Shown here: in pieces, positions 1 through 64,000 of the stretch
How positions within the stretch are numbered: the first letter of the stretch is position 1
Layout: the number at the start of each line of letters is the position of its first letter
Source of the DNA: Sphingosinicella sp. CPCC 101087
GTDB taxonomy: Bacteria > Pseudomonadota > Alphaproteobacteria > Sphingomonadales > Sphingomonadaceae
Direction: 5' to 3'
Length of the DNA stretch: 64,000 nucleotides
NCBI RefSeq assembly: GCF_004151485.1
Contig: NZ_SBFF01000001.1
Coordinates: 186,001 to 250,000 of the forward strand
The notes under the pieces: generated by a model
Database searches by the model: none
What the model was told of the DNA's origin: nothing
What the model saw: the letters and a program-made list of their open reading frames with translations, nothing else
Made by a program: the position numbers and the translations under genes

Positions 1-6
1 ATCCCG

Positions 7-678
7 ATGACCAACTATTTCGAAAGCCCGTTCAAGGGCATCCCGCTTTCACGACAGGTTACCCACCCGAATATCATCGTCGGACGATACAGCTATTATT
101 CCGGCTATTATCATGGCCATAGCTTCGACGATTGCGCCCGTTTCCTTCTGCCCGACGAGGACGCCGACAAGCTCGTGATCGGCAGCTTCTGCTCGATCGG
201 ATCGGGCGCAAGCTTCATCATGGCCGGCAACCAGGGGCACCGGAATGAATGGGTAAGCACCTTCCCTTTCTTCTTCTACCCGGATGCGCCGGAATTTGCG
301 GGCGCCCACAACGGCTACTTGCCGGCGGGAGACACCGTTGTCGGCAACGATGTCTGGATCGGCTCGGAAGCCATCGTCATGCCGGGGATCAAGGTAGGCC
401 ATGGGGCCGTGATCGGAACGAGGGCTCTCGTGACACGGGACGTGGAACCCTACGTGATCGTCGGCGGCAATCCCGCAAAGCCGATCCGCAAGCGGTTCGA
501 GGATGCTCGTATAGCCATGCTGCTGGAAATGGCATGGTGGGACTGGACCGACGAGCAGCTGAAGGTTGCCATGCCTTTGCTGACTAGCGGAGAGGTGGAG
601 GCCCTCCACCATCATTGGAGCGAGCGGATCGCAAAGAAGCCGCGAAATCTCACGGCGGAAGATCCTGGCCGGCCCTGA
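7..678 (+). CDS. catB: CatB-type (xenobiotic) acetyltransferase
   Basis: A 223-residue protein of the hexapeptide-repeat (left-handed beta-helix) acetyltransferases that use acetyl-CoA to acetylate chloramphenicol-like hydroxyl groups. The N-terminus ([12 protein letters not shown]) and the [15 protein letters not shown] stretch are typical of type B chloramphenicol acetyltransferases. The likely catalytic His is H78 in [15 protein letters not shown]. Hexapeptide turns follow ([20 protein letters not shown], residues about 111-130), then the conserved [11 protein letters not shown]. Length is normal for the family. The ATG lies 7 bases into the window, so its promoter is not visible. Chromosomal CatB homologues often do not confer resistance, so the substrate is inferred. 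A strong hairpin follows the stop. Confidence 0.85.
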
Positions 679-683
679 GGATC

Positions 684-719
684 GTGAACGGAGAGCGGGG
701 ACGACCGCTCTCCGTTCAC
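684..719. terminator. Perfect hairpin after catB
   Basis: A perfect 15-bp inverted repeat (684-698 and 705-719) with a 6-base loop begins six bases after the catB stop codon. There is no clear T-run after it on the plus strand, so it may act as an RNA 3'-end stabiliser as much as an intrinsic terminator. Confidence 0.6.
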
Positions 720-873
720 CACGGCCAGCGCACGCGCGCCCCCTCTTTCGCTCCACTGGGCGGCGCAGATCGGGTCGGCGCAGGCGCGCATGAGACGGAA
801 ACCGCCAGTCTTGCGGCCGCGGCCGGCCTAAGGCAGCTATCGTGTACGAACCGTCGAACAGGAGAAAGGCGGC

Positions 874-1194
874 TTGAGGGACGACATCGTCAGCTTCACC
901 GCGCCACTTCTCGTGTGGCGCACCGAAAAGTACGGCGACATCGGCTATGTCCTGGCCGCCGGTGGAGCCGCCGAAACGATCCGGGCGCATGAGCTGATCC
1001 GAAGGCTGGAGCTCGGACGGCGGCGCGGGTTCGGCTCAGTGAAAGTCCAGGCGATGATCGGCCATAGCCGCTGGTCGACCTCGGTCTTCCCGCAAAAGCA
1101 GGGCGGCTGGTTCCTGCCGGTCAAGAAGGCGATCTGCCGCGCCGAGGGCATAGAGGCTGGCCACGACGTCGCGGTACGACTGGAGCTGCTATAG
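874..1194 (+). CDS. DUF1905 domain protein
   Basis: A 106-residue protein matching the DUF1905 pattern: an N-terminal strand with a Trp (APLLVWRTEKYGDIGYVLA), a GFGSVKVQAMIGHSRWSTSVFP core, then a GGWFLPVKKAICRAEGIEAGHDV segment that aligns with the small beta-barrel consensus. The start is a TTG at 874, chosen because GGAGAAAGG at 861-869 is a good ribosome binding site and the homologous region begins immediately. The function of the family is unknown. No partner gene is adjacent on the same strand within 140 bases. Confidence 0.75.
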   Translation: MRDDIVSFTAPLLVWRTEKYGDIGYVLAAGGAAETIRAHELIRRLELGRRRGFGSVKVQAMIGHSRWSTSVFPQKQGGWFLPVKKAICRAEGIEAGHDVAVRLELL

Positions 1195-1336
1195 ACTCGT
1201 TATCCCGGCGTCGGCTGGAGTTCGGCGCGCATGGCTGTCTGCGAGCCGGTGGCGGACATGAGCTCGACCAACAAGTTCGGATATTGGGACCGAAACGATC
1301 TCACGAGCGTTTGAGCGGCGAAACGAGGAGATTTCC

Positions 1337-1630
1337 ATGCGTATTATCGCCCTGCTTCCGCTCCTGATGGTTGCCGCATGCGACGTCGAGAGCGATCCGC
1401 AAAACGACCAGGTCTCGCTGGGCTATGACGAGCAGCAGATAGAGAATACGGCCGAGAGCGTCGGCACGGCGGCCGGAGAGGCGGCTTCCGAGGTCGGCAA
1501 TGCGGCCGAGGCAGCGGCTTCGCAACTGGGCAATGCCGCGAGCGAGGCCGGCCAGGCGATCGAGGACGAAGTCGGGGACGTCGACGTGGACGTGGACGTG
1601 AATCGCAACAATGACGGCGACGCGAATTAA
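1337..1630 (+). CDS. Small Ala-rich lipoprotein
   Basis: A 97-residue predicted lipoprotein. The signal peptide MRIIALLPLLMVAAC ends in a lipobox-like Cys at residue 15. The mature part is rich in Ala and Glu with a regular spacing (GEAASEVGNAAEAAASQLGNA) that would form an amphipathic helix, and the tail contains a run of alternating Asp-Val. GAGGAG just upstream of the ATG supports the start. I do not recognise a family. Such small lipoproteins are common in sphingomonads and are probably envelope or stress related, but that is a guess. Confidence 0.6.
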   Translation: MRIIALLPLLMVAACDVESDPQNDQVSLGYDEQQIENTAESVGTAAGEAASEVGNAAEAAASQLGNAASEAGQAIEDEVGDVDVDVDVNRNNDGDAN

Positions 1631-1832
1631 TACTGTGCCGGCGGTCGTTCGGAGAGCCGGTAGGCTTTCCCCCCACCCGTTCGCGTCGCCGCAATATGGC
1701 AGCGACCGCGCGTCCGAGCTCGCGACCTATGTCAGGAAAGGCGAGCCGCTGGTCGCGCTGGCCCGGTGAACGCGGCCTTCGCTTTTCTCCGGCTCGGCTT
1801 TCGGCGGGTCGCCGTCGAAATCGGTAGCCGAT

Positions 1833-2033
1833 TCAGGGCAGAGCTGCGCGGATGCGATCGCGCACCGCCTTGATCCTGTCGGCTGCCTCGGTGAACGACT
1901 GCACCTCGGCCCGCCGGTTATTGCCTCGCGCCTCCTTGGCCGCCTCGAGATAGCCTTCGAGGTCGGCATCGAGCGCGTCGACGAGGATCTCGGCCTCGTC
2001 CTCGGTGAATGTGAGCGTGATTCCCTTAGCCAT
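1833..2033 (-). CDS. Small hypothetical acidic/helical protein
   Basis: A 66-residue protein beginning MAKGITLTFTEDEAEILVDALDADL and continuing as charged helix (GYLEAAKEARGNNRRAEVQSFTEAADRIKAVRDRI). I chose the ATG at 2033 because an earlier in-frame ATG adds a 23-residue stretch without such character. No membrane segment or cysteine is present and I do not recognise a family. It is oriented away from the manganese catalase gene, with 258 bases between the two starts. Confidence 0.5.
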   Translation of the reverse strand: MAKGITLTFTEDEAEILVDALDADLEGYLEAAKEARGNNRRAEVQSFTEAADRIKAVRDRIRAALP

Positions 2034-2236
2034 GTCGGCGCCTATGCACCGAGAGGCGGCTGCTGTGAAACCCCCGGCGTGGTAAAGGCCGGTCAGCGCC
2101 ACGTCCTACGAAGATGCATCATGAAGGTTCTGCGACTTGTGCACGCATCGGAGGCCTCGTCTGCAGTCCAGGTCGTCACGCAGGCGAAATATATGTAATC
2201 ATTCGAAAAATCTTTCGACTAATTTCCCGACCCGCC

Positions 2237-2261
2237 GGAACATGGAGGCCCAGCGCCGGTT
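2237..2261 (+). promoter_or_regulatory. Possible EcfG-type general-stress promoter of the Mn-catalase gene
   Basis: GGAAC at 2237-2241 is followed after 16 bases by GGTT at 2258-2261. The alphaproteobacterial EcfG (general stress sigma) consensus is GGAAC-N16/17-CGTT, so there is one mismatch in the -10 region. It lies about 30 bases upstream of the catalase ATG, which would make the leader very short. Manganese catalases are frequently EcfG targets, but this call rests on pattern alone. Confidence 0.3.
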
Positions 2262-2291
2262 CACAGAGAACCTTCTGACGGGAGATCCCAC

Positions 2292-3284
2292 ATGTTCATG
2301 CACAACAAACGGCTGCAATATACGGTGCGCGTCGCCGAGCCCAATCCGAAGCTGGCAACGATGATGCTGGAACAGTTCGGCGGGGCGGACGGCGAGCTTG
2401 CCGCGGCCATGCGCTATTTCACCCAGGGGCTCGGCGAGGACGACCCCGGCCGCAAGGACATGCTGCTGGACATCGCCACGGAGGAACTGAGCCATCTCGA
2501 GGTGATCGGATCGATCGTCGCGATGCTCAACAAGGGCGTGAAGGCGCAGCTTTCGGAAGCGCAGATGGAGGAAGCCGAGCTCTACCAGATGATCGGGGCG
2601 AGCGGTAACAGCGCGAAGCAGTCGCTGCTGTTCGGCGGCGGGCCGGCCCTCACCGACTCAGCCGGGGTGCCCTGGACCGCCGCTTATGTGGATTCCCGGG
2701 CCGAACCGACGGTCGACCTGCGTTCGAACATCGCTGCGGAAAGCCGAGCGAAGATCGTCTATGAACGGCTGATCAACATCACCGACGATCCAGGCATCAA
2801 GGAAGCGCTCGGTTTCTTGATGACGCGCGAGATCGCGCACCAGAAATCCTTCGAGAAAGCGCTTTACGCGATCGAGGACAATTTCCCGCCGGGCAAGCTC
2901 CCCGGGGTCGAACGCTTCGCCAGCCTGTACGTCAACAGCTCGCAGGGCGAGGGCGACATGGACGGACCGTGGAACAGCGGGGAGCAATGGGACCGGGTGG
3001 ACGACCTGCCGGGATCGATTCCGATGGATGGAGGCGAAGGCATGCCTTCGGTCGGCCTGGACAAGGAAGACCTCGCGGTCATGTCCCAGCTGTCTGTGAG
3101 GACCATGTCCAACCCTGCCTCCGATCCGATGACCGGGGCCGATCTCGGCGCCGGCGCAGGCGCCGGCCGCACCACCAAGGGAGACATGGGCGGCGCGCAG
3201 AGCGCGGCGGATGCCTCGGTCATGGCGGACGCCAATGCCAAGGAGACGATCGCAAAGGTGAAGGAGAAATCGACGGAAGCCTGA
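2292..3284 (+). CDS. Manganese (non-haem) catalase
   Basis: A 330-residue dimanganese catalase that dismutates hydrogen peroxide. All five expected metal ligands are present in a ferritin-like four-helix core: E35 (GADGELAAAMRYFTQ), E65 and H68 (TEELSHLE), E150 (NIAAESRAK) and H183 (REIAHQKSF). The C-terminal part beyond about residue 265 is a low-complexity Gly/Ala/Met tail seen in other proteobacterial Mn-catalases. ATG 2292 has GGGAG upstream. The next gene, a ZIP metal transporter, starts 18 bases after the stop, suggesting co-transcription and possible coupling of metal supply to enzyme. Confidence 0.93.
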   Translation: MFMHNKRLQYTVRVAEPNPKLATMMLEQFGGADGELAAAMRYFTQGLGEDDPGRKDMLLDIATEELSHLEVIGSIVAMLNKGVKAQLSEAQMEEAELYQMIGASGNSAKQSLLFGGGPALTDSAGVPWTAAYVDSRAEPTVDLRSNIAAESRAKIVYERLINITDDPGIKEALGFLMTREIAHQKSFEKALYAIEDNFPPGKLPGVERFASLYVNSSQGEGDMDGPWNSGEQWDRVDDLPGSIPMDGGEGMPSVGLDKEDLAVMSQLSVRTMSNPASDPMTGADLGAGAGAGRTTKGDMGGAQSAADASVMADANAKETIAKVKEKSTEA

Positions 3285-3302
3285 GCCTTCACAAAGCTTC
3301 CA

Positions 3303-4088
3303 GTGAGCGATTCCCTCGTCTTCGTCGGGTTCGTCGCCAGCCTGCTTGCCGGGCTGGCGACGTTCGTCGGCGCCTTGCCGATCCTGGCGGTCGGACGCCC
3401 GACGGAGCAGCAGGAAAATCTCATGCTCGGGTTCGCGGCGGGCGTCATGCTCGCTGCTTCCTTCTTCTCGCTGATCATCCCCGGCATCGAGCAGGCGCAG
3501 GCGATGGGCGCGAGCAAGGCGGAGGCTTCAGGAACGATGGTGGCAGCGGTGCTGCTCGGCGGGCTCCTCCTCGCGCACCTCAACGCCGTCGTGCCGCCGC
3601 TCGACAGGATCGGCCTGGGTCCGCGCGCGATAGCCGATGCCCGCTTCCGACGCGTCTGGCTGTTCGTCGCGGCGATCACCCTGCACAATTTTCCCGAAGG
3701 CCTGGCCGTTGGTACGAGCTTCGGCGGCGGCGACATGGCGGCCGGAACCGCGACGGCGATCGGAATCGGCCTTCAGAACCTGCCCGAAGGCTTCGCGGTG
3801 GCGGGGGCGCTGACGGCGCTCGGCTATTCTCGGCAAAGAGCGGTCCTGCTCGCCCTCGCTTCGGGACTTGTCGAGCCGGTTGGCGGCCTGGCGGGCGCGG
3901 CGCTCGTGTCGATCGCGACGCCTCTACTTCCCTGGGCGCTCGGCTTCGCCGCCGGGGCGATGATCTATGTCGTGCTGTCGGAGATCATCCCCGAGGTGCA
4001 GACCCGTCTCGGCCCCGGCCGCCGCGCAAGTTCGGCGCTTATGGCCGGCCTCGTCACGATGATGTTCCTGGATTCGACGCTCGGCTAA
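3303..4088 (+). CDS. ZIP-family divalent metal transporter
   Basis: A 261-residue inner membrane protein with about eight hydrophobic segments. The two ZIP signature helices are clear: HNFPEGLAVG and, one segment later, NLPEGFAVAGAL, followed by GLVEPVGG and SEIIPE, all supplying metal-binding His/Glu. ZIP proteins of the ZupT type import Zn(II), Fe(II) or Mn(II). The start is a GTG at 3303. Placement directly behind a manganese catalase suggests manganese as a physiological substrate, but substrate cannot be read from the sequence. Confidence 0.9.
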   Translation: MSDSLVFVGFVASLLAGLATFVGALPILAVGRPTEQQENLMLGFAAGVMLAASFFSLIIPGIEQAQAMGASKAEASGTMVAAVLLGGLLLAHLNAVVPPLDRIGLGPRAIADARFRRVWLFVAAITLHNFPEGLAVGTSFGGGDMAAGTATAIGIGLQNLPEGFAVAGALTALGYSRQRAVLLALASGLVEPVGGLAGAALVSIATPLLPWALGFAAGAMIYVVLSEIIPEVQTRLGPGRRASSALMAGLVTMMFLDSTLG

Positions 4089-4247
4089 GCGCTACGCCGG
4101 ATGGGAGCATCTAATACCAGTTGAGCCTTGGTGCTTAACCTGGATTGAACCATTGCCTGCACAGGCCGTTGCTGCATTCATCGCTGGAACGTGCGGCTCC
4201 GGCGCCTGGGCGGCGGTGCGCTCCCGTCCTTTCGAAGGAATATTCCA

Positions 4248-4601
4248 CTGCATGCATTGATCATCGAACAGGACACCTGGATCATCCTGATGATCGAAGA
4301 CGTCCTGCGCGACCTGGGTTATTCCAGCTTCGCCGTCGCATCCTCTCTCGAAGCCGCGGTCGCTGCTGCGAACCTTCGCTGTCCCGACCTGATCACCTCC
4401 GACATTCGCCTCGGGTCGGGAACTGGCATCGAAGCGGTTCGGCAGATCTGCTCCGCCCGGCCCATCCCCGTCGTTTTCGTGACGGCGACGCCGTGGGAAG
4501 TGCGACAAGCCAATGCCAATGCCGTCGTCGTGGCGAAGCCGTTCGGCGAAGATGCTCTCAAGGAGGGCATAAGCCAGGCAAGGACGGCGCTCGCCGGCTG
4601 A
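4248..4601 (+). CDS. Single-domain response regulator (receiver only)
   Basis: A stand-alone receiver domain with no output domain: HALIIEQDTWIILMIEDVLRD opens the fold, the phosphoacceptor Asp is in CPDLITSDIRLG, and the conserved Lys is in VVVAKPF. Homologues normally begin MHALIIE, which places the start at a CTG (4248) with GAAGGA eight bases upstream. An in-frame ATG at 4191 would add 19 unrelated residues, so the start is uncertain. The loop residues after the first strand are EQD rather than the usual EDE/EDD, so the metal site is slightly altered. No kinase is adjacent. Confidence 0.7.
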   Translation: MHALIIEQDTWIILMIEDVLRDLGYSSFAVASSLEAAVAAANLRCPDLITSDIRLGSGTGIEAVRQICSARPIPVVFVTATPWEVRQANANAVVVAKPFGEDALKEGISQARTALAG

Positions 4602-4828
4602 ACGCACTGAACGACGGCGGCATGGGGCTTGTCGCCGTAACAAGAAGATCATCTCCTCGAAGAGGGGCGATGAACGTCCTTCCTCTCCGCTGACGCAAGC
4701 CGGCCGGCGCAGTGCATGGCGTGTCGAGCGCCTGCACGGCTTCTGCATCAACCTCCACCGTTTCTCCTTCGCCGGTGCGGCACCAATCCGATCGGCAGAG
4801 GCCATGAACGACCCGCAGCTCACGGGAG

Positions 4829-6478
4829 ATGTTCATGCCGGTCGCTCTTTCGCTTTCTCGCCGCCACAGCTTTCGGGCCAAGGTCGGGGCCGCCCTCGCC
4901 TTGATCCTGCTCGCCGACTTTCTGTTCTTCCTCCAGGAGCCCGGCTGGACGATCGGTCTGTTCGCTCTGGCCTGGGCAGCGGCGTTGGCTGCCGTCGTGC
5001 CCGCGGTGCCCGGAAACCGCCCGGCCCGCCTCGCGCTGGCGCTCGCCTTCCTCTATGCCGCCTTGCTGGTCGACGATCCCGATCCGCTTGGTGTCCTCCT
5101 GTTCGGGACCGCCCTGTCGCTTGCCGCCTTGCTGCCGCGGCGGGATTTCGACGACGCCTGGCGATGGGCGCTGCGGCTGATCCTCCACGGTGTCTCCGCG
5201 GTCATAGCGCCGTTCGCCGACCTGGCGCGGCTGAGCCGGCTTCCCCGTCCGGCCCGTTTCGGACCCCGTGCCGTGATCCGGCTGGTGGCGCTGCCGATCG
5301 CCGGGAGCCTCATATTCCTATCGCTGTTCGCCGCGGCCAACCCGCTGATCGAAAGTGCGCTGGCGATGGTCCGGGTGCCGCAGCTCGACGCCGAGACTTT
5401 CCTGCGGATCATCTTCTGGGCTTTGGTCCTGTGCGCGACCTGGCCGATGTTCCGCCCACGTGCGATCGCCCTGCGGCCAGCGATCAACGGCGGCGCATCT
5501 CCGGTCGACCTGCCGTCGGTCTCGACGGCCTCGATCGCCCTCTCGCTCGCTGCGTTCAACCTGCTGTTCGCGGTACAGAACGGGCTCGACCTTCTCTTCC
5601 TGTGGAGTGGCGCGCCGCTGCCGGAAGGCGTGACGCTCGCCGAATATGCCCATCGCGGAGCCTATCCGCTGATCGCAACGGCCCTGCTCGCCGGGCTCTT
5701 CGTGCTCGTGACGCTGCGACCGGGTAGCGAGACCGCACAGCGACCGATGGTCCGGCGGTTGGTGGTGCTATGGGTCGGCCAAAATCTGCTGCTCGTCGCC
5801 TCCAGCATCCTTCGCACGATCGACTATGTCGAGGCCTATTCGCTGACCGTCCTGCGCCTCGCGGCGCTCGCCTGGATGGCGCTCGTCGCCGTCGGGCTGA
5901 TGCTGATCTGCTGGCGCATGCTGCGGGAGCGCAGCGGCGCCTGGTTGATCAACAACAATGCGCTCGCGGCCGCGATCGTGCTGAGCGCCGCGGCGGCCGT
6001 CGACCTGGGCAGCATCGCCGCCGAATGGAACGTCCGCCACGCGCGCGAAGTCGACGCCACCGGCGCCGAACTGGACCTGTGCTACCTGCGCTCGCTCGGC
6101 CCGTCCGCGCTCGTGCCGCTGGCGCGTTTCGAGGCACGTCTGCCCGACGGCGCATTGCGCGAGCGCGTACGCCATGTGCGCTCACGGCTGCTCGACCGCG
6201 CCCAAGCAGGCGAGGGCGACTGGCGGCAATGGACCTGGCGCAACGCCCGCCGACTCGCCGCCGCCCGCGATGCGTTGGGCGACGCGCCCCCGCCGGCCGC
6301 CCCGGCGCCCTGGGGCCGCGACTGCGACGGTCGACCGCTGCCGCCACAACCGGCGCCGCCCGTGCCGGAGACCGCACCGGAGGTCTCCGCGCCGCCGGAG
6401 CCCCCTTCCGGCGCACCGCCGAGCACCGGACCAGCCAAGCCGTCGGCCGCGCCGTTGACGGCCGGGGTCGAACGATGA
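4829..6478 (+). CDS. DUF4153/DUF4173 multi-pass membrane protein
   Basis: A 549-residue membrane protein with roughly ten hydrophobic segments between residues 15 and 405. A cytoplasmic-looking Arg/Ala-rich region follows, then a Pro-rich C-terminus (about residues 490-549). The core resembles DUF4153/DUF4173 proteins, with blocks such as RAKVGAALALILLADFLFF near the start and LLLVASSILRTIDYVEAYSLT in the second half. Function of the family is unknown. Its stop overlaps the start of the response regulator gene (ATGA at 6475-6478), so it is translationally coupled to a two-component system and may be its accessory sensor or its output. Confidence 0.75.
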   Translation: MFMPVALSLSRRHSFRAKVGAALALILLADFLFFLQEPGWTIGLFALAWAAALAAVVPAVPGNRPARLALALAFLYAALLVDDPDPLGVLLFGTALSLAALLPRRDFDDAWRWALRLILHGVSAVIAPFADLARLSRLPRPARFGPRAVIRLVALPIAGSLIFLSLFAAANPLIESALAMVRVPQLDAETFLRIIFWALVLCATWPMFRPRAIALRPAINGGASPVDLPSVSTASIALSLAAFNLLFAVQNGLDLLFLWSGAPLPEGVTLAEYAHRGAYPLIATALLAGLFVLVTLRPGSETAQRPMVRRLVVLWVGQNLLLVASSILRTIDYVEAYSLTVLRLAALAWMALVAVGLMLICWRMLRERSGAWLINNNALAAAIVLSAAAAVDLGSIAAEWNVRHAREVDATGAELDLCYLRSLGPSALVPLARFEARLPDGALRERVRHVRSRLLDRAQAGEGDWRQWTWRNARRLAAARDALGDAPPPAAPAPWGRDCDGRPLPPQPAPPVPETAPEVSAPPEPPSGAPPSTGPAKPSAAPLTAGVER

Positions 6479-7209
6479 TCCAATGCCCCATGCCCCGCAC
6501 GATCCTGGTCGTCGACGACGATCCACATATTCGCCAGCTGCTGCTGTTCGCGCTCCGCAAGGCCGGGCTCGGCACCGCCGAGGCGGCGGACGGCGAGGCG
6601 GCGCTGGCGGCGATCGCCGAGCAGGCGCCCGATCTCGTCATCCTCGACATCAACATGCCGCAGATGGACGGGCTCGAGGTTTGCCGGCGGATCCGGGCGG
6701 CGGGCGACCTGCCGATCCTGTTCCTGTCGTCGCGGGACGACGAAATCGACCGGGTGCTTGGGATCGAGCTTGGCGCGGACGATTATGTCGTGAAGCCGTT
6801 CAGCCCGCGCGAGGTGGTGGCGCGGGCGATGGCGATCCTGCGGCGAGCCGCCGCCCGGCCTCCGCAGGCGGATTCCGGGCGCGCGTTCATCCATCATGGG
6901 CGGCTGAGCCTCGACGTCGAGGGCTGGCGGGCGAGTTGGGACGGCGAGGATGTGCCGCTCACCGTCACCGAGTTCGGAATCCTCAGGACGCTCGCGGCCA
7001 TGCCTTCCAAGGTGTTCAGCCGCGACGCGATCATCGACCGAGTGCATGGGCCGGGCTTCGCGATGACCGACCGGACGATCGACAGCCATGTGCGCAACCT
7101 GCGCGCGAAGTTCGCCCGGATCGGTGCCGCCGACCTGGTCGAGACTCGACCGGGCATCGGCTACCGGATCGGCGGCTGCACCGGCACGGGCGCCGGCGCG
7201 CAGGGATGA
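6475..7209 (+). CDS. OmpR-family response regulator (CreB-like)
   Basis: A 244-residue DNA-binding response regulator. The receiver domain (about 8-125) has the acidic triad DDD at 14-16, phosphoacceptor D58 (VILDINMP) and the switch Lys in YVVKPF. A C-terminal winged helix (about 145-238) has the typical LTVTEFGILRTL and TIDSHVRNLRAKF motifs. The ATG at 6475 overlaps the DUF4153 stop. A second ATG at 6490 is also possible. Its own stop overlaps the histidine kinase start, so three genes form a tight operon. The CreB resemblance is by overall pattern and not proof of orthology. Confidence 0.88.
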   Translation: MIQCPMPRTILVVDDDPHIRQLLLFALRKAGLGTAEAADGEAALAAIAEQAPDLVILDINMPQMDGLEVCRRIRAAGDLPILFLSSRDDEIDRVLGIELGADDYVVKPFSPREVVARAMAILRRAAARPPQADSGRAFIHHGRLSLDVEGWRASWDGEDVPLTVTEFGILRTLAAMPSKVFSRDAIIDRVHGPGFAMTDRTIDSHVRNLRAKFARIGAADLVETRPGIGYRIGGCTGTGAGAQG

Positions 7210-8801
7210 TCGCCGCCCAGGCCTGGATCGGCGCTGCCCGGGCCTGGATCAGGAGGCATTGGCCACGGCTGCGGCTACGCACGATCCTCCTCGCCACCCT
7301 GTTGTTCGTCGCCGCCTTGCCCGGCCTCGGCGCAGTCTTCCTGAGGGTCTACGAGAATACGCTCGTTCGCCAGACGGAGGCCGAGCTGGTCGCGCAGGGC
7401 GCCGCGCTCGCCGCGGCCGCAACGGCGCTGTGGCCGGGCACCCGGCCGGCCCAGATTCCCGACCCGGCCGACCTGCGCCCTGAGCCGCCCCGCATCGACC
7501 TCAATGCAACCCCGATCCTTCCCGAGCGGCCGGCGCCCACAATCCAGACGAGAAGGGATCCGGCCGCCGAAGCCGCCGCCCGACGTCTGGCGCCGATCCT
7601 GGCTTACACCCGGCGGACCACCCTAGCCTCGATCCTGCTGCTCGACAGAGACGGCAACGTCCTGCTTCCTTCCGAATTCCTCGGCAGCCATGCGGCGTTG
7701 CCGGAGGTGCGGGCAGCGCTTGCCGGTCGGCCGGAGACCGTGCTTCGCCGCAACGGCGACTATCGCCAAGTCTACCGGTTCGAATGGCTGACCCGCGCCG
7801 CTGCCATCCGTGTCCACCATGCGCGGCCGATCGTCGTGGACGGCCGGGTCGTCGGCGTGCTGCTGCTGTCGCGATCGGCGCGCGCCCTGTTCCGCGGCAT
7901 GTACGAGGACCGGGGCAAGATCGCGATCGGCGTGGTCGCGATCTTTGCGATCCTGGTCGTGCTGACCGCCCTGCTGTCGCGAGGCATATCACGGCCGATC
8001 GAGCGCTTGAGCGAAGCCACGCGCGCCGTCGCCCAGGGACGCGGCGAAGTTCCGGATCCGCCGCCCACCGCGGCGATCGAGATCCAGGCTCTTTATGCCG
8101 ATTTCGGAGCCATGGCGGCGGCGATCGACCGCCGGTCGCGCTATCTGCGCGACTTCGCCCATTCGGTGAGCCACGAGTTCAAGACGCCGCTTGCCGGCAT
8201 CAGGGGCGCCATCGAGCTGCTGCAGGACCATTATACCACGATGGATGAGGCGGAGCGCCGGCAGTTCCTCGCCAATGCGGCTGCGGATGCCGACCGATTG
8301 GCACATCTGCTCTCGCGCCTGCTCGATCTCGCCAAGGCCGACATGGCGCGCCCGGGAAACGAAGCCACCGCACCGGTCGACGCGACCGCGCACCGCATCG
8401 CCGATGCGCATCGCGCCGACGGCTTTGCCGTCGACGTTTCGCTGCCGCCTGCAATGCCGCCGGCGATGGTCCCGGAGCGGGTTCTCGAAGCCGCGTTGAC
8501 CAGCCTCATCGAAAATAGCCGCCAGGCCGGCGCCACACGGGTCTCCATCACGGGACGCGAGAACGGGCCGCGGATCGAGGTCGATGTGCTGGACGACGGA
8601 CCGGGGATCCGCCCTGCCGACCGAGAGCGCATCTTCGAGCCGTTCTTCACCGGCCGCCGTGCCGAGGGCGGCACCGGGCTCGGACTTCCCATCGTCAAGT
8701 CGCTGCTCGCCGGAAGTCATGCGAAAATCGATCTGGTCGCCTCGGATCGTGGGGCGTTGTTTCGGCTGAACCTCCCCCGCTCAGACAAGGTCGGAGGCTA
8801 G
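7206..8801 (+). CDS. Sensor histidine kinase with HAMP domain (CreC-like)
   Basis: A 531-residue inner membrane kinase. Transmembrane segments lie at about 27-46 and 239-258, enclosing a periplasmic sensor region of about 190 residues. HAMP follows (GISRPIERLSEATRAVAQG). The HisKA box carries the phosphorylated H323 (SVSHEFKTPLAGIRGAIELL). The ATPase domain has the N-box LIENSRQAGATRV, the G1 box DDGPGI and the G2 box GGTGLGLPIVKSLL. The ATG at 7206 overlaps the response regulator stop in an ATGA. It presumably phosphorylates that regulator. The signal is unknown. Confidence 0.9.
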   Translation: MIAAQAWIGAARAWIRRHWPRLRLRTILLATLLFVAALPGLGAVFLRVYENTLVRQTEAELVAQGAALAAAATALWPGTRPAQIPDPADLRPEPPRIDLNATPILPERPAPTIQTRRDPAAEAAARRLAPILAYTRRTTLASILLLDRDGNVLLPSEFLGSHAALPEVRAALAGRPETVLRRNGDYRQVYRFEWLTRAAAIRVHHARPIVVDGRVVGVLLLSRSARALFRGMYEDRGKIAIGVVAIFAILVVLTALLSRGISRPIERLSEATRAVAQGRGEVPDPPPTAAIEIQALYADFGAMAAAIDRRSRYLRDFAHSVSHEFKTPLAGIRGAIELLQDHYTTMDEAERRQFLANAAADADRLAHLLSRLLDLAKADMARPGNEATAPVDATAHRIADAHRADGFAVDVSLPPAMPPAMVPERVLEAALTSLIENSRQAGATRVSITGRENGPRIEVDVLDDGPGIRPADRERIFEPFFTGRRAEGGTGLGLPIVKSLLAGSHAKIDLVASDRGALFRLNLPRSDKVGG

Positions 8802-8896
8802 GGCAAGCGGCTTCGGGATATCCGGTCGCCGCTCGCGCACCGGCTCCCCCCGAGATGCTCCCTCAGAAATCGAAGTCCTGCAAACGTCGTGAACGA

Positions 8897-9847
8897 TCAG
8901 GCGGCCGGATGCGCCCCGACCGGCGGAACGGTCTCGATCCAGCCGCGCATGGCCTCCAAACCCGCAATCTCCCGCCTCGCCATCGTCGCGACGAGGCCGC
9001 TCCCGTTCCGGGTCGCTTCCTCGAACACCGCGATTCGGCCATCGAGGGTGGACGCCGCCGCGGCGCGGGCCCGCAAAGCGGACCAGCGGATCCGGTCGCT
9101 CGGGTGCCGGGCGGCGAATTCAGCTATGAGGTCCGCGCCTTCCTCGCCGCCTTGATGCGCCGCAAGGGCGAGCATCGGCTCGATCGACGTACGGGTCAGG
9201 ATACCGGCCACCGTACCGCCCTGAACGTCAAATCGATACTGGTCCTTGAATAAGGTGCTGTGTGCGGTCTCGACGATGTTGATCGAGACCGACATTTCAT
9301 CTGCAGGAAGCTGGAGATGGATGTCCTTGTGGGCGCGGTAGAGCATCACCTTGCCAGGCTCGAGCCGGCTGCGCTCGACGAAACGGAGCTCGACCTTTTC
9401 GCCGGGATAGCCGACCACCCCCCCATAATCATATTCGTAATAGTCACTCCAATAGCCGGGCCCGAAATAGCCGACGGTCAGGAACGAGAAATTGTGATCG
9501 TGCGGGATGCCGTAGAAGAATGGATCGGTGCCGCTGTGGCGCACCACGCTGTCCTTGAGCGCGGGCCAGATGTTCGCCCGAACGAGAAACCTGCCGGGCG
9601 CACCGTGGAGCAGGATCACCTGCGCGCTGAACTGATTGTCCCGCAGCTGTCGCCGGCACCTTTCCTTCAGCTCGGCGATCATCAGGCGGGGTAGAAAGTC
9701 GCGATTGTTGGCGAGCTTCCTCAGACCCTCTCCCCAGGAGGCGAAATTCTCCTCGTCCTCGCCGTCGAACCCGCCGGTCTCCAGCCGCTCGACGAGATCG
9801 CCCAGCTCGATCGACTCCTCGGTGTCGGTCGGGATCAGGCGCGGCAT
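8897..9847 (-). CDS. Cupin-like protein with helical C-terminal domain; candidate peptide-modifying oxygenase
   Basis: A 316-residue protein that I cannot assign to a named family. A helical N-terminus (1-75) precedes a beta-rich region with cupin features: HDHNFSF gives H116 and H118, and a later RAHKDIHLQL gives H173 and H177, a plausible metal site. It is also rich in aromatics (YWSDYYEYDYGG, 132-143). The C-terminal part (about 215-310) is helical, HEAT-like. The gene overlaps the preceding 337-residue gene by 13 bases and shares its layout, including a DPFF motif before the barrel (residues 108-111 here, 83-86 there). Both follow a 45-residue peptide gene, so a peptide-tailoring role is inferred. 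Confidence 0.6.
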   Translation of the reverse strand: MPRLIPTDTEESIELGDLVERLETGGFDGEDEENFASWGEGLRKLANNRDFLPRLMIAELKERCRRQLRDNQFSAQVILLHGAPGRFLVRANIWPALKDSVVRHSGTDPFFYGIPHDHNFSFLTVGYFGPGYWSDYYEYDYGGVVGYPGEKVELRFVERSRLEPGKVMLYRAHKDIHLQLPADEMSVSINIVETAHSTLFKDQYRFDVQGGTVAGILTRTSIEPMLALAAHQGGEEGADLIAEFAARHPSDRIRWSALRARAAAASTLDGRIAVFEEATRNGSGLVATMARREIAGLEAMRGWIETVPPVGAHPAA

Positions 9848-10848
9848 GCGGCGCCCTCGCTTGCCGTGATCATCGCCCCGATCTGCTCCTCATCCACGAA
9901 GAAGAGGCTCAATGCCTGCCGCGCCGCGGCGCGGACGTCCGGGTGCGGATCGTCCGACGCCAACTTCCGCAGCGACGGCAGGGCCGCGTCGGCGTCCATC
10001 GCCAGCATCTCCCGCATGACGTGCCAGCGCGTATGGAAATTCGGATTCCCCAGCGCCTCCTCCAGGAGGGGAAAAGCTTCGTCGCGTTCCAGCGCGCGCA
10101 GCAGCGACACCATCATCTCGAGCCGCGAACTCGCCTCGTCCGCACTGGTGGCGCCGACCAGGTGGTGGCCCTCGCTGTCAAATTCGGCACCGACCGGTGC
10201 ACCGCCGGTGCGCGCGACCGCCTGGAAGAAGAGGATGTCGCCGGCCGCATGCTCGATGACGAAGCTCTGGCGGCGCCCGTCGACCAGAATATCCTCGCCG
10301 TCACGGATGCGGCGCCGCTCGACCAGGCGGCAGCGGCCGGCGGAAGCGGCGGAGAAGCCGGCCGTGATCTCCGGCGCTTCCCAGAACGACAAGGTCGCGC
10401 TGCCCGCCTTGATGAAGCGCAGCAGGGTGACGAAGCCCGTGAAGTTGATCGAGGCCGGGCCGCGCCGTCCGGTCTTCTTGGCGGCCAGCATGTCCAGCCC
10501 GGTCACGCCGAACGAGATGGACAGGTCCGGATGATGATAGAGCAGGAGGCTTTCGTGAATCTCGCTCGACACCGGATGGAATGGCGGGCGGAAGAACGGA
10601 TCCGCGCGGCTTTCGGCGAACAACGCTCGCATCAGCGCGTCGAGCTCCCTGTCGCCGTCCATGAAGGCGCGCGCCGCGCCGATCAGCGCTTCAGGGGTTC
10701 TCTCTTGAAGGGCGGCAAGATCCCGCTCGAGCTGCCGCACCAGGGAGTGCGCACCATATTCATGGGCGAAGCGCTCGATCCGCCGCAAGGAAGTCGCCTG
10801 GGCGTCCCGATCGGCAAGCCAGCGCGCGAGGGCTGCGCGGGGAGTCAT
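9835..10848 (-). CDS. Cupin/HEAT-like protein paralogous to the downstream gene
   Basis: A 337-residue soluble protein. The helical N-terminus (1-80) leads to the DPFF motif (83-86) and a beta-rich region (about 95-215). The matching His-x-His of its neighbour is absent here: the corresponding stretch reads HHPDLSISFGVTG. The C-terminus (about 240-320) is HEAT-like, ending DDPHPDVRAAARQALSLF. It lies between the peptide gene (72 bases upstream) and the cupin-like gene (13-base overlap) in one minus-strand operon. The apparent loss of metal ligands suggests a structural or substrate-binding partner. No named family was recognised. Confidence 0.55.
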   Translation of the reverse strand: MTPRAALARWLADRDAQATSLRRIERFAHEYGAHSLVRQLERDLAALQERTPEALIGAARAFMDGDRELDALMRALFAESRADPFFRPPFHPVSSEIHESLLLYHHPDLSISFGVTGLDMLAAKKTGRRGPASINFTGFVTLLRFIKAGSATLSFWEAPEITAGFSAASAGRCRLVERRRIRDGEDILVDGRRQSFVIEHAAGDILFFQAVARTGGAPVGAEFDSEGHHLVGATSADEASSRLEMMVSLLRALERDEAFPLLEEALGNPNFHTRWHVMREMLAMDADAALPSLRKLASDDPHPDVRAAARQALSLFFVDEEQIGAMITASEGAACRA

Positions 10849-10920
10849 CGGAGCGGTCCCCCGATCAGGAAAGAGGGGGCGAAGGCACCGAAGTCCCTTC
10901 GCCCCATAGCTCCGACGATC

Positions 10921-11058
10921 TCAGACGATCGCGTAGAAGATGGCGATTCCGACGCCGAGGCAAACGGGTCCACCAACTTCCTTTTGCTTGAGCGACCCAT
11001 GCATCCCGACGCTGGTGCGCAGCTCCGGGATGGACGTGACGTCGATCTTCTTCTTCAT
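10921..11058 (-). CDS. 45-residue peptide, candidate RiPP precursor
   Basis: A short gene starting at ATG 11058 with AAAGGG nine bases upstream. The peptide has a charged leader-like N-terminus (MKKKIDVTSIPELRTSVGMH), a linker (GSLKQKEV), then Gly-Gly at 29-30. It ends in a hydrophobic 15-residue segment, PVCLGVGIAIFYAIV, with one Cys. This layout (basic/polar leader, GG, hydrophobic core) resembles ribosomally made, modified peptides. It is the first gene of a three-gene operon with two cupin/HEAT-like proteins. No protease or exporter gene is adjacent, and I cannot place it in a known precursor class. Existence of the gene is well supported by the ribosome site and context; function is inferred. 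Confidence 0.6.
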   Translation of the reverse strand: MKKKIDVTSIPELRTSVGMHGSLKQKEVGGPVCLGVGIAIFYAIV

Positions 11059-11471
11059 GCCAATATTCCCTTTAGACAGTCGGGTACCGACAAGAGGAAT
11101 AGCTAGGCGTCCTGCGGCTCGGCCAAGAAACCGCCGGCTGGTTCGATCTTCCGGCCCCGATGCGCGGAGATAAAGGTTCGCCGTGCGCCGGAGGGCGGAA
11201 CAGCCGGGACGGGCGTCCATCCATCCTCGCTCCCATAGTCTCAGGGTTCTCTCAAACATGTCGCCATGGTGAAGAAAAAGTTTACCGTTGTCGGAAACCC
11301 AGCGTTCACCAATCGGTGCCGGGCGCAGTTTACCTGTCGAGGCGGAGGCGGTAGCCCTGCAGCCAGCGAGGCACCCGAAGGCGACGGTGAGGAGCCGGCT
11401 CCGCTCCGATTGCGGCTCCAGCCGGACCTGTCGCCCAAGGGCGGTCCGTGGGAGGCGAGCGGCGGGAGCAT
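11059..11471. other. Intergenic region between peptide operon and phosphotransferase
   Basis: About 410 bases between two divergent genes. Open frames here have no recognisable protein character. A small AT-richer patch around 11264-11300 could hold promoter elements, but I could not identify a convincing -35/-10 pair. Confidence 0.3.
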
Positions 11472-12533
11472 ATGGACAGGAAAGCCGAAAATACGGGCAC
11501 AACCGAGGTGCGCAGCGCGCATCGGTTCGACGTGAAGCGGCTGGAGGCGTGGCTACGCGATCATGTCGCCGGCTATGAAGGACCGCTCTGCGTCGAGCAG
11601 TTCAAGGGCGGGCAGTCCAATCCGACCTACAAGCTCGTTACCCCTGGCCGCGCCTATGTGCTTCGACGCAAGCCGCCGGGGCCGCTGCTGCCCGGCGCGC
11701 ATGCGGTGGACCGGGAATATCGGGTGATCAGCGCGCTCGCCGCCCAGGGTTTCCCCGTCGCGCAGGCCTACGGTCTGTGCCTCGACGAAAGCGTGATCGG
11801 CACCGCCTTCTACATCATGGCCATGGTGGACGGGCGGATATTCTGGGACAGCAGCTTCCCCGAGGTCGCAGCCGCGGAGCGGCCGGCTTATTTCGACGCG
11901 ATGAACGCGACGCTCGCGAGCCTTCACGGGATCGATCCGGAGGCGGCCGGGCTCGGAGACTATGGCAAGCCGGGAAACTATTTCGCGCGGCAGATCGCCC
12001 GCTGGTCCAGCCAGTATCGGGGAGATGTCGATGCCGGCCGGCTCCCGGCGATGGACCGACTGGTGGAATGGCTTCCGGGGAATGTCCCGCCCGACGAGCC
12101 GAGCCCGAGAATCCTCCACGGCGACTATCGCTGCGACAATATGGTCTTCCATCCCGAGCGGCCGGAGGTGTTGGCCGTGCTCGACTGGGAGCTCTCGACC
12201 TTGGGCCATCCGCTCGCCGACTTCAGCTATCATCTGATGATGTACCGGATGCCGGACGCGCTCGCCGGACGCGACCTCGCGTCTCTGAACATCCCGAGCG
12301 AGACGGATTATGTTAAGGCCTATTGCCGCCGAACCGGCCGCGACAGCATTCCTGACCTCGATTTCTACATGGCGTTCAACCTGTTCCGGCTCGCGGGCAT
12401 TCTCCACGGCATCAAGGGACGCCTGATCCGCGGCAATGCGTCCTCGGCCCATGCCGGGGAAATGGTGAAAAGGCTGGAGCCTCTCGCGGAACTCGCCTGG
12501 GCCCAGGCGGTGAAGGCGGGAGCGCCGAACTAG
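11472..12533 (+). CDS. APH-family phosphotransferase (ACAD10-like)
   Basis: A 353-residue aminoglycoside-phosphotransferase-fold protein of the kind associated with acyl-CoA dehydrogenases. Motifs are GGQSNPTYKLV (Gly-rich loop), YVLRRKPPG (Lys that contacts ATP), the Brenner-type catalytic ILHGDYRCDNMVFHP and the metal-binding VLDWELSTLGHPLADF. ATG 11472 was chosen over the GTG at 11448 because GGCGGGAG sits at the right distance. The family probably phosphorylates small hydroxylated acids or acyl-CoA precursors. No dehydrogenase gene is beside it, so the substrate is open. Confidence 0.85.
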   Translation: MDRKAENTGTTEVRSAHRFDVKRLEAWLRDHVAGYEGPLCVEQFKGGQSNPTYKLVTPGRAYVLRRKPPGPLLPGAHAVDREYRVISALAAQGFPVAQAYGLCLDESVIGTAFYIMAMVDGRIFWDSSFPEVAAAERPAYFDAMNATLASLHGIDPEAAGLGDYGKPGNYFARQIARWSSQYRGDVDAGRLPAMDRLVEWLPGNVPPDEPSPRILHGDYRCDNMVFHPERPEVLAVLDWELSTLGHPLADFSYHLMMYRMPDALAGRDLASLNIPSETDYVKAYCRRTGRDSIPDLDFYMAFNLFRLAGILHGIKGRLIRGNASSAHAGEMVKRLEPLAELAWAQAVKAGAPN

Positions 12534-12663
12534 GGACGCGTCGCGAGCCGGACGAGGAATCGGCGGATGTCTTCAAGGTCCGAACCTCCGAACCACGAAC
12601 TGGCGGGCCTTTGCTCACGCACGGGGATCGCCTAGGCTCCGATATTCACAGCCGGGGGGTTGG

Positions 12664-14679
12664 ATGGCTGAGCAAGCGAATGGTGGCGGCTGGGCGGAAG
12701 GGCTGAGACGAAGCGTCCGACAAGTCGGACCGGCGCGGCTCATCGGCACCCTGCTCTTCCTGATGCTGGGACTCTATGTCGCCCGGTTCGGCTGGGAGGT
12801 ACCGTTCGCCAGCGATGTCGAGCGGGCGCTCTACGACCTCAGGTTCCAGACCGAGGCGCACAGGACGCTGGAGCAGGACGACCGGATCGTCCTGGTCACC
12901 TATAATGACGAGACCCTGGCCCAGCTCGGCAAAAGGTCGCCGCTCGACCGGGCGATGCTCGCCCGCGCCCTTGCGGCCATCGACGGGATGAATCCGCGCG
13001 CGATCGGAATCGACATCCTGATCGACCAGGCGCAGCCGGAGGATCCCGAGCTGGTCGCCACGCTGCGGCAAATGCGGACGCCGATCTATGTCGCCTTCGC
13101 GTCGGCCGCGCACAACCCGGACCAGATCCTTCCGTGGCAGGAGGAATTCCTCACGAACTTCCTCGCGCAGGCGCAGCCGGGCCCGGTGCGGCCGGCGAGC
13201 ATCCGGCTGCTCCCGGACCTGGCCGACGGCGTCATCCGTCGCTGGCCGGACCAGCCTGCCGACCTTCCGCCCCTGCTCGCCAATGCCATGGCCCCGCCAA
13301 GTTCCGAGTTCCGGAGCTACACGCGCGCCATCGATTTTCGTCTTCCCGCCACGTCCGAAGCGGACGAGGTCCCGGTCTTCACCAACCTGCCGATCCAGTT
13401 CGTGGCGGAATTCCCCGACGGCGTGCGCTCGGCGATCGAGGGCCGCTACGTCCTGATCGGCGGCGATATCCAGGATCTGGACGATTACGAGACGCCGATG
13501 ACCCGCTTCACCGGCCGCTGGATGAAGGGGCTGGAGGTCCACGCCCACGTTCTGTCCCAGCTGCTCGACGGGCGGATGCCGGCGGCTATACCCGGCTGGA
13601 TGCTGTGGGTCGCAGCCGTCGTCGCGGTGGCGGCCGGCGCGCTCACCGCCTTTCTCGAGCTGCGCGGATGGAAGCTGGGACTGGCCTTGCTCGTACAGCT
13701 CGTCTTCTTCGGTTATCTCCCCTTCCTGCTCCAGGGGATGGCAATCGACACGATCAGCCTGCCTGCCTTTGGCTGGGGTGCCGGCTGGCTCTTCGCCTTC
13801 GTCGGCGTCGGCACGGCGGCACGCGCAGTCGGATCGGAGCAGCGCCGCTTCGCCCAATCGGCGCTCGGCAAATATCTTCCGCCGGACGTCGCCAGTCAGA
13901 TCATGCGCGATCCCAGCCAACTCGCGCTCCACGGAGAGAAGAAGCAGATCTACGCCTTGTTCACCGATCTCGAGGGCTTCACGAAACTGAGCCATGCGAT
14001 CACGCCGGAACGGCTTTCCGGTTTGCTCAACCGCTATCTCGACCTGATGAGCGATATCGTCCTCGAACATGGCGGCACGATCGACAAGTTCGTCGGCGAC
14101 GCGGTCGTGGCCTTCTGGGGCGCGCCGATCGCAAGAGCCGACGATGCCGATCGCGCGGCCCGGGCGGCGATCGGCATGTACGAGGCGGGCCAGGAATTCG
14201 CCCGCACGGCGGGAGACGATATTCCGCCGATCGGCCGGACTCGGGTCGGACTCCATCTGGGCGAGGCGGTGGTCGGCAATTTCGGCGGCGAGGGGCGAAT
14301 CCAGTACACCGCCCTGGGCGACGCCATGAACACGGCGGCTCGGCTCGAATCGGCCAACAAGGCTCTCAAGACCCGCATCCTGGTGAGCCGCCAGGCGAAG
14401 GAGGAGACCGGCCTCGATCTGTTCCGTCCGATGGGCCGCGTGGTCCTGAGCGGGCGGGCGACACCGATCGAGGTGTGGGAGCCGGTGCCGGAAATGGATT
14501 CCGGCCTCCGGACCCGGCTTACCGATTTGTGGCAGCGTTTCGACGGCGGCGACACGGAGGCGCTCGCCCAACTCGAAGCCATTGCCGCCGGACACAAGGA
14601 AGATGCAGCAATGCAGGAATTCGTCTATAGGATAGGCGAAGCAGGTCCGGGAGGTCACTTTGTCTTGGGGTCCAAATAG
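12664..14679 (+). CDS. CHASE2-domain adenylate/guanylate cyclase
   Basis: A 671-residue membrane class III nucleotide cyclase. An N-terminal transmembrane segment (about 26-41) leads into an extracytoplasmic CHASE2 sensor (about 48-300), then three transmembrane helices (about 313-386), a short linker, and the catalytic domain (about 425-610). The two metal-binding Asp residues are D435 (FTDLEGF) and D479 (GDAVVAFWG). The LGDAMNTAARLES block is also typical. Its product, probably cAMP, would be made in response to an envelope signal. The next gene starts one base after its stop, and a cyclic-nucleotide-binding-domain protein lies three genes away. Confidence 0.9.
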   Translation: MAEQANGGGWAEGLRRSVRQVGPARLIGTLLFLMLGLYVARFGWEVPFASDVERALYDLRFQTEAHRTLEQDDRIVLVTYNDETLAQLGKRSPLDRAMLARALAAIDGMNPRAIGIDILIDQAQPEDPELVATLRQMRTPIYVAFASAAHNPDQILPWQEEFLTNFLAQAQPGPVRPASIRLLPDLADGVIRRWPDQPADLPPLLANAMAPPSSEFRSYTRAIDFRLPATSEADEVPVFTNLPIQFVAEFPDGVRSAIEGRYVLIGGDIQDLDDYETPMTRFTGRWMKGLEVHAHVLSQLLDGRMPAAIPGWMLWVAAVVAVAAGALTAFLELRGWKLGLALLVQLVFFGYLPFLLQGMAIDTISLPAFGWGAGWLFAFVGVGTAARAVGSEQRRFAQSALGKYLPPDVASQIMRDPSQLALHGEKKQIYALFTDLEGFTKLSHAITPERLSGLLNRYLDLMSDIVLEHGGTIDKFVGDAVVAFWGAPIARADDADRAARAAIGMYEAGQEFARTAGDDIPPIGRTRVGLHLGEAVVGNFGGEGRIQYTALGDAMNTAARLESANKALKTRILVSRQAKEETGLDLFRPMGRVVLSGRATPIEVWEPVPEMDSGLRTRLTDLWQRFDGGDTEALAQLEAIAAGHKEDAAMQEFVYRIGEAGPGGHFVLGSK

Positions 14680-14680
14680 A

Positions 14681-15373
14681 ATGTCGTTCGGCCGGCTGGT
14701 TCTCGCCGGCCTGCTCGCCACCTGCGCCGCCTCGGCGGCTGCCAATGTCCTCGTCGTGCGGGCAGCGGGCCCTTCGGCGGGAAGCTATCCGCCGGGCCGC
14801 TCGCTGCCCGACGACGCGCGCATCGCCCTTCGCAGCGGCGACACATTGGTCGTGCTCGACGCGCGCGGCACCCGCACGTTCCGAGGGCCGGGCACGTTCA
14901 GCCCGAGCCAGGCCGCCCAGGCTGGCGCCCGCACGACGCTTGCCTCGAGCGGCCGCCGCGTGCGCGTCGGGGCCGTCCGCAGCGCCGGCATCGTCCCGGC
15001 GAGCCCGACCACCATCTGGCATATCGACGCTTCGATGAGCGGCAACATGTGCCTTGCCGACACGAACAATGTGCGGCTCTGGCGAGGGGATACCAGCCAG
15101 GCGACCCGGGTGACGATCAGCGGTCCCGGCGGCACCTCGCGCGAGGTGGCCTGGCCCGCCGGCGCGGCGACATTGGCGTGGCCGTCGGACCTGCCGATCA
15201 CCGACGGCGCGCAATATCAGCTCGCGCTGAATGGAGTCGCGGTGCCGTCGCGTGTCACGTTCCGCACGCTGGAATCGCCGCCTGCCGACATGACTGCGGT
15301 CGCCGCGGCCCTGATCGAGCGCGAATGCCAGGAGCAGCTCGACCTGCTGGTCGACAGCGCGCCGGTTCAATAG
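14681..15373 (+). CDS. Secreted hypothetical protein coupled to the CHASE2 cyclase
   Basis: A 230-residue protein with a Sec signal peptide (MSFGRLVLAGLLATCAASAAA). The mature N-terminal part (DDARIALRSGDTLVVLDARGTRTFRGPGTF) resembles the beta-rich pattern of FecR-like periplasmic domains. The C-terminal half has no motif that I recognise. It starts immediately after the cyclase stop, so the two are almost certainly co-transcribed. A plausible role is a periplasmic ligand or modulator for the CHASE2 sensor, but this is inference from position. Confidence 0.65.
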   Translation: MSFGRLVLAGLLATCAASAAANVLVVRAAGPSAGSYPPGRSLPDDARIALRSGDTLVVLDARGTRTFRGPGTFSPSQAAQAGARTTLASSGRRVRVGAVRSAGIVPASPTTIWHIDASMSGNMCLADTNNVRLWRGDTSQATRVTISGPGGTSREVAWPAGAATLAWPSDLPITDGAQYQLALNGVAVPSRVTFRTLESPPADMTAVAAALIERECQEQLDLLVDSAPVQ

Positions 15374-15385
15374 GTCCTTAGATAC

Positions 15386-15490
15386 GCGGCTTCGACAAGC
15401 TCAGCCGCTACTCAGGATGAGCGGACTTCTTTCATTCTGACCGCTCATCCTGAGTAGGCATTGAGCCTGGCGAAATGCCGAATCGAAGGA
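15386..15490. repeat. REP-like palindromic element
   Basis: A perfect 17-bp inverted repeat (15408-15424 and 15441-15457) separated by 16 bases, flanked by a TTCGACAAGCTCAGC type sequence at 15391-15405. It lies between two convergent genes. A degenerate half-copy sits at 26331-26360. The pattern fits a dispersed intergenic palindrome family and could also terminate transcription from both sides. Confidence 0.7.
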
Positions 15491-15497
15491 CCCGGAC

Positions 15498-17672
15498 CTA
15501 TTGCGCCCCGGCGGGTCCCGTGGGGAAGCCGCGCTTGCGCAGGAGCGCGTCGACGTCGGGGTCGCGACCTCGGAACTGGCGGTAGGCCTCGGCGCGATCG
15601 GTTTCGTTGCCGGTCTTGAGGAGCGTTTCGGCGAAGCGCCGGGCCGTCTCCGGATCCCAGACATTGCCAGCCTCCTCGAACGCCGCCCACGTGTCGGCGT
15701 CCATCACCTCGGACCAGAGGTACGAATAGTAGCCGGCCGAATAAGCGTCGGACGAGAAGAGGTGATTGAAGTGCGGCAAGCGGTGCCGCATCACGATCTC
15801 CTCCGGCATGCCGAGCCGCGTCAGCGTCTCCCTCTCAAAGGCATCAGGATCGACTTCGCCGCCGGGAAGCGTGTGCAGCGCCATGTCGACCAGTGCCGAC
15901 GAGAGATATTCCACCGTGGCGAAGCCCTGATTGAACCGCGAGGCCGACTCGATGCGCTGGACGAGTTCCTGGGGCATCGGTTCGTTGGTCTCGTAATGAC
16001 GGGCGAAGCGGTTCAGAGTCTCCGGGGTCAGCACCCAATTCTCGTGAACCTGGCTAGGATATTCGACGAAGTCCCGCGGCGTTCCGAGCAGGCTCGGATA
16101 ATGCACTTCCGCCAGCAAGTAATGGATGGCGTGGCCGAATTCGTGGAACAGGGTCTCGGCATCGTCGAGGCTGATGAGCACCGGCTCGCCCGGCCCGGGC
16201 TTGGCGAAGTTGTTGTTGTTCGATCCGAGCACGATCTCGTCGCCGAGCAGGCCCGAGCGGCTGCGATAGGTGGTCGCCCAGGCTCCGGAGCGTTTGCCGG
16301 TCCGCGCGAACATGTCGCCGTAAAAGACTCCCACGTCCCTGCCCTGTGCGTCGGTGACATGCCAGGTGCGGATATCCGGATGGAAGACCGGCACCTGCCC
16401 CGTATTCTCGCGGAACTGCAGCCCGTAGAGCCGGCCGGCCATGTGGAACATGCCCTCGATCATGTTGTCGAGTTGGAAGTAGGGCTTCACCTCGTCCTGC
16501 GAGAGGTTGAAGCGCTCCTGCCGGACCTTCTCCATGTAATAGCGATAGTCCCACGGATCGATCTTCGGATCGTCGCCGAGCCGGCGCGCCGCCGCCTCCT
16601 GTTCGGCCACTTCCTCACGCACCCGGGCGACCGCCGCCGGCCAGACGCGCATCATCAGTTCCTGCGCCCGATCCGGGGTGCCGGCCATGGTGTCCTGCAT
16701 GCGCCAGTGGGCATGGGTGGGGAAGCCGAGCAGCTCGGCGCGCTGGGCGCGCAGGCGGACGATCCGGCGGATCGTCTCGTTGGTGTCGTTCGCGCCGCCA
16801 TTGTCGCCGCGATTGACGAAGGCGCGCCAGACCCGCTCGCGCAGAGCCTCGTTCTCGGCGAAGGTCAGCACGGGATCGACCGCCGAACGGGTGTTGACGA
16901 TGGCGAACTGACCGGCGGGAAGGTTGCGCTCGCGAGCGGCCGCGGCCGCGGTGGCCTTCACATCGTCGGGCACGCCGGCCAGCTCCGCCTCGGTGACGGT
17001 GATGAAGGTCTGCTCATCGGCCAGAACCTTCTCACTGAACTCGGCGAACAGCCGCGCCAGTTCCTGATTGTAGGCGGAAAGCTGCTGCTTCTGCGCCGGA
17101 TTGAGGTTGGCGCCACGGCGCACGAAGCTCTCGTAGATACGGGTCGTGAGCCTTTGCTGCTGGGTATTGAGGCCGGCGCTCCCGCGCGCCTCGTAGACGG
17201 CGTGGATTCGCTCGAACAGAGCGGGGTTCAGGTAGATCTCGTCATAGGCGGCCGCGAGGCGCGGACCCCATTCGCGCTGCAGCGCCTGATATTCGGGATT
17301 GGTCATATTGCTGGTCATGACGCCGAATACCGCGCCCACCCGGTCGAGCCGTTGTCCGGCCCGCTCGAGCGCCTCGATCGTATTGGCGAAGTTCGCCGGT
17401 TGCGCATTGTCGGCCACTGCCCGAACCTCGCGGCTCTGTTCGTCGATGGCGAACTGAAAGGCTTCCGGAAACAGTTCCGGTCGGACCTGATCGAAGGGCG
17501 GAACGCCGTCATAAGGTCCCGCCCAGTCCGCGAGCAGCACATTGTCGGGAACGGCCGGCGCGGTTTCCGCCTCGGGCACGCTCTCGGCCACGGACAATTC
17601 GGTCGGCTGGTTCATCGTCGTGCATGCTCCAAGCGCCATGGCGGCAGCACCCGCCAGAAATATTGCTTTCAC
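15498..17672 (-). CDS. dcp: M3-family oligopeptidase / peptidyl-dipeptidase lipoprotein
   Basis: A 724-residue zinc metallopeptidase of the thimet oligopeptidase (M3) family. HEFGH starts at residue 510 (TLFHEFGHAIHYLL), with a downstream Glu-containing helix near SQVHENW. The N-terminus is a lipoprotein signal (MKAIFLAGAAAMALGAC), so it probably acts on peptides in the periplasm while anchored to a membrane. The start is GTG 17672, which gives the signal peptide exactly; an upstream ATG would add an implausible extension. It converges on the cyclase operon, with a palindromic repeat between. Confidence 0.92.
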   Translation of the reverse strand: MKAIFLAGAAAMALGACTTMNQPTELSVAESVPEAETAPAVPDNVLLADWAGPYDGVPPFDQVRPELFPEAFQFAIDEQSREVRAVADNAQPANFANTIEALERAGQRLDRVGAVFGVMTSNMTNPEYQALQREWGPRLAAAYDEIYLNPALFERIHAVYEARGSAGLNTQQQRLTTRIYESFVRRGANLNPAQKQQLSAYNQELARLFAEFSEKVLADEQTFITVTEAELAGVPDDVKATAAAAARERNLPAGQFAIVNTRSAVDPVLTFAENEALRERVWRAFVNRGDNGGANDTNETIRRIVRLRAQRAELLGFPTHAHWRMQDTMAGTPDRAQELMMRVWPAAVARVREEVAEQEAAARRLGDDPKIDPWDYRYYMEKVRQERFNLSQDEVKPYFQLDNMIEGMFHMAGRLYGLQFRENTGQVPVFHPDIRTWHVTDAQGRDVGVFYGDMFARTGKRSGAWATTYRSRSGLLGDEIVLGSNNNNFAKPGPGEPVLISLDDAETLFHEFGHAIHYLLAEVHYPSLLGTPRDFVEYPSQVHENWVLTPETLNRFARHYETNEPMPQELVQRIESASRFNQGFATVEYLSSALVDMALHTLPGGEVDPDAFERETLTRLGMPEEIVMRHRLPHFNHLFSSDAYSAGYYSYLWSEVMDADTWAAFEEAGNVWDPETARRFAETLLKTGNETDRAEAYRQFRGRDPDVDALLRKRGFPTGPAGAQ

Positions 17673-17891
17673 CTGTTCAGTCTCCGTCTCGGGCGGGGCC
17701 CGGTGAGGATGCCGGGCGACAGGCGAGATCGGCCTCCCACCTGCCCGGCCTTGGAAAGATCCGGTCCGCGGGGTCGCGGCTCCGGTGATGGAACGTGCAT
17801 ATAGGAGGATCGCTGAACGAGGCGCAACGGCGTGCCTCACCCTTTTCCTGCCGCAGGGATTCGCGCATGATGCCGGCAGGACAAAAAGGGA

Positions 17892-18593
17892 ATGCGGATG
17901 CTTTCAGCCGACGCGCTGCTGCTCCAGCTGAGCTACGCGCTGCTCGTCGCAGCGGTGCTGGCTGCGCGTCCGGCGGCATTGCGGGTGCTGGTCGCGCTTG
18001 CCGCCCTTGTCGGCCTGACGCGCGCCTTGATTTGGACCGGCGACGTCGTCACGGCGGTGTGGATGGGGCTGCTGCTCGGGGCCTGCCTCACGCTGCTCGC
18101 TCGCAATTTCTACGAAAGCCGCCACATCCGATTCACGCCCGAGGAGCGAAGGATGCTCGACAGCCTGGTCGCCGGCGTGTCGCAGAGTCGGGCGCGCCAC
18201 CTGATCGACCAGGGGATATGGCTGAACGGCAAGGAAGGCGACGTCCTCACCCGCGAGGGGCAGAGAGTAGATCATTTGTATTTCCTCGCCGAAGGTGAGG
18301 CGCGGGTGATGAGCATGGGGCGCCACGTCGGCACTTGCCGGCCCGGCGACCTGATCGGCGAGCTCACCGTATTGTCGGGCGAGACTGCAAGCGCGACCGT
18401 CATCCTCACCGGACCGGCACGATTCTGGTGCGCCCCGGCCGACGACCTCAGGCCCTATGTCGAGGCGCATGACGATATTCGACGCGCGATCGAACACGGC
18501 TTCGCGACGGCGCTGAAATCCAAGCTCCGCGCCAGCAACCGAGCGATTGCCGAGGCGGGCGGCGTTCACCCAGGAAGCGAGCCGGCGGCATAG
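17892..18593 (+). CDS. Membrane protein with cyclic nucleotide-binding domain
   Basis: A 233-residue protein with about three hydrophobic helices in the first 75 residues and a cytoplasmic cyclic-nucleotide-binding fold (about 95-205). The fold is recognisable by REGQRVDHLYFLAEGEARVM and GDLIGELTVLSGETASATV. The Arg that normally holds the cyclic phosphate in this cassette (R-A-A/T) is replaced (TASATV), so cAMP binding is doubtful. The arrangement resembles Popeye-type proteins. AAAAAGGG precedes the ATG. Proximity to the CHASE2 cyclase suggests a shared signalling theme. Confidence 0.75.
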   Translation: MRMLSADALLLQLSYALLVAAVLAARPAALRVLVALAALVGLTRALIWTGDVVTAVWMGLLLGACLTLLARNFYESRHIRFTPEERRMLDSLVAGVSQSRARHLIDQGIWLNGKEGDVLTREGQRVDHLYFLAEGEARVMSMGRHVGTCRPGDLIGELTVLSGETASATVILTGPARFWCAPADDLRPYVEAHDDIRRAIEHGFATALKSKLRASNRAIAEAGGVHPGSEPAA

Positions 18594-18596
18594 CCC

Positions 18597-19673
18597 CTAA
18601 GCGTCGTAATCGACCTCGACGCCTTCGCCTTTCGGTACGGACTGGCAGGTGAGGACGTAGCCAGCGGCCACCTCCTCGTCGGTGAGACCATAGCGGGCCG
18701 CCATTTCGACCTCGCCGGACACGATCCGGGCGCGGCAGGTGGCGCAGACGCCGGCCTTGCAGGCGAAAGGCGCCGGCAATCCCGCGGCTCGGGCGCTGTC
18801 GAGTATGTTTCCGGCGGCGGCATCGAATGCGATGCGGCGCTTGCGCCCGTCCAGAGTCACCATCATCGTCAGACCCTGAGCGCCCTGGCTGAGCGCCTGG
18901 AGCTGCGCCGCGATGGCGGCCGAGGGCCGGCCGGCGGTGAAGCGTTCGAGATGGATCATGTCGCGTGGAACGCCGCGATCCCGGAGCGCCTGCTCGGCAG
19001 CGTCCATCATCGGTTCCGGCCCGCAGACGAAGAAGGCGGCCGCGCCGGCCGGATCGACCAGCCGGTCGAGTATCTGGTCGCATTTGGCGCGATCCAGCAT
19101 GCCGTTGAAGAGCTCGATATCCTCGGACTCTTCGGCAAGGAAATGATGGACTTCCAGGCGGTTCATGAAGCGATTCTTCAGCTTCGCCAGGGCCTCCAGG
19201 AAGATGACGGACTGGCTGTCGCGATTTCCATAGAACAAGGTGAAGCGGCTGTTCGGCTCGGTCACGAGCGCCGTCCGCAGCAGGGACATGATCGGAGTGA
19301 TTCCCGACCCGCCCGCAAAACCGACATAATGGTTGGCGGCACCAGGGGCGAAGTCCCAGGTGAAGCTGCCATGCGGCGGCATGACCTCGATCTCGTCGCC
19401 CGGCGCGAGATTGTCGTTGGCCCAGTTGGAGAAGATGCCCCCGGCGATGCGCTTGATGGTGACCTTCACCTCCTTGTCCTGCGGCGCGACGCAAAGCGAA
19501 TAGTTGCGCCGTATCTCCTCGCCGCCAATCTCGGCCTTCAGCGTGAGATGCTGACCGGGCCGGAAGGCGAAGGTCTCGCGAAGAGGCTCGGGCACGTCGA
19601 AGCGGATCGACTTGGCGTCGGCCGTTTCGGGAACGATCTCGGCGATACGAAGCGTGTGAAAGCCTACGGACAC
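18597..19673 (-). CDS. paaE: Phenylacetyl-CoA epoxidase reductase subunit PaaE
   Basis: A 358-residue reductase that passes electrons from NADPH to the PaaA di-iron centre. An FAD-binding domain (about 5-105, RRNYSLCVAP) is followed by the NAD(P)-binding domain (about 110-240, FAGGSGITPIMSLL and FFVCGPEPMM). A C-terminal plant-type [2Fe-2S] ferredoxin domain has the cysteine cluster in CKAGVCATCRARI and a later LTCQSVP. Length matches E. coli PaaE. The GTG at 19673 has a GGGGGA site upstream and gives the family N-terminus. It is the last gene of the minus-strand paaA-E group. Confidence 0.94.
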   Translation of the reverse strand: MSVGFHTLRIAEIVPETADAKSIRFDVPEPLRETFAFRPGQHLTLKAEIGGEEIRRNYSLCVAPQDKEVKVTIKRIAGGIFSNWANDNLAPGDEIEVMPPHGSFTWDFAPGAANHYVGFAGGSGITPIMSLLRTALVTEPNSRFTLFYGNRDSQSVIFLEALAKLKNRFMNRLEVHHFLAEESEDIELFNGMLDRAKCDQILDRLVDPAGAAAFFVCGPEPMMDAAEQALRDRGVPRDMIHLERFTAGRPSAAIAAQLQALSQGAQGLTMMVTLDGRKRRIAFDAAAGNILDSARAAGLPAPFACKAGVCATCRARIVSGEVEMAARYGLTDEEVAAGYVLTCQSVPKGEGVEVDYDA

Positions 19674-19734
19674 TTGGTGACATCCCCCCGGCGCGCGCTG
19701 GCGGGGGCCGCGACGCATATGGTGTGGCGCGCCT

Positions 19735-20202
19735 TCAATGGCATTTGAACAGGTCGAAAGGCTCGGCGCAGGCGCGGCAGCGCCAGAGCGCCTTGCAAGG
19801 GGTCGAGCCGAAGCGGCTGATCTCCGCCGTGTCGTTCGATCCGCACTGTGGGCAGCAGACCTCGCGCTCGCCGGCAGGGGTCGGCGGGGCGATGCCATAT
19901 TCGAGCAGCTTGCGGCGACCTTCCCGGCTGATCCAGTCGGTGGTCCAGGGGGGCGAAAGGGTCGTCTCGACCTGCACGTGACGATAGCCGGCCGAGTCCA
20001 GGGCGGCGCGGATGTCGCGCTCGATCACCTGGGTCGCCGGGCAGCCGGTATAAGTGGGCGTGATGGTGACTCGATCGGACTGGATGTCCCGGACGATGCC
20101 GAGGTCGACCACGGAAAGGACGGGAATTTCCGGATCGGGCACGCTTGCGAGCACGGCCCGGATCCGCGCCGTCTCGTCGATCAGGGTCGGCGCCGCTACC
20201 AT
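19735..20202 (-). CDS. paaD: Phenylacetyl-CoA epoxidase assembly subunit PaaD
   Basis: A 155-residue protein of the MIP18/SufT-like family needed for maturation of the phenylacetyl-CoA epoxidase. The N-terminal domain has VPDPEIPVLSVVDLGIVRDI and TYTGCPATQVIE. The C-terminus holds a zinc-ribbon-like CPQCG plus CRAC pair (CCPQCGSND and LWRCRACAEPF). Its start overlaps the paaC stop by 7 bases. A 61-base GC-rich gap with a weak hairpin separates it from paaE. Confidence 0.93.
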   Translation of the reverse strand: MVAAPTLIDETARIRAVLASVPDPEIPVLSVVDLGIVRDIQSDRVTITPTYTGCPATQVIERDIRAALDSAGYRHVQVETTLSPPWTTDWISREGRRKLLEYGIAPPTPAGEREVCCPQCGSNDTAEISRFGSTPCKALWRCRACAEPFDLFKCH

Positions 20203-21026
20203 TTCGCGTCCGGATAAGTGCGCGGCAGGAATTGCATCACGGCAATGAGGTGGCCGAGATGCTCGCTATGGTGGCCGCGGCGGCCGCCGAGAATCGGCCG
20301 CTGATCCGACGGTACATCCACGCCTGCCTCGGCGAGCACGGATCGGATGCGGCGGTCATAATCCTCGCGGAACAGGCCGACGTCGGGGCCGAGGCCGCAG
20401 CCGGCGGCAGCGGTCGCGATTTCGTCCATCTCGAACAGTTCCGGGACAAAACGCCAAGTCCAGTCGAGCGCGTCGACGAGGCGGCGCCGGCTCTCCTCGG
20501 TGCCGCCGCCCAGGCGGATCACCCATTCGGCGCTCAGTTCCTGATGGTAAGCGACCTCCTTGACCGCCTTGGCGGCGACGGCGGCGATGAGCGGATCGCA
20601 CGAGCCGGTCAGATGATCGAACAGCATCTTCTGCCAGGTGGAGAAAAGGAACTGCCGCGCCATGGTCCGCGCGAAATCCCCATTTGGCTGCTCGACCAGC
20701 AGGCAGTTGCGGAAGTCGAGGACGTCGCGATGGAAAGCGAGCGCGTCGCCGTCGCGTCCCCTGCCTTCCGCCTCGCCGGCGGCGCCGAGAAAATGAGTCG
20801 CCTGTCCGATCAGGTCGAGCGCCATGTTTGCGAGGCTGAGATCGACCTCCACCGACGGCGCGTGTCCACACCATTCGGACAGGCGCTGGCCAAGAATAAG
20901 GCTGTCGTCGCCGAGACGCAGCAGATAGTCGAAGCGGACGTCATGGGGCACCTCGGCCTGAGGCGAATCGAACTCGCCCTTGCCGGTGGCGCCCTCGGGC
21001 AGGTCGATGGGGGGGAGCGATGCCAT
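20196..21026 (-). CDS. paaC: Phenylacetyl-CoA epoxidase structural subunit PaaC
   Basis: A 276-residue ferritin-like subunit that pairs with PaaA. Family blocks are LLRLGDDSLILGQRLSEWCGHAP, ANMALDLIGQATHFLGAAGE and the long KAVKEVAYHQELSAEWVIRLGGGTEES. PaaC lacks the metal ligands of PaaA and is a structural partner. The ATG follows directly after the TAG stop of the DUF3291 gene, implying translational coupling. The C-terminal HHSEHLGHLIAVMQFLPRTYPDAKW is the usual PaaC ending. Confidence 0.94.
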   Translation of the reverse strand: MASLPPIDLPEGATGKGEFDSPQAEVPHDVRFDYLLRLGDDSLILGQRLSEWCGHAPSVEVDLSLANMALDLIGQATHFLGAAGEAEGRGRDGDALAFHRDVLDFRNCLLVEQPNGDFARTMARQFLFSTWQKMLFDHLTGSCDPLIAAVAAKAVKEVAYHQELSAEWVIRLGGGTEESRRRLVDALDWTWRFVPELFEMDEIATAAAGCGLGPDVGLFREDYDRRIRSVLAEAGVDVPSDQRPILGGRRGHHSEHLGHLIAVMQFLPRTYPDAKW

Positions 21027-21533
21027 CTATGCGCTACCCAGGCACCAGGGATCCGGCTGCATGTCGACGGGCGGCATTTGCAGCCCCGGCGCCGGATGGC
21101 GCGACTTGAAGGTGAAGGCGTGCGGGCTCGGGCCGTACCGGTCGAGATACCAGAGCCGAGAAAGACCGTCGTTGACGGTGGGAACGGTACCGGCGGGGAT
21201 CCACCACAAGGCCTGGTACGCGCCCTCGAACCGGTCGAAATATTCGCGACGGCGAGCCATCACCGGCGTGTGAGCGCTGCGGTAGACGAAATCGAACAGC
21301 GCCTCGGCGTCGACCCAGACCGACATGTTGAGGATGAAGCGTGGATCCGGGGTCACCTGGATCCCGGTGGCGTTGCCGCCCTCGTCCTGGAGGCGCCAGA
21401 CGAAGCCAGGGCTGGCATCGGCGAGCGCATTTATCCGGTCCAGCGCATCGAAGAAGGGCTGGACCCGTTCGTCGCCCCGGGGAGCGACCAATCGCCCGAC
21501 ATTGATCTGCGCGACATGCCATTCCTCACTCAT
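21027..21533 (-). CDS. DUF3291 protein inserted in the paa operon
   Basis: A 168-residue protein of the DUF3291 family, probably a ferredoxin-like (dimeric alpha/beta barrel) fold. It has HVAQINVGRLVAP at the start, SPGFVWRLQDEGGNATGIQV and the conserved WYLDRYGPSPHAFTF near the end. It sits between paaB and paaC, 13 bases from one and contiguous with the other, so it is part of the epoxidase operon. The standard paaABCDE set has no such gene. It may help handle reactive intermediates or the complex itself, but no function is known. Confidence 0.8.
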   Translation of the reverse strand: MSEEWHVAQINVGRLVAPRGDERVQPFFDALDRINALADASPGFVWRLQDEGGNATGIQVTPDPRFILNMSVWVDAEALFDFVYRSAHTPVMARRREYFDRFEGAYQALWWIPAGTVPTVNDGLSRLWYLDRYGPSPHAFTFKSRHPAPGLQMPPVDMQPDPWCLGSA

Positions 21534-21546
21534 TCGAACCTCCCGC

Positions 21547-21831
21547 TCAGATATGCTTCACGTCCTCGGGTATGTCGTAGAAGGTGGGGTGCCGGTAGGT
21601 CTTGTCGGCGGCCGGATCGAACAAGGTGGCATCGTCCTCGGGATCGGAGGCGGAAATCTGCGCCGACGGCACGACCCACAGGCTCACCCCCTCCATCCGC
21701 CGCGTATAGGTGTCGCGGGCGTGGCGCAGCGCGATCTCGGAATCGGGCGCATGGACCGAACCGACATGGCGATGCGCCATGCCGCCCTTCGATCGGACGA
21801 ACACTTCCCAGAGGGGCCAATCCTTGGACAT
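21547..21831 (-). CDS. paaB: Phenylacetyl-CoA epoxidase subunit PaaB
   Basis: A 94-residue subunit of the ring-epoxidising complex, matching the usual 95-residue length. The typical opening WPLWEVFVRSKGGMAHRHVGSVHAPD and the A-x-x-Y-TRR motif (ARDTYTRRMEG) are present. I chose the ATG at 21831 because GGTGGAG lies 6 bases upstream. An in-frame ATG at 21861 would add 10 residues. A REP-like element separates it from paaA. Confidence 0.93.
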   Translation of the reverse strand: MSKDWPLWEVFVRSKGGMAHRHVGSVHAPDSEIALRHARDTYTRRMEGVSLWVVPSAQISASDPEDDATLFDPAADKTYRHPTFYDIPEDVKHI

Positions 21832-21855
21832 CACGGTCTCCACCTCTCCATCGAT

Positions 21856-21964
21856 CGTCACCCCCGCGAAAGCGGGGGTCCAGCTTCCCGTCCGCCATAC
21901 CCGCCGAAAGGCAGCTGGATTGAGCTTGCGGTCGTCTCCGGCTCCCGCTTTTGCGAGAATGACG
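21856..21964. repeat. REP doublet (BIME-like) between paaA and paaB
   Basis: An inverted pair of palindromic units. The first (21860-21879) is ACCCCCGC-GAAA-GCGGGGGT. The second (about 21944-21958) is TCCCGC-TTTT-GCGAGA with one mismatch. The pair is enclosed by CGTCA (21856-21860) and TGACG (21960-21964), with inner arms TCCAGCT (21879-21885) and AGCTGGA (21913-21919). It resembles the dispersed sphingomonad REP unit and would fold into an RNA hairpin inside the paa transcript. Confidence 0.75.
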
Positions 21965-21978
21965 AAAAAGATCGAACT

Positions 21979-22959
21979 CTACGCCGCCTTCTTGGCCGCC
22001 TGCTTCTCGGCATAAGCCGCGGCGGCATCTCGGACCCAGGCCCCCTCCTCCCACGCTTCGCGGCGGGCGGCCATCCGCTCCTTCGCCACCGGGCCCTCGC
22101 CGCGCACGACGGCGTAGAATTCCTCCCAGTCGACCTCGCCGAAATCGTAATGCCCCCGCGCCTCGTTCCACTCGAGGGCCGGGTCCGGCACCTTCAGCCC
22201 GAGCGCCTCCGCCTGCGGCACGGTGATGTCGACGAACTTCTGGCGGAGTTCGTCATTGGTCTCGCGCTTGATCCGCCAGCGCATCGACTGGGCGGTGTTG
22301 GGACTGTCGGCGTCGGGCGGGCCGAACATCATCAGCGACGGCCACCACCAGCGGTTGAGCGCATCCTGCGCCATTCTCTTCTGGTCGGCGGTGCCGGCGC
22401 ACATCGCCATCATGATCTCGTAGCCTTGGCGCTGATGGAAGCTCTCTTCCTTGCAGACGCGGACCATCGCCCGCGCGTAGGGGCCGTAGGACGTGCGCTG
22501 CAGCGGCACCTGGTTCATGATCGCGGCGCCGTCGACCAACCAGCCGATCGCGCCGATATCGGCCCAGGTCAGGGTCGGATAGTTGAAGATGGTGCTGTAT
22601 TTGGCCTTGCCGCTGTGGAGCGCCTCGATCATCTCCTCGCGGCTGGTGCCCAAAGTCTCGGCGGCCGAATAGAGATAGAGGCCGTGACCCGCTTCGTCCT
22701 GCACCTTGGCGAGCAGGATCGCCTTGCGCCGCAGAGACGGTGCGCGGCTGATCCAATTGCCCTCGGGCAGCATGCCGACGATCTCGCTATGGGCATGCTG
22801 GGAGATCTGCCGGGTGAGCGTCCGGCGATAGGCCTCCGGCATCCAGTCCTTCGGCTCGATGAACTCGTCCGCAGCCACCCGCGCTTCGAAGGCGGCGAGC
22901 TTCTCCGGGTCCTCGATTGCGCGGACCTGGTTCGATTTCTGCAGCTCGGTCGTGTACAT
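21979..22959 (-). CDS. paaA: Phenylacetyl-CoA epoxidase catalytic subunit PaaA
   Basis: A 326-residue di-iron oxygenase subunit that epoxidises the ring of phenylacetyl-CoA. Iron ligands of the E...ExxH type are visible: [11 protein letters not shown] with [20 protein letters not shown], and later [17 protein letters not shown]. Family length is about 310-330. ATG 22959 has GAGGAG upstream; the in-frame ATG at 23025 lies upstream of the operator and is unlikely. It is the first gene of the minus-strand operon paaA-paaB-DUF3291-paaC-paaD-paaE. Confidence 0.95.
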
Positions 22960-22978
22960 ACTCGCTCCTCGCTGAAGG

Positions 22979-23007
22979 GAAATACCATTAACCGACCGAT
23001 CGGTCAA
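22979..23007 (-). promoter_or_regulatory. paaA promoter with TetR/PaaR-type operator
   Basis: A perfect 12-bp palindrome GACCGATCGGTC at 22994-23005. On the minus strand it overlaps a -35-like TTGACC (23007-23002), which is followed after 17 bases by TATTTC (22984-22979). The same CCGACCGATCGGTC-N-ATGAATT string occurs at 25441-25462. A shared site at both paa promoters suggests a TetR-type regulator such as PaaR, which is not encoded in this window. Confidence 0.65.
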
Positions 23008-23077
23008 TGAATTCGCAAAGGCCATTCAACGAGTCAACGCGCGGGGGCGAGCGCCGGTCGCATCGGAGGAGCGGGTG

Positions 23078-23764
23078 ATGAGTCCGATCGAGGAGGCGCT
23101 GGCGGCGCTCGAGCGCCGGAGCGAGAGTCGGATCCGGGACGGCCTGTCGCGCTACGGCATCGCGACCGCCGACCGGGTGCTCGGCGTGCCGATGGCCGCG
23201 ATCCAGGAGGTCGGCAAGACGATCGGGCGCGACCAGGCGCTGGCCGAGGCGCTGTGGAAAAGCGGCGTCTATGAAGGCCGCCTTCTCGCGGCTTTTGTCG
23301 GCGATCCCGACCGGATGACTCCTGCGCTCATGGACGAATGGGCGCGCGGGTTCGACAATTGGGCGACCTGCGACACCCTCTGCATGAAGCTGTTCGACCG
23401 CACGCCGCATGCCTTCGCGATGGTCGATGCCTGGGCCCCCGATCCCGCCGAGTTCGTCAGGCGCACTGCCTTCGCACTCCTCGCCAGCTTGGCCCTTCAC
23501 GACAAGACGACCCCCGATCCGGCTTTCCTCTCCCGCCTGCCGCTGATCGAGGCGGGAGCCGGCGACGACCGCAATTTCGTGAAGAAGGGCGTCAGCTGGG
23601 CCCTACGTGCGATCGGCGACAAGCGCCGCAGCCCCGCCCTGCGCGAAGCGGCCCGCGCGCTCGCCGACCGCCTCGCTGCCTCGCCCGTTCCGAGCGCGCG
23701 CTGGATCGGCCGGGACGCATCCAAGGCCTTCGCCGCCGCGGCGCGCAAAAGCGAGGCTGGATAG
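23078..23764 (+). CDS. AlkD-like DNA alkylation repair protein
   Basis: A 228-residue all-helical HEAT-like protein of the AlkD/AlkC family, DNA glycosylases that remove cationic alkylated bases. Diagnostic segments are GVPMAAIQEVGKTIGRDQALAEALWKSGVYEGRLLAAFV, the catalytic-pocket region WARGFDNWATCDTLCMKLF, and NFVKKGVSWALRAIGDKRR. ATG 23078 has GGAGGA seven bases upstream, preferred over the GTG at 23075. It is divergent from paaA and shares that promoter region, so it may respond to the same regulator. Confidence 0.88.
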   Translation: MSPIEEALAALERRSESRIRDGLSRYGIATADRVLGVPMAAIQEVGKTIGRDQALAEALWKSGVYEGRLLAAFVGDPDRMTPALMDEWARGFDNWATCDTLCMKLFDRTPHAFAMVDAWAPDPAEFVRRTAFALLASLALHDKTTPDPAFLSRLPLIEAGAGDDRNFVKKGVSWALRAIGDKRRSPALREAARALADRLAASPVPSARWIGRDASKAFAAAARKSEAG

Positions 23765-23791
23765 CCGGGACCGGCGCTGCCCGGAACGAGG

Positions 23792-24994
23792 TCAAACGCG
23801 TTCGATCACCGTAGCAATGCCCTGCCCCACCCCGATGCACATCGTGCAAAGCGCGTAGCGGCCGCCGGTTCGCTGCAGCTCCTCCGCGGCCGTCAGCACC
23901 AGGCGAGCCCCCGACATGCCGAGCGGATGGCCGAGCGCGATGGCTCCGCCGTTCGGGTTCACATGTTCGGCATCGTCGGGGAGGCCGAGCTGGCGCATCA
24001 CCGCAAGTCCCTGGGCGGCAAAGGCTTCGTTGAGCTCTATCACGTCCATGTCGCCGATCTTCAGGCCCAGACGCGTCAGCAGCTTCTCGGAGGCGGGCGC
24101 CGGGCCGATGCCCATGATACGCGGCGGCACGCCGGCGACGGCGGCCCCGAGGAAACGCGCACGCGGGGTGAGGCCATTGCGCTTCGCCGCTTCCTCCGTG
24201 GCGACCACCATCGCGGCGGCACCGTCATTGACGCCCGAGGCATTGCCGGCGGTCACGGTGCCGTCGGTGCGGACGATCGGACGCAGCTTCGCGAGCGCCT
24301 CGACGCTGGTCGCGCGCGGATGCTCGTCACGATCGATCAAGATCGGATCACCCTTGCGCTGCGGGATCGAAACCGGGACGATCTCGGAGGCGAGGCGGCC
24401 ACTGGCCTGCGCGGCCGCCGCCTTCGCCTGGCTGCGGACGGCGAAAGCGTCCTGATCCTCGCGGCTTATCTGAAATTCCTCGGCGACGTTCTCGGCCGTA
24501 CTCGGCATCGTGTCGTCGCCATAAGCCTGCTTCATCTTCGGATTGACGAAGCGCCAGCCGATCGTCGTGTCGTACATCTCGGCGTTGCGGTCGAACGCAC
24601 TCGTCGCCTTGGCCATGACGAACGGCGCACGGCTCATGCTCTCCGAGCCGCCGGCGATCACCATGTCGGCCTCGCTGCCGCGGATCACGCGGGCCGCCAT
24701 GGCCACCGCGTCCATTCCGGAGCCGCACAGGCGGTTCAGCGTGACTCCTCCTGAGCGGTCGGGCAGGCCGGCGAGCAGGGCCGCCATCCGGGCGAGGTTT
24801 CGATTGTCCTCGCCGGCCTGATTGGCGCAGCCGTAGACGACATCGTCAAGCTCTTCCCAATCGACGCCCGGGTTGCGATCGATCAGCGCCTTGATCGGGA
24901 TTGCGGCCAGATCGTCGGCGCGGACATGAGCGAGCGAACCGCCATAGCGGCCGATCGGCGTGCGCACCGCGTCACAGATGAAGGCTTCGGTCAT
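23792..24994 (-). CDS. paaJ: 3-oxoadipyl-CoA / 3-oxo-5,6-dehydrosuberyl-CoA thiolase
   Basis: A 400-residue thiolase II. The nucleophilic Cys is in LNRLCGSGMDAV, the His in GGAIALGHPLG, and the second Cys in CTMCIGVGQGIA. The related pcaF has the same fold, but the setting next to paaI and the paa genes favours paaJ, which acts twice in phenylacetate breakdown. The start overlaps the end of paaI by an ATGA (24991-24994), so the two are coupled. Confidence 0.93.
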   Translation of the reverse strand: MTEAFICDAVRTPIGRYGGSLAHVRADDLAAIPIKALIDRNPGVDWEELDDVVYGCANQAGEDNRNLARMAALLAGLPDRSGGVTLNRLCGSGMDAVAMAARVIRGSEADMVIAGGSESMSRAPFVMAKATSAFDRNAEMYDTTIGWRFVNPKMKQAYGDDTMPSTAENVAEEFQISREDQDAFAVRSQAKAAAAQASGRLASEIVPVSIPQRKGDPILIDRDEHPRATSVEALAKLRPIVRTDGTVTAGNASGVNDGAAAMVVATEEAAKRNGLTPRARFLGAAVAGVPPRIMGIGPAPASEKLLTRLGLKIGDMDVIELNEAFAAQGLAVMRQLGLPDDAEHVNPNGGAIALGHPLGMSGARLVLTAAEELQRTGGRYALCTMCIGVGQGIATVIERV

Positions 24995-25422
24995 TCACTC
25001 TCTCCGATCACGTCTCCGCCGAGACTCCGCGAGAAGCCCTGGAACTCGGCAATGATGCGGCCGTCCTCGCTCCGCACCGACACGTTGTAAACGCCCGATC
25101 GCCCGGCAAGCGCCTGCTCGCGCGCTTCGGCGACCAGTATCTCCCCTTCCCTTGCCGCATCGAGGAAGACGATCGAGGCCTGGGCCGCGACGGTTCGCAC
25201 GTTGCGGCTGTTGCACGCATAAGCGAAGGCCGTGTCGGCCAGCGAGAAGATCATCCCGCCATGGGCGATACCATGACCGTTCAGCATGTCAGGGCGCAGT
25301 CGCATGCGGATTCGGGCATAGCCTTCGCGCACCTCGTCCAACTCGATGCCCCAGGCCGGCCCGGTGCCCTCGTCGGCGAGCATCTTGCGGGCTATTTTCG
25401 CGGCAAGCTGGTCGGCGCTCAC
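24991..25422 (-). CDS. paaI: Hydroxyphenylacetyl-CoA thioesterase PaaI
   Basis: A 143-residue hotdog-fold thioesterase. The family core LNGHGIAHGGMIFSLADTAFAYACNS carries the catalytic Asp region. It releases CoA from dead-end pathway intermediates. The GTG at 25422 was chosen for the strong AAGGAGG site just upstream and for the normal family length. It is transcribed with paaJ, divergent from paaG, with only a 33-base gap that contains the palindromic operator. Confidence 0.92.
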   Translation of the reverse strand: MSADQLAAKIARKMLADEGTGPAWGIELDEVREGYARIRMRLRPDMLNGHGIAHGGMIFSLADTAFAYACNSRNVRTVAAQASIVFLDAAREGEILVAEAREQALAGRSGVYNVSVRSEDGRIIAEFQGFSRSLGGDVIGESE

Positions 25423-25440
25423 GCAACCTCCTTGGGTTTC

Positions 25441-25462
25441 CCGACCGATCGGTCTATGAATT
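25441..25462. promoter_or_regulatory. Second paa operator, between paaI and paaG
   Basis: The palindrome GACCGATCGGTC at 25443-25454 lies within CCGACCGATCGGTC-N-ATGAATT, the same 22-base context as at the paaA promoter. It sits in the 33-base space between the divergent paaI and paaG starts, so one bound repressor could control both directions. Confidence 0.65.
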
Positions 25463-26259
25463 TCGCCATGGCGTACGAAACGATCGACTTCAAGGTCGAC
25501 GCGCGAGTCGCGCGATTGACTCTCAACCGCCCCGAGCGGCTCAACAGCTTCACCGTGCAGATGCACGAGGAGGTCGCCGACGCGCTCGGCCGGCTCGAGC
25601 AGGGGCTGGAAGAGGCTCGGGTGTTGGTGCTGACCGGCGCCGGCCGCGGCTTCTGTGCCGGGCAGGATCTCGGCGACCGGGCAGTCGCGCCGGGCCAGGC
25701 GCTCGATCTCGGCGAGTCGGTCGAGAAGCGCTACAACCCGCTGATCCGTCGGCTCACCAGTCTCTCCATGCCGGTCATCGCCCGAGTGAATGGCGTCGCA
25801 GCCGGCGCCGGAGCGAATATCGCGCTTGCCTGCGACATCGTGGTCGCCGCCAGGTCGGCCAGATTCATCCAGTCTTTCGCGGCGATCGGGCTCATCCCCG
25901 ACAGTGGCGGCACCTGGGTGCTGCCCCGGCTGGTCGGTCAGGCGCGGGCGCTGGGCCTGGCGCTGACCGGCGACCCATTGCCGGCCGAGCAAGCCGAGGC
26001 CTGGGGCCTGATCTGGAAGGCGGTGGACGACAACAGGCTCGACGAGGAGGTCGATGCGCTCGCCGCGCGCTTCGCCGCCGGACCGACTCGCGGCCTCGCC
26101 GCGATCAAGCGGATGATCCGCGAGAGCTGGGGTCACACGCTGGATCAGGACCTGGATCTCCAGCGCGACGCCATGCGCGACCTCGGCTACAGCGAGGATT
26201 ATCGCGAGGGCGTCGCTGCCTTCATGGAGAAGAGGAAGCCGGCCTTCAGAGGGAAATAG
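25456..26259 (+). CDS. paaG: 2-(1,2-epoxy-1,2-dihydrophenyl)acetyl-CoA isomerase PaaG
   Basis: A crotonase-fold enzyme of about 263-267 residues that turns the ring epoxide into oxepin-CoA. Motifs are ARLTLNRPERLNSFT, VLTGAGRGFCAGQDLGDRA, the oxyanion-hole VNGVAAGAGANIALACD and IGLIPDSGGTWVLPRLVG with the catalytic Asp. Two in-frame ATGs are possible, 25456 (MNFAMAYET) and 25468 (MAYETID). Neither has a visible ribosome binding site, and the first lies one base past the operator. Length from 25468 matches E. coli PaaG best. Confidence 0.92.
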   Translation: MNFAMAYETIDFKVDARVARLTLNRPERLNSFTVQMHEEVADALGRLEQGLEEARVLVLTGAGRGFCAGQDLGDRAVAPGQALDLGESVEKRYNPLIRRLTSLSMPVIARVNGVAAGAGANIALACDIVVAARSARFIQSFAAIGLIPDSGGTWVLPRLVGQARALGLALTGDPLPAEQAEAWGLIWKAVDDNRLDEEVDALAARFAAGPTRGLAAIKRMIRESWGHTLDQDLDLQRDAMRDLGYSEDYREGVAAFMEKRKPAFRGK

Positions 26260-26330
26260 CGCCCGCGTTCTACCTGGACCTGACTCTCGACAGGCGGCCC
26301 CGCGACGGCCGGCAGGCGTTCAGGGCAGGC

Positions 26331-26360
26331 TTCAGCTCAGCCGTTGCTCGGGATGAGCGG
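26331..26360. repeat. Degenerate half-copy of the 15.4 kb palindromic element
   Basis: The stretch TTCAGCTCAGCCGTTGCTCG followed by GGATGAGCGG resembles one arm of the element at 15391-15424. The complementary arm is missing. It occupies the gap between paaG and paaZ. Confidence 0.45.
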
Positions 26361-26411
26361 GTTCCAGAAGTGCCGTATCGAAGTAGAGGCCAAGGCCGAA
26401 CGGAGTGTAGG

Positions 26412-28430
26412 ATGAAGACCCTGAAGCTGCTCAATTATGCCCGCGACTCCTGGGTCGCCGGCGAAGGCTCGCTCGCGGAAATCCGAAGCGCCGTCAGTGG
26501 CGACGTCGTGGCGCAAACCGGCAGCGCCGGCGTCGACTTCAAGGCGATGCTCGACCATGCCCGCCGCGTCGGCGGCCCGGCGCTGAGGAAGCTGACCTTC
26601 CATGAGCGCGCCTGGATGCTGAAGGACGTCGCCAACGCGATCATGGCGCGCAAGGAGGAACTGTACGAACTCAGCTTTGAGACGGGGGCTACCCGCAGCG
26701 ACGGCTGGATCGACATAGAGGGCGGCGCGGGCACCCTCTTCTCCTTCTCCTCCAAGGGGCGGCGGGAACTTCCGAACCAGCGGGTGCTGATCGACGGACA
26801 GATGGAGATGCTGTCCAAGGGCGGCACCTTCGTCGGCCAGCATGTCTTCACCCCGCTCCAGGGCGTCGCCGTCCATATCAACGCGTTCAACTTCCCGGTC
26901 TGGGGCATGCTCGAGAAATTGGGCCCGACCCTGCTCGCCGGCGTGCCCGCAATCGTGAAACCGGCCTCGTCCACCGCTTACCTCGCCGAGGCCGCGTTCA
27001 GGATCATGATCGAGGCGGGGGTGCTGCCGGACGGCGCGCTTCAGTTCATTGCCGGCTCGACGGGCGACCTGCTCGACCATCTCACGCTTCAGGACGTCGT
27101 CTCCTTCACCGGATCGGCGGCGACCGCGATGAAGCTGCAGTCGCACCCGGTGATCGCCAAAGAGAGCGTGCGCTTCGTCGCCGAACGCGATTCGCTCAAC
27201 GCCTCCATCCTCGGTCCGGATGCGGGACCGGGCACGCCCGAATTCGACCTCTTCGTCAAGGAGGTGGCGCGCGAGATGACGGTCAAGGCGGGGCAGAAAT
27301 GCACCGCCATCCGTCGCGCCATGGCCCCCGCCGAGTATATCGACGCGGTCGAGCAGGCGCTTGCCGAACGGCTCGCCAGCGTCCGGATCGGCGATCCGCG
27401 CGAAGAAGGGGTGCAGATGGGCGCGCTCGCCAGCCGCGAGCAGCTCGCCTCGGTGCGCGAGGCAATCGCCGAGCTCGCCAGGTCGGCGCGGATCGTCGCC
27501 GGCGATCCGGATATCTCTCCAGTCGCCGGCAACGGCGCCTTCATCTCGCCGATCCTGCTGCGTTCGGACAATCCCTGGAACGCGCCGGCGATCCATGATG
27601 TCGAGGCGTTCGGGCCGGTTTCGACGATCATGCCTTATCGCGACTTGGACGACGCGATCGCGCTCGCCAATCGCGGCATGGGATCGCTCGCCCTCTCGCT
27701 TTTCACCTTCGATCCCGAGGCGGCCGAGCGTTTCGTGCTCGGATCTGGCGCCTATCATGGCCGAATGCTGATCCTCGACCGGACGTCGGCCAGGGAGTCG
27801 ACCGGCCACGGCTCTCCCCTCCCCGTCCTCGTCCATGGCGGTCCGGGCCGCGCCGGGGGCGGCGAGGAGATGGGCGGGATCCGCGGGGTCACGCATTACA
27901 TGCAGCGCACCGCGCTCCAGGGCAGCCCCGACATGCTCGCGGCGATCGTGAAGCAGTGGCTGCCCGGCGCGGCGAAGCAGGAGGGCGAGGTTCATCCGTT
28001 CCGCAAGCGTATCGCCGAGCTCGATATCGGCTACACGCTCAAGACGGCTGGCCGGCAGGTCAATCTCGAGGATATCGAACGCTTCGCGCGCTTCACCGGG
28101 GACAATTTCTACGCCCATATGGACGAGGAGGCCGCCAGGGCCAATCCGATCTTCGACGGCCGCGTCGCGCACGGCTATCTCATCCTCTCCTTCGCGGCGG
28201 GCTTGTTCGTCGATCCGGCGCCGGGACCGGTCCTCGCCAATTACGGGCTCGAGAATCTGCGATTCCAGACGCCGGTTTATCCGGGCGACACGATCCGGGT
28301 GGAGCTGACGGTCAAATCTATGAGCGTCCGCAATGCCGAGATGGGCGAGGTGCGCTGGGCCGTCTTCGTGTTCAATCAGAAGGGCGAAGTCGTGGCCAGC
28401 TACGACCTGCTGACGATGAACGAACCGTGA
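26412..28430 (+). CDS. paaZ: Bifunctional oxepin-CoA hydrolase / 3-oxo-5,6-dehydrosuberyl-CoA semialdehyde dehydrogenase PaaZ
   Basis: A 672-residue fusion. The N-terminal aldehyde dehydrogenase (about 1-520) has the general base E258 ([10 protein letters not shown]) and nucleophile C297 ([11 protein letters not shown]). The C-terminal MaoC-type hydratase (about 530-672) has the [15 protein letters not shown] and [14 protein letters not shown] motifs that open the oxepin ring. Length is close to E. coli PaaZ (681). ATG 26412 starts right at the family N-terminus [19 protein letters not shown]. It follows paaG on the same strand after about 150 bases. Confidence 0.95.
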
Positions 28431-28444
28431 GAAGAGGAGTGTCG

Positions 28445-29236
28445 GTGCGTACTGCCCTCATCGCCCTCATCGCGCTGGTAGCCTGCGGCCAGGCACCCGC
28501 GCCGCCGGCCGACCTCGCGAGGGAGGCTCGCACCCCGGTCTACGATTACCGCGTGGTGCGCGCCTATCCGCATGACGGCCGCGCCTTCACCCAGGGTCTC
28601 TTCTATCTCGACGGGGATCTCTACGAGAGCACAGGTCATGTCGGCCAATCGACTATCCGCCGTGTCAATCTCGAGGACGGGCGCGTGGTCCAGTCGGCCG
28701 ACATTCCGCCGCCGCTGTTCGGCGAGGGGATCGTCAACTGGGCCGACCAGATCATCAGCATCAGCTGGCGGAGCGGGATCGGCTTTCGCTGGGACAGGGC
28801 CACGCTCCGCCGCATGAGCGAGTGGCGCTATCCCGGCGAGGGCTGGGGCCTTACTCAGAACGGCCGCGAGATCATCATGAGCGACGGCACCGCACAATTG
28901 CGCTTTCTCGATCCGGAAACATTGGCCGAGCAGCGGCGCGTCACGGTCACCGACGGTGGCACGCCAGTGCCGCGACTCAACGAACTGGAATGGGTGAATG
29001 GCGAAGTCTTCGCCAATGTCTGGATGACGCCGATGATCGCGCGGATCGACCCGACGGACGGACGGGTCACGGGTTGGATCGATCTCACCGAGCTGGTACG
29101 GGAAACGTCGGGAGCGAGCCGCGACAGCGTGCTCAACGGGATCGCCTACGATGCAGCGGGCGACCGCCTGTTCGTGACCGGCAAATATTGGCCACGCCTT
29201 TACGAGATCGATATCGTGCCGGTGCCGGCGAAATAG
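28445..29236 (+). CDS. Glutaminyl-peptide cyclotransferase lipoprotein
   Basis: A 263-residue five-bladed propeller glutamine cyclotransferase (plant/bacterial type), which forms N-terminal pyroglutamate. Family blocks are RAYPHDGRAFTQGLFYLDGDLYESTG, GEGIVNWADQIISISWR, LRFLDPETL and LNELEWVNGEVFANVW. The N-terminus is a lipoprotein signal ending LVAC. The GTG at 28445 has AGAGGAG upstream. It begins 14 bases after paaZ, so it may be co-transcribed, though a link to phenylacetate metabolism is not evident. Confidence 0.9.
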   Translation: MRTALIALIALVACGQAPAPPADLAREARTPVYDYRVVRAYPHDGRAFTQGLFYLDGDLYESTGHVGQSTIRRVNLEDGRVVQSADIPPPLFGEGIVNWADQIISISWRSGIGFRWDRATLRRMSEWRYPGEGWGLTQNGREIIMSDGTAQLRFLDPETLAEQRRVTVTDGGTPVPRLNELEWVNGEVFANVWMTPMIARIDPTDGRVTGWIDLTELVRETSGASRDSVLNGIAYDAAGDRLFVTGKYWPRLYEIDIVPVPAK

Positions 29237-29399
29237 CCCGGCGGACTCGGCGACGGCTTATCAAGGAAGCGGCTCCGGCCCACTGGCGGGGGGTTCGCCG
29301 AAAGGTTTCCCCGGCGCGTCGGCCACCGGCCAGAACCGGAACGCTGAGTTCGGCCGGATTGTTTTCCTTCGCAACCGCCCGAGCGAAAGGAAGACCATC

Positions 29400-29855
29400 A
29401 TGAAGGTTGCCGAATGCATGAGCCGCGACGTTCAGATCGTGAAGCCAGACCAACCGATTCAGGAAGCCGCCCAATTCATGCTCCGCACCGATAGCGGCAG
29501 CATGCCGGTGTGCGATGGGGACAGGCTCGTGGGGATGGTCACCGACCGCGACATTGCGGTTCGCGCCGTAGCGCAGGGACGCGGCCCCGATACGCCGGTC
29601 CGGGAGGCGATGAGCGACAGCGTCGAATATTGCTACGAGGATGACGACGTAGAGCAGGTGGCGATGAAGATGAGCGATTCTCAGGTTCGCCGCTTCCCCG
29701 TTCTCAGTCGCGAGAAGAAGCTTGTCGGCATCGTCTCGCTCGGCGACATCAGCCGATCGGACACTGGCGACGCCGCGAACGTGGCGCTCGGCGGAATTAC
29801 TGATCCGGGCGGTCAGCACGACCAGTCGACCGAGCCTCATGCCCGGACCGACTAG
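29400..29855 (+). CDS. CBS-domain pair protein
   Basis: A 151-residue protein made of two CBS domains: one ending LVGMVTDRDIAVRAVAQG and one ending KLVGIVSLGDISRS, followed by a short polar tail. Such stand-alone CBS pairs sense adenine nucleotides or act as stress proteins. Upstream, GGAAC at 29338-29342 followed after 17 bases by TGTT could be an EcfG-type stress promoter with one mismatch. The gene converges on a glucokinase-like gene with a hairpin between them. Confidence 0.88.
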   Translation: MKVAECMSRDVQIVKPDQPIQEAAQFMLRTDSGSMPVCDGDRLVGMVTDRDIAVRAVAQGRGPDTPVREAMSDSVEYCYEDDDVEQVAMKMSDSQVRRFPVLSREKKLVGIVSLGDISRSDTGDAANVALGGITDPGGQHDQSTEPHARTD

Positions 29856-29867
29856 CCTCTCTGGAAC

Positions 29868-29891
29868 GCCCCCGGCGCCCTGAGCGGGGGC
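29868..29891. terminator. Hairpin between convergent CBS and glucokinase-like genes
   Basis: GCCCCCG (29868-29874) pairs with CGGGGGC (29885-29891) around a 10-base loop, in the 52-base gap between two convergent stop codons. It probably serves both directions. No strong T-run is present. Confidence 0.5.
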
Positions 29892-29907
29892 CGCGACGGC
29901 CTACCGA

Positions 29908-30909
29908 TCAGGCGGCAGGACGCTCCCGGCGCAGGTCCCCCAGGCCGAAACCACGGGCTCGCATGGCCGCGGCCACTCCGAGCAGCCGCGCATGATCGTC
30001 GGTGGCAAAGCTGACCGGCACCTGCTCCAGTGCCTTGCGCATTCGACCCTTGGCGACGAAGGCGGCGCGGAAGCGTCCGCGCTCGATCAGGGGCAGCATC
30101 GATCGGAGCAGCGGGCTGACCAGGAAGAGGCCGTCGAACGCGCTCGTGCTCAGCGCCATGTTGCCTGCGAAAGAGCCGAGAATTGCGGTAAAAAGGTCGG
30201 CAGCTTCGAGCGCGATCGGGTCGCCGCGCAATGCCCCGGTAACGATCGCTTCAGGCGCGGGCGGCGCACCGGGGCGCCCCTTGGCTTCTGCAATCGCGGC
30301 ATGGATGGTCTGCAGCCCGACGCCTGCCAATAGCCGCTCGAACGAGACGTGGCCAAAGCGCGCGCGCAGCTGCAAGAGCAGGGCGTCCTCCTCTTTGGTC
30401 TGCGGCGCGAAGCTGCTGTGCCCGCCCTCCCCGGCCATTACCGTGACGGCCTCCGATTCCCCGACGATCAAGCTCGCCATGCCGAGCCCCGGCCCGGTTC
30501 CGACGACGAGGAACCGACGGCCCGGCGCAACCGCCCTGGGGGGCAACGGACCGACCCGGGTCAGGCGAGCGGTATCGACATCGGCCAGCGACCAGGCGAT
30601 CGCTTCGAAGTCGTTGATCAGCAGCGGCTCGCGGGCGAGGAAGGCGCGAAGGCCGCTGACCGAAATGTACCAGCGGCAATTGGCAAGGCTGATCACGTCG
30701 CCGCCGGTGACCCCCGCGACCGCCAGACCGAGCGGCAGGCCGGCGGTGGAGAGGCGGTTCTCGCGCGTATAGGTCTGAAGCGCGTCGGTGAACGTCGGAA
30801 AATCTGTGGTGCGGAACAGACGCACCGCATCGAGCCGCCCTTCGGACGCGTCGGTCACCAGCGCGAAAGAGACGTTCTCGCCGTCAATGGCGCACACGAG
30901 TTGCGTCAT
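29908..30909 (-). CDS. Glucokinase-family protein with degenerate ATP-binding motif
   Basis: A 333-residue protein of the Glk family. The catalytic Asp is kept (LLINDFEAIAWSL), as is EGGHSSFAPQTKEEDALL, and the C-terminus aligns over its length (RGRFRAAFVAKGRMRKALEQVPV). The N-terminal phosphate-binding motif, normally GDIGGTN, reads CAIDGENVSFALV. This makes ATP use doubtful. A canonical glucokinase is encoded at 60016-60990. It could be a regulator, a kinase with altered substrate, or decaying. Confidence 0.8.
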   Translation of the reverse strand: MTQLVCAIDGENVSFALVTDASEGRLDAVRLFRTTDFPTFTDALQTYTRENRLSTAGLPLGLAVAGVTGGDVISLANCRWYISVSGLRAFLAREPLLINDFEAIAWSLADVDTARLTRVGPLPPRAVAPGRRFLVVGTGPGLGMASLIVGESEAVTVMAGEGGHSSFAPQTKEEDALLLQLRARFGHVSFERLLAGVGLQTIHAAIAEAKGRPGAPPAPEAIVTGALRGDPIALEAADLFTAILGSFAGNMALSTSAFDGLFLVSPLLRSMLPLIERGRFRAAFVAKGRMRKALEQVPVSFATDDHARLLGVAAAMRARGFGLGDLRRERPAA

Positions 30910-31174
30910 TCCAGTATCCTCTCCGCGAAGCGCGCTACGCGACCGCCGTGAAGAAGTGCTTAAGCAACCCGATGGCTCTGGCCGGTCGACCTATCAGGGA
31001 GCCAAGCGATTTCTTCGCCGGGAGCGCACCATTCCTCTGCCATCGCTGGACCTGCCTGCCACGGATTTGATCCGGCATCCATGAACTACGACCATGCTGA
31101 ATCGGCACCTCCGCGCGCTTGGGTCTGACTTTCGCACGGACGACGGAAGCGGGACGCTGTGCCCGCGAACAACC

Positions 31175-32401
31175 TCAATCGATGGGCCAGGTCTCTAGCA
31201 GTTCGACGAAGCGGCTGAGCCAGGCGTTGGTCTGGTGCCCGTCGACCACGCGATGGTCGATGGTCAGCGACACATAGGCCATCGGGCGGATCTGGATCGC
31301 GTCGACGCCACCGGCTTCGCGCACGACTACCCTCTTCTCCAGCTTGCCCACGCCAAGGATGGCCGATTGCGGCTGGTTGATGATGATCGGTGCCGCGAAC
31401 AGGGATCCCGACACTCCGTGATTGGAGATGGTGAAGGTGCCGCCCTTCACGTCGGCCGCGCTCAATCTCTCCGCACGGGCGCGCTCGACCAGGTCGTCGA
31501 GGCCGGCGGCCACGCCCTTCAGCGAGAGCTTCTGGACCTGCCGCAGCACCGGCACGATCAAGCCCTTCGTGCCCAGCGCGGTGCCGACCCCGACATTGAT
31601 ATCGTCGTAGATCTCGAGCTTATCCGCATGCCAGCGGCTGTTGATCGATGGCGATGCCTTCATCGCTTCCGCGGCTGCGGCGACGAGGTAAGCAGTATAG
31701 CTGAGCTTGACGCCCTCCTTGGCCCACGCAGCCTTGTGGCGGTGGCGATGCTCGATGATGGCGCTGAAATCCGCCTCGAAAACCGCGGTGACATGCGGCG
31801 CCTGAGTGACCGAGCCCAGCATGTTCTCGGCGATGCGAAGGCGCATCTTGTCGTGCGGGACGAAGTGCGAGCGTATGTCACCGGTTGCGGCGGGCATCAC
31901 GCCTTCGGCCGCCTTGCCGACGCGGGTCGCCTCCTCGACCGCCCGATCGACGTCCGCGCGGGTGATGCGTCCACCGCGGCCGGTACCGACAATGTGCGCC
32001 GGATCTATGTCGTGCTGGAGGATCGCGCGCTTGACCGACGGCGAAAGTCGGGTCTCGCGGTCCGGAGCAGGAGCAGCGTCTCGGTCGGGCCGCGGCGCCG
32101 GCGCGGACGGGCGGCGCGACCCGGCACCGGCCGGTGGAACCGCCGCCTGCCCGCCCATGCCCGCCTCGGCAACCGGCGCGATGCGGCCCAGGACCGCCCC
32201 CGGCACGGCGTCCTCGTCGCTGTGGAGCAGGATCTCGCGCAGCACCCCGGCGGCGGGGGCGGGGACCTCCATCGCGACCTTGTCGGTCTCCAGCTCAACG
32301 AGCGGGTCGTTCTCCTCGACCCGGTCGCCGACCTGCTTCAGCCAGGCGCGAACGACGGCCTTGGTGCCCTCCTGCTCCATGGGGACGAGGACGTCGATCA
32401 T
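31175..32401 (-). CDS. 2-oxoacid dehydrogenase E2 (dihydrolipoyl acyltransferase)
   Basis: A 408-residue E2 subunit. One N-terminal lipoyl domain carries the lipoylated K41 (ELETDKVAMEVPAP). A Pro/Ala-rich linker follows, then the peripheral-subunit-binding domain (SPSVKRAILQHDIDPAHIVGTGRGGRITRADVDRAV) and the acyltransferase core with TIDHRVVDGH. It accepts the acyl group from the E1 encoded 109 bases upstream. No E3 gene is adjacent, so the general dihydrolipoyl dehydrogenase would be used. The acyl substrate cannot be read from sequence; branched-chain or aromatic 2-oxoacids are candidates. Confidence 0.92.
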   Translation of the reverse strand: MIDVLVPMEQEGTKAVVRAWLKQVGDRVEENDPLVELETDKVAMEVPAPAAGVLREILLHSDEDAVPGAVLGRIAPVAEAGMGGQAAVPPAGAGSRRPSAPAPRPDRDAAPAPDRETRLSPSVKRAILQHDIDPAHIVGTGRGGRITRADVDRAVEEATRVGKAAEGVMPAATGDIRSHFVPHDKMRLRIAENMLGSVTQAPHVTAVFEADFSAIIEHRHRHKAAWAKEGVKLSYTAYLVAAAAEAMKASPSINSRWHADKLEIYDDINVGVGTALGTKGLIVPVLRQVQKLSLKGVAAGLDDLVERARAERLSAADVKGGTFTISNHGVSGSLFAAPIIINQPQSAILGVGKLEKRVVVREAGGVDAIQIRPMAYVSLTIDHRVVDGHQTNAWLSRFVELLETWPID

Positions 32402-32510
32402 GGCGCTCCCCGCAAGCCGTCAATCCGGCGACGGCCGGGATCCAAGCGGAGGCCGTACGGACCCCGGCCCGCATTGGGGTGACGCAGGAAGAAAGGCTTG
32501 GGGCGCGGCA

Positions 32511-34595
32511 TCAGAATCCCACCAGTTCGTCGATCTTCGCCCGGATCCGCTCCACCGACGGCACTGCCCAGTCGAGAAGCTTCGGGTTGTGCGGGCTGGG
32601 TATATCCGGCATCGTCAGCCGCGAGACCGGCGCATCGAGATCGAGGAACGCCTCGTCCGCCACAACGGCGGCGATCTCGGCGCCGAAGCCGCCGGTACGC
32701 AGGTCCTCGTGGACGATGAGGCAGCGGCGGGTGCGCCGCACCGATTCCAGCACCGTTTCGCGATCCCAGGGCATCAGGGTACGCAGGTCGATGACGTCCG
32801 CGGAAACGTCCGCCGCGGCCGCCTCGCAGCGCGGCACCATCGCGCCCCAGGTGATGATGCTGATCCGGTCGCCCTCGCGCACCTTCTTCGCGCGGCCGAA
32901 CGGCAGCACATAATCGTCGCCGGGATAGGGCCGGCGTGCCCAGGCATCGTCGAGCATGGCCCGATGCTCGAAGAAGACGGTGGGATCGTTGCCGCGGAGC
33001 GCCGAACGCAGCAGCCCGACCGCATCCTCTGCGTTGGACGGCACCGCGACCTGCCAGCCCGGATTGTGCACGAACTGCACTTCGTTGGTCTGGCTATGCC
33101 AGGGATCGCCGCACTTGAAGAAGCCGACCGGCATCCTCAGCACCATCGGTGCAGCGAAGCGGTTGTTGGTGCGCCAACGCATCGTGCCGCAATCGTTGAT
33201 CTGCTCCAGCGCGGGCTCCGCATATTTGCGGAATTGGATCTCCGGCACCGGCATCAGCCCGGCCAGGGCCATGCCGACGGCGCGTCCGACGATGCCTTCC
33301 TCGCTGAGGCTGGTGTCGAACACCCGGTCTGCGCCATGCTTTTCCTGCAGCCCCAGGGTCACCGCATGGACCCCGCCCTTCGGGCCGATATCCTCGCCGA
33401 ACAGCAATACGCGCTTATTGATCGCCAGCTCGTGATCGAGGGTGCGGCGGATCGCCGTGACCATGTTGATGCGCTGGCCTTCCGGGCGCGGCGTCTCGGT
33501 GGATGGGGGAGCGCGATAGCCGCGCGTCCACTGTCCGCCCCGCGCCTGCATAGCGCCTTCGTAGAAAACGTTGGCGGTGACGCTTTCCGGATCCGCGACT
33601 TCTCGCGCCTCGGCCTCCTGGCGCGCCGCCTCGACGTCGGCCTCGGCCCGGCGGGCGATCCCGTCCCATTCCGCCTCATCGAGCAGCGATCCGAGCAGAT
33701 AGGATTTGAGCTTTGGCAGCGGATCGCGCGCCCATTCCGACTCGACCACCTCGCGCGGCTTGTAGGTCTGGGTGTCCTGCGCACTATGTCCCTGGAGCCG
33801 CGGCACGGTGAGGCGAAGCAGCGCCGGCCCCTCGCCACCGCGAACGTGGCCGAGCGCCTCCTCGAGCAAGCGCGCTGCTTCCCCCGGCTCGGTGCCGTCG
33901 CCGGACAGAATGTGGAGGTTTCCGAAGCTCGCCAGGTTGCGGGCGATGTCACCGCCCGGAGTCTGGACCGTGGACGGCACCGAAATGCCGTATTGATTGT
34001 CCTCGACATAGAAGAGCATCGGCAGCTTCTGGGTGGTGGCGATGGTCAGCGCCGACCAGAAACCGTTGGTCGCCACCGACGCGTCACCGCCCAGGACGAC
34101 CGCGACCGCCTGATCATAGGCGCTCTCGCCCAGCGTCTCGTGGTAATAACGGATCGCCTGGGCCCAGCCCGCGGTCGGCGTATATTGGGCGCCGACGCCG
34201 CCCGCCATCGGCAGCGCCGGGCAGCCGTTTGGGTTGGGATAGTTGAACACAACGCCGATGTCCCGACCGTCCGAATAGCCGCCGGCACGGCCCATGTCCG
34301 AGCCCAAGGCGTCGGCGAGCGGCACGCCCAAAGCGAGAAGCAGCGGCCGCGACCGGTAATAGCCGCAGGCACCGTCATGGGCATGGGTCAGGCGGCTGCC
34401 GAGCATGACCTGGGCCATGTCGTGCCCGCGCGCGCTGAACTGGTAGAGGACCTTGCGCTCGGGGACGAGCGTCTCCTCCTCAAGCCGGTCCAGCGCGCGG
34501 CTGACATGAACGAGATAGGCGATCCGCTTCCAATCGAAAGCGGGGTCGGGCGCATTGGCCCGTTCAGTCCGTTCGCGCAGGCGCGCGTCAGGCAT
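32511..34595 (-). CDS. Fused 2-oxoacid dehydrogenase E1 (alpha-beta)
   Basis: A 694-residue thiamine-diphosphate enzyme in which the alpha and beta chains are one polypeptide. The alpha half (about 1-340) includes QFSARGHDMAQVMLGSRL and a thiamine-binding region GGDASVATNGFWSALT ending EDNQYGIS. The beta half (about 370-694) includes LLFGEDIGPKGGVHAVTLGL and LIVHEDLRTGGFGAEIAAVV. It decarboxylates a 2-oxoacid and transfers the acyl to E2. It overlaps the aminotransferase gene by 8 bases (34588-34595), so transamination and oxidation are linked in one operon. Confidence 0.92.
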   Translation of the reverse strand: MPDARLRERTERANAPDPAFDWKRIAYLVHVSRALDRLEEETLVPERKVLYQFSARGHDMAQVMLGSRLTHAHDGACGYYRSRPLLLALGVPLADALGSDMGRAGGYSDGRDIGVVFNYPNPNGCPALPMAGGVGAQYTPTAGWAQAIRYYHETLGESAYDQAVAVVLGGDASVATNGFWSALTIATTQKLPMLFYVEDNQYGISVPSTVQTPGGDIARNLASFGNLHILSGDGTEPGEAARLLEEALGHVRGGEGPALLRLTVPRLQGHSAQDTQTYKPREVVESEWARDPLPKLKSYLLGSLLDEAEWDGIARRAEADVEAARQEAEAREVADPESVTANVFYEGAMQARGGQWTRGYRAPPSTETPRPEGQRINMVTAIRRTLDHELAINKRVLLFGEDIGPKGGVHAVTLGLQEKHGADRVFDTSLSEEGIVGRAVGMALAGLMPVPEIQFRKYAEPALEQINDCGTMRWRTNNRFAAPMVLRMPVGFFKCGDPWHSQTNEVQFVHNPGWQVAVPSNAEDAVGLLRSALRGNDPTVFFEHRAMLDDAWARRPYPGDDYVLPFGRAKKVREGDRISIITWGAMVPRCEAAAADVSADVIDLRTLMPWDRETVLESVRRTRRCLIVHEDLRTGGFGAEIAAVVADEAFLDLDAPVSRLTMPDIPSPHNPKLLDWAVPSVERIRAKIDELVGF

Positions 34596-35784
34596 AGGCC
34601 GGCTCCGCCATTTGCTCGACGACGGCGGCGGCGAAATAGTCGACGCTCTCGTCAGAAAGGCCCACGACATTGAATCGGCCGCTTCCCGCCATGTAGATTC
34701 CGTGGCTCCTGCGCAGCGCCAGCACCGCGTCGGGCGAAAGCGGGAGCATCGAGAACATGCCGTTCTGCCGGCCGATATAGTCGAGCCGCGGATCGAAGGC
34801 GGCGAGGCGGCCGCGAAGCGTGCGGATGCGGGCACACATCTCCTCGAGCTCCGCCCGCCAGTCGGCGCGGAGCTCCGGATCCTCGAGGATGATGCGGACG
34901 CAGGCGGCGCCGTGATCGGGCGGCATGGACCACATCGTGCGAGCCAGCGACACGAGATTGCCCAGCACGATCTCGGCGCCGCGAACGCTGGATCCCTTGA
35001 CGAACAAGGTGCCGGTGCGCTCGCGATAGATTCCGAAATTCTTGTCGCAGCTCTGGGCGACCAGCGCCTGCTCGGCCGCCTCGACGACGAGCCTCGTCCC
35101 GGCGGCATCTTCCTCCAGGCCGTTGCCGAGACCCTGATAGGCAATGTCCACGAAGGGAACCAGGCCGCGTTCGGCGACGAGGTCGGCGATGGCACGCCAT
35201 TGATCCAGGTCGAGGTCCGCACCGGTGGGGTTGTGGCAGCTGCCGTGGAGGAGGACGAGATCGCCGGCCCGCGCCTTGCGGAGCGCGTCCATCATCTCGT
35301 CGAACAGGATCGCCCGGTTCGCTTTGTCGTAATAGGGATGGTCGACCATCTCGACCCCCGCGCAACCGATCAGCGGCTGATGGTTCGGCCAGGTCGGCTG
35401 GCCGACGAAGATTCGCGCCTGGGGGTCCGCCTTGGCGATCAGCTCGGCGCCCAGCCGCAGCGCCCCGCAGCCACCGGGCGTCTGCACGCCGACGATTCGT
35501 TCGTCGGAGAGGGCAGCCTCGCCGAAGACGATCGGCTTGATCATTTCGACGAAACGGACATCGCCCTGGGAGCCGAGATAGGCCTTCGTCTCCTGACTCT
35601 CGAGCAGGCGCCGCTCGGCCACCTTCATCGCGCGCAGGATCGGCGTGTTGCCGGCAGCGTCGCGATAGACGCCCACGCCGACGTCGACCTTCTCCGGTCG
35701 CGGATCGGCCTCTGCCAGCGCGATCAGCGCCAACAGCGCATCAGCCGGTTGTTCTTCGAGCCTGTCGAGCAGCTTGACGGTCAC
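34588..35784 (-). CDS. Aromatic/aspartate-type amino acid aminotransferase
   Basis: A 398-residue PLP enzyme of the aspartate/tyrosine aminotransferase subfamily. It has KVDVGVGVYRDAAGNTPI near the start, the asparagine-containing LLHGSCHNPTGADLD, the PLP lysine in SCDKNFGIYRERTG, and a substrate-binding Arg region near the C-terminus (SGRFNVVGLSDES). GTG 35784 has AAAGGAGG upstream. Such enzymes act on aspartate and on aromatic amino acids. Being co-transcribed with a 2-oxoacid dehydrogenase suggests it supplies a 2-oxoacid such as phenylpyruvate. Confidence 0.9.
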   Translation of the reverse strand: MTVKLLDRLEEQPADALLALIALAEADPRPEKVDVGVGVYRDAAGNTPILRAMKVAERRLLESQETKAYLGSQGDVRFVEMIKPIVFGEAALSDERIVGVQTPGGCGALRLGAELIAKADPQARIFVGQPTWPNHQPLIGCAGVEMVDHPYYDKANRAILFDEMMDALRKARAGDLVLLHGSCHNPTGADLDLDQWRAIADLVAERGLVPFVDIAYQGLGNGLEEDAAGTRLVVEAAEQALVAQSCDKNFGIYRERTGTLFVKGSSVRGAEIVLGNLVSLARTMWSMPPDHGAACVRIILEDPELRADWRAELEEMCARIRTLRGRLAAFDPRLDYIGRQNGMFSMLPLSPDAVLALRRSHGIYMAGSGRFNVVGLSDESVDYFAAAVVEQMAEPAYA

Positions 35785-35880
35785 CCAAACCTCCTTTTCG
35801 TTCGTGTCGCTACCCGTCGGCCATGCTCTTACAGATGACGGCTGCGCAAGTGTCATCAAAGATTGACAGGAAAGGCAGGG

Positions 35881-35904
35881 TTGGTGAAACACCTGTTTCA
35901 CCAA
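35881..35904. promoter_or_regulatory. Perfect 24-bp palindrome, candidate Lrp-type operator
   Basis: TTGGTGAAACA (35881-35891), two bases, then TGTTTCACCAA (35894-35904): a perfect inverted repeat with 11-bp arms. It lies between the divergent aminotransferase and Lrp/AsnC genes, 21 bases before the regulator start and just after a TTGACA (35863-35868) that could be a -35 box. Lrp-family proteins bind such sites at their own promoter. Confidence 0.65.
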
Positions 35905-35924
35905 TATCGAAGATCGCGAAGAGA

Positions 35925-36386
35925 GTGTATCAGCTGGATGAGATAGACCGCCGAATCGTTCGAGAAGTGCAGCGCGATGCCAGCCTCAGCCACGCCGCTC
36001 TGGCCGAGCGCGTCGGGGCGTCCGCCGCCTCGGTGTGGCGGCGCGTGCGCAACCTCGAGAAGGAAGCTGTGCTCGGCGCAACCGTGCGCCTCGCCAGCGC
36101 GGAGAAGCTGGGCCGCGCCGTCAATGTGCTGTGCCAGGTGCGAATGAGCCGGCAGACCGTCGAGGCACGCGCCGAGTTCGAGCAATTCATCCGTTCGCGC
36201 GCCGAGATCGTCGAATGCTACGCCATGTCCGGCGAGTGGGACTATCTGCTTCGGATCGCGGTCGAGGACGTGGCGGATTACGACCGGTTCATCATGCGCG
36301 GCGTGCTGGCCCATCCGAGCGTCGCCAATGCAGCCAGCAATTTCGCTCTGCGGCAGGTGAAATATACGACGGAGATACCCGTCTAG
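35925..36386 (+). CDS. Lrp/AsnC-family transcriptional regulator
   Basis: A 153-residue regulator. The N-terminal helix-turn-helix (LDEIDRRIVREVQRDASLSHAALAERVGASAASVWRRVRNLE) leads to the RAM ligand-binding domain (VECYAMSGEWDYLLRIAVEDVADYDRFI). GTG 35925 gives the usual family length and leaves the palindrome upstream. In-frame starts as far back as 35823 would place the palindrome inside the gene. It is divergent from the aminotransferase-E1-E2 operon and probably controls it in response to an amino acid. Confidence 0.88.
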   Translation: MYQLDEIDRRIVREVQRDASLSHAALAERVGASAASVWRRVRNLEKEAVLGATVRLASAEKLGRAVNVLCQVRMSRQTVEARAEFEQFIRSRAEIVECYAMSGEWDYLLRIAVEDVADYDRFIMRGVLAHPSVANAASNFALRQVKYTTEIPV

Positions 36387-36423
36387 CGTTCAGATCCGGT
36401 GCCCGCGTGGCGGGACGGCGGGT

Positions 36424-36825
36424 CTAGCGACTCAGCCGGTCCATCATCGCGAACCCGCTCCAGATCGCGGCGGCCACGACAGCCAGTGTCAAGACAACTA
36501 CGCCGCCGACGAGGAGCGGCGAGGTGCCTTCGTCAAGGCGGCGTGCCGCGAGCCTGTTCACGATTGAGCGAAGCGAGAGACCAACAAATGCGGCCGCGAT
36601 CAGGATAGCCGAGGCATCCAACAGGAATCTCAGCCCGATGGCTCGCCGGCACGCAGGTAAGGGATCGCAATGGGCGCCGCCCCAAGCGACCGCCCAGAGG
36701 ATCGGGGACAAGAGCACAAAGGCCGATCGCGAACGTTGCTCCGCAGCCCAAGCGGGCGCCGAGGGTTTGTACTCCCCCTCCTGGATACGGCATTGTTTCC
36801 TCCTCCAATTACCATTGGTTCCCAT
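36424..36825 (-). CDS. Hypothetical small membrane protein
   Basis: About 133 residues from ATG 36825. Two clear hydrophobic helices near the end (FLLDASAILIAAAFVGLSL and LLVGGVVVLTLAVVAAAIW) and a weaker one (AFVLLSPILWAVAWGG) support a real membrane protein. The start is unsure: the ribosome site there is weak, while an ATG in a different frame at 36793 has a strong GGAGGAGG before it. A start misassignment or a frameshift is possible. No family recognised. Confidence 0.4.
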   Translation of the reverse strand: MGTNGNWRRKQCRIQEGEYKPSAPAWAAEQRSRSAFVLLSPILWAVAWGGAHCDPLPACRRAIGLRFLLDASAILIAAAFVGLSLRSIVNRLAARRLDEGTSPLLVGGVVVLTLAVVAAAIWSGFAMMDRLSR

Positions 36826-36974
36826 ACGGGGGAAAACCCTCGACCCCTCCGCATTTGCGCAGCCGGCTCCTTGCACGCGCCGCATCTGTTTGGCTGACGC
36901 CCCACAAGTCCCGCGGAACCCCTTCCCTCTCCGCGGATTGAGTCGGCGCCGAACCGATCCACCGGAGCAGATTC

Positions 36975-37901
36975 ATGGCCGCACGCGCCTATTGGAAGGG
37001 GCAGATCAGGCTTGCCCTCGTCTCCATCCCCGTCGAGATCTTCACCGCCACGAAGAGCGGAGCGTCCATCGCCTTCAACCAGATCCACGAGCCGTCCGGC
37101 AAGAGGATCAAATATGAGAAGGTTGTGCCGGGAATCGGTCCGGTCGACCCCGACGAGATCGTCAAGGGCTATCAATATGAGAAGGGCTCCTACGTCCTGC
37201 TCGAGGACGAGGAGATCGAGGCGGTCAAGCTGGAGAGCAAGAAGACGCTCGAGCTCACGCAGTTCGTCGACCATGACGAGATCGACGTGCTCTATTACGA
37301 GAAGCCTTATTATGTCGTCCCGGCCGACGACCTCGCGGAGGAGGCCTATATCGTGCTCCGCGAGGCGCTGCGGCGGACGCGCAAGGTCGCGATCGGCCAG
37401 CTCGCCATGCGCGGTCGCGAATATGTGGTGAGCCTGAAGCCGTGCGGACGCGGCATCGTCCTCGAGACGCTTCGCTATGCCGACGAAGTGAACAAGGCCC
37501 AGAACTATTTCCGCGATATCGAGAATGCCGAGCCGGACGAGGAGCTGCTCGACCTGGCGGAAGCCTTGATCGATCGCAAGACGGCGAAGTTCGATCCCGG
37601 CCAGTTCCACAACCGTTATGTCGAGGCGCTGGAGGACCTCATCGAGCGAAAGCGCAAGGGCAAGACCATTCATACGGATGAGGACGAGGCCCGCCCGGAG
37701 AAGGGCATGAACGTCGTCGACCTGATGGCGGCGCTCAAGCGCTCGATCGAGAAGCCTGGCGAAACCGGCAAGGCACCGGCCCGCAAGAGCGCGGCGAAGA
37801 AGGCGCCCGTGAAGAAGGCGCCGGCGCCGAAAAAGCCTGCTGCCAAGAAGGCACCGGCGAAGAAGAGCGCTGGCGCGGAGCCGGCCCGCAAGCGGGCCTA
37901 G
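36975..37901 (+). CDS. ku: Ku protein (non-homologous end joining)
   Basis: A 308-residue bacterial Ku that binds DNA ends as a homodimer and recruits LigD. The family core runs from AYWKGQIRLALVSIPVEIFTAT through GRGIVLETLRYADEVN to FDPGQFHNRYVEALEDLI. The C-terminal tail from about residue 260 is a Lys/Ala/Pro-rich repeat (KKAPVKKAPAPKKPAAKKAPA), a DNA-binding extension common in this class. The ligD gene starts 16 bases downstream. Confidence 0.96.
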   Translation: MAARAYWKGQIRLALVSIPVEIFTATKSGASIAFNQIHEPSGKRIKYEKVVPGIGPVDPDEIVKGYQYEKGSYVLLEDEEIEAVKLESKKTLELTQFVDHDEIDVLYYEKPYYVVPADDLAEEAYIVLREALRRTRKVAIGQLAMRGREYVVSLKPCGRGIVLETLRYADEVNKAQNYFRDIENAEPDEELLDLAEALIDRKTAKFDPGQFHNRYVEALEDLIERKRKGKTIHTDEDEARPEKGMNVVDLMAALKRSIEKPGETGKAPARKSAAKKAPVKKAPAPKKPAAKKAPAKKSAGAEPARKRA

Positions 37902-37917
37902 GACCCCCGAAATCCAG

Positions 37918-40431
37918 ATGGCTCGAGATCAGGACGCGCTGGAAACCTACAACCGCAAGCGGGACTTCTCCAAGACGGCAGAGCCGGCCGGAGGGCGTGA
38001 GAAGCTCGCCTGGGGCGACGGCGACGGCTTCATGATCCAGAAGCACGACGCTACCCGGCTCCATTACGACCTGCGGCTCGAGCTGGACGGCGTGCTCAAG
38101 AGCTGGGCGGTGCCCAACGGGCCGAGCCTCGATCCCGCCGACAAGCGCCTCGCCATCCGGACAGAGGACCATCCGCTCGCCTACGCCACCTTCGAGGGCA
38201 CGATCCCGAAGGACGAATATGGCGGCGGCACGGTGATGCTGTGGGACCGGGGCGTCTGGGAGCCGGTGCCGGGCAAGGATCCGCGCCAGAGCCTGAAGAA
38301 GGGGCACCTGCACTTCACCGTGCACGGAGAGCGAATGAAGGGCGAATGGATCCTGATCCGCCTCTCGCCGCGCCCCGGGGACAAGAAGGAGAATTGGATC
38401 CTGCGCAAGGTGGCGGACGAGCATGTCGGCAACCCCACCGGCCTCACCGATAAATATCTCACCTCGATAAAGACCGGCCGGTCGATGCAGGAAATCGCCG
38501 CCGGCAAGAAGGCGAACCTCCTGCCGAGCTGGAAGAGAAAGCCCAAGCGCCTGGCATCCGCCCGCACGGAGTCGAAAAGCCGCAACGCAGCCGGCGCGCT
38601 TCCGGCTTTCCGCGAGCCGCAGAAGGCAACCCTGGTCGACCACGTCCCGAGCGGGTCGGGCTGGATCCACGAGATGAAATATGACGGCTATCGCTGCCAG
38701 CTGGCCGTCGGCGGCGGCAGGGTCGCGATCTTCACGCGCAAGGGGCTCGACTGGAGCGACAAGTTCCCCGAAATCGCCGAGGCCGCGGCCGGACTCGTGC
38801 CGGGATCGGCCCTGCTCGACGGCGAGATCGTCCGCCTCGACGAAAAGGGAAATACCGGCTTTTCCGCGCTGCAGCAGGCGATCAGCGAAGGCGGCCGAGG
38901 CCTTACCCTGTTCCTGTTCGATGCGCTCGAGATAGAGGGGGAGACGCTCACCGGCCTGCCCAACATCGAACGCAAGGCGCGACTGGCCGAGTTGGTGGGG
39001 GAAGGTCGGCCGCCCTTCATCCTCTATGCCGATCACATCGTCGGCAAGGGCGAGCAATTGTTCGACGCAATGTGCGAGGCCGGCCAGGAAGGGATCATCT
39101 CCAAGCGCGCCGACGCGCCCTATCGCGGCGCACGGACCCGCAACTGGCTCAAGGTCAAATGCACGAACCGGCAGGAATTCGTGATCGTCGGCTGGACACC
39201 CAGCGAGAGCAAGGGCCGGGCCCTGCGATCGCTGCTGCTCGCGCTCAACGAGAGCGGGAAGCTGCGCTACGCCGGAAAGGTGGGGACCGGCTTCAGCATG
39301 AAGACTCTCCAGGACCTTTCGGATCGGCTGCGCCGCATCGAGGTTGGAAAGGCGCCGGTCGCCGTGCCGCGCGCGGAAGCCCGCGGAGCCCATTGGGTGA
39401 AACCCCAACTGGTCGCCGAGATCGCCTTCGCCGAATTCACTTCGGACGGAGTCGTCCGCCACGCCAGCTTCCTCGGCCTGCGCGGCGACAAGCCGGCGAC
39501 GGAAGTGGTTGCCGAGCGGCCGCAATCCGTGCCGCATCGCGCCAGCGCCTCGACTCCGCTCAGGACGGGCGACACGGTCAAGATCAGCAATCCGGGTCGC
39601 ACGCTCTTTCCGGAGGCCGGGATCACGAAAGGCGACCTCGCCGACTATCTCCGTGCAGTGGCGCCCCTGATGCTGCCCTGGGCCGCGAGCCGGCCGCTGA
39701 CGCTGGTCCGCTGCCCCGGCGGCCGGGGAAAGAAATGCTTCTTCCAGAAGCATGATGCCGGCACGTTCGGCGACAAGGTCCGCCGCATCCCGATCGAGGA
39801 GAAGAAGGGGCAGATCGAGGACTATCTGTTCGTCGACGATCAGGACGGCCTAGTCACCCTCATCCAGATGGGCACGATCGAGATCCACGGCTGGGGCTCG
39901 CGGATCGAGGACGTCGAAAAGCCCGACCGCCTCGTCTTCGACATCGATCCCGACGTCGGTCTGGGCTTCGATCACGTGAAGAAGGCAGCGCGAGACCTGC
40001 GGGCCCACCTCGCCGACATCGGCCTTCAGAGTTTTCCGATGCTGACCGGCGGCAAGGGCGTGCACGTCGTCGTGCCGCTGCAACCCGAGGCTCGATGGCC
40101 GCAGGTCAAGGATTTCGCCCAGCGCTTCGCGACGGCGCTGGCGACGGCAGAACCTGACCGGTTCACCGCCAACCTCGCCAAGGCGAGCCGCAAGGGACGC
40201 ATGTTCCTCGACTATCTGCGTAATCAACGCGGCGCGACGGCAATCCTGCCTTATTCGGCCCGGGCGCGCGAGGGCGCGCCGGTGGCGGCGCCGGTCCATT
40301 GGGACGAACTGGATGGGATGGAGAGCGGCGCGAGCTTCACGGTCCGTGATGCGGACCTGCTCGTCGAGCGTGCGACGGGGCTGAATCTGCAGGGTTGGGG
40401 CGAGTCCGACCAGGTGCTTCCGGATTTGTAG
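37918..40431 (+). CDS. ligD: ATP-dependent DNA ligase LigD
   Basis: An 837-residue three-domain end-joining enzyme in the order phosphoesterase, ligase, polymerase. The phosphoesterase (about 1-190) has KHDATRLHYDLRLELDG. The ligase domain (about 230-530) has the adenylated K254 (HEMKYDGYRCQ). The primase-like polymerase (about 545-830) has the metal-binding DIDPD and GGKGVHVVVPL. This order matches Pseudomonas LigD. It is in an operon with ku. Confidence 0.96.
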   Translation: MARDQDALETYNRKRDFSKTAEPAGGREKLAWGDGDGFMIQKHDATRLHYDLRLELDGVLKSWAVPNGPSLDPADKRLAIRTEDHPLAYATFEGTIPKDEYGGGTVMLWDRGVWEPVPGKDPRQSLKKGHLHFTVHGERMKGEWILIRLSPRPGDKKENWILRKVADEHVGNPTGLTDKYLTSIKTGRSMQEIAAGKKANLLPSWKRKPKRLASARTESKSRNAAGALPAFREPQKATLVDHVPSGSGWIHEMKYDGYRCQLAVGGGRVAIFTRKGLDWSDKFPEIAEAAAGLVPGSALLDGEIVRLDEKGNTGFSALQQAISEGGRGLTLFLFDALEIEGETLTGLPNIERKARLAELVGEGRPPFILYADHIVGKGEQLFDAMCEAGQEGIISKRADAPYRGARTRNWLKVKCTNRQEFVIVGWTPSESKGRALRSLLLALNESGKLRYAGKVGTGFSMKTLQDLSDRLRRIEVGKAPVAVPRAEARGAHWVKPQLVAEIAFAEFTSDGVVRHASFLGLRGDKPATEVVAERPQSVPHRASASTPLRTGDTVKISNPGRTLFPEAGITKGDLADYLRAVAPLMLPWAASRPLTLVRCPGGRGKKCFFQKHDAGTFGDKVRRIPIEEKKGQIEDYLFVDDQDGLVTLIQMGTIEIHGWGSRIEDVEKPDRLVFDIDPDVGLGFDHVKKAARDLRAHLADIGLQSFPMLTGGKGVHVVVPLQPEARWPQVKDFAQRFATALATAEPDRFTANLAKASRKGRMFLDYLRNQRGATAILPYSARAREGAPVAAPVHWDELDGMESGASFTVRDADLLVERATGLNLQGWGESDQVLPDL

Positions 40432-40578
40432 GCGGGCGTTGAAGATGCGGTCGCTGCGTGCCGGCGAGACCTCATTGGCGTCGTAGCCGGCAAGATATCT
40501 CGCCGCCTGCACGCGAGGAGAAGGATCAAGCGCGAAAGGCGACGCCTGTGGGCGAAGACCCCCGGCCGGGGTCGTGGG

Positions 40579-41223
40579 TCATAGCGGCGCGCCGCTCCAG
40601 ATCCACCAGGCGAACAGCAGTGCGACGATGAACGCCAGCGCCATCCGCCACGCTGGCGCGGGGCGCATCGGCTCGACGCCGTCCGGAAGCTTTCCCCGCC
40701 CGGTCAGCATCGGACCGACCAGATCCTGACGTTTGAACAGGGCATAATAGAGGACCGCCGCGACATGGACGCCGATAAGCACGAGCAGAAGGTTGAAACT
40801 CGTCTCGTGCAGATCCTGGGCTTCCTCGGAAACCTCATAGCTGACGAGATGCGCCAAGGGGGCGGGGCTCAGGCCATCCTGATCGGTCGAGACCAGGCCG
40901 AATGCGACGTGGACGACAAGAAGGCCGATCATCGCGAGCACGCTGAGCGCGCCGAGCGGGTTGTGGCCGATCGAGCCGGTCCCGCGTCCGGTCAGATAGG
41001 CGCAGATCGCGCCGGGCCCCCTGACAAAGCTCGCGAAGCGAGCGGTGGAGCTGCCGACGATCCCCCAGGCGAGCCGAAAGACCAGCAAGGTCACGATCGT
41101 CAGGCCGATCCGATAGTGCCAGTCGAGCCATTCGTTCTCGGCGGTCCACCAGGCGGCAGGGATCAGAACGACCAGCAGCCAGTGGCACAGCCTGGTCGGC
41201 GCGTCCCAGATCCTTCCCCGCAT
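40579..41223 (-). CDS. Cytochrome b561 family protein
   Basis: A 214-residue inner membrane dihaem cytochrome b with about five hydrophobic helices. Haem-ligating His candidates are in TRLCHWLLVVL, WHYRIGL and a late DLHETSFNLLLVLIGVHVAAVLYY. It would pass electrons from the membrane to a partner such as the c-type cytochrome encoded 16 bases upstream in the same operon. ATG 41223 was chosen because it begins MRGRIWDAPTRLCHW, the usual opening. Confidence 0.9.
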   Translation of the reverse strand: MRGRIWDAPTRLCHWLLVVLIPAAWWTAENEWLDWHYRIGLTIVTLLVFRLAWGIVGSSTARFASFVRGPGAICAYLTGRGTGSIGHNPLGALSVLAMIGLLVVHVAFGLVSTDQDGLSPAPLAHLVSYEVSEEAQDLHETSFNLLLVLIGVHVAAVLYYALFKRQDLVGPMLTGRGKLPDGVEPMRPAPAWRMALAFIVALLFAWWIWSGAPL

Positions 41224-41239
41224 CGGCGAGCGGCCCCGG

Positions 41240-41764
41240 TCAGTCCTCGGGCGCCCGGAACAGGTCGTGGCAATTGCTGCAGGCCTTGCCCAAAGCCGGA
41301 ACGGCGGCGCGGATCGCTTCGAGGTCGCCCGATTGGGCCGTCTGGTTGAAGCGGGCCGATTCTGCCTCGAATGCCTGTGCCCGCTCCCTGAACGTCGCGG
41401 CGTCTTGCCAGATCTCCGCCTTCGCGCGGGTTTCGACGCCGGTCTCCGGGCCACTGCCTTCGGGAAACCAGGTGAGGATCTGCGGCCCGAAGCCCGCGAT
41501 CAGGGCGGCGTGGCCCTGGATCGTCTCGACCGAGGGAGAGCCGGACTTGAGCTGGTCGCCGATGCCCTTCATCGCCTTGCCCATTTCCTCATAATGCTCG
41601 TGACGCGCCTTCATCACGGCGGCGATATCGTCCGGCACGGCCTCGCCGGCGGCGACGTTGCGCGCGGCCTCGGCCTGTTGATCGGGCGGCGCCTCGCCCG
41701 CCGAGTTGCAGGCCGCGACGGCGACAAGGGAGGCGGCGGATCCAAGAACGAGCAGCAATCTCAT
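41240..41764 (-). CDS. Cytochrome c' family lipoprotein
   Basis: A 174-residue cytochrome c' with a C-terminal CSNCH haem site (residues 162-166) and a four-helix bundle. The N-terminus looks like a lipoprotein signal (LVAVAACNSAGEAP), so it is probably anchored on the outer face of the inner membrane or the inner face of the outer membrane. Cytochromes c' bind NO and other gases. It precedes the cytochrome b561 gene, its likely electron partner. Confidence 0.88.
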   Translation of the reverse strand: MRLLLVLGSAASLVAVAACNSAGEAPPDQQAEAARNVAAGEAVPDDIAAVMKARHEHYEEMGKAMKGIGDQLKSGSPSVETIQGHAALIAGFGPQILTWFPEGSGPETGVETRAKAEIWQDAATFRERAQAFEAESARFNQTAQSGDLEAIRAAVPALGKACSNCHDLFRAPED

Positions 41765-41882
41765 GGCGTCTCCTTTCGAATCGACGCCATGCCCTGCCCG
41801 CCGCTCGCGTTCAACCCGGCCGTGGGCCACCACCGGATGAGATCCGCGCGGCACAGCACGCGGGGGTTGGCGCAAAAGGAAA

Positions 41883-41912
41883 ACGCCCCGGCCTGGGGGA
41901 AGGCCGGGGCGT
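41883..41912 (-). terminator. Rho-independent terminator
   Basis: An 11-bp perfect stem (41883-41893 with 41902-41912) around an 8-base loop. On the minus strand it is followed by a T-rich tail (TTTTCCTTTT), so it terminates the glycine-zipper gene before the cytochrome operon. Confidence 0.85.
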
Positions 41913-41961
41913 CTCCTCGCAACGGGTCCAAGCTTCAGGCGCGGACCCGGAAAGCGCTAGA

Positions 41962-42300
41962 TCAGCGGCAGCGGCTGCGGCCGCGCTGGATTTCACGGCC
42001 CAGCAGGGCTCCGGCGGCGGCTCCCAGGATGGTGCCGGTCGCGCGCTCGCCGCGAGTATCGATCGCACGGCCCGCGAGTGCGCCGGCGGCGCCGCCGATG
42101 ATCAGGCCGGTCGTTCCGTTGGAGCGGCGGCAGTAGCGACGACCGTCGCGTCCGCGCCATGTCGGGCCATTATAATAGCCGTTGCTGTCATAATGGCGGC
42201 TGTAGCGGCCATTGTCGTAATGGCCGTAGGCATAAGCGGGCGTCGCAACGACGGGGACGGCCATGGTGACCGCGGCCAATCCGAGAATCGCTTTGCGCAT
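41962..42300 (-). CDS. Glycine-zipper secreted protein
   Basis: A 112-residue exported protein with signal peptide MRKAILGLAAVTMAVPVVA. Its mature N-terminus is rich in Tyr, His and Asn (YGHYDNGRYSRHYDSNGYYNG). Two glycine-zipper helices follow (GLIIGGAAGALAGRAI and GTILGAAAGALLGREI), which pack in outer-membrane or peptidoglycan-associated proteins. AAAGGAGCAGAAC precedes the ATG. It is monocistronic, ending in a strong terminator. Confidence 0.82.
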   Translation of the reverse strand: MRKAILGLAAVTMAVPVVATPAYAYGHYDNGRYSRHYDSNGYYNGPTWRGRDGRRYCRRSNGTTGLIIGGAAGALAGRAIDTRGERATGTILGAAAGALLGREIQRGRSRCR

Positions 42301-42535
42301 GTTCTGCTCCTTTGAATACTGGATCTCGGGATCGCCCCGTGATCGAGGAGGGGTGTAGACCGATTCGGCTGAGCAACTTCTGAACCGCGCCGTCAGGTGG
42401 GATTCAGGAAAGTGGAAGTTGGCCTGAACAATTCCCGTGACCGCGCGGTGACCTAGCCAAATAATACACGTTATCCCTTGCGCTGGAACGCGGCAGGCCC
42501 CAATCTCAAGAGGAACGCAAAGGAGTGGGAAAGCC

Positions 42536-43756
42536 ATGGCAACCCAGACCGACACATCGACCGAGGCCCGTGCGGGAAGCGCGCCGACGCTGACGCTGGA
42601 GGCGCCGAGCCCGCTGCAGTCCGTTCAGCCGGAGCAAGCCGCGGGCCTCGTCCCGCTCAAGGACGAGCAGAAAAGCCAGCTCGAGGAGAGGGTGGACACC
42701 TTCGTGGCCGAACTGGTGGCGCTCGACTCCAATTCGCCCGACTTCGGCAAGAAAGTCGACCAGCTGACAACCATGGGGCGCAAGGAGATTGCCGAGGCGG
42801 CGAGCCATTCCAACCGCTTCCTCGACCGGCCGGTGAAGGCGATCAACAGCGACACCGGGATCGGCGCCGATCTGACGGAGCTGCGCAAGACGGTCGAGGC
42901 GCTCGATCCTGCCCGGGGCAACATCAGCCGCCCGCGGCGGCTGTTCGGGATCATCCCGTTCGGCAACAGCCTGCGCGGCTACTTCATGAAATATCAGTCG
43001 GCGCAGACCCATATCGCCAAGATCCTCGCGGCCCTCGCGTCCGGCAAGGACGAGCTCTTGCAGGACAATGCCGCGATAGACACCGAGCGCGCGCAGATGT
43101 GGCGGACGATGGGCAAGCTCGAGCAGATGATCCATATTTCCAAAACGCTCGACGCCAAGCTCGAGGAGAAAGCGAACGAGCTGGACGCCACCGAGCCGGC
43201 CAAGGCCAAGGCGATCCGCGAGACCGCCCTCTTCTATACCCGTCAGCGCACCACCGACCTGCTCACGCAGATGGCCGTCACGGTCCAGGGCTATCTGGCG
43301 CTCGACCTGGTCAAGAAGAACAACATCGAGCTGGTGAAGGGCGTGGACCGCGCATCGACCACGACGGTGTCGGCATTGCGCACGGCGGTGACGGTTGCCC
43401 AGGCGCTGACCAACCAGAAGCTGGTGCTCGAGCAGATTACCGCCTTGAACACGACCACGGCCAACATGATCGAGAGCACCGGCATCCTCCTGAAGACCCA
43501 GTCGGGCGAGATTCACAAGCAGGCGGCTTCGTCGACCATCCCGCTGGAAACGCTGCAACGCGCCTTCCAGAACATCTACGAGACGATGGACACGATCGAC
43601 CGGTTCAAGATCGAGGCGCTCGGGAACATGAAGCAGACCGTCGACGTGCTCGGCAAGGAGGTCGAGAAGAGCCGCGGCTATATCGCCCGCGCCGAGGGAG
43701 TCGAGCAGAACCGGCTCGCCGGCACGGAATCGCCGCTGACGGCACTCGAGGGCTGA
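42536..43756 (+). CDS. telA: Toxic anion resistance protein TelA
   Basis: A 406-residue coiled-coil protein of the TelA/KlaA family, linked to tellurite and other toxic anion or antibiotic tolerance by an unknown mechanism. Diagnostic stretches are the helical AIDTERAQMWRTMGKLEQMI, the FYTRQRTTDLLTQMAVTVQGYLALDL block, and VLEQITALNTTTANMIESTG. ATG 42536 has AAAGGAG upstream. The next gene begins one base after the stop and encodes an XpaC-like partner. Confidence 0.93.
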   Translation: MATQTDTSTEARAGSAPTLTLEAPSPLQSVQPEQAAGLVPLKDEQKSQLEERVDTFVAELVALDSNSPDFGKKVDQLTTMGRKEIAEAASHSNRFLDRPVKAINSDTGIGADLTELRKTVEALDPARGNISRPRRLFGIIPFGNSLRGYFMKYQSAQTHIAKILAALASGKDELLQDNAAIDTERAQMWRTMGKLEQMIHISKTLDAKLEEKANELDATEPAKAKAIRETALFYTRQRTTDLLTQMAVTVQGYLALDLVKKNNIELVKGVDRASTTTVSALRTAVTVAQALTNQKLVLEQITALNTTTANMIESTGILLKTQSGEIHKQAASSTIPLETLQRAFQNIYETMDTIDRFKIEALGNMKQTVDVLGKEVEKSRGYIARAEGVEQNRLAGTESPLTALEG

Positions 43757-43757
43757 G

Positions 43758-44495
43758 ATGCCGAGTCGTCCCCGCGGGGTGAACGAGATGATCGCCCGCA
43801 TGGACGATGTGATCGGTCGCATCGACCGCACGTCCGCGTCCCGCGCAGCGGAGCGCCGGAACATCTCGCGCGGCGCGGCGGCAATTGCGCGCAAGGCAAC
43901 CAATATCGGCGTCGCCATCGGGCTGCTGATCGCCGCCACCATCGCCTTCGGCCTCATCGTCGGGCCGATCGGGATAGGCGGCCTGTTCGCCGTCGCCGCC
44001 CTGATGTTCCTCGCCGTCCTCCTCTTCTCCTTCTGGCCGTCCGAGAAGCCGATCGTCGAGTTCAGGGAGGACATGCCCAACCAGGCAGTGGTCCAGCGGC
44101 TGGACAGTCTGCTGGTGCGCAAGCGCGCCGCCCTCCCCGCCCCGGCGGCGAGCCGCATCGACGCGATCAGCGCGCAGTTGCCGCTGCTCGAGAACCGCCT
44201 CGGCGAGACCCAGATTCTCGACCCGCTTGCCCAGGACGCGCGACGGCTCATGGGCAAGCACCTCCCCGAGCTGATCGAGCGATACGAACGGGTGCCGCCC
44301 GCCTATCGACACGAGCGCGACGGCGAAGGCATGACCGTGGACGAAAGGCTGATCGCCGGACTGGATGCGGCAAAGACGGCACTCGACGACCTGGGCCGCA
44401 AGCTGGCGCACGAGGATCTCACCGCCTTCGAGACTCAGGGCCGCTTCATCGAAAGCCGCTACAAGGATAGCAGCGGCGCCATCCGGAGCGAATAG
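43758..44495 (+). CDS. XpaC-like membrane protein, first copy
   Basis: A 245-residue protein with two transmembrane helices (about 50-95: VAIGLLIAATIAFGLIVGPIGIGGLFAVAALMFLAVLLF) and a helical cytoplasmic domain. The C-terminus (FETQGRFIESRYKDS) matches that of the next gene. TelA genes are often paired with xpaC-type genes, and this one fits in layout, so XpaC-like is inferred. It is translationally coupled to telA by a 1-base gap. Confidence 0.65.
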   Translation: MPSRPRGVNEMIARMDDVIGRIDRTSASRAAERRNISRGAAAIARKATNIGVAIGLLIAATIAFGLIVGPIGIGGLFAVAALMFLAVLLFSFWPSEKPIVEFREDMPNQAVVQRLDSLLVRKRAALPAPAASRIDAISAQLPLLENRLGETQILDPLAQDARRLMGKHLPELIERYERVPPAYRHERDGEGMTVDERLIAGLDAAKTALDDLGRKLAHEDLTAFETQGRFIESRYKDSSGAIRSE

Positions 44496-44510
44496 GACCG
44501 GGTTCGGGAC

Positions 44511-45230
44511 ATGGCCTTCGAGCTGGAACGCGTCCTTTACGAAACCGAGGATTTCCTCAGGCGCAATCTGCGTTCGCGCAGTGCGCGAGAGGCGCAAAAG
44601 CGCCGCGCCCAGCGCAAGTTTCGGGAAGCGATTCGGCGCATGCGGCGCGCCGGTTTCATTCTCGTCGCCTTGCTGCTCGCTTTGGTCCTGGTCAGCATCT
44701 TCGTCGTCGAGATCGGCTTTCTCACCTGGATGGTGGCGCTGCCGACCGTGCTCCTCGTCTCGCTCATGTCGCTGTTCTGGCCATCGCGGCGGGCGGTGCA
44801 GCTGGCAGCGGAGACGCCGGTCGTGCCTCTGGGCGAACTGGCGGTGCGCGCCGAGGACGGACTGATCGACCGGAGCAAGGAGCTTCCCGGGCGAGCCCTC
44901 CCCGCTGCCGATGCGATTATCGCCCGGCTGAGCGAGCTGCAGCCGCACCTCGACACGCTCGATCCCCGCTCGACGCTTGCCGGCGACGCGCGGCGGCTGA
45001 TCGGCGAGCATCTGCCGCGGCTGGTCGATTCCTACCTCGAACTGCCGCCGAGCCGGCGCGGGCCGGCGGCGGAAAGCACGTCACGCTTCACGGAAAGCCT
45101 CGACATCGTCGGCCAGGAGCTCGACCATCTGATCGATCAATGCTGCCGCGACCGGCACTTGAGCTTCGAGACCCAGCGCCGCTTCATCGAGACGCGCTAT
45201 CGCGAGGACCCTCACCTCAAGGGGGAGTGA
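44511..45230 (+). CDS. XpaC-like membrane protein, second copy
   Basis: A 239-residue protein paralogous to the preceding one. It has a basic N-terminus, two transmembrane helices (about 45-90) and the shared C-terminal domain (GDARRLIGEHLPRLVDSYLELPPSRRG and FETQRRFIETRYREDP). The two differ most at the N-terminus. It follows in the same operon after 15 bases. Function unknown. Confidence 0.65.
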   Translation: MAFELERVLYETEDFLRRNLRSRSAREAQKRRAQRKFREAIRRMRRAGFILVALLLALVLVSIFVVEIGFLTWMVALPTVLLVSLMSLFWPSRRAVQLAAETPVVPLGELAVRAEDGLIDRSKELPGRALPAADAIIARLSELQPHLDTLDPRSTLAGDARRLIGEHLPRLVDSYLELPPSRRGPAAESTSRFTESLDIVGQELDHLIDQCCRDRHLSFETQRRFIETRYREDPHLKGE

Positions 45231-45296
45231 TCCTTCGATTCCCGCCTCGCGTCGCTCAGCAGCCGGTCGGATTTGCTGGAATCGGAGGACCGTGCT

Positions 45297-46634
45297 TCAC
45301 CGTTCGCCCGGCAGGGCAATGCCGCGCAGCGACTTGCCGGCGGTTTCGATCAGGAAGAGCAAGGCGACGGCGCCGACCACGCAGGCACCCATCATATAAT
45401 AAGCCGGAAAGAGCGAGTCCCCTGTTCGGTCGATCAGCCAGCTGTTTGCCGCCGGTGCCGTGCCGCCGAACAGCGACGTCGCGACGTTGTAGGAAATCGC
45501 GAAGCCGGCAAAGCGGACGTGGGTCGGGAACATGGCCGGGAAGGTCGCGGAGATCGTCGCCAGCTGGGGCACGTACAGGAAGCCGAGCAAGGCGAAGCCG
45601 ACGATCGCCCCGGCCAATCCGGTCTCCATCAGGTGGTAGAGCGGGATGACGGCGACGAACAGGCCGATCAGCGAGAACCACCAGAGCGGCTTGCGGCCAA
45701 ACCGGTCGGACAAGGCGCCGGCCAAGGGCAAGAACAACATCATGAACAGCATGCCGGCGATCGGCACGATCAGGGCGGCCTCGGTGGTCAGGCCCAGCCG
45801 CCGCTGGAGATAGGTCGGCATGTAGCTCAGCAGCGTATAGTTGACGACGTTGAGGGCGACGACCATGCCGCCCATGACCAGCAGCGGCCGCCAGTAATCG
45901 CGCATCAGATCGGCCAGCTCGCTGCGGCTGCTTTTCTCCTTCTGCCCCTTCTGCTCGATCTCGCGGAAGATCGGCGTGTCCTCCATGCGGGAGCGCAGGT
46001 AGAGGCCGATCAACCCCATCGGGCCGGCGACCAGGAACGGAATGCGCCAGCCCCATTCGTGCATCGCCTCGCTGCCGAGCCAGAGCGAGAAGCCCAGCAT
46101 CAGCAGGGCGCCCAGCGAAAAGCCGGCAAGCGTGCCGACCTCGAGGAAGCTGCCGTAGAAGCCGCGTCGCGCGTCGGGAGCATATTCGGCCATGAAGGTG
46201 GCGGCGCCGCCATATTCCCCGCCGGTCGAGAAGCCTTGGACCATTCGGAGCAGGATGAGCAGCACGGGGGCCCAGAAGCCGATCGTGTCATAGGCCGGGA
46301 TGAGCCCGACGCAGACAGTCGCGCCGGCCATCAGCAGGATGGTGAACGCGAGGACCGATTTGCGGCCGAGGCGGTCGCCGAGCGGTCCCCAAAACAGGCC
46401 ACCCAGAGGCCGGATGAGGAAGGAGATGGCGAAGGTGCCGAGCGCGAACAGGGTTGCGGACTCCGCCTCTCCCGGAAAGAGCGCTGCGGAGATGTAGACA
46501 ACGCCATAGGCATAAATGCCGTAGTCGAACCATTCGGTGGCGTTGCCCATCGCCGAGGCGGCAATCGCCCGCCTGATGATGCGGGGATCGGTGGCGGGCT
46601 CGCCGGCGGGGACGTGGTTCGCGGCATCGGTCAT
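45297..46634 (-). CDS. MFS transporter, metabolite:H+ symporter family (ProP-like)
   Basis: A 445-residue twelve-helix transporter of the MHS subfamily. Signature motifs are NATEWFDYGIYAYG in helix 1, the loop GDRLGRKSVLAFTILLMAG, LRMVQGFSTGGEYGGAATFMAEYAP and the second-half GALSDRFGRKPLWW. Members carry proline, betaine, dicarboxylates or aromatic acids with protons. The substrate is not predictable here. Its start overlaps the stop of the upstream MFS gene by 4 bases. Confidence 0.9.
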   Translation of the reverse strand: MTDAANHVPAGEPATDPRIIRRAIAASAMGNATEWFDYGIYAYGVVYISAALFPGEAESATLFALGTFAISFLIRPLGGLFWGPLGDRLGRKSVLAFTILLMAGATVCVGLIPAYDTIGFWAPVLLILLRMVQGFSTGGEYGGAATFMAEYAPDARRGFYGSFLEVGTLAGFSLGALLMLGFSLWLGSEAMHEWGWRIPFLVAGPMGLIGLYLRSRMEDTPIFREIEQKGQKEKSSRSELADLMRDYWRPLLVMGGMVVALNVVNYTLLSYMPTYLQRRLGLTTEAALIVPIAGMLFMMLFLPLAGALSDRFGRKPLWWFSLIGLFVAVIPLYHLMETGLAGAIVGFALLGFLYVPQLATISATFPAMFPTHVRFAGFAISYNVATSLFGGTAPAANSWLIDRTGDSLFPAYYMMGACVVGAVALLFLIETAGKSLRGIALPGER

Positions 46635-47917
46635 CCTGTTCTCCTGGCTGTCGCGGACTGGTCCGCGTCGCTTGGGGGGGAGGCCGCACTGTCCCCATCC
46701 GGCGTCCGAGGATCAAGCCTTGCGGACATCGGGGTGGTTCGCGGCAGGATCTGGTAGGCGCCCTGGCGTTCGCTCGGCACCGGCGCCCGCGCCCATTGGC
46801 GCCACAGGCCGAAGGCGACCGCAGCGGCGGCACAGACGGCCACTGCAATGAAGAGGCCGCCGGGGCCGGCCGCCGACATCGCACCCGCTCCGACGAGCGG
46901 ACCGGCGGCCGCGCCGGCCGAATAGAGCAGCACCAACCCGCCGCTCGCCGCGACGCGCTGCCCCCCTGTCAGATGGTCATTGGTATGGGCGACGCAGAGC
47001 GGATAAAGCGCGAAACTCAGGCCGCCGAACAGAAAACCGGCGATCATCAGCGGCACGCCCGGCGTCGCGACCAGAGCAAGCGCGACGCCCACCCCGACGG
47101 TGCCGGCGAAGGCGAATACGATGATCCGCCTGCGGTCGAATCGATCGGACAGGCGGCCGAGCGGCCATTGCAGGGCGATGCCCCCGACGATGACGAGGCT
47201 CATGAAGAATGCCGTGTCCGACAAGTCCATCCCGAGCCCACGAGCGTATACGGGACCCAGCCCGTAAAAGGCCCCGAGCATGATCCCGGTCAAAGTGGCG
47301 CCAACGACGCCGAGCGGGGAGACGGCGTAGAGCCGGCTCAGCGAAAAGGATGAGTTCTCGCCGATCGGCGGCCCCGCCGACCGGGTCAGGGTCACCGGTA
47401 TGACGGCGAGCGAGATCAGGATCGACGCGGTGACGTAGGCCATGACCGGGGCGCCGCCGCTGACGTTCAGCAATTGCTGGCCAAGCGCCTGACCGGAATA
47501 GAGGAAGATCATGTAGGCGGCGAGGACCCCGCCTCGATCGGGGCCTTCCGCGCGATCGTTGAGCCAGCTTTCGAGGCAGACGAACACGCCGGCAACGCAG
47601 AAGCCGTCCACCAGGCGCAGGAGGGCCCAGAAGAGCGGCGCCTCGAGAGCCGCATACGTCAGGGTGCTCGCCGAAAAGAGCGACACGAAGGCCGCGAAGG
47701 CGCGAATGTGCCCGACGCGCTGGATCACCGGCGGTACTCGAAGCGATCCAAGGGTGAGACCCACGAAATAGGCGGTCGCGACGAGGCCGATGAGGATCGG
47801 GCCGCTGCCTTGCGCCTCCAGGCGCAAGCTCACCAGAGTGGTCATATAGCCGCCCCCGGCCATCAGCATCAGGATGGCGAGGAGCAGGCTGCGCACGTTG
47901 AGGATCGAAGCCGGCAC
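46631..47917 (-). CDS. MFS transporter (YcaD-like)
   Basis: A 428-residue twelve-helix major facilitator transporter. Features include ILMLMAGGGYMTTLVSLRLEAQG in helix 1, LVDGFCVAGVFVCLESWLNDRAEG and the loop GRLSDRFDRRRIIV. The pattern is of the small YcaD/YfkF-like drug/metabolite group. The C-terminal tail after about residue 385 is polar and disordered. It is coupled to the ProP-like transporter gene downstream by a 4-base overlap. Confidence 0.85.
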   Translation of the reverse strand: MPASILNVRSLLLAILMLMAGGGYMTTLVSLRLEAQGSGPILIGLVATAYFVGLTLGSLRVPPVIQRVGHIRAFAAFVSLFSASTLTYAALEAPLFWALLRLVDGFCVAGVFVCLESWLNDRAEGPDRGGVLAAYMIFLYSGQALGQQLLNVSGGAPVMAYVTASILISLAVIPVTLTRSAGPPIGENSSFSLSRLYAVSPLGVVGATLTGIMLGAFYGLGPVYARGLGMDLSDTAFFMSLVIVGGIALQWPLGRLSDRFDRRRIIVFAFAGTVGVGVALALVATPGVPLMIAGFLFGGLSFALYPLCVAHTNDHLTGGQRVAASGGLVLLYSAGAAAGPLVGAGAMSAAGPGGLFIAVAVCAAAAVAFGLWRQWARAPVPSERQGAYQILPRTTPMSARLDPRTPDGDSAASPPSDADQSATARRTG

Positions 47918-47971
47918 GTACCGTCAATGAAAAGTCACTGTCTGCGTTCCCGCCGAGGAACGATACGGCCG

Positions 47972-48175
47972 TCAGGAGGTGGTCCTTGCGCGGGATGCCG
48001 GCTTTCGCTTGTCGGCCAGCCGCGCGACCACCTCGGTCGGTGTCTGGGAAACGGTGAAATGGTCGTCCCTGGAGAAATGGATGACCGTCTCGCCGCCTTC
48101 GGTGGGGATGATGTAGCGGACATGCTCCGGGGCAACGGCAATGCTGTCCCCGTCAGTGAGTGTGAACCAGATCAA
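47972..48175 (-). CDS. Small FlbD-like protein
   Basis: A 67-residue protein with the pattern of flagellar FlbD-family small proteins: MIWFTLTDGDSIAVAPEHVRYIIP, then a second strand pair and SQTPTEVVARLADKR. The FlbD label is by resemblance. No flagellar genes are nearby, so it may be a stand-alone member with a different role. It is divergent from the symporter gene. Confidence 0.55.
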   Translation of the reverse strand: MIWFTLTDGDSIAVAPEHVRYIIPTEGGETVIHFSRDDHFTVSQTPTEVVARLADKRKPASRARTTS

Positions 48176-48341
48176 GACGACCTCCTGGCTTCCATAGAAA
48201 TGAGGGGAGCGGATTGGCTAGCCCCGTTATCCGCTTGTGGACGAGGGCGGACAAGGGGCTTGGGCCGTCCATCCGTCCCTGCTGCGGGAGGGTGCATGGC
48301 CGCTCTTGCCCGGCGCGCCGGGTGCGGCCAAAGCCTCGGCG

Positions 48342-49328
48342 ATGCTGGCCCGATTGCTGCCCGACCGCTTCGTCCTTTGGCTGCTCGCCGCGGTCGCGCT
48401 GGCGATCGCCTTTCCAGTCGCCGGCGGCACGGCGGCCGCGGTGGACAGCCTGACGCTGGCGGCGATCTTCTCCTTGTTCTTCCTCCACGGCGTCCGGCTC
48501 CCGCGCGAGGCCTTGTTGTCGGGCGTGACCGACTGGAAGCTGCACGTCGCCATCCTCGCCCTCACCTTCGTGGCCTTCCCGCTGGCGGGACTTGGGCTCG
48601 CCGCAGCCTTCCCCGGCTTGCTGCCGCCCTCTTTGTGGAGCGGTCTTCTGTTCCTTTGCGCTCTGCCATCCACGGTGCAAAGCTCGATCGCTTATACATC
48701 TATCGCCCGAGGCAATGTCGCAGGTGCGGTGGCGGCCGCCGCCTTCTCCAATCTCGCCGGCGTGTTCCTGACCCCGCTCCTCGTCGCTCTGATGCTGAAG
48801 GCGTCGGGCGTCTCGATCTCGGCGGCCGGCATCGGCAAGATCTTCGCGCTGCTGTTCCTGCCTTTCCTCCTTGGCCACGGCCTGCGGCCGCTGCTGCTGC
48901 CGTTCGTCGCGAAGCGGCCAAGGCTCGCCACTCTGGTCGACAAGGGAACGATCCTCCTCGCCGTCTACGGCGCCTTCTCGGCAGCCACGGTGGAAGGCGT
49001 ATGGCGGCGGCTCCCAAGGGAGGATCTGGCGATCCTGGCGGGCATACTCGTCCTCCTGCTCGCGTTGATCCTCGCCGCGGCCTGGGCGCTCGGCCGCTTC
49101 GGCGGCTTCGCTCGCCCGAGCCGCGCCGCAATCCTCTTCTGCGGGTCGGTCAAGGGCCTCGCGACCGGCGTGCCCATGGCGCGGATCCTCTTTCCGGGAC
49201 CCGCGGCCGGCCTGATCATCCTGCCTGTCATGATCTTCCACAGCATCCAGCTCGTCATCTGTGCCTGGATCGCAGGCGCCATGGCGCAGGCGGGAAAGGA
49301 GGATGGCGAGGCTTCCGCGGCGACGTAG
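48342..49328 (+). CDS. Bile acid:sodium symporter family transporter
   Basis: A 328-residue protein of about ten helices in the SBF-like (BASS/P7) family, related to plant-type sodium/organate carriers. Helix-break motifs such as LFLCALPSTVQSSIAYTSIARGN and CGSVKGLATGVPMARILFP match. I chose ATG 48342 for typical family length; in-frame starts upstream add polar sequence. Substrate unknown. It converges on the aminotransferase gene, three bases apart. Confidence 0.88.
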   Translation: MLARLLPDRFVLWLLAAVALAIAFPVAGGTAAAVDSLTLAAIFSLFFLHGVRLPREALLSGVTDWKLHVAILALTFVAFPLAGLGLAAAFPGLLPPSLWSGLLFLCALPSTVQSSIAYTSIARGNVAGAVAAAAFSNLAGVFLTPLLVALMLKASGVSISAAGIGKIFALLFLPFLLGHGLRPLLLPFVAKRPRLATLVDKGTILLAVYGAFSAATVEGVWRRLPREDLAILAGILVLLLALILAAAWALGRFGGFARPSRAAILFCGSVKGLATGVPMARILFPGPAAGLIILPVMIFHSIQLVICAWIAGAMAQAGKEDGEASAAT

Positions 49329-49331
49329 AAT

Positions 49332-50489
49332 TCAGGCGAACAGCGCCCTCGCTCTGCCGAGCCGCTCGATTCCCTCGTCGAGCGTCTCGCGCTTCTTGGC
49401 GAAGCATAAGCGGACGACGCTGATGACCGGATCTTCGGTGTAGAAGGCCGATACGGGGATGGCGGCGACGCCGGCTTCGTGGACGGCGCGCTCACAGAAA
49501 ACGACGTCGTCGACGGCGATGCCCGATGCGGGGAGATCGATCGACAGAAAATAGGTCGCCTCGGCCGCCAGGGTGACGAAGCCCTGGCCTTCGAGGCCGC
49601 GACGCAGATGGTCGCGCGCCTGGGCGAAGCCCGAGGTTGTCCGCTCGAGGTCGTCGGGCGGCTTGGAAAGCCCGTAGGCGACCGCTGTCTGCAGATTGGG
49701 CGCGGTCGAATAAGTGACGAACTGGTGAGCCTTGGCCACGACGTCGGCAAGTGCCGGCGGTGCGACGATCCAGCCGACCTTCCAGCCCGTCAGCGAGAAG
49801 ATCTTGCCGGCCGAGCCGACCTTCACCGTCCGCTCGGCCATTCCGGGCAGCGCCGACAGGGGTAGGAAGAGGCGGCCGTCGAAAACGACATGCTCCCACA
49901 CCTCGTCGGTCAGCGCGATCGCGCCGGCGGCCAAGCAGGCTTCCGCGAGCAAGGCGAGCTCTTCGCGGTCGAACAGGCGTGAGGTGGGATTGTGCGGATT
50001 GTTGAACACGACCAGCCGAGTACGGGTGGTGAAGGCGGCGGCGAGCGCCTCACCCGTGATCCGCCAGTCAGGCGGAGCCAGCTTGACCAGCCGCGGCACG
50101 CCGCCGGCGCGGCGGACCAGGGGCAGATAGGCATCATAGAGCGGCTGGAACAGGACGACCTCGTCGCCCGGCTCGATCAGGGCGAGCAGGGCGGAAGCCA
50201 GCGCCTCGGTGGCACCCGAAGTGACGATTATTCCACCTGCGTCGAGCTCGAGACCCTGAAACCGCCGATAATGAGCGGCGACCGCCTCGCGCAGCTCCGG
50301 CAGACCGCGCATCGGCGCATATTGGTTCGAGCCGGCTCGCACCGCCTGCGCGGCGCGGTCGAGCACGTCCTCCGGCCAGCCGAAATCGGGAAAGCCCTGG
50401 CCGAGATTGACTGCGCCCAGCGCGCGGGCGAGCCCGGACATGTGGTCGAAGATGGTGATGGGAAGATCGGCGAAGAGCGGATTCGTCAT
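49332..50489 (-). CDS. Class I/II aminotransferase (methionine/kynurenine aminotransferase-like)
   Basis: A 385-residue PLP aminotransferase. Landmarks are VNLGQGFPDFGWPEDVLD, QYAPMRGLPELREAVA, FNNPHNPTSRLFDREEL, and the PLP lysine in KVGSAGKIFSLTGWKVGW. The overall pattern is close to YbdL-type methionine aminotransferases and kynurenine aminotransferases. ATG 50489 begins MTNPLFADLPITIFDHMSGLA; the ATG at 50507 adds 6 residues. Confidence 0.88.
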   Translation of the reverse strand: MTNPLFADLPITIFDHMSGLARALGAVNLGQGFPDFGWPEDVLDRAAQAVRAGSNQYAPMRGLPELREAVAAHYRRFQGLELDAGGIIVTSGATEALASALLALIEPGDEVVLFQPLYDAYLPLVRRAGGVPRLVKLAPPDWRITGEALAAAFTTRTRLVVFNNPHNPTSRLFDREELALLAEACLAAGAIALTDEVWEHVVFDGRLFLPLSALPGMAERTVKVGSAGKIFSLTGWKVGWIVAPPALADVVAKAHQFVTYSTAPNLQTAVAYGLSKPPDDLERTTSGFAQARDHLRRGLEGQGFVTLAAEATYFLSIDLPASGIAVDDVVFCERAVHEAGVAAIPVSAFYTEDPVISVVRLCFAKKRETLDEGIERLGRARALFA

Positions 50490-50532
50490 CGCCCGCAGGC
50501 ATAGCATGGACGGAGGCGGTGCAAATACAAGG

Positions 50533-50563
50533 AAGGCCCGGCGCCATCCGGGCGCCGGGCCTT
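50533..50563 (-). terminator. Rho-independent terminator
   Basis: A 13-bp perfect stem (50533-50545 with 50551-50563) with a 5-base loop, followed on the minus strand by TTCCTTGTATTTGC. It ends the transcript of the Gly-rich secreted protein gene. Confidence 0.85.
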
Positions 50564-50606
50564 CGCCGACCGAGGACCTCGAGTCCTCTCCCGCGCTGGC
50601 GAGCGG

Positions 50607-51404
50607 TCAGCGGTTCCGCGCGTCCGCCGACCGGGCCTGATCGCGCGCCTCGCGGCGGACGTCGCCGCGACCCATGGCCGAGACCAGGGCGTCGCCGGAG
50701 ACGGAGAAATTGTCCGCCGGCAGCGCGGCCAGCCGGTCGCCGACGCCGACGATCACCGTGTCGACGGCGCCATTGGCGGCGGCCCGCAGCGACTGGACCT
50801 CGCCGATCGCCCGGCCCGACGTGTCACGCACGATCATGCCCGGCGACACCGTCAGCGCACCCGCCGCAGCGGCCGCGGCCGAACCGGCCGCCGCGAGCGA
50901 GCCGCTGCCCGAGGAAAGCCCGCCATTGGCGGCTCCCGCGGCGCTGCCCTGCGCGGAGGCGGCCGCGTTGCCGGAAGCGCCCAGAAGGCCACCTGCGGCG
51001 GCGCCCGCGCTTCCGACGGCGCTGCCGACCGCGTCCGTGCCGATCAGCTGCGCGCCGGCACCGGCTTCGCCGGAGCCGCCGCCGCTCGCGTCGCCGGACG
51101 CTCCGGGCGAACCGAGCGCGGTATCGGCGGCCACGGCGAGCGACCCGCCCGCTTCGGCATTGCTCTCCGCGCGCGCATCCGCGCGGCCGGAGCGGGTGTC
51201 GATGCTGCGATCGATCCGCGTGGCGCCGGATCCGGAAAGGGCCCCGCCGACGCTCTGATTGATGCCGCCCAGGGAGCCCCCCAGTGCCCCGCCGAGCTGA
51301 CCTCCGAGTTGGCCGCCCAGACCGCCACCGCCCAGCAGTTGGGCCGAGGCCGGGGCGCCGACGAGGACGGCGCCGCCGGCCGCGAGTTTCAGAACGAGCT
51401 TCAT
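50607..51404 (-). CDS. Gly/Ala-rich secreted protein with PRC-barrel-like C-terminus
   Basis: A 265-residue exported protein. Signal peptide MKLVLKLAAGGAVLVGAPASA is followed by repeats of LGGQLGGQLGGALGGSLGG (about 23-47) and a long Gly/Ala/Ser region (about 85-185). The last 80 residues (SPGMIVRDTSGRAIGEVQSL and on) resemble a PRC-barrel fold. ATG 51404 has AAGGAG upstream. Such repeats suggest an envelope or surface role, but function is unknown. It ends with a strong terminator. Confidence 0.7.
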   Translation of the reverse strand: MKLVLKLAAGGAVLVGAPASAQLLGGGGLGGQLGGQLGGALGGSLGGINQSVGGALSGSGATRIDRSIDTRSGRADARAESNAEAGGSLAVAADTALGSPGASGDASGGGSGEAGAGAQLIGTDAVGSAVGSAGAAAGGLLGASGNAAASAQGSAAGAANGGLSSGSGSLAAAGSAAAAAAGALTVSPGMIVRDTSGRAIGEVQSLRAAANGAVDTVIVGVGDRLAALPADNFSVSGDALVSAMGRGDVRREARDQARSADARNR

Positions 51405-51485
51405 GGTCAGTCTCCTTGCCATTCGAGGAAATGGGGTCCTCATGGGGCTAACGAGACGAACCGCCGGTTTAATCCCGGAAGGCTA

Positions 51486-52763
51486 TCAATCGCGTCGGTA
51501 GGGGGTTCGGCAATCACTGCAGACGATGCCCCGGCCGACGCCGCGCCGCCCCCGCCCCGCCGCTTCCGCATCCAGTGCGGCCAGCGGATTCGGGCGGCCG
51601 ACATGGTGGGCGAGCCGTCCCGCGACGAACGGCACGGCATAAGAGGTGCCGCGCACCGGCGCGAGCCCGCCGCCGAGGGACGCCGCGGCCATGTCGGCGC
51701 CCGGCGCGGCATAATCGAGATGGAGCGCCCGTCCGGCCTCGATCAGCACCCTGCCGCGCCGATCGACGCCGGTGACGGCGATCACCCCCGGATAGGAAGC
51801 GGGATAAGCGGGCGGCGCGGCGCGCCCGTCATTGCCGACCGCGGCGACGATGTGCATCCCGCGCGCCTTTGCCTGCGCGACGGCGCGCGCCACGACCGGG
51901 TTGGCGGGCCCGACGAGGCTGATCGCCACGACCGGAACGCGGGACTGGGCGAGCCAGCCGAGCGCGCGCGCGAGCGCCAGCGCGTTGCCGCCCGCCGGAT
52001 CGCGACCGTAGATGTCGGCGACAGCGAGCGTCGCGCCGGGAGCCGCGCCACGCACGCTGCCCTGCCCTGCCGCCAGCGAGGCCACGGCCGTGCCGTGCGC
52101 GCTCGCGCGCGGCGCGCCCTGGGCGAACCCCTGCTGACGGACGCGCCCGCGAAGTGCCGGGTGCGGTCCGACGCCGCCGTCGATGATTCCGATCACCAGC
52201 GCACCGCCGCCGCTGACGGCCGGCACGGACCGCGCAGCGGCCCCGCCGGCAGCGACCGCGCCGCCGCTCGGGACGTGAAGGTGGTTCGCCGCGAACTCGC
52301 CGGTCGGCGCGAGGCGGCGGAGCCGTGATAGCGCCCGGTCGACCGACCAGCCGCGCGGTACCCGCAAGGTGACCGTGCGCATGTCGAGTCCCTCGATACG
52401 CTCCTCGCCCAACGCCTCGAATCCCGCGGCTTCCGCGGCGGCGAGAGCCACCGGATCCGGATCGATCGCGATCACCTCGCTACGCACCGCAGGACCGAGC
52501 CGGGTCATCTCGAGCCGGTCGGGGTTGGCCCGGACCAGATCGCGAAGCCGGTCCACCCTCGTCGCGGCCAGGTCACGCGCGCTGGATCGAACAGTCTCGA
52601 TCGTCTCGCCGGTCCGGTCGAGCGTGTCGGTCGTCACACGCTCGACGTCGCCAAGAACCCCGCCGAGGACGGGCGGGGTGGGAAGGAGCTGCGCGTGCGA
52701 GCGGCCGCACAGCAGCAACAGGACTGCCGCCATCGTCCAGCATCGCCATGATCGTCCGCGCAT
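51486..52763 (-). CDS. S8 (subtilisin) family serine protease, exported
   Basis: A 425-residue secreted protease. Signal peptide: WTMAAVLLLLCGRSHAQ. The catalytic triad is D195 (GIIDGGVGPHP), H223 (SAHGTAVASLAAG) and S374 (RGTSYAVPFVAG). The 150-residue N-terminal region may act as an inhibitory propeptide. The start is unsure between ATG 52763 and ATG 52781. It is divergent from an ECF sigma factor gene, with 89 bases between the starts, so it may be a target of that sigma factor. Confidence 0.88.
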   Translation of the reverse strand: MRGRSWRCWTMAAVLLLLCGRSHAQLLPTPPVLGGVLGDVERVTTDTLDRTGETIETVRSSARDLAATRVDRLRDLVRANPDRLEMTRLGPAVRSEVIAIDPDPVALAAAEAAGFEALGEERIEGLDMRTVTLRVPRGWSVDRALSRLRRLAPTGEFAANHLHVPSGGAVAAGGAAARSVPAVSGGGALVIGIIDGGVGPHPALRGRVRQQGFAQGAPRASAHGTAVASLAAGQGSVRGAAPGATLAVADIYGRDPAGGNALALARALGWLAQSRVPVVAISLVGPANPVVARAVAQAKARGMHIVAAVGNDGRAAPPAYPASYPGVIAVTGVDRRGRVLIEAGRALHLDYAAPGADMAAASLGGGLAPVRGTSYAVPFVAGRLAHHVGRPNPLAALDAEAAGRGRRGVGRGIVCSDCRTPYRRD

Positions 52764-52852
52764 CGCTCGCCCCTGCCACATTTTTCCTTGCACCGGGATG
52801 AAACGTCCCTGACCGTCCGTTTCCTCCAGCGACACGAGACGGAGTTCGCCTG

Positions 52853-53341
52853 TTGCAGGCTTTCGAGCGCGAGCTGCTGACGCTGCTGCCCCGGCTGCGC
52901 CGATTTGCCCGCGCACTCGCCCGCGATGCGGCGGATGCGGACGATCTGACCCAGGTCGCCCTGGAACGCGCGCTCAAGGGCCGCGACAGCTGGCAACCGG
53001 GCACGAAGCTGGATGCATGGATGATGAGGATCATGCGCAACTGCTGGATCGACGAGGTGCGCAGCCGCACGCGCCGCGCCCAGACCTTCGCGCCCGAGGA
53101 GGCGGGACAATCGGTCGGCAGCGACGCCGATCGGGACATCGAGCTGCAAGCGGAGATGCGCGACGTCGACCGCGCGATGAACGCCCTTCCACCCGAGCAG
53201 CGCGAGGCGGTTGCGCTCGTGCTTGTAGAGGGCCTGGCCTATCGCGAGGCGGCGGACCTGCTCGACATACCGATCGGCACGCTGACGTCGCGCCTGACGC
53301 GCGGGCGGCAGGCGCTGGCGCAGATGCTGGAGGCAGCATGA
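52853..53341 (+). CDS. ECF-family RNA polymerase sigma factor
   Basis: A 162-residue sigma factor with region 2 (DADDLTQVALERALKGRDSWQPGTKLDAWMMRIMRN) and region 4 (ALPPEQREAVALVLVEGLAYREAADLLDIPIGTLTSRLTRGR). Start is TTG 52853 with GGAG eight bases upstream. The stop overlaps the start of the anti-sigma gene (ATGA, 53338-53341), so the pair is coupled. Confidence 0.92.
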   Translation: MQAFERELLTLLPRLRRFARALARDAADADDLTQVALERALKGRDSWQPGTKLDAWMMRIMRNCWIDEVRSRTRRAQTFAPEEAGQSVGSDADRDIELQAEMRDVDRAMNALPPEQREAVALVLVEGLAYREAADLLDIPIGTLTSRLTRGRQALAQMLEAA

Positions 53342-54063
53342 ACGACATGGATGACGCGCGGCTGATGGCCTATCTCGACGGCGAGCTCGCGCCGGCCGAG
53401 CGCACCGAGGTAGAGCAGGCGCTCGCGGGCGATCCCGAGCTGCGTTCCCGCCTGGACGCGCAAGGACGGCTGCGGGAGAGGCTAGCGGCGCATTACGGCC
53501 CGGTCGCGGAGGAGGAGGTGCCGGAGCGCTTCCGGCAGATGCTCGGCGGGAGCACGGACAATGTGGTCGATCTCGCCGACGCCCGCGAGCGCCGGCGACG
53601 GCCGCTCTGGCAGACCGCCGCCGCTTTGGCCGCGACACTCGTGATCGGCTTCTTCGTCGGCAGGCTGGTGACGGTCGAGTCCGGCCCGGTCGCGCTGCGC
53701 GGCGCGGAAATGGTTGCCTCGGGCGGGCTGGCCGAGGCGCTCGACACTCAGCTCGCCTCCGCCCCGTCGCCCGATGCCGGCGCCCGGATCGGCGTCACCT
53801 TCGCCCGCACCGACGGCAGCCTGTGCCGGACCTTCGAGGGTCCCGCGCTGGCCGGCCTTGCCTGCCGCGCGGATTCGGGCTGGCAAATCGTCATGACCAC
53901 CGCCCGCGAGGGCGCGGAGGCCGGCGAGTATCGGCAGGCGGGCTCGACCAACGCCTTGGTGCTGCAGACGGCGCAGGACCTGATGGCCGGCGAGCCGCTC
54001 GATGCCGAGGCCGAGCGGAGGGCCCGCGACTCGGGCTGGAGGCCGATTCCGCGGGCGCGGTGA
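53338..54063 (+). CDS. Anti-sigma factor (membrane-anchored)
   Basis: A 241-residue protein with a cytoplasmic N-terminal anti-sigma domain (DARLMAYLDGELAPAERTEVEQALAGDPELRSRL), one transmembrane helix (about 95-112), and an extracytoplasmic C-terminal domain containing two Cys. The usual zinc-binding HxxxCxxC is absent. It would hold the ECF sigma inactive until an envelope signal arrives. The role is inferred from coupling and layout. Confidence 0.82.
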   Translation: MNDMDDARLMAYLDGELAPAERTEVEQALAGDPELRSRLDAQGRLRERLAAHYGPVAEEEVPERFRQMLGGSTDNVVDLADARERRRRPLWQTAAALAATLVIGFFVGRLVTVESGPVALRGAEMVASGGLAEALDTQLASAPSPDAGARIGVTFARTDGSLCRTFEGPALAGLACRADSGWQIVMTTAREGAEAGEYRQAGSTNALVLQTAQDLMAGEPLDAEAERRARDSGWRPIPRAR

Positions 54064-54123
54064 GCCTTCAGGATTAAATGCGCGGCTCCATCCGTTCCCG
54101 GGAGAAAGAACGGAGGAGTATCC

Positions 54124-54903
54124 ATGAAAATCTTGGCAGCAACCGCTTTGTGTCTGGTCCCGATTGCCGCTCCGGCGCTCGCCAAGCCCGCAGCCGAGTT
54201 CAGCGCCGGCGTCGAGCACCAGTCGGGCGACTATGGGACGGGCGAGCCGGTTGACCTCACCGCGGTCCGCGGCACGGTCCGGATCGAGGAAGGGGGCTTC
54301 TTCCTGTACGGATCGCTGCCCTATCAGAGGATCGAGGCGCCGGGGAACGTCGTCGGCGGTGGCGGAACGCTGCTCGGACTGCCGATCATCATCGACCCGA
54401 CCCAACCGGACACGCACGAGGTCCGCGAAGGCCTCGGCGACCTCCGCGTCGGCGCTGGCTACCGGCTGGCCGGGCCGGCCGGGATCGGCCTCGCGGTTGC
54501 CGGCGAGGTGAAGCTCCCGACCGCATCGGCCCGCCGGGGGCTCGGCACCGGCGAGACCGACGTGACGGTCGCCGCGGAGGCGAGCCGGACGTTCGGCGCC
54601 GTCACTCCCTTCGCCTCGGTCAGCTTCACCATGCCCGGCGATCCGGAAGAGTATCGGCTGCGCGACAGCCTTGCGGTCCGCGGCGGATTGGCCGCCCGGC
54701 TGGGACGCGCGGCGCGGGGATCGATCGCCTATGGCCACGCACAGAGCCTGTCGCCGCTGGTCCCCGACGAGCGGCAGGTCTCGGGCCGGCTGAACGTCGG
54801 TCTATCCGACCGGCTGTCGGTCGGGGTGCACGGCAATGCGGGCCTTTCCGACGGCGCCGCGGACATGGGCGCTGGGGTGCAGATCGGCTGGCGGCTGTTC
54901 TGA
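54124..54903 (+). CDS. Outer membrane beta-barrel protein
   Basis: A 259-residue protein with a signal peptide (MKILAATALCLVPIAAPALA) and about twelve amphipathic strands, ending in Phe (QIGWRLF) as expected of an outer membrane barrel. GLGDLRVGAGYRLAGPAGIGLAVAGEVKLPTA is a typical strand pair. It follows the anti-sigma gene after 60 bases and may belong to the same regulon. Substrate or function unknown. Confidence 0.75.
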   Translation: MKILAATALCLVPIAAPALAKPAAEFSAGVEHQSGDYGTGEPVDLTAVRGTVRIEEGGFFLYGSLPYQRIEAPGNVVGGGGTLLGLPIIIDPTQPDTHEVREGLGDLRVGAGYRLAGPAGIGLAVAGEVKLPTASARRGLGTGETDVTVAAEASRTFGAVTPFASVSFTMPGDPEEYRLRDSLAVRGGLAARLGRAARGSIAYGHAQSLSPLVPDERQVSGRLNVGLSDRLSVGVHGNAGLSDGAADMGAGVQIGWRLF

Positions 54904-55014
54904 GCCCGGGAGGCGAATCGCCGCACGACCGCAGTGCCGTCCCGCCGGCGAAATGGCGATATCGATCCGTCGAGAACCTTCAGCACTCGCAGGCCCGGTC
55001 CGGAAGTCGGCGGA

Positions 55015-56256
55015 TCAACGCCCTGCGGCGGAGTCGGTCGTCGCCGGGGGAGGAGCATTGACGGTCGGCGTCGTCGCCGGTGCGGGCGCGGCGGCGCGAG
55101 GCTGCGGCGGCGCCGGGGTCGGCCGGATCGGCTGCGGCGCGTCTGCGGGGTCGACCGTGCCCCAGCGGCCGAGCGGGCGCTGCTGGGGCTCGCTGGAGCG
55201 CGTGTCGCTACCGGTCAGCGCCCAGCGCTGGGTAGCGGAAAGGTTGCGGTCGGCGCGGGCACGCTCGGTGATCAGCGCATTGGCGGTGTCTCGGCGCAGC
55301 GGCTCGTATCGACGCAGCACCGCGCGCTGGAAGCTGTCGACGCTGCCGATCGCCGCGGCTTCGTCGGCGGCCGCCGCCGCGGCGGCGTCGCGCGAACCCG
55401 TATCGGCCGCAGCCATACGCTCCGCCATGGTCGGCTGGCCGAAGCCGCCACGCCAGTCGATGGCGGGTTCGACGCCGGCATAACGGCTCGCGAAGGCATG
55501 GGGGCGGCCCCAGCCGCCGCTCCAGCGATAGAAGATGTGCGCGCCGATCGTGGCGGACTTGACCAGGCTGGGCGCCCAGTAGGGCACGACATAGTTGGCG
55601 TGATAGTGGGTCGCCCAGCCGACGGGCGAGAAGACGTAACCGCCGAGCGCGGCCTCGGCGACCTGGCGGGCGCGCTCCCAGAGCGCCGGCATGGGCGCTC
55701 GGCGCAACGAACCGTCGCAACTGAACGTGAACTGGCAGCCGGTGATCCTCCGCGCACCTTCGAATACGACGCCGCAGACCGTCGACGGCCAAGCGGGATG
55801 GCGGACGCGGTTGAGCACGACCTGCGCCACCGCGCGCTGGCCGTCGAGCGGCTCCGTTGCCGCTTCATAATAGATGGCCGCGGTCAGGCATTCGAGCGAA
55901 CGCCGGCGGTCCGCCTCGCTCGCGCCTCCGAGCAGGAACGGCCGGGCGGCGGGATTGGCGAGGTCCGACACCGGTATGGCGGCATTCCAGGCGAGCGCGT
56001 CGGTAGGCGCAATCTGCTTCAACTGGGTCGCGGCCGTGCGGGCGGCAGCCTCCGTTAGCGGCGCATGTCCCTGCCGCTCCGCCATCAAGCGCGGCGGCGG
56101 GGAATCGAAGCCACGGCCGCTGCCGTGCAGTATCATGCTGGCGCCCGCCAGGAGCCAGAGCAGCAGCATCGCGGCCAGCAATAGCGTCGCGCGCCAGTGC
56201 TCGCGTACGGCCGCGAGAAGGGGCGGGGCTGAAAGCTTCGAGGCAAACGCCGTCAT
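55015..56256 (-). CDS. SleB-type cell wall hydrolase
   Basis: A 413-residue inner membrane-anchored hydrolase. One transmembrane helix (about 22-44) is followed by a SleB domain (about 120-255) with the catalytic Glu region AIYYEAATEPLDGQRAVAQVVLNRVRHP and WATHYHANYVVPYW. A long Pro/Ala-rich, probably disordered C-terminus (about 345-413) follows. It cleaves peptidoglycan, probably as a lytic transglycosylase. ATG 56256 was chosen because it precedes the transmembrane helix. Confidence 0.88.
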   Translation of the reverse strand: MTAFASKLSAPPLLAAVREHWRATLLLAAMLLLWLLAGASMILHGSGRGFDSPPPRLMAERQGHAPLTEAAARTAATQLKQIAPTDALAWNAAIPVSDLANPAARPFLLGGASEADRRRSLECLTAAIYYEAATEPLDGQRAVAQVVLNRVRHPAWPSTVCGVVFEGARRITGCQFTFSCDGSLRRAPMPALWERARQVAEAALGGYVFSPVGWATHYHANYVVPYWAPSLVKSATIGAHIFYRWSGGWGRPHAFASRYAGVEPAIDWRGGFGQPTMAERMAAADTGSRDAAAAAAADEAAAIGSVDSFQRAVLRRYEPLRRDTANALITERARADRNLSATQRWALTGSDTRSSEPQQRPLGRWGTVDPADAPQPIRPTPAPPQPRAAAPAPATTPTVNAPPPATTDSAAGR

Positions 56257-56713
56257 TCTATCACCGGTACGAGGGGAGAGTGGCCGATATATATAATACA
56301 GCCCGGCGGCAATCTGAAGGGGGGCCGGGTGGTGGCGACCGTGCGGCGAGTCGAGGCCGCGGCGTAGCAAGACCTTCGGATGACCCGTCGCGGTTGATGG
56401 CGCAACGGGCGGTCCGTCGAAACCCCCGCGCCTTCCGTCGAAACCTGCCCCGGCACCGATCAGGTCTCACTAGTTCGCCTCCCGGCCCGGGAGTCGCCGT
56501 GCCGTCGAGGAAGGGGGAAGCCCTGTGCTGACTGCGATGAACCGTTGCTTTTTGCTGGCGAACCGAGCCGGGTCGGGGTAATGAGCGGCGACTCGTCCCG
56601 GCGGTCTCGCCGCCGCAAGTCTGGAAAACAGGCGATCCCACCGCGTCCGATCGTAGCGGCGTGCTGAGGTCGCTCCAAATCTCGACCGTCATCCTGTTCA
56701 AGGGGAAATCGTG
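56257..56713. other. Intergenic region between divergent SleB and secreted-protein genes
   Basis: About 460 bases. An AT-rich patch (56286-56298) contains TATAAT on the plus strand but no matching -35 box. A 12-bp direct repeat TCCGTCGAAACC occurs at 56413-56424 and 56434-56445, 21 bp apart (two helical turns). I see no gene here. Confidence 0.4.
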
Positions 56714-57928
56714 ATGAAGTCAGTCCTTCTTTGTGCCGCCTCGATCGCCGTCGCCGTTGCCGCAGGGGCGGGAGCGCAATCTCGGCCGGCGGGAGGCACC
56801 GCAACCTACTGGATGTCGGCGGAAACGATGAGCGGGTTCGCGGCGGGGGCCGCCCAAGCGAACCCCCAGAGCGTCGTCGGCGCGCTGCTCGGCGGCCGCG
56901 GCGGCGGCGCCAATCCCTCCTTCGTCCGCAACCTGCATCTGCAGCTTGGCAGCCCCCGGCGCGCAAACGGCGCCCCGAGCGCCGAGCATCTGCCGCCGGC
57001 TGGCCTCGGCGCCGGCCCGTCGCTTCCGCTCACTACGCCTCAGGCCGCGCCGCAAACGACGCCGCCCAATTACATGCCCGGAATGACCGACGGTAATATG
57101 CGCGGCCGGCTTCTGATCTATTGGGGGTGCGGCGAGCAGGCGCGATCCGGTCAGCCGGTCGAGATCGACTTTGCGCGCATGGCGCGGGGCGAGGTGCCCG
57201 CAGCCATGGCGGCGCTGAACCTGCAGCCGATGATGCCGCCCTCCCCGGCCACGTCGGCCACTTATGGCGAATGGCCGAACGAGCGGGGCCGCACGACCGT
57301 GCCGGCGACCGGCTCGCTGGTCGGCGACCATGTCGTGCGCGGCAATTATTCGCCCGAGATCCGCTTCGCGCTGGCGCAAGGGCAGGATTTCCTAGCGCCG
57401 GTGAACGTCACTTCGAATAGCCCGGCTGCGTCCGGCTCGGTGCCGGTGACCTGGCAGGCGGTGCCCAACGCGCGCGCCTATTTCGTCATGGCGACCGGCG
57501 CGCGCGAGGACGGGACGATCGTGATGTGGACTTCGAGCGAGGTGCAGGCGGCGCAGATGGCGTTCGATTACCTCTCGCAGGGGGATATCGACCGACTGCT
57601 CCAGCAGCGCGTGCTGCTCAACCCGCAGACCACCCAGTGCACGGTTCCAGCCGAAGTGGCGGGCAGCGTGCAGGCGGCGTCGCTCATGGTGAACGCGTTT
57701 GGACCAGAGGCGAATTTCAGCCATCCGGCGCGGCCCGCGAACGCGCCACGCAACTGGGCTCCGGAATGGGCGGTGAAACTGCGCACGCGATCGACCTACA
57801 TGGGCATGCTCGGCATGGATATGGCGGCGATGATGGGCGGGAACCGCAATGCCCGCAGCGGCGAAGAGCCGAGCCGGCCCGAGCGGCGCCGGCGCCGCAA
57901 CCCGCTGGAGCGCATCTTCGGACAGTAA
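56714..57928 (+). CDS. Secreted hypothetical protein
   Basis: A 404-residue exported protein. Signal peptide: MKSVLLCAASIAVAVAAGAGAQ. The mature protein has RGRLLIYWGCGEQARSGQPVEIDFAR and a Met-rich stretch near residue 370. It ends in a basic tail (RPERRRRRNPLERIFGQ). ATG 56714 has AGGGG eight bases upstream, preferred over the GTG at 56711. The family looks sphingomonad-wide but I cannot name it. Confidence 0.65.
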   Translation: MKSVLLCAASIAVAVAAGAGAQSRPAGGTATYWMSAETMSGFAAGAAQANPQSVVGALLGGRGGGANPSFVRNLHLQLGSPRRANGAPSAEHLPPAGLGAGPSLPLTTPQAAPQTTPPNYMPGMTDGNMRGRLLIYWGCGEQARSGQPVEIDFARMARGEVPAAMAALNLQPMMPPSPATSATYGEWPNERGRTTVPATGSLVGDHVVRGNYSPEIRFALAQGQDFLAPVNVTSNSPAASGSVPVTWQAVPNARAYFVMATGAREDGTIVMWTSSEVQAAQMAFDYLSQGDIDRLLQQRVLLNPQTTQCTVPAEVAGSVQAASLMVNAFGPEANFSHPARPANAPRNWAPEWAVKLRTRSTYMGMLGMDMAAMMGGNRNARSGEEPSRPERRRRRNPLERIFGQ

Positions 57929-58087
57929 GCACCGGGTGAGACCGGCGGCACCGCGACGCGACTCGTGCTTCTTGCCCGAGGGAGCGGATTGAGGTCAGGG
58001 TCAGCGCAGGCATCCAATCCCCTTCCCCGTCTGGAATCCTGTACGCCCAGCGGGTAAGGGTCCGGCAAACGACAAGGTGGAGTGGTC

Positions 58088-60016
58088 ATGTCGGACCGGA
58101 TTCCGCCCCCTTCGGGCGCGACCGAGAGAAGTCATTGCGATGCCTCGCAATATGAAGCGATGTATCGGCGGTCGCTGGAGGATCCGGATGGCTTCTGGGC
58201 CGATCAGGCCGAGCGGATCGAATGGATAAGGACGCCGACCCGTATCTCCAACTGGTCGTTCGATCCGGTCGACATCAAATGGTATGAGGACGGAACCCTC
58301 AACCTTTGCCACAATTGCGTCGACCGCCATCTGGAGGCGCGCTCGGCCGAGCCGGCGATCCTCTGGGAGGGCGACGAGCCGGGTGTGACCCGGACGCTGA
58401 CCTACGGCGAGCTCTACGCCGAGGTGACGCGAATGGCGAGTTGCCTGAAGGCGCTCGGCGCCGGCAAGGGCGACCGGGTCACGATCTACATGCCGATGAT
58501 TCCGGAGGCGGCGGTGGCGATGCTCGCCTGCGCCCGGATCGGCGCCATCCACAGCGTCGTGTTCGGCGGCTTCTCGCCCGAGGCTCTGCATGGGAGGATC
58601 GTCGATTGCGCGAGCCGCATCGTCGTGACCGCCGACGGCGGAAGGCGCGGCGGCCGACTGGTGCCGATCAAGGCCAATGTCGACGCGGCCGTCGACAAGG
58701 GCGCGCAGGTTGATGCCGTGTTGGTCGTCCGACACCTGGGCAATGACGTCGCGATGCAGGATGGCCGCGATCATTGGTACGACGCATTGCGAGAGACGGT
58801 TCCCGATACCTGCCCTTGCGAGCCGATGAACGCCGAGGATCCCCTGTTCATTCTCTACACGTCGGGATCGACCGGGAAGCCCAAGGGCGTGCTGCACACG
58901 ACCGGCGGCTATGCGGTGTGGACCGCGGCGACCTTCCATTATGTGTTCGATTATGAGCCGGGCGAACTGTTCTGGTGCACCGCCGATGTCGGCTGGGTGA
59001 CGGGTCACTCCTATGTCGTCTACGGACCGCTCGCGAACGGCGCGACGACCCTGATGTTCGAAGGCGTACCCAACTATCCGGACAGTAGCCGCTTCTGGGA
59101 GGTGATAGAGCGCCACAGGGTCAACATCTTCTATACCGCGCCAACCGCGATCCGGGCGCTGATGCGCGAAGGCGACGCGCCGGTGACGAAGCACGACCGT
59201 TCATCGCTGCGACTGATCGGGACGGTAGGTGAGCCGATCAATCCCGAGGCCTGGCTGTGGTACTGGCGAACCGTCGGCGACGAAAAGTGTCCGGTGGTCG
59301 ACACCTGGTGGCAGACCGAAACCGGAGGGATCATGATCACCACCCTGCCCGGCGCGCACGACATGAAGCCGGGATCGGCGGGGAGGCCCTTCTTCGGCGT
59401 AGTGCCGCAGCTGGTCGACAATGACGGCAACCCGTTGGACGGGGCGGCATCGGGAAATCTGTGCATCGTCCGCTCCTGGCCGGGGCAGATGCGCACGGTC
59501 TACGGCGACCATGAACGGTTCGTGCAGACCTATTTCAGCCACTATCGCGGCAAATATTTCACCGGCGACGGCAGCCGATGCGACGAGGATGGCTATTGGT
59601 GGATTACCGGCCGGGTCGACGACGTGCTCAATATCTCCGGTCACCGGCTGGGGACGGCCGAGATCGAGTCCGCGCTCGTCAGCCATCCGGCCGTCGCGGA
59701 GGCGGCGGTGGTCGGCTACCCGCACGTTCTCAAGGGTCAGGGGATCTACTGCTACGTCACTCTGGTCGTCGGCGTTGACCCGAGCGATGAGCTGGAGAGG
59801 GAACTGCGCCAGCATGTCCGCGAAGAGATCAGCCCGATCGCGACGCCGGACTTGATCCACTTCACCCCCGCTTTGCCCAAGACCCGATCGGGCAAGATCA
59901 TGCGCCGCATCCTCCGCAAGATCGCCGAAAACGATTATAGTGCGCTCGGCGACATCTCGACCTTGGCCGAACCGGCCCTGGTCGACGACCTCATTGCGGG
60001 CCGGCGGAACCGTTGA
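58088..60016 (+). CDS. acs: Acetyl-CoA synthetase
   Basis: A 642-residue AMP-forming acetyl-CoA synthetase. ATP-binding P-loop: [15 protein letters not shown]. Further core motifs: WWQTETGG and [24 protein letters not shown]. The acetylation-regulated K603 is in [14 protein letters not shown]. Length is typical. ATG 58088 has AAGGTGG seven bases upstream; GTG 58082 is less likely. The stop overlaps the glucokinase start by 1 base. Confidence 0.95.
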
Positions 60017-60990
60017 TGGCGCCCGACCGGCCGATGCGCATCGTGGCAGGAGACATAGGCGGCACCAATGCGCGTTTCGCCATCGCCGAGCTGGTTCCGG
60101 GGCAGCGGCCGAGGCTGAGTGACGTCAAGCTCTACCCGACTGCGGACCATGACGGTTTGCCCTCCGCCTGGGAGGCGTTCGACGCCGACTTCGACGAGCC
60201 GATGCCGCGCGCTGCGGCGATCGGCGTGGCGACCGGTCTGGGCGAGGACGTGCTGCGCTTCGCCAATAACGACTGGGTGATCGACCAGCGGACGCTTGCG
60301 GGCGAACTCGGGCTCGACCGGCTGCTGCTCCTCAACGACTTCGGCGCCATGGCCCATGGCGTCAGCGTTCTCGGCCCGGACGAGCTTGGCCATATCAAGG
60401 ACCCGCAAGGAGCGCTCCCCGAACAGGGCGTAACGACGGTGATCGGGCCCGGGACGGGCCTCGGCGTCGCGATGATCCTGAGACGCGGCGCCCACGTCCA
60501 CATCATCGAGACCGAGGGCGCACATATGGGTTTCGCGCCGCTCGACGAGGAAGAGGAGAGAATCGAGCATGAGCTGAGGATCCGCTACGGCCGCTGCTCG
60601 GTAGAGCGGGTCGTCTCCGGCCCCGGCCTGCTCGATCTCTATCGCGCGCTCGGCGGCCGCACCTATGATGACGACATCGCTTTGTGGACGGCGGCGCTCA
60701 AGGGCAACGATCCGGCAGCGACGGAGGCGCTCGAGCGGCTGGTCAAGGCGTTCGGATCGGCCGCCGGCGACCTCGCCCTCGCCCATGGCTCGAACGCGGT
60801 GGTGATCAGCAGCGGACTTTCGAAGCGCATGGCCGTGCAGCTGCGCACCCGATTGTTCACCGGGCGCTTCGTTGCCAAGGGCCGCTACAGACGGCGGATG
60901 GAGGCGATGCCGGTGCGGCTGGTGCTACACGATCAGCCCGGCCTGCTCGGTGCGGCCGTCGCCTTCCAGCGGGAGGTGCTTGGGCGGTAA
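60016..60990 (+). CDS. glk: Glucokinase
   Basis: A 324-residue hexokinase-fold glucokinase with an intact phosphate motif (AGDIGGTNARFAI), catalytic Asp in LLLNDFGAMAHGV, EGAHMGFAPLDEEE, and ATP-binding GPGTGLGVAMIL. It phosphorylates glucose to glucose-6-phosphate. ATG 60016 forms a TGATG overlap with the acs stop. It is the functional paralogue of the degenerate gene at 29908-30909. Confidence 0.93.
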   Translation: MAPDRPMRIVAGDIGGTNARFAIAELVPGQRPRLSDVKLYPTADHDGLPSAWEAFDADFDEPMPRAAAIGVATGLGEDVLRFANNDWVIDQRTLAGELGLDRLLLLNDFGAMAHGVSVLGPDELGHIKDPQGALPEQGVTTVIGPGTGLGVAMILRRGAHVHIIETEGAHMGFAPLDEEEERIEHELRIRYGRCSVERVVSGPGLLDLYRALGGRTYDDDIALWTAALKGNDPAATEALERLVKAFGSAAGDLALAHGSNAVVISSGLSKRMAVQLRTRLFTGRFVAKGRYRRRMEAMPVRLVLHDQPGLLGAAVAFQREVLGR

Positions 60991-61051
60991 AGACGGTCCT
61001 CTGCTCCGCCGCGGTGCGCATCCTTTGCGTCCGATGGATAGCGGCGCCCCG

Positions 61052-61951
61052 TCAGCCTGAGTAAAGACGATTACGGACGGGAACGGCACCGCCGAACGAC
61101 ATCGGCACGCCCGTCCCACTCTCGGGATCCACAGCATGGATGTGGAGGTGAGGCTCGGTCGTGTTTCCGGAATTGCCGACCAGGCCGACCGGATCTCCGG
61201 CGGCGAGCCGGTTGCCCGGCGCAACCTCGACGCTTCCCCGCCGAAGGTGCGCGAGCTCCACGTTGACCTCGCCGCACTCGATCACGACATGGTTGCCGGC
61301 CGGGTTGTCGGGATCCGCCTGGGGCGGGACAAGATCGGGTAAGCCGTCGCGAGCGGAAAGAACGGTGCCCTCGCAGGGACTGACGACGGCCGCGCCGTAG
61401 ATCACATAACGATCGAGATCCCCCGGCAGAATCCCGCTGGCACGGAAGCCGGCACGACCGATGGCGGTGAGGTCCGCGGCAAATTGCTGCTGTCGGTGAC
61501 CGGCATGGCCGTTCAGGAGGCCGATGCCGCCCCCCTGCCCGACCATGAAGCGCCCGTCCCGGAGGGGAAAAGCCAGGGTGCGGGCTCCGGCAGGCGGCGC
61601 CATCCCCGAGGCGACATAGGCCAGGCCGGCCGAGAACAGGGCGATCGTGAGCATTGTCGTCCATTTGCTCCGAAGCAGGGACGGCCCCGCATCCACGCGC
61701 CAAGGACGCCCGCCGTGCTTCACGAGCGAACGCAGCACCGCGGCCGCGAAGACGGCCAGCAGGAGAATGCGGGTGTAATGACCCGCAATGTCCCAGCGGC
61801 CGACGAGGAAGACGAGGGCCAGGACGAGGGCTGATTCGACCACGATGAGCAACCACGCCGCCGAGGTCTGCTCGTCGAGACGCCACACCCGCCAGGCATA
61901 AAGGAGCGGCATGCCGATGCAGACCAGCAGCAGGATGACGACGAAGATCAT
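61052..61951 (-). CDS. M23-family metallopeptidase with membrane N-terminus
   Basis: A 299-residue protein. The first 120 residues hold four hydrophobic helices, then a M23 LytM-type domain (about 160-290) with LLNGHAGHRQQQFAADL and the conserved HLHIH near the end, supporting zinc-dependent peptidoglycan endopeptidase activity. An intervening block (SPCEGTVLSARDGLPDLVPP) is typical. It could be active or a regulatory LytM protein. Confidence 0.85.
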   Translation of the reverse strand: MIFVVILLLVCIGMPLLYAWRVWRLDEQTSAAWLLIVVESALVLALVFLVGRWDIAGHYTRILLLAVFAAAVLRSLVKHGGRPWRVDAGPSLLRSKWTTMLTIALFSAGLAYVASGMAPPAGARTLAFPLRDGRFMVGQGGGIGLLNGHAGHRQQQFAADLTAIGRAGFRASGILPGDLDRYVIYGAAVVSPCEGTVLSARDGLPDLVPPQADPDNPAGNHVVIECGEVNVELAHLRRGSVEVAPGNRLAAGDPVGLVGNSGNTTEPHLHIHAVDPESGTGVPMSFGGAVPVRNRLYSG

Positions 61952-61972
61952 GCTCGTCCGGCGCCGCGGGCG

Positions 61973-62206
61973 CTAGCCGGCCCGCGAGCCGGCCAGAGGT
62001 GCCCGGATCTCCCCGACGACGAGCTCGTCTATCTCGAGCCGCCTGATCCGCCCCGATCCAATCGAAAGACGTCCGATCGCGAAGGCGCCGACGGCAAGGG
62101 CTCCGACAGCAAGGGCGCCGATCGCCAGGGCGCCGGCTCGAGCGGCGCCGAGTGTGAGGGTAGCCGACCACTCCCCGGGCTTGGTCATGGCGCGCAGTAG
62201 GTTCAT
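61973..62206 (-). CDS. Small protein with LAVGA-type repeats
   Basis: A 77-residue protein. Its core is a five-residue repeat of the form A-(L/F)-A-(I/V)-G: GALAIGALAVGALAVGAFAIG, then RLSIGSGRIRRLEIDELVVG. This resembles short right-handed solenoid (pentapeptide-like) repeats. AAGGAG lies nine bases upstream of ATG 62206. It sits just ahead of the M23 gene on the same strand. Function unknown. Confidence 0.6.
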   Translation of the reverse strand: MNLLRAMTKPGEWSATLTLGAARAGALAIGALAVGALAVGAFAIGRLSIGSGRIRRLEIDELVVGEIRAPLAGSRAG

Positions 62207-62323
62207 GTGATGTCTCTCCTTAAGCCCCGACTCCAACGCCTTCGGAGCATGGCCGGTTTCGCAACGTGTCGGCTCATCTCGCCAGGACCTTGTGTCGCCA
62301 GGGATCGGCCCTAGCTTCAGTCG

Positions 62324-62596
62324 ATGGATTTCGACGACCAGCTGCGCCGCTATTTCGGGACGGCAGACCTCGCCGCACTGCCAGGGCCGGCGCTCGCCGC
62401 CGGTATCGAGCGGATGAAGGTCGACCTGGGGCTGGAGCGCGACCGGAGCCGTCGCTTCGCGCTCTGGGCGCTGCTGCACATGCTCGGCGAGGCGCCGGAC
62501 CTCGACGTGACGTTCGAGAACGAGCGCGACCGCGAGGCCGCGCGCAATTTCATGGACCTGGCCCATCGGGCTGGCGAGGCCGAAGGAATGCGCTGA
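62324..62596 (+). CDS. Small hypothetical protein
   Basis: A 90-residue helical, charged protein (MDFDDQLRRYFGTADLAALP through MKVDLGLERDRSRRFALWALLHMLGEAPDLDVTFENERDREAARNFMDLAHRAG). No signal peptide, Cys or membrane helix. It is divergent from the repeat protein gene. I do not recognise the family; the composition and codon use look like a real gene. Confidence 0.6.
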   Translation: MDFDDQLRRYFGTADLAALPGPALAAGIERMKVDLGLERDRSRRFALWALLHMLGEAPDLDVTFENERDREAARNFMDLAHRAGEAEGMR

Positions 62597-62705
62597 GGCG
62601 CGCAGGAATGGCGGCCATTGCCGGGGTGCAATTGGTCAATTCGGTAACGATTGCACGCTATGCTTACGAACCTCGGCACTCCACGAAACCCGATTCGAAT
62701 TGAAG

Positions 62706-64000
62706 ATGACTCGCGCACTTTTTCGAAGCCCCTGGAAAGCGCTCCTGCTGGCGCTGTTCGTCGGGTTCGCCTTCGGAATAGGCCAGATCGGCGAGCCGAT
62801 CGAAAATATCATGCAGGCGGCGCGATTCAAGCTGCGGAGCCACCCGGCCAGCGGCTCGATCGTGCTGGTCGCAATCGACGACAGGAGCGTCGCCGAGATC
62901 GGAAAGGTTCCTTGGAACGGAGGACAGCTTGCGGGCCTCGTACAGCGGCTCGATGCGGCCGGGGCCCGGCGGCTCCATCTTGACTCCGATTTCGCGGAGC
63001 TCGGCTCGCCGGCACAGGCCGCGCAGCTGGAATCGGCATTGTCGAACTTGCGTGCCGAACTGCTGCTGCCCGCCCGCTTCTCGATAGATCTCGTGACCGG
63101 CGCTCGATCGGATCACCTGCCGCCCGCCCGCTTCGCGCGCCACGCTCGCCTCGTGAACACGAACTTGTTCGTCTGGTGGGACGGGGCGGTATGGCAGCAT
63201 CCCGAAGGCGCCATCGTCGGCGGTCGTTTGCTGCCATCCCTCGGCTCCGTGCTCGGCCGATCGGACCAAATCTCTACCGACCTCTTCCACATTGATTATG
63301 CCGCCGACGTTCGGTCCCTTACCGTGGTGAGCGCAAGCGATATCCTGAACGGCCGCATTCGGCCGCAGCTGCTCGCCGGCAAGGATGTGGTCGTCGGCCG
63401 AACGGACTTCGGCGCGGAGCATCACCGGGTTCCCGGCGCGACCCACGCGCCTGCGATCCTGTTCCATCTTGCTGCCGCGGAAACGCTGCTGTCCGGGCGG
63501 CCGGTCAATCTCGGATGGGGACTTCCGCTAGTCCTCGGCCTGTTCCTCTCTGCAGCGCTCCTGCAACTGAGACGCCGCTGGATTGCCGTGACCCTGCTAA
63601 GCGCGGCTGCCGCCGCCGCAATTGCCGGCCCGATTATGCTCGAGGAGCAGCAGATACACGTCCAGATCATACCGGCGATGGCCGCCATCATTACGGCCGC
63701 CCTGATTCGCCTGGTCGCCAGCCTGCGGCGCTCCTACCAGACCCGCGGGACCACCAACATCGTCACGGGCATGCCGAACCTTCAGGCGCTGCAGCGCTCG
63801 CAGCTGAACGGCGGGGTCGTCGTCGCGGCGAGGGTCAAGAACTATGCGCAGATCACGGCGACGCTGCCGCCTCAGCAGGAAAAGGAGCTCGTCGAACAGA
63901 TCGTGGCCCGGCTCGAATTCGGTGCAGGCGGGGCGACCACCTACCAGGCGGACCAGGGCGTCTTCGTCTGGGTGGCCGACAACAATATGGGCGACGGAGT
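62706..64000 (+). CDS. CHASE2 domain protein with GGDEF-like region, partial at window end
   Basis: An open reading frame from ATG 62706 runs beyond the window (431 codons seen). It has a transmembrane helix (about 14-31), a CHASE2 sensor (about 35-265, SIVLVAIDDRSVAEIGKVPWNGG), three transmembrane helices (about 275-345), then NIVTGMPNLQALQRSQL, the start of a GGDEF-type domain that appears degenerate. Such proteins often end in an EAL phosphodiesterase domain, which is not visible here. It probably acts in cyclic-di-GMP signalling. Confidence 0.82.
   Translation, partial: MTRALFRSPWKALLLALFVGFAFGIGQIGEPIENIMQAARFKLRSHPASGSIVLVAIDDRSVAEIGKVPWNGGQLAGLVQRLDAAGARRLHLDSDFAELGSPAQAAQLESALSNLRAELLLPARFSIDLVTGARSDHLPPARFARHARLVNTNLFVWWDGAVWQHPEGAIVGGRLLPSLGSVLGRSDQISTDLFHIDYAADVRSLTVVSASDILNGRIRPQLLAGKDVVVGRTDFGAEHHRVPGATHAPAILFHLAAAETLLSGRPVNLGWGLPLVLGLFLSAALLQLRRRWIAVTLLSAAAAAAIAGPIMLEEQQIHVQIIPAMAAIITAALIRLVASLRRSYQTRGTTNIVTGMPNLQALQRSQLNGGVVVAARVKNYAQITATLPPQQEKELVEQIVARLEFGAGGATTYQADQGVFVWVADNNMGDG

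What the first reader, a model, noticed from the sequence alone, without database searches (positions are those of the whole stretch)
8897..11058. Candidate new peptide-modification (RiPP-like) cassette: 45-residue peptide plus two cupin/HEAT-like proteins
Seen: a minus-strand operon opens with a 45-residue ORF with a good ribosome site, a polar MKKK-started leader, a Gly-Gly at 29-30 and a hydrophobic C-terminal segment PVCLGVGIAIFYAIV. It is followed by two proteins that share an unusual layout (helical start, DPFF, beta barrel, HEAT-like end). Known: RiPP loci pair a short precursor with modifying enzymes, and cupin-fold iron oxygenases can modify peptides. Inference: the second protein (His-x-His at 116/118, H177) modifies the peptide. 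No matching named class is known to me, and no exporter or protease is adjacent.
Basis: partly seen in the sequence, partly recalled or inferred. Interest (0 to 1): 0.75.

Follow-up and report, generated by a model that had tools for sequence, protein, structure and literature searches.

The report
Hydrophobic peptide beside dioxygenase-fold protein pair
Many sphingomonad bacteria carry an apparently undescribed three-gene unit: a tiny hydrophobic peptide next to two proteins folded like cysteine-oxidising enzymes, which may be a new way of making a modified, sometimes exported, peptide.

Summary
The 45-residue ORF (A, 10921-11058), P0002 (B, 9835-10848) and P0003 (C, 8897-9847) form a conserved cassette. 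A related short peptide lies directly upstream of B-C in 66 of 68 loci; in the other two the contig ends first. A homology-free control finds such an ORF for 63 of 67 cassettes against 16 of 316 other genes. The peptide's N-half is under stronger purifying selection than its tail (pN/pS 0.23 against 0.65).

C is modelled (pLDDT 94) as a thiol/cysteine-dioxygenase fold with a helical HEAT-like end. It keeps the three-His site (H116-x-H118, H177) but has Asn and Val where the catalytic His and Tyr would be. B is a diverged relative without a conserved HxH.

In 6 of 81 loci, and on one Alteromonas plasmid, exporter genes flank the cassette (C39-peptidase ABC plus HlyD, MacB/Ykn-type pumps, ABC-2, or MsbA-like), several with tandem peptides. 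The window's cassette has none.

Best reading: a RiPP-like system in which C, with B as non-catalytic partner, oxidatively modifies a leader-bearing hydrophobic peptide. The chemistry is unknown, and unlikely to be simple Cys oxidation, because 55 of 73 peptides lack Cys.

The parts
10921..11058 (-). A: 45-residue peptide gene (precursor-like), MKKKIDVTSIPELRTSVGMHGSLKQKEVGGPVCLGVGIAIFYAIV
   Evidence: related ORF directly upstream of B in 66 of 68 loci (2 cut by contig ends); stronger purifying selection on N-half
10969..11058 (-). A residues 1-30: conserved leader-like half ending in Gly-Gly
   Evidence: alignment; pN/pS 0.23
10924..10968 (-). A residues 31-45: hydrophobic, faster-evolving tail with one Cys
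11068..11073 (-). AAAGGG, ribosome-binding-like site of A
   Evidence: read from sequence
9835..10848 (-). B: P0002, thiol-dioxygenase-like fold without a conserved HxH, plus HEAT repeats; putative non-catalytic partner
   Evidence: Pfam HEAT_2 3.4e-10; alignment A2; hhalign to C E 1.6e-7; model pLDDT 94.4; Foldseek
10144..10578 (-). B barrel, residues 91-235
   Evidence: DSSP of model
9907..10113 (-). B HEAT_2 match, residues 246-314
8897..9847 (-). C: P0003, putative three-His metal oxygenase with HEAT-like C-terminus; start overlaps B's end by 13 nt
9191..9823 (-). C thiol-dioxygenase-like domain, residues 9-219
9494..9505 (-). C motif P115-H116-D117-H118, putative metal ligands
   Evidence: H116, D117, H118 invariant in 54; HDH in 16 and HNH in 1 of the 17 sequences
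9317..9325 (-). C motif D175-x-H177, third putative metal ligand
   Evidence: D175 and H177 invariant in 54 and in the 17 sequences
8930..9184 (-). C helical HEAT-like end, residues 222-306
   Evidence: model; 15 of 54 members match HEAT_2 at E<=0.1, best 0.0014; P0003 itself does not

Best explanation
A-B-C is a RiPP-like peptide maturation unit. A is a precursor peptide: its N-terminal half (KIDxxxLPELxTxVGxxGS) is the recognition or leader part, and its hydrophobic tail is the core. C is a metal (probably Fe(II)) oxygenase of the thiol/cysteine-dioxygenase fold, using H116, H118 and H177. B is its diverged, non-catalytic sister that holds C and/or the leader; the HEAT-like ends supply the peptide- or partner-binding surface. 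C modifies A oxidatively at a site present in both Cys-bearing and Cys-free peptides. In some lineages the product is cut at a GG/GA site and exported, and probably acts as a membrane-active bacteriocin-like peptide with Ykn/ABC-2-type self-protection. In most loci seen, the window included, no exporter is linked, and the product may stay in the envelope or use an unlinked exporter. Shown by computation: conservation, gene order, predicted fold, conserved candidate metal residues, exporter linkage in a minority. Inferred: metal binding, modification of A by C, the role of B, export and toxicity.
Against: No biochemistry. Exporter genes lie beside the cassette in only 6 of 81 loci, seen through flanks of limited length. 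55 of 73 peptides have no Cys, so thiol oxidation cannot be general, and no column of C separates Cys-type from Cys-free cassettes at 85%. The Ser-His-Tyr triad of thiol dioxygenases (recalled) is S188-x-N190-x-V192 here. Sequence-profile similarity to cysteine dioxygenases is weak (hhalign probability about 1%, E 0.057, three templates). VIA-align does not single out thiol dioxygenases for B. One locus, L101, has no clear same-strand peptide, and L103's candidate lacks a hydrophobic tail. YknW matches are below NCBIfam's cutoff in all three loci tested (27.8, 34.7 and 39.7 against 110 bits), as is the L047 ABC-2 permease match in Pfam, and the C39 exporter meets no NCBIfam cutoff among the 25 rows shown.
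Confidence: 0.6

Rival explanations
1. A is a small membrane toxin or regulator and B/C are its dedicated inhibitor or sensor (an oxygen- or redox-responsive antitoxin-like pair), without covalent modification of A.
Against: Full conservation of three candidate metal His in C fits catalysis; tandem peptides and C39/HlyD linkage fit export of a processed peptide. PADLOC and PHROGs give no hit at E<=0.1.
Confidence: 0.2
2. B/C form an enzyme acting on a small thiol or other metabolite, and A is a structural micro-subunit (membrane anchor) of that enzyme.
For: Fold of small-thiol dioxygenases; a stable chromosomal setting in many loci, with a thioesterase-family pair upstream (40 and 39 loci) and a RuvX gene downstream (31 loci) (families checked on one representative each). 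R90 of C is invariant and could serve as a substrate-binding Arg (inference).
Against: The His and Tyr of the thiol-dioxygenase triad (recalled) are Asn and Val here; tandem peptides and exporters are unexplained; the tail of A evolves faster than the N-half, unlike a packed subunit.
Confidence: 0.12
3. C is a peptide thiol dioxygenase that oxidises the Cys of GGxxC-type peptides to sulfinate or sulfonate; Cys-free lineages encode Asp/Glu there and keep C for another role or as a relic.
For: 17 of 73 peptides carry GGxxC or GGxC, including the window's; acidic residues often precede the hydrophobic tail in Cys-free peptides (by eye); fold.
Against: C keeps the same residues in Cys-free cassettes, and these are the majority (55 of 73); loss of the catalytic triad.
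Confidence: 0.08

Closest known systems
Thiol dioxygenases (cysteine dioxygenase, 3-mercaptopropionate dioxygenase, mercaptosuccinate dioxygenase; PF05995 relatives)
   Different: Extra HEAT-like end; SxHxY triad replaced by SxNxV; no Pfam match to the family; paired with a sister lacking the HxH and with a peptide gene
Plant cysteine oxidases and ADO (peptide thiol dioxygenases)
   Different: No HEAT end in the known forms (recalled); the peptides here are mostly Cys-free
RiPPs with enzyme-plus-partner pairs such as MNIO (DUF692) systems and TglHI; JmjC cupin PbsQ of the biphenomycin-like pathway
   Same: Short precursor plus oxygenase plus partner (MNIO and TglHI: abstract starts in listings only); a cupin-like enzyme, PbsQ, hydroxylates a RiPP residue (PMC12257519, passages read)
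   Different: No hit of B or C to MNIO families; PbsQ is JmjC-related; C has the thiol-dioxygenase fold
SDP toxin with YknWXYZ protection in Bacillus (PMC4887032, abstract and outline read)
   Same: A hydrophobic peptide beside a Yip1/YknW-like, MFP, ATPase, MacB-type permease set in L047, L044 and L114
   Different: No SdpAB-type genes were searched for or recognised; peptides are small ORFs with B/C; YknW matches below cutoff
Double-glycine class II bacteriocins exported by C39-peptidase ABC transporters
   Same: L093: C39 ABC exporter plus HlyD beside a GA-site peptide
   Different: Only one locus of this kind among 81; addition of B/C

Membership tests
RiPP | Short genetically encoded precursor beside modifying enzymes, conserved as a unit | tested here: met
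   peptide in 66 of 68 loci, 2 cut by contig ends; 63 of 67 against 16 of 316 controls. That B/C are modifying enzymes is inferred
RiPP | Conserved leader, more variable core | tested here: met
   pN/pS 0.23 against 0.65 in 407 filtered, non-independent pairs
RiPP | Covalent modification of the core by the neighbouring enzyme | not testable with these tools
   needs mass spectrometry
RiPP | Match to a known RiPP enzyme or precursor family | tested here: not met
   no Pfam or NCBIfam RiPP family for A, B or C; none in 54 C members in Pfam
Thiol dioxygenase (cysteine dioxygenase) fold superfamily | Cupin fold of that type | tested here: met
   all 50 VIA rows shown for C are thiol dioxygenases in the broad sense; Foldseek rows 1-34 likewise, then 3-hydroxyanthranilate dioxygenases and others mixed in
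Thiol dioxygenase (cysteine dioxygenase) fold superfamily | Three-His metal site | tested here: met
   H116, H118, H177 invariant in 54 and aligned with HDH/H of PF05995 proteins; by sequence only, geometry not measured
Thiol dioxygenase (cysteine dioxygenase), catalytic family PF05995 | Family profile match | tested here: not met
   no PF05995 hit at E<=10 for P0003 or at E<=0.1 in 54 members
Thiol dioxygenase (cysteine dioxygenase), catalytic family PF05995 | Ser-His-Tyr triad after the third His (recalled) | tested here: not met
   S188-I-N190-I-V192 aligned to S-I-H-V-Y
C39-exported double-glycine bacteriocin | GG/GA leader and adjacent C39-peptidase ABC exporter | tested here: not met
   met in L093 but no exporter beside the window's cassette; 1 of 81 loci
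SDP/YknWXYZ-like system | Four-component Ykn-type transporter beside the peptide | tested here: not met
   Ykn-like set in L044, L047, L114; absent beside the window's cassette
RiPP recognition element systems | PqqD-like RRE domain | tested here: inconclusive
   no Pfam hit of that kind at E<=10; RRE-specific tools not available

The most novel reading that the evidence does not exclude
A new RiPP class whose tailoring enzyme is a HEAT-fused thiol-dioxygenase-fold oxygenase (C) that works with its own catalytically dead sister (B) to modify hydrophobic, mostly Cys-free peptides. That would be a new peptide chemistry for this fold, widespread in Sphingomonadaceae and used as an exported multi-peptide bacteriocin in Alteromonas and Lysobacter.
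Probability: 0.5. Interest if true: 0.88.

Novelty: new variant of a known kind. Interest (0 to 1): 0.75.

Why it matters
If right, the thiol-dioxygenase fold gains a role in peptide modification, with an active/dead pair as the working unit and a substrate that usually has no thiol. It would point to a large unmined peptide family: C was found in 88 of 249 sampled genomes of the window's family. The plasmid copy and its neighbours in the stretch shown are annotated as hypothetical proteins, apart from one ABC ATPase, and its two peptide genes are not annotated. The system is small (three genes), so it is directly testable by co-expression and mass spectrometry.

Tried and rejected
Sequence-only searches for a solved relative of C gave nothing meaningful. 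PADLOC and PHROGs gave no hit for A, B or C at E<=0.1, and the phage collection gave none for C, so a phage or known defence module is not supported. A stress-type promoter (GGAAC-N15-18-CGTT, recalled) was looked for and had no exact match in the window. Promoter and terminator scans of 8600-11600 found nothing above chance. An apparent conserved C-terminal Cys-x-Ala in B was rejected: it is the reading of C's overlapping ATG-CCN-CGN start in B's frame. Shared 'DPFF' was rejected as homology. I looked for a column of C that separates Cys from Cys-free cassettes and found none at 85%. ABC genes 2.5-6 kb away on the other strand in L003, L005, L006 and L011 were not counted as linked exporters. 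Two C39-domain hits exist elsewhere in the own genome; beyond listing their ORFs they were not followed. A weak third peptide-like hit in the own genome (E 0.008, inside a 308-codon frame) was not followed. Families not listed by VIA-align are not excluded by it.

Rows dropped: L004 and L064 (contig ends upstream) from the peptide count and; one spurious phmmer hit in L019 at 2655-2762 from the peptide set; L021, L054 and L061 from the 67 cassettes because B's start was not fixed by the script; from the Cys comparison, L004, L064, L070 and the second cassettes of L008, L010 and L017, pairs outside pS 0.05-0.7 or with pN of 0.35 or more. The own paralogue is counted once as L002 (among the 67) and once as L095 (among the 11). 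Genes of L044, and cassette genes of L021, L054 and L061, were wrongly among the controls and were taken out. The four misses are L019 (GTG start), L033, L066 and L067 (peptide present, hydrophobicity below the threshold).

Full report
What is there. The three ORFs exist as described, in one minus-strand operon-like unit A-B-C. A (45 aa) is followed after 72 nt by B (337 aa), whose end overlaps the start of C (316 aa) by 13 nt. The unit lies between a convergent two-component kinase gene set and a divergent phosphotransferase-like gene (these two names are by the look of the sequence, not searched).

Conservation. One scan of the genome collection with C, by short peptide patterns, gave 68 loci, mostly sphingomonads, with one Alteromonas and one Lysobacter. 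The own genome holds a second cassette at C1:22058-22987, 55% identical in C. A B homologue lies directly upstream of C in 67 of 68 loci by phmmer at E<=1e-3 (L061 is the miss). For the peptide, a single-sequence phmmer with A hit a small ORF directly upstream in 61 of 68 loci. The weakest of these are not significant alone (E up to 4.1) and rest on position. A profile built from them found four more (L014, L024, L054, L061), and one (L070) was recognised by eye. L004 and L064 end before the site. So 66 of 68 loci have it and the other two cannot tell.

Because that profile is partly circular, I ran a homology-free control: an ATG ORF of 30-65 codons, ending within 220 nt upstream, with a 12-mer of mean Kyte-Doolittle value 1.9 or more near its end. 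It is found for 63 of 67 cassettes (L002 and three second cassettes included) against 16 of 316 other genes of 200 aa or more in the same loci. For eleven cassettes fetched later it is found in 8, against 4 of 78 genes in nine of those loci. A first run with less strict exclusion gave 18 of 328 and 6 of 88. Of the three later failures, L093's peptide lies further upstream, L103's candidate has a GG but no hydrophobic tail, and L101 has no clear same-strand peptide.

The peptides. Length is 41-58 aa in 73 sequences, starts chosen by script. The N-half carries KIDxxxLPxLxTxVGxxGS. The C-half is hydrophobic, either GGxxC/GGxC type (17 of 73) or mostly Cys-free, often with Asp/Glu before the tail; 55 of 73 have no Cys. 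In 407 filtered, non-independent pairs the N-half has pN/pS 0.23 and the C-half 0.65. Some loci have tandem copies: three in L047, two in the second cassettes of L008 and L010, two in L044, and two in the Alteromonas plasmid.

Neighbours. In 81 loci (the 68, twelve later ones and the window's first 25 kb) compared with exemplar proteins, exporter genes lie beside a cassette in 6: L008, L010, L017 (MsbA-like plus MFP-like), L044, L047 (Ykn/MacB-like set and a second ABC pair) and L093 (C39 ABC plus HlyD). An ECF sigma factor with a second conserved gene lies upstream in 10: L006-L012, L017, L095 (the own paralogue) and L098. The sigma factor is supported by Pfam in the two tested; the second gene has no match above cutoff. 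Flanks are limited, so these counts are lower bounds.

Pfam supports the exporter types: C39 2.6e-30, HlyD_3 5e-17, MacB_PCD 1.1e-40, ABC2_membrane_3 2e-15 in L044 but below cutoff in L047. The YknW family of NCBIfam is matched below its cutoff in L047, L044 and L114, and Pfam Yip1 above its cutoff in all three. The same full set sits on plasmid pASTE61-200 of Alteromonas stellipolaris, where each of the eight genes matches its L044 or L047 counterpart (E 1.6e-12 or better). It is annotated as hypothetical proteins apart from one ABC ATPase, with two unannotated peptides between pump and B.

In many Novosphingobium- and Sphingomonas-type loci the cassette keeps its chromosomal setting: a thioesterase-family pair upstream (40 and 39 loci) and, in 31 loci, a RuvX gene downstream (families checked on one representative each), with no linked exporter found.

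Distribution. C was found in 88 of 249 sampled genomes of the family, own genome included (85 of 236 of good quality). It was found in 15 of 398 of the phylum, two outside the family; in 2 of 369 of the class of one of those two, that centre genome included; and in 5 of 337 of the own class, one outside the family. Plasmids gave one record, phages none. Other phyla were not sampled with the profile.

Interpretation. A constant peptide with a conserved N-half, an oxygenase-like partner with an intact candidate metal site, a diverged sister, tandem copies, and exporters in several settings together fit a RiPP-like maturation unit better than any rival. The SDP/YknWXYZ comparison (PMC4887032, abstract and outline read) suggests that the Alteromonas and Lysobacter versions are membrane-active peptides with self-protection; that is inference. 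The chemistry is open. Cys oxidation cannot be general, because most peptides lack Cys and C does not differ between the two sets at 85% conservation.

Literature. Strict searches (RiPP, cupin, HEAT repeat, precursor peptide; cupin, ribosomally synthesized, precursor peptide, HEAT; cysteine dioxygenase, RiPP, precursor peptide) found 0 papers. Looser ones found 13 to 1,952 papers, of which only the 8-25 listed each time were seen, and none of those listed describes such a system by title or abstract start. The library is open-access only, so absence from print is not shown. A cupin-like hydroxylase, PbsQ, acts on a RiPP (PMC12257519, passages read). MNIO/partner and TglHI systems (abstract starts in listings only) are working analogies, not relatives by any test made here.

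Changes on checking: the control was rerun with stricter exclusion, the plasmid set was tested rather than read by eye, and an argument about a missing substrate-binding Arg was withdrawn because the alignment does not reach it.

Noticed in passing
G000:C1:20807-22987 (L095:7766-9987): The own genome holds a second A-B-C cassette, with an ECF sigma factor and a second conserved gene directly upstream.
   Followed up: partly
L104 (G191:C11), about 9235-9823: A degraded cassette: a peptide gene is kept while no B was seen and only part of C remains.
   Followed up: no
L101:7073-9328: A JmjC-like cupin gene (by look) precedes B-C, with no clear same-strand peptide; an opposite-strand ORF between them has a leader-like ELDDVSIAGA stretch.
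   Followed up: partly
G006, G042, G100, G146, G162, G176, G211, G224: C matches with one in-frame stop; four of them (G006, G100, G162, G211) end near model position 270, i.e. within the HEAT-like end.
   Followed up: no
L091:9626-10327: A distant C homologue (234 aa) lacks most of the HEAT-like end but keeps the metal motifs.
   Followed up: partly
L114:6761-14929 (plasmid CP013927.1): A whole pump-peptides-B-C-ABC-2 set on an Alteromonas plasmid; the two peptide genes are unannotated and each is followed by an inverted-repeat-like stretch (by eye).
   Followed up: partly
window 4829-8801: An inner-membrane protein, response regulator and histidine kinase set (CreD/CreB/CreC-like by look) converges on the cassette.
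   Followed up: no
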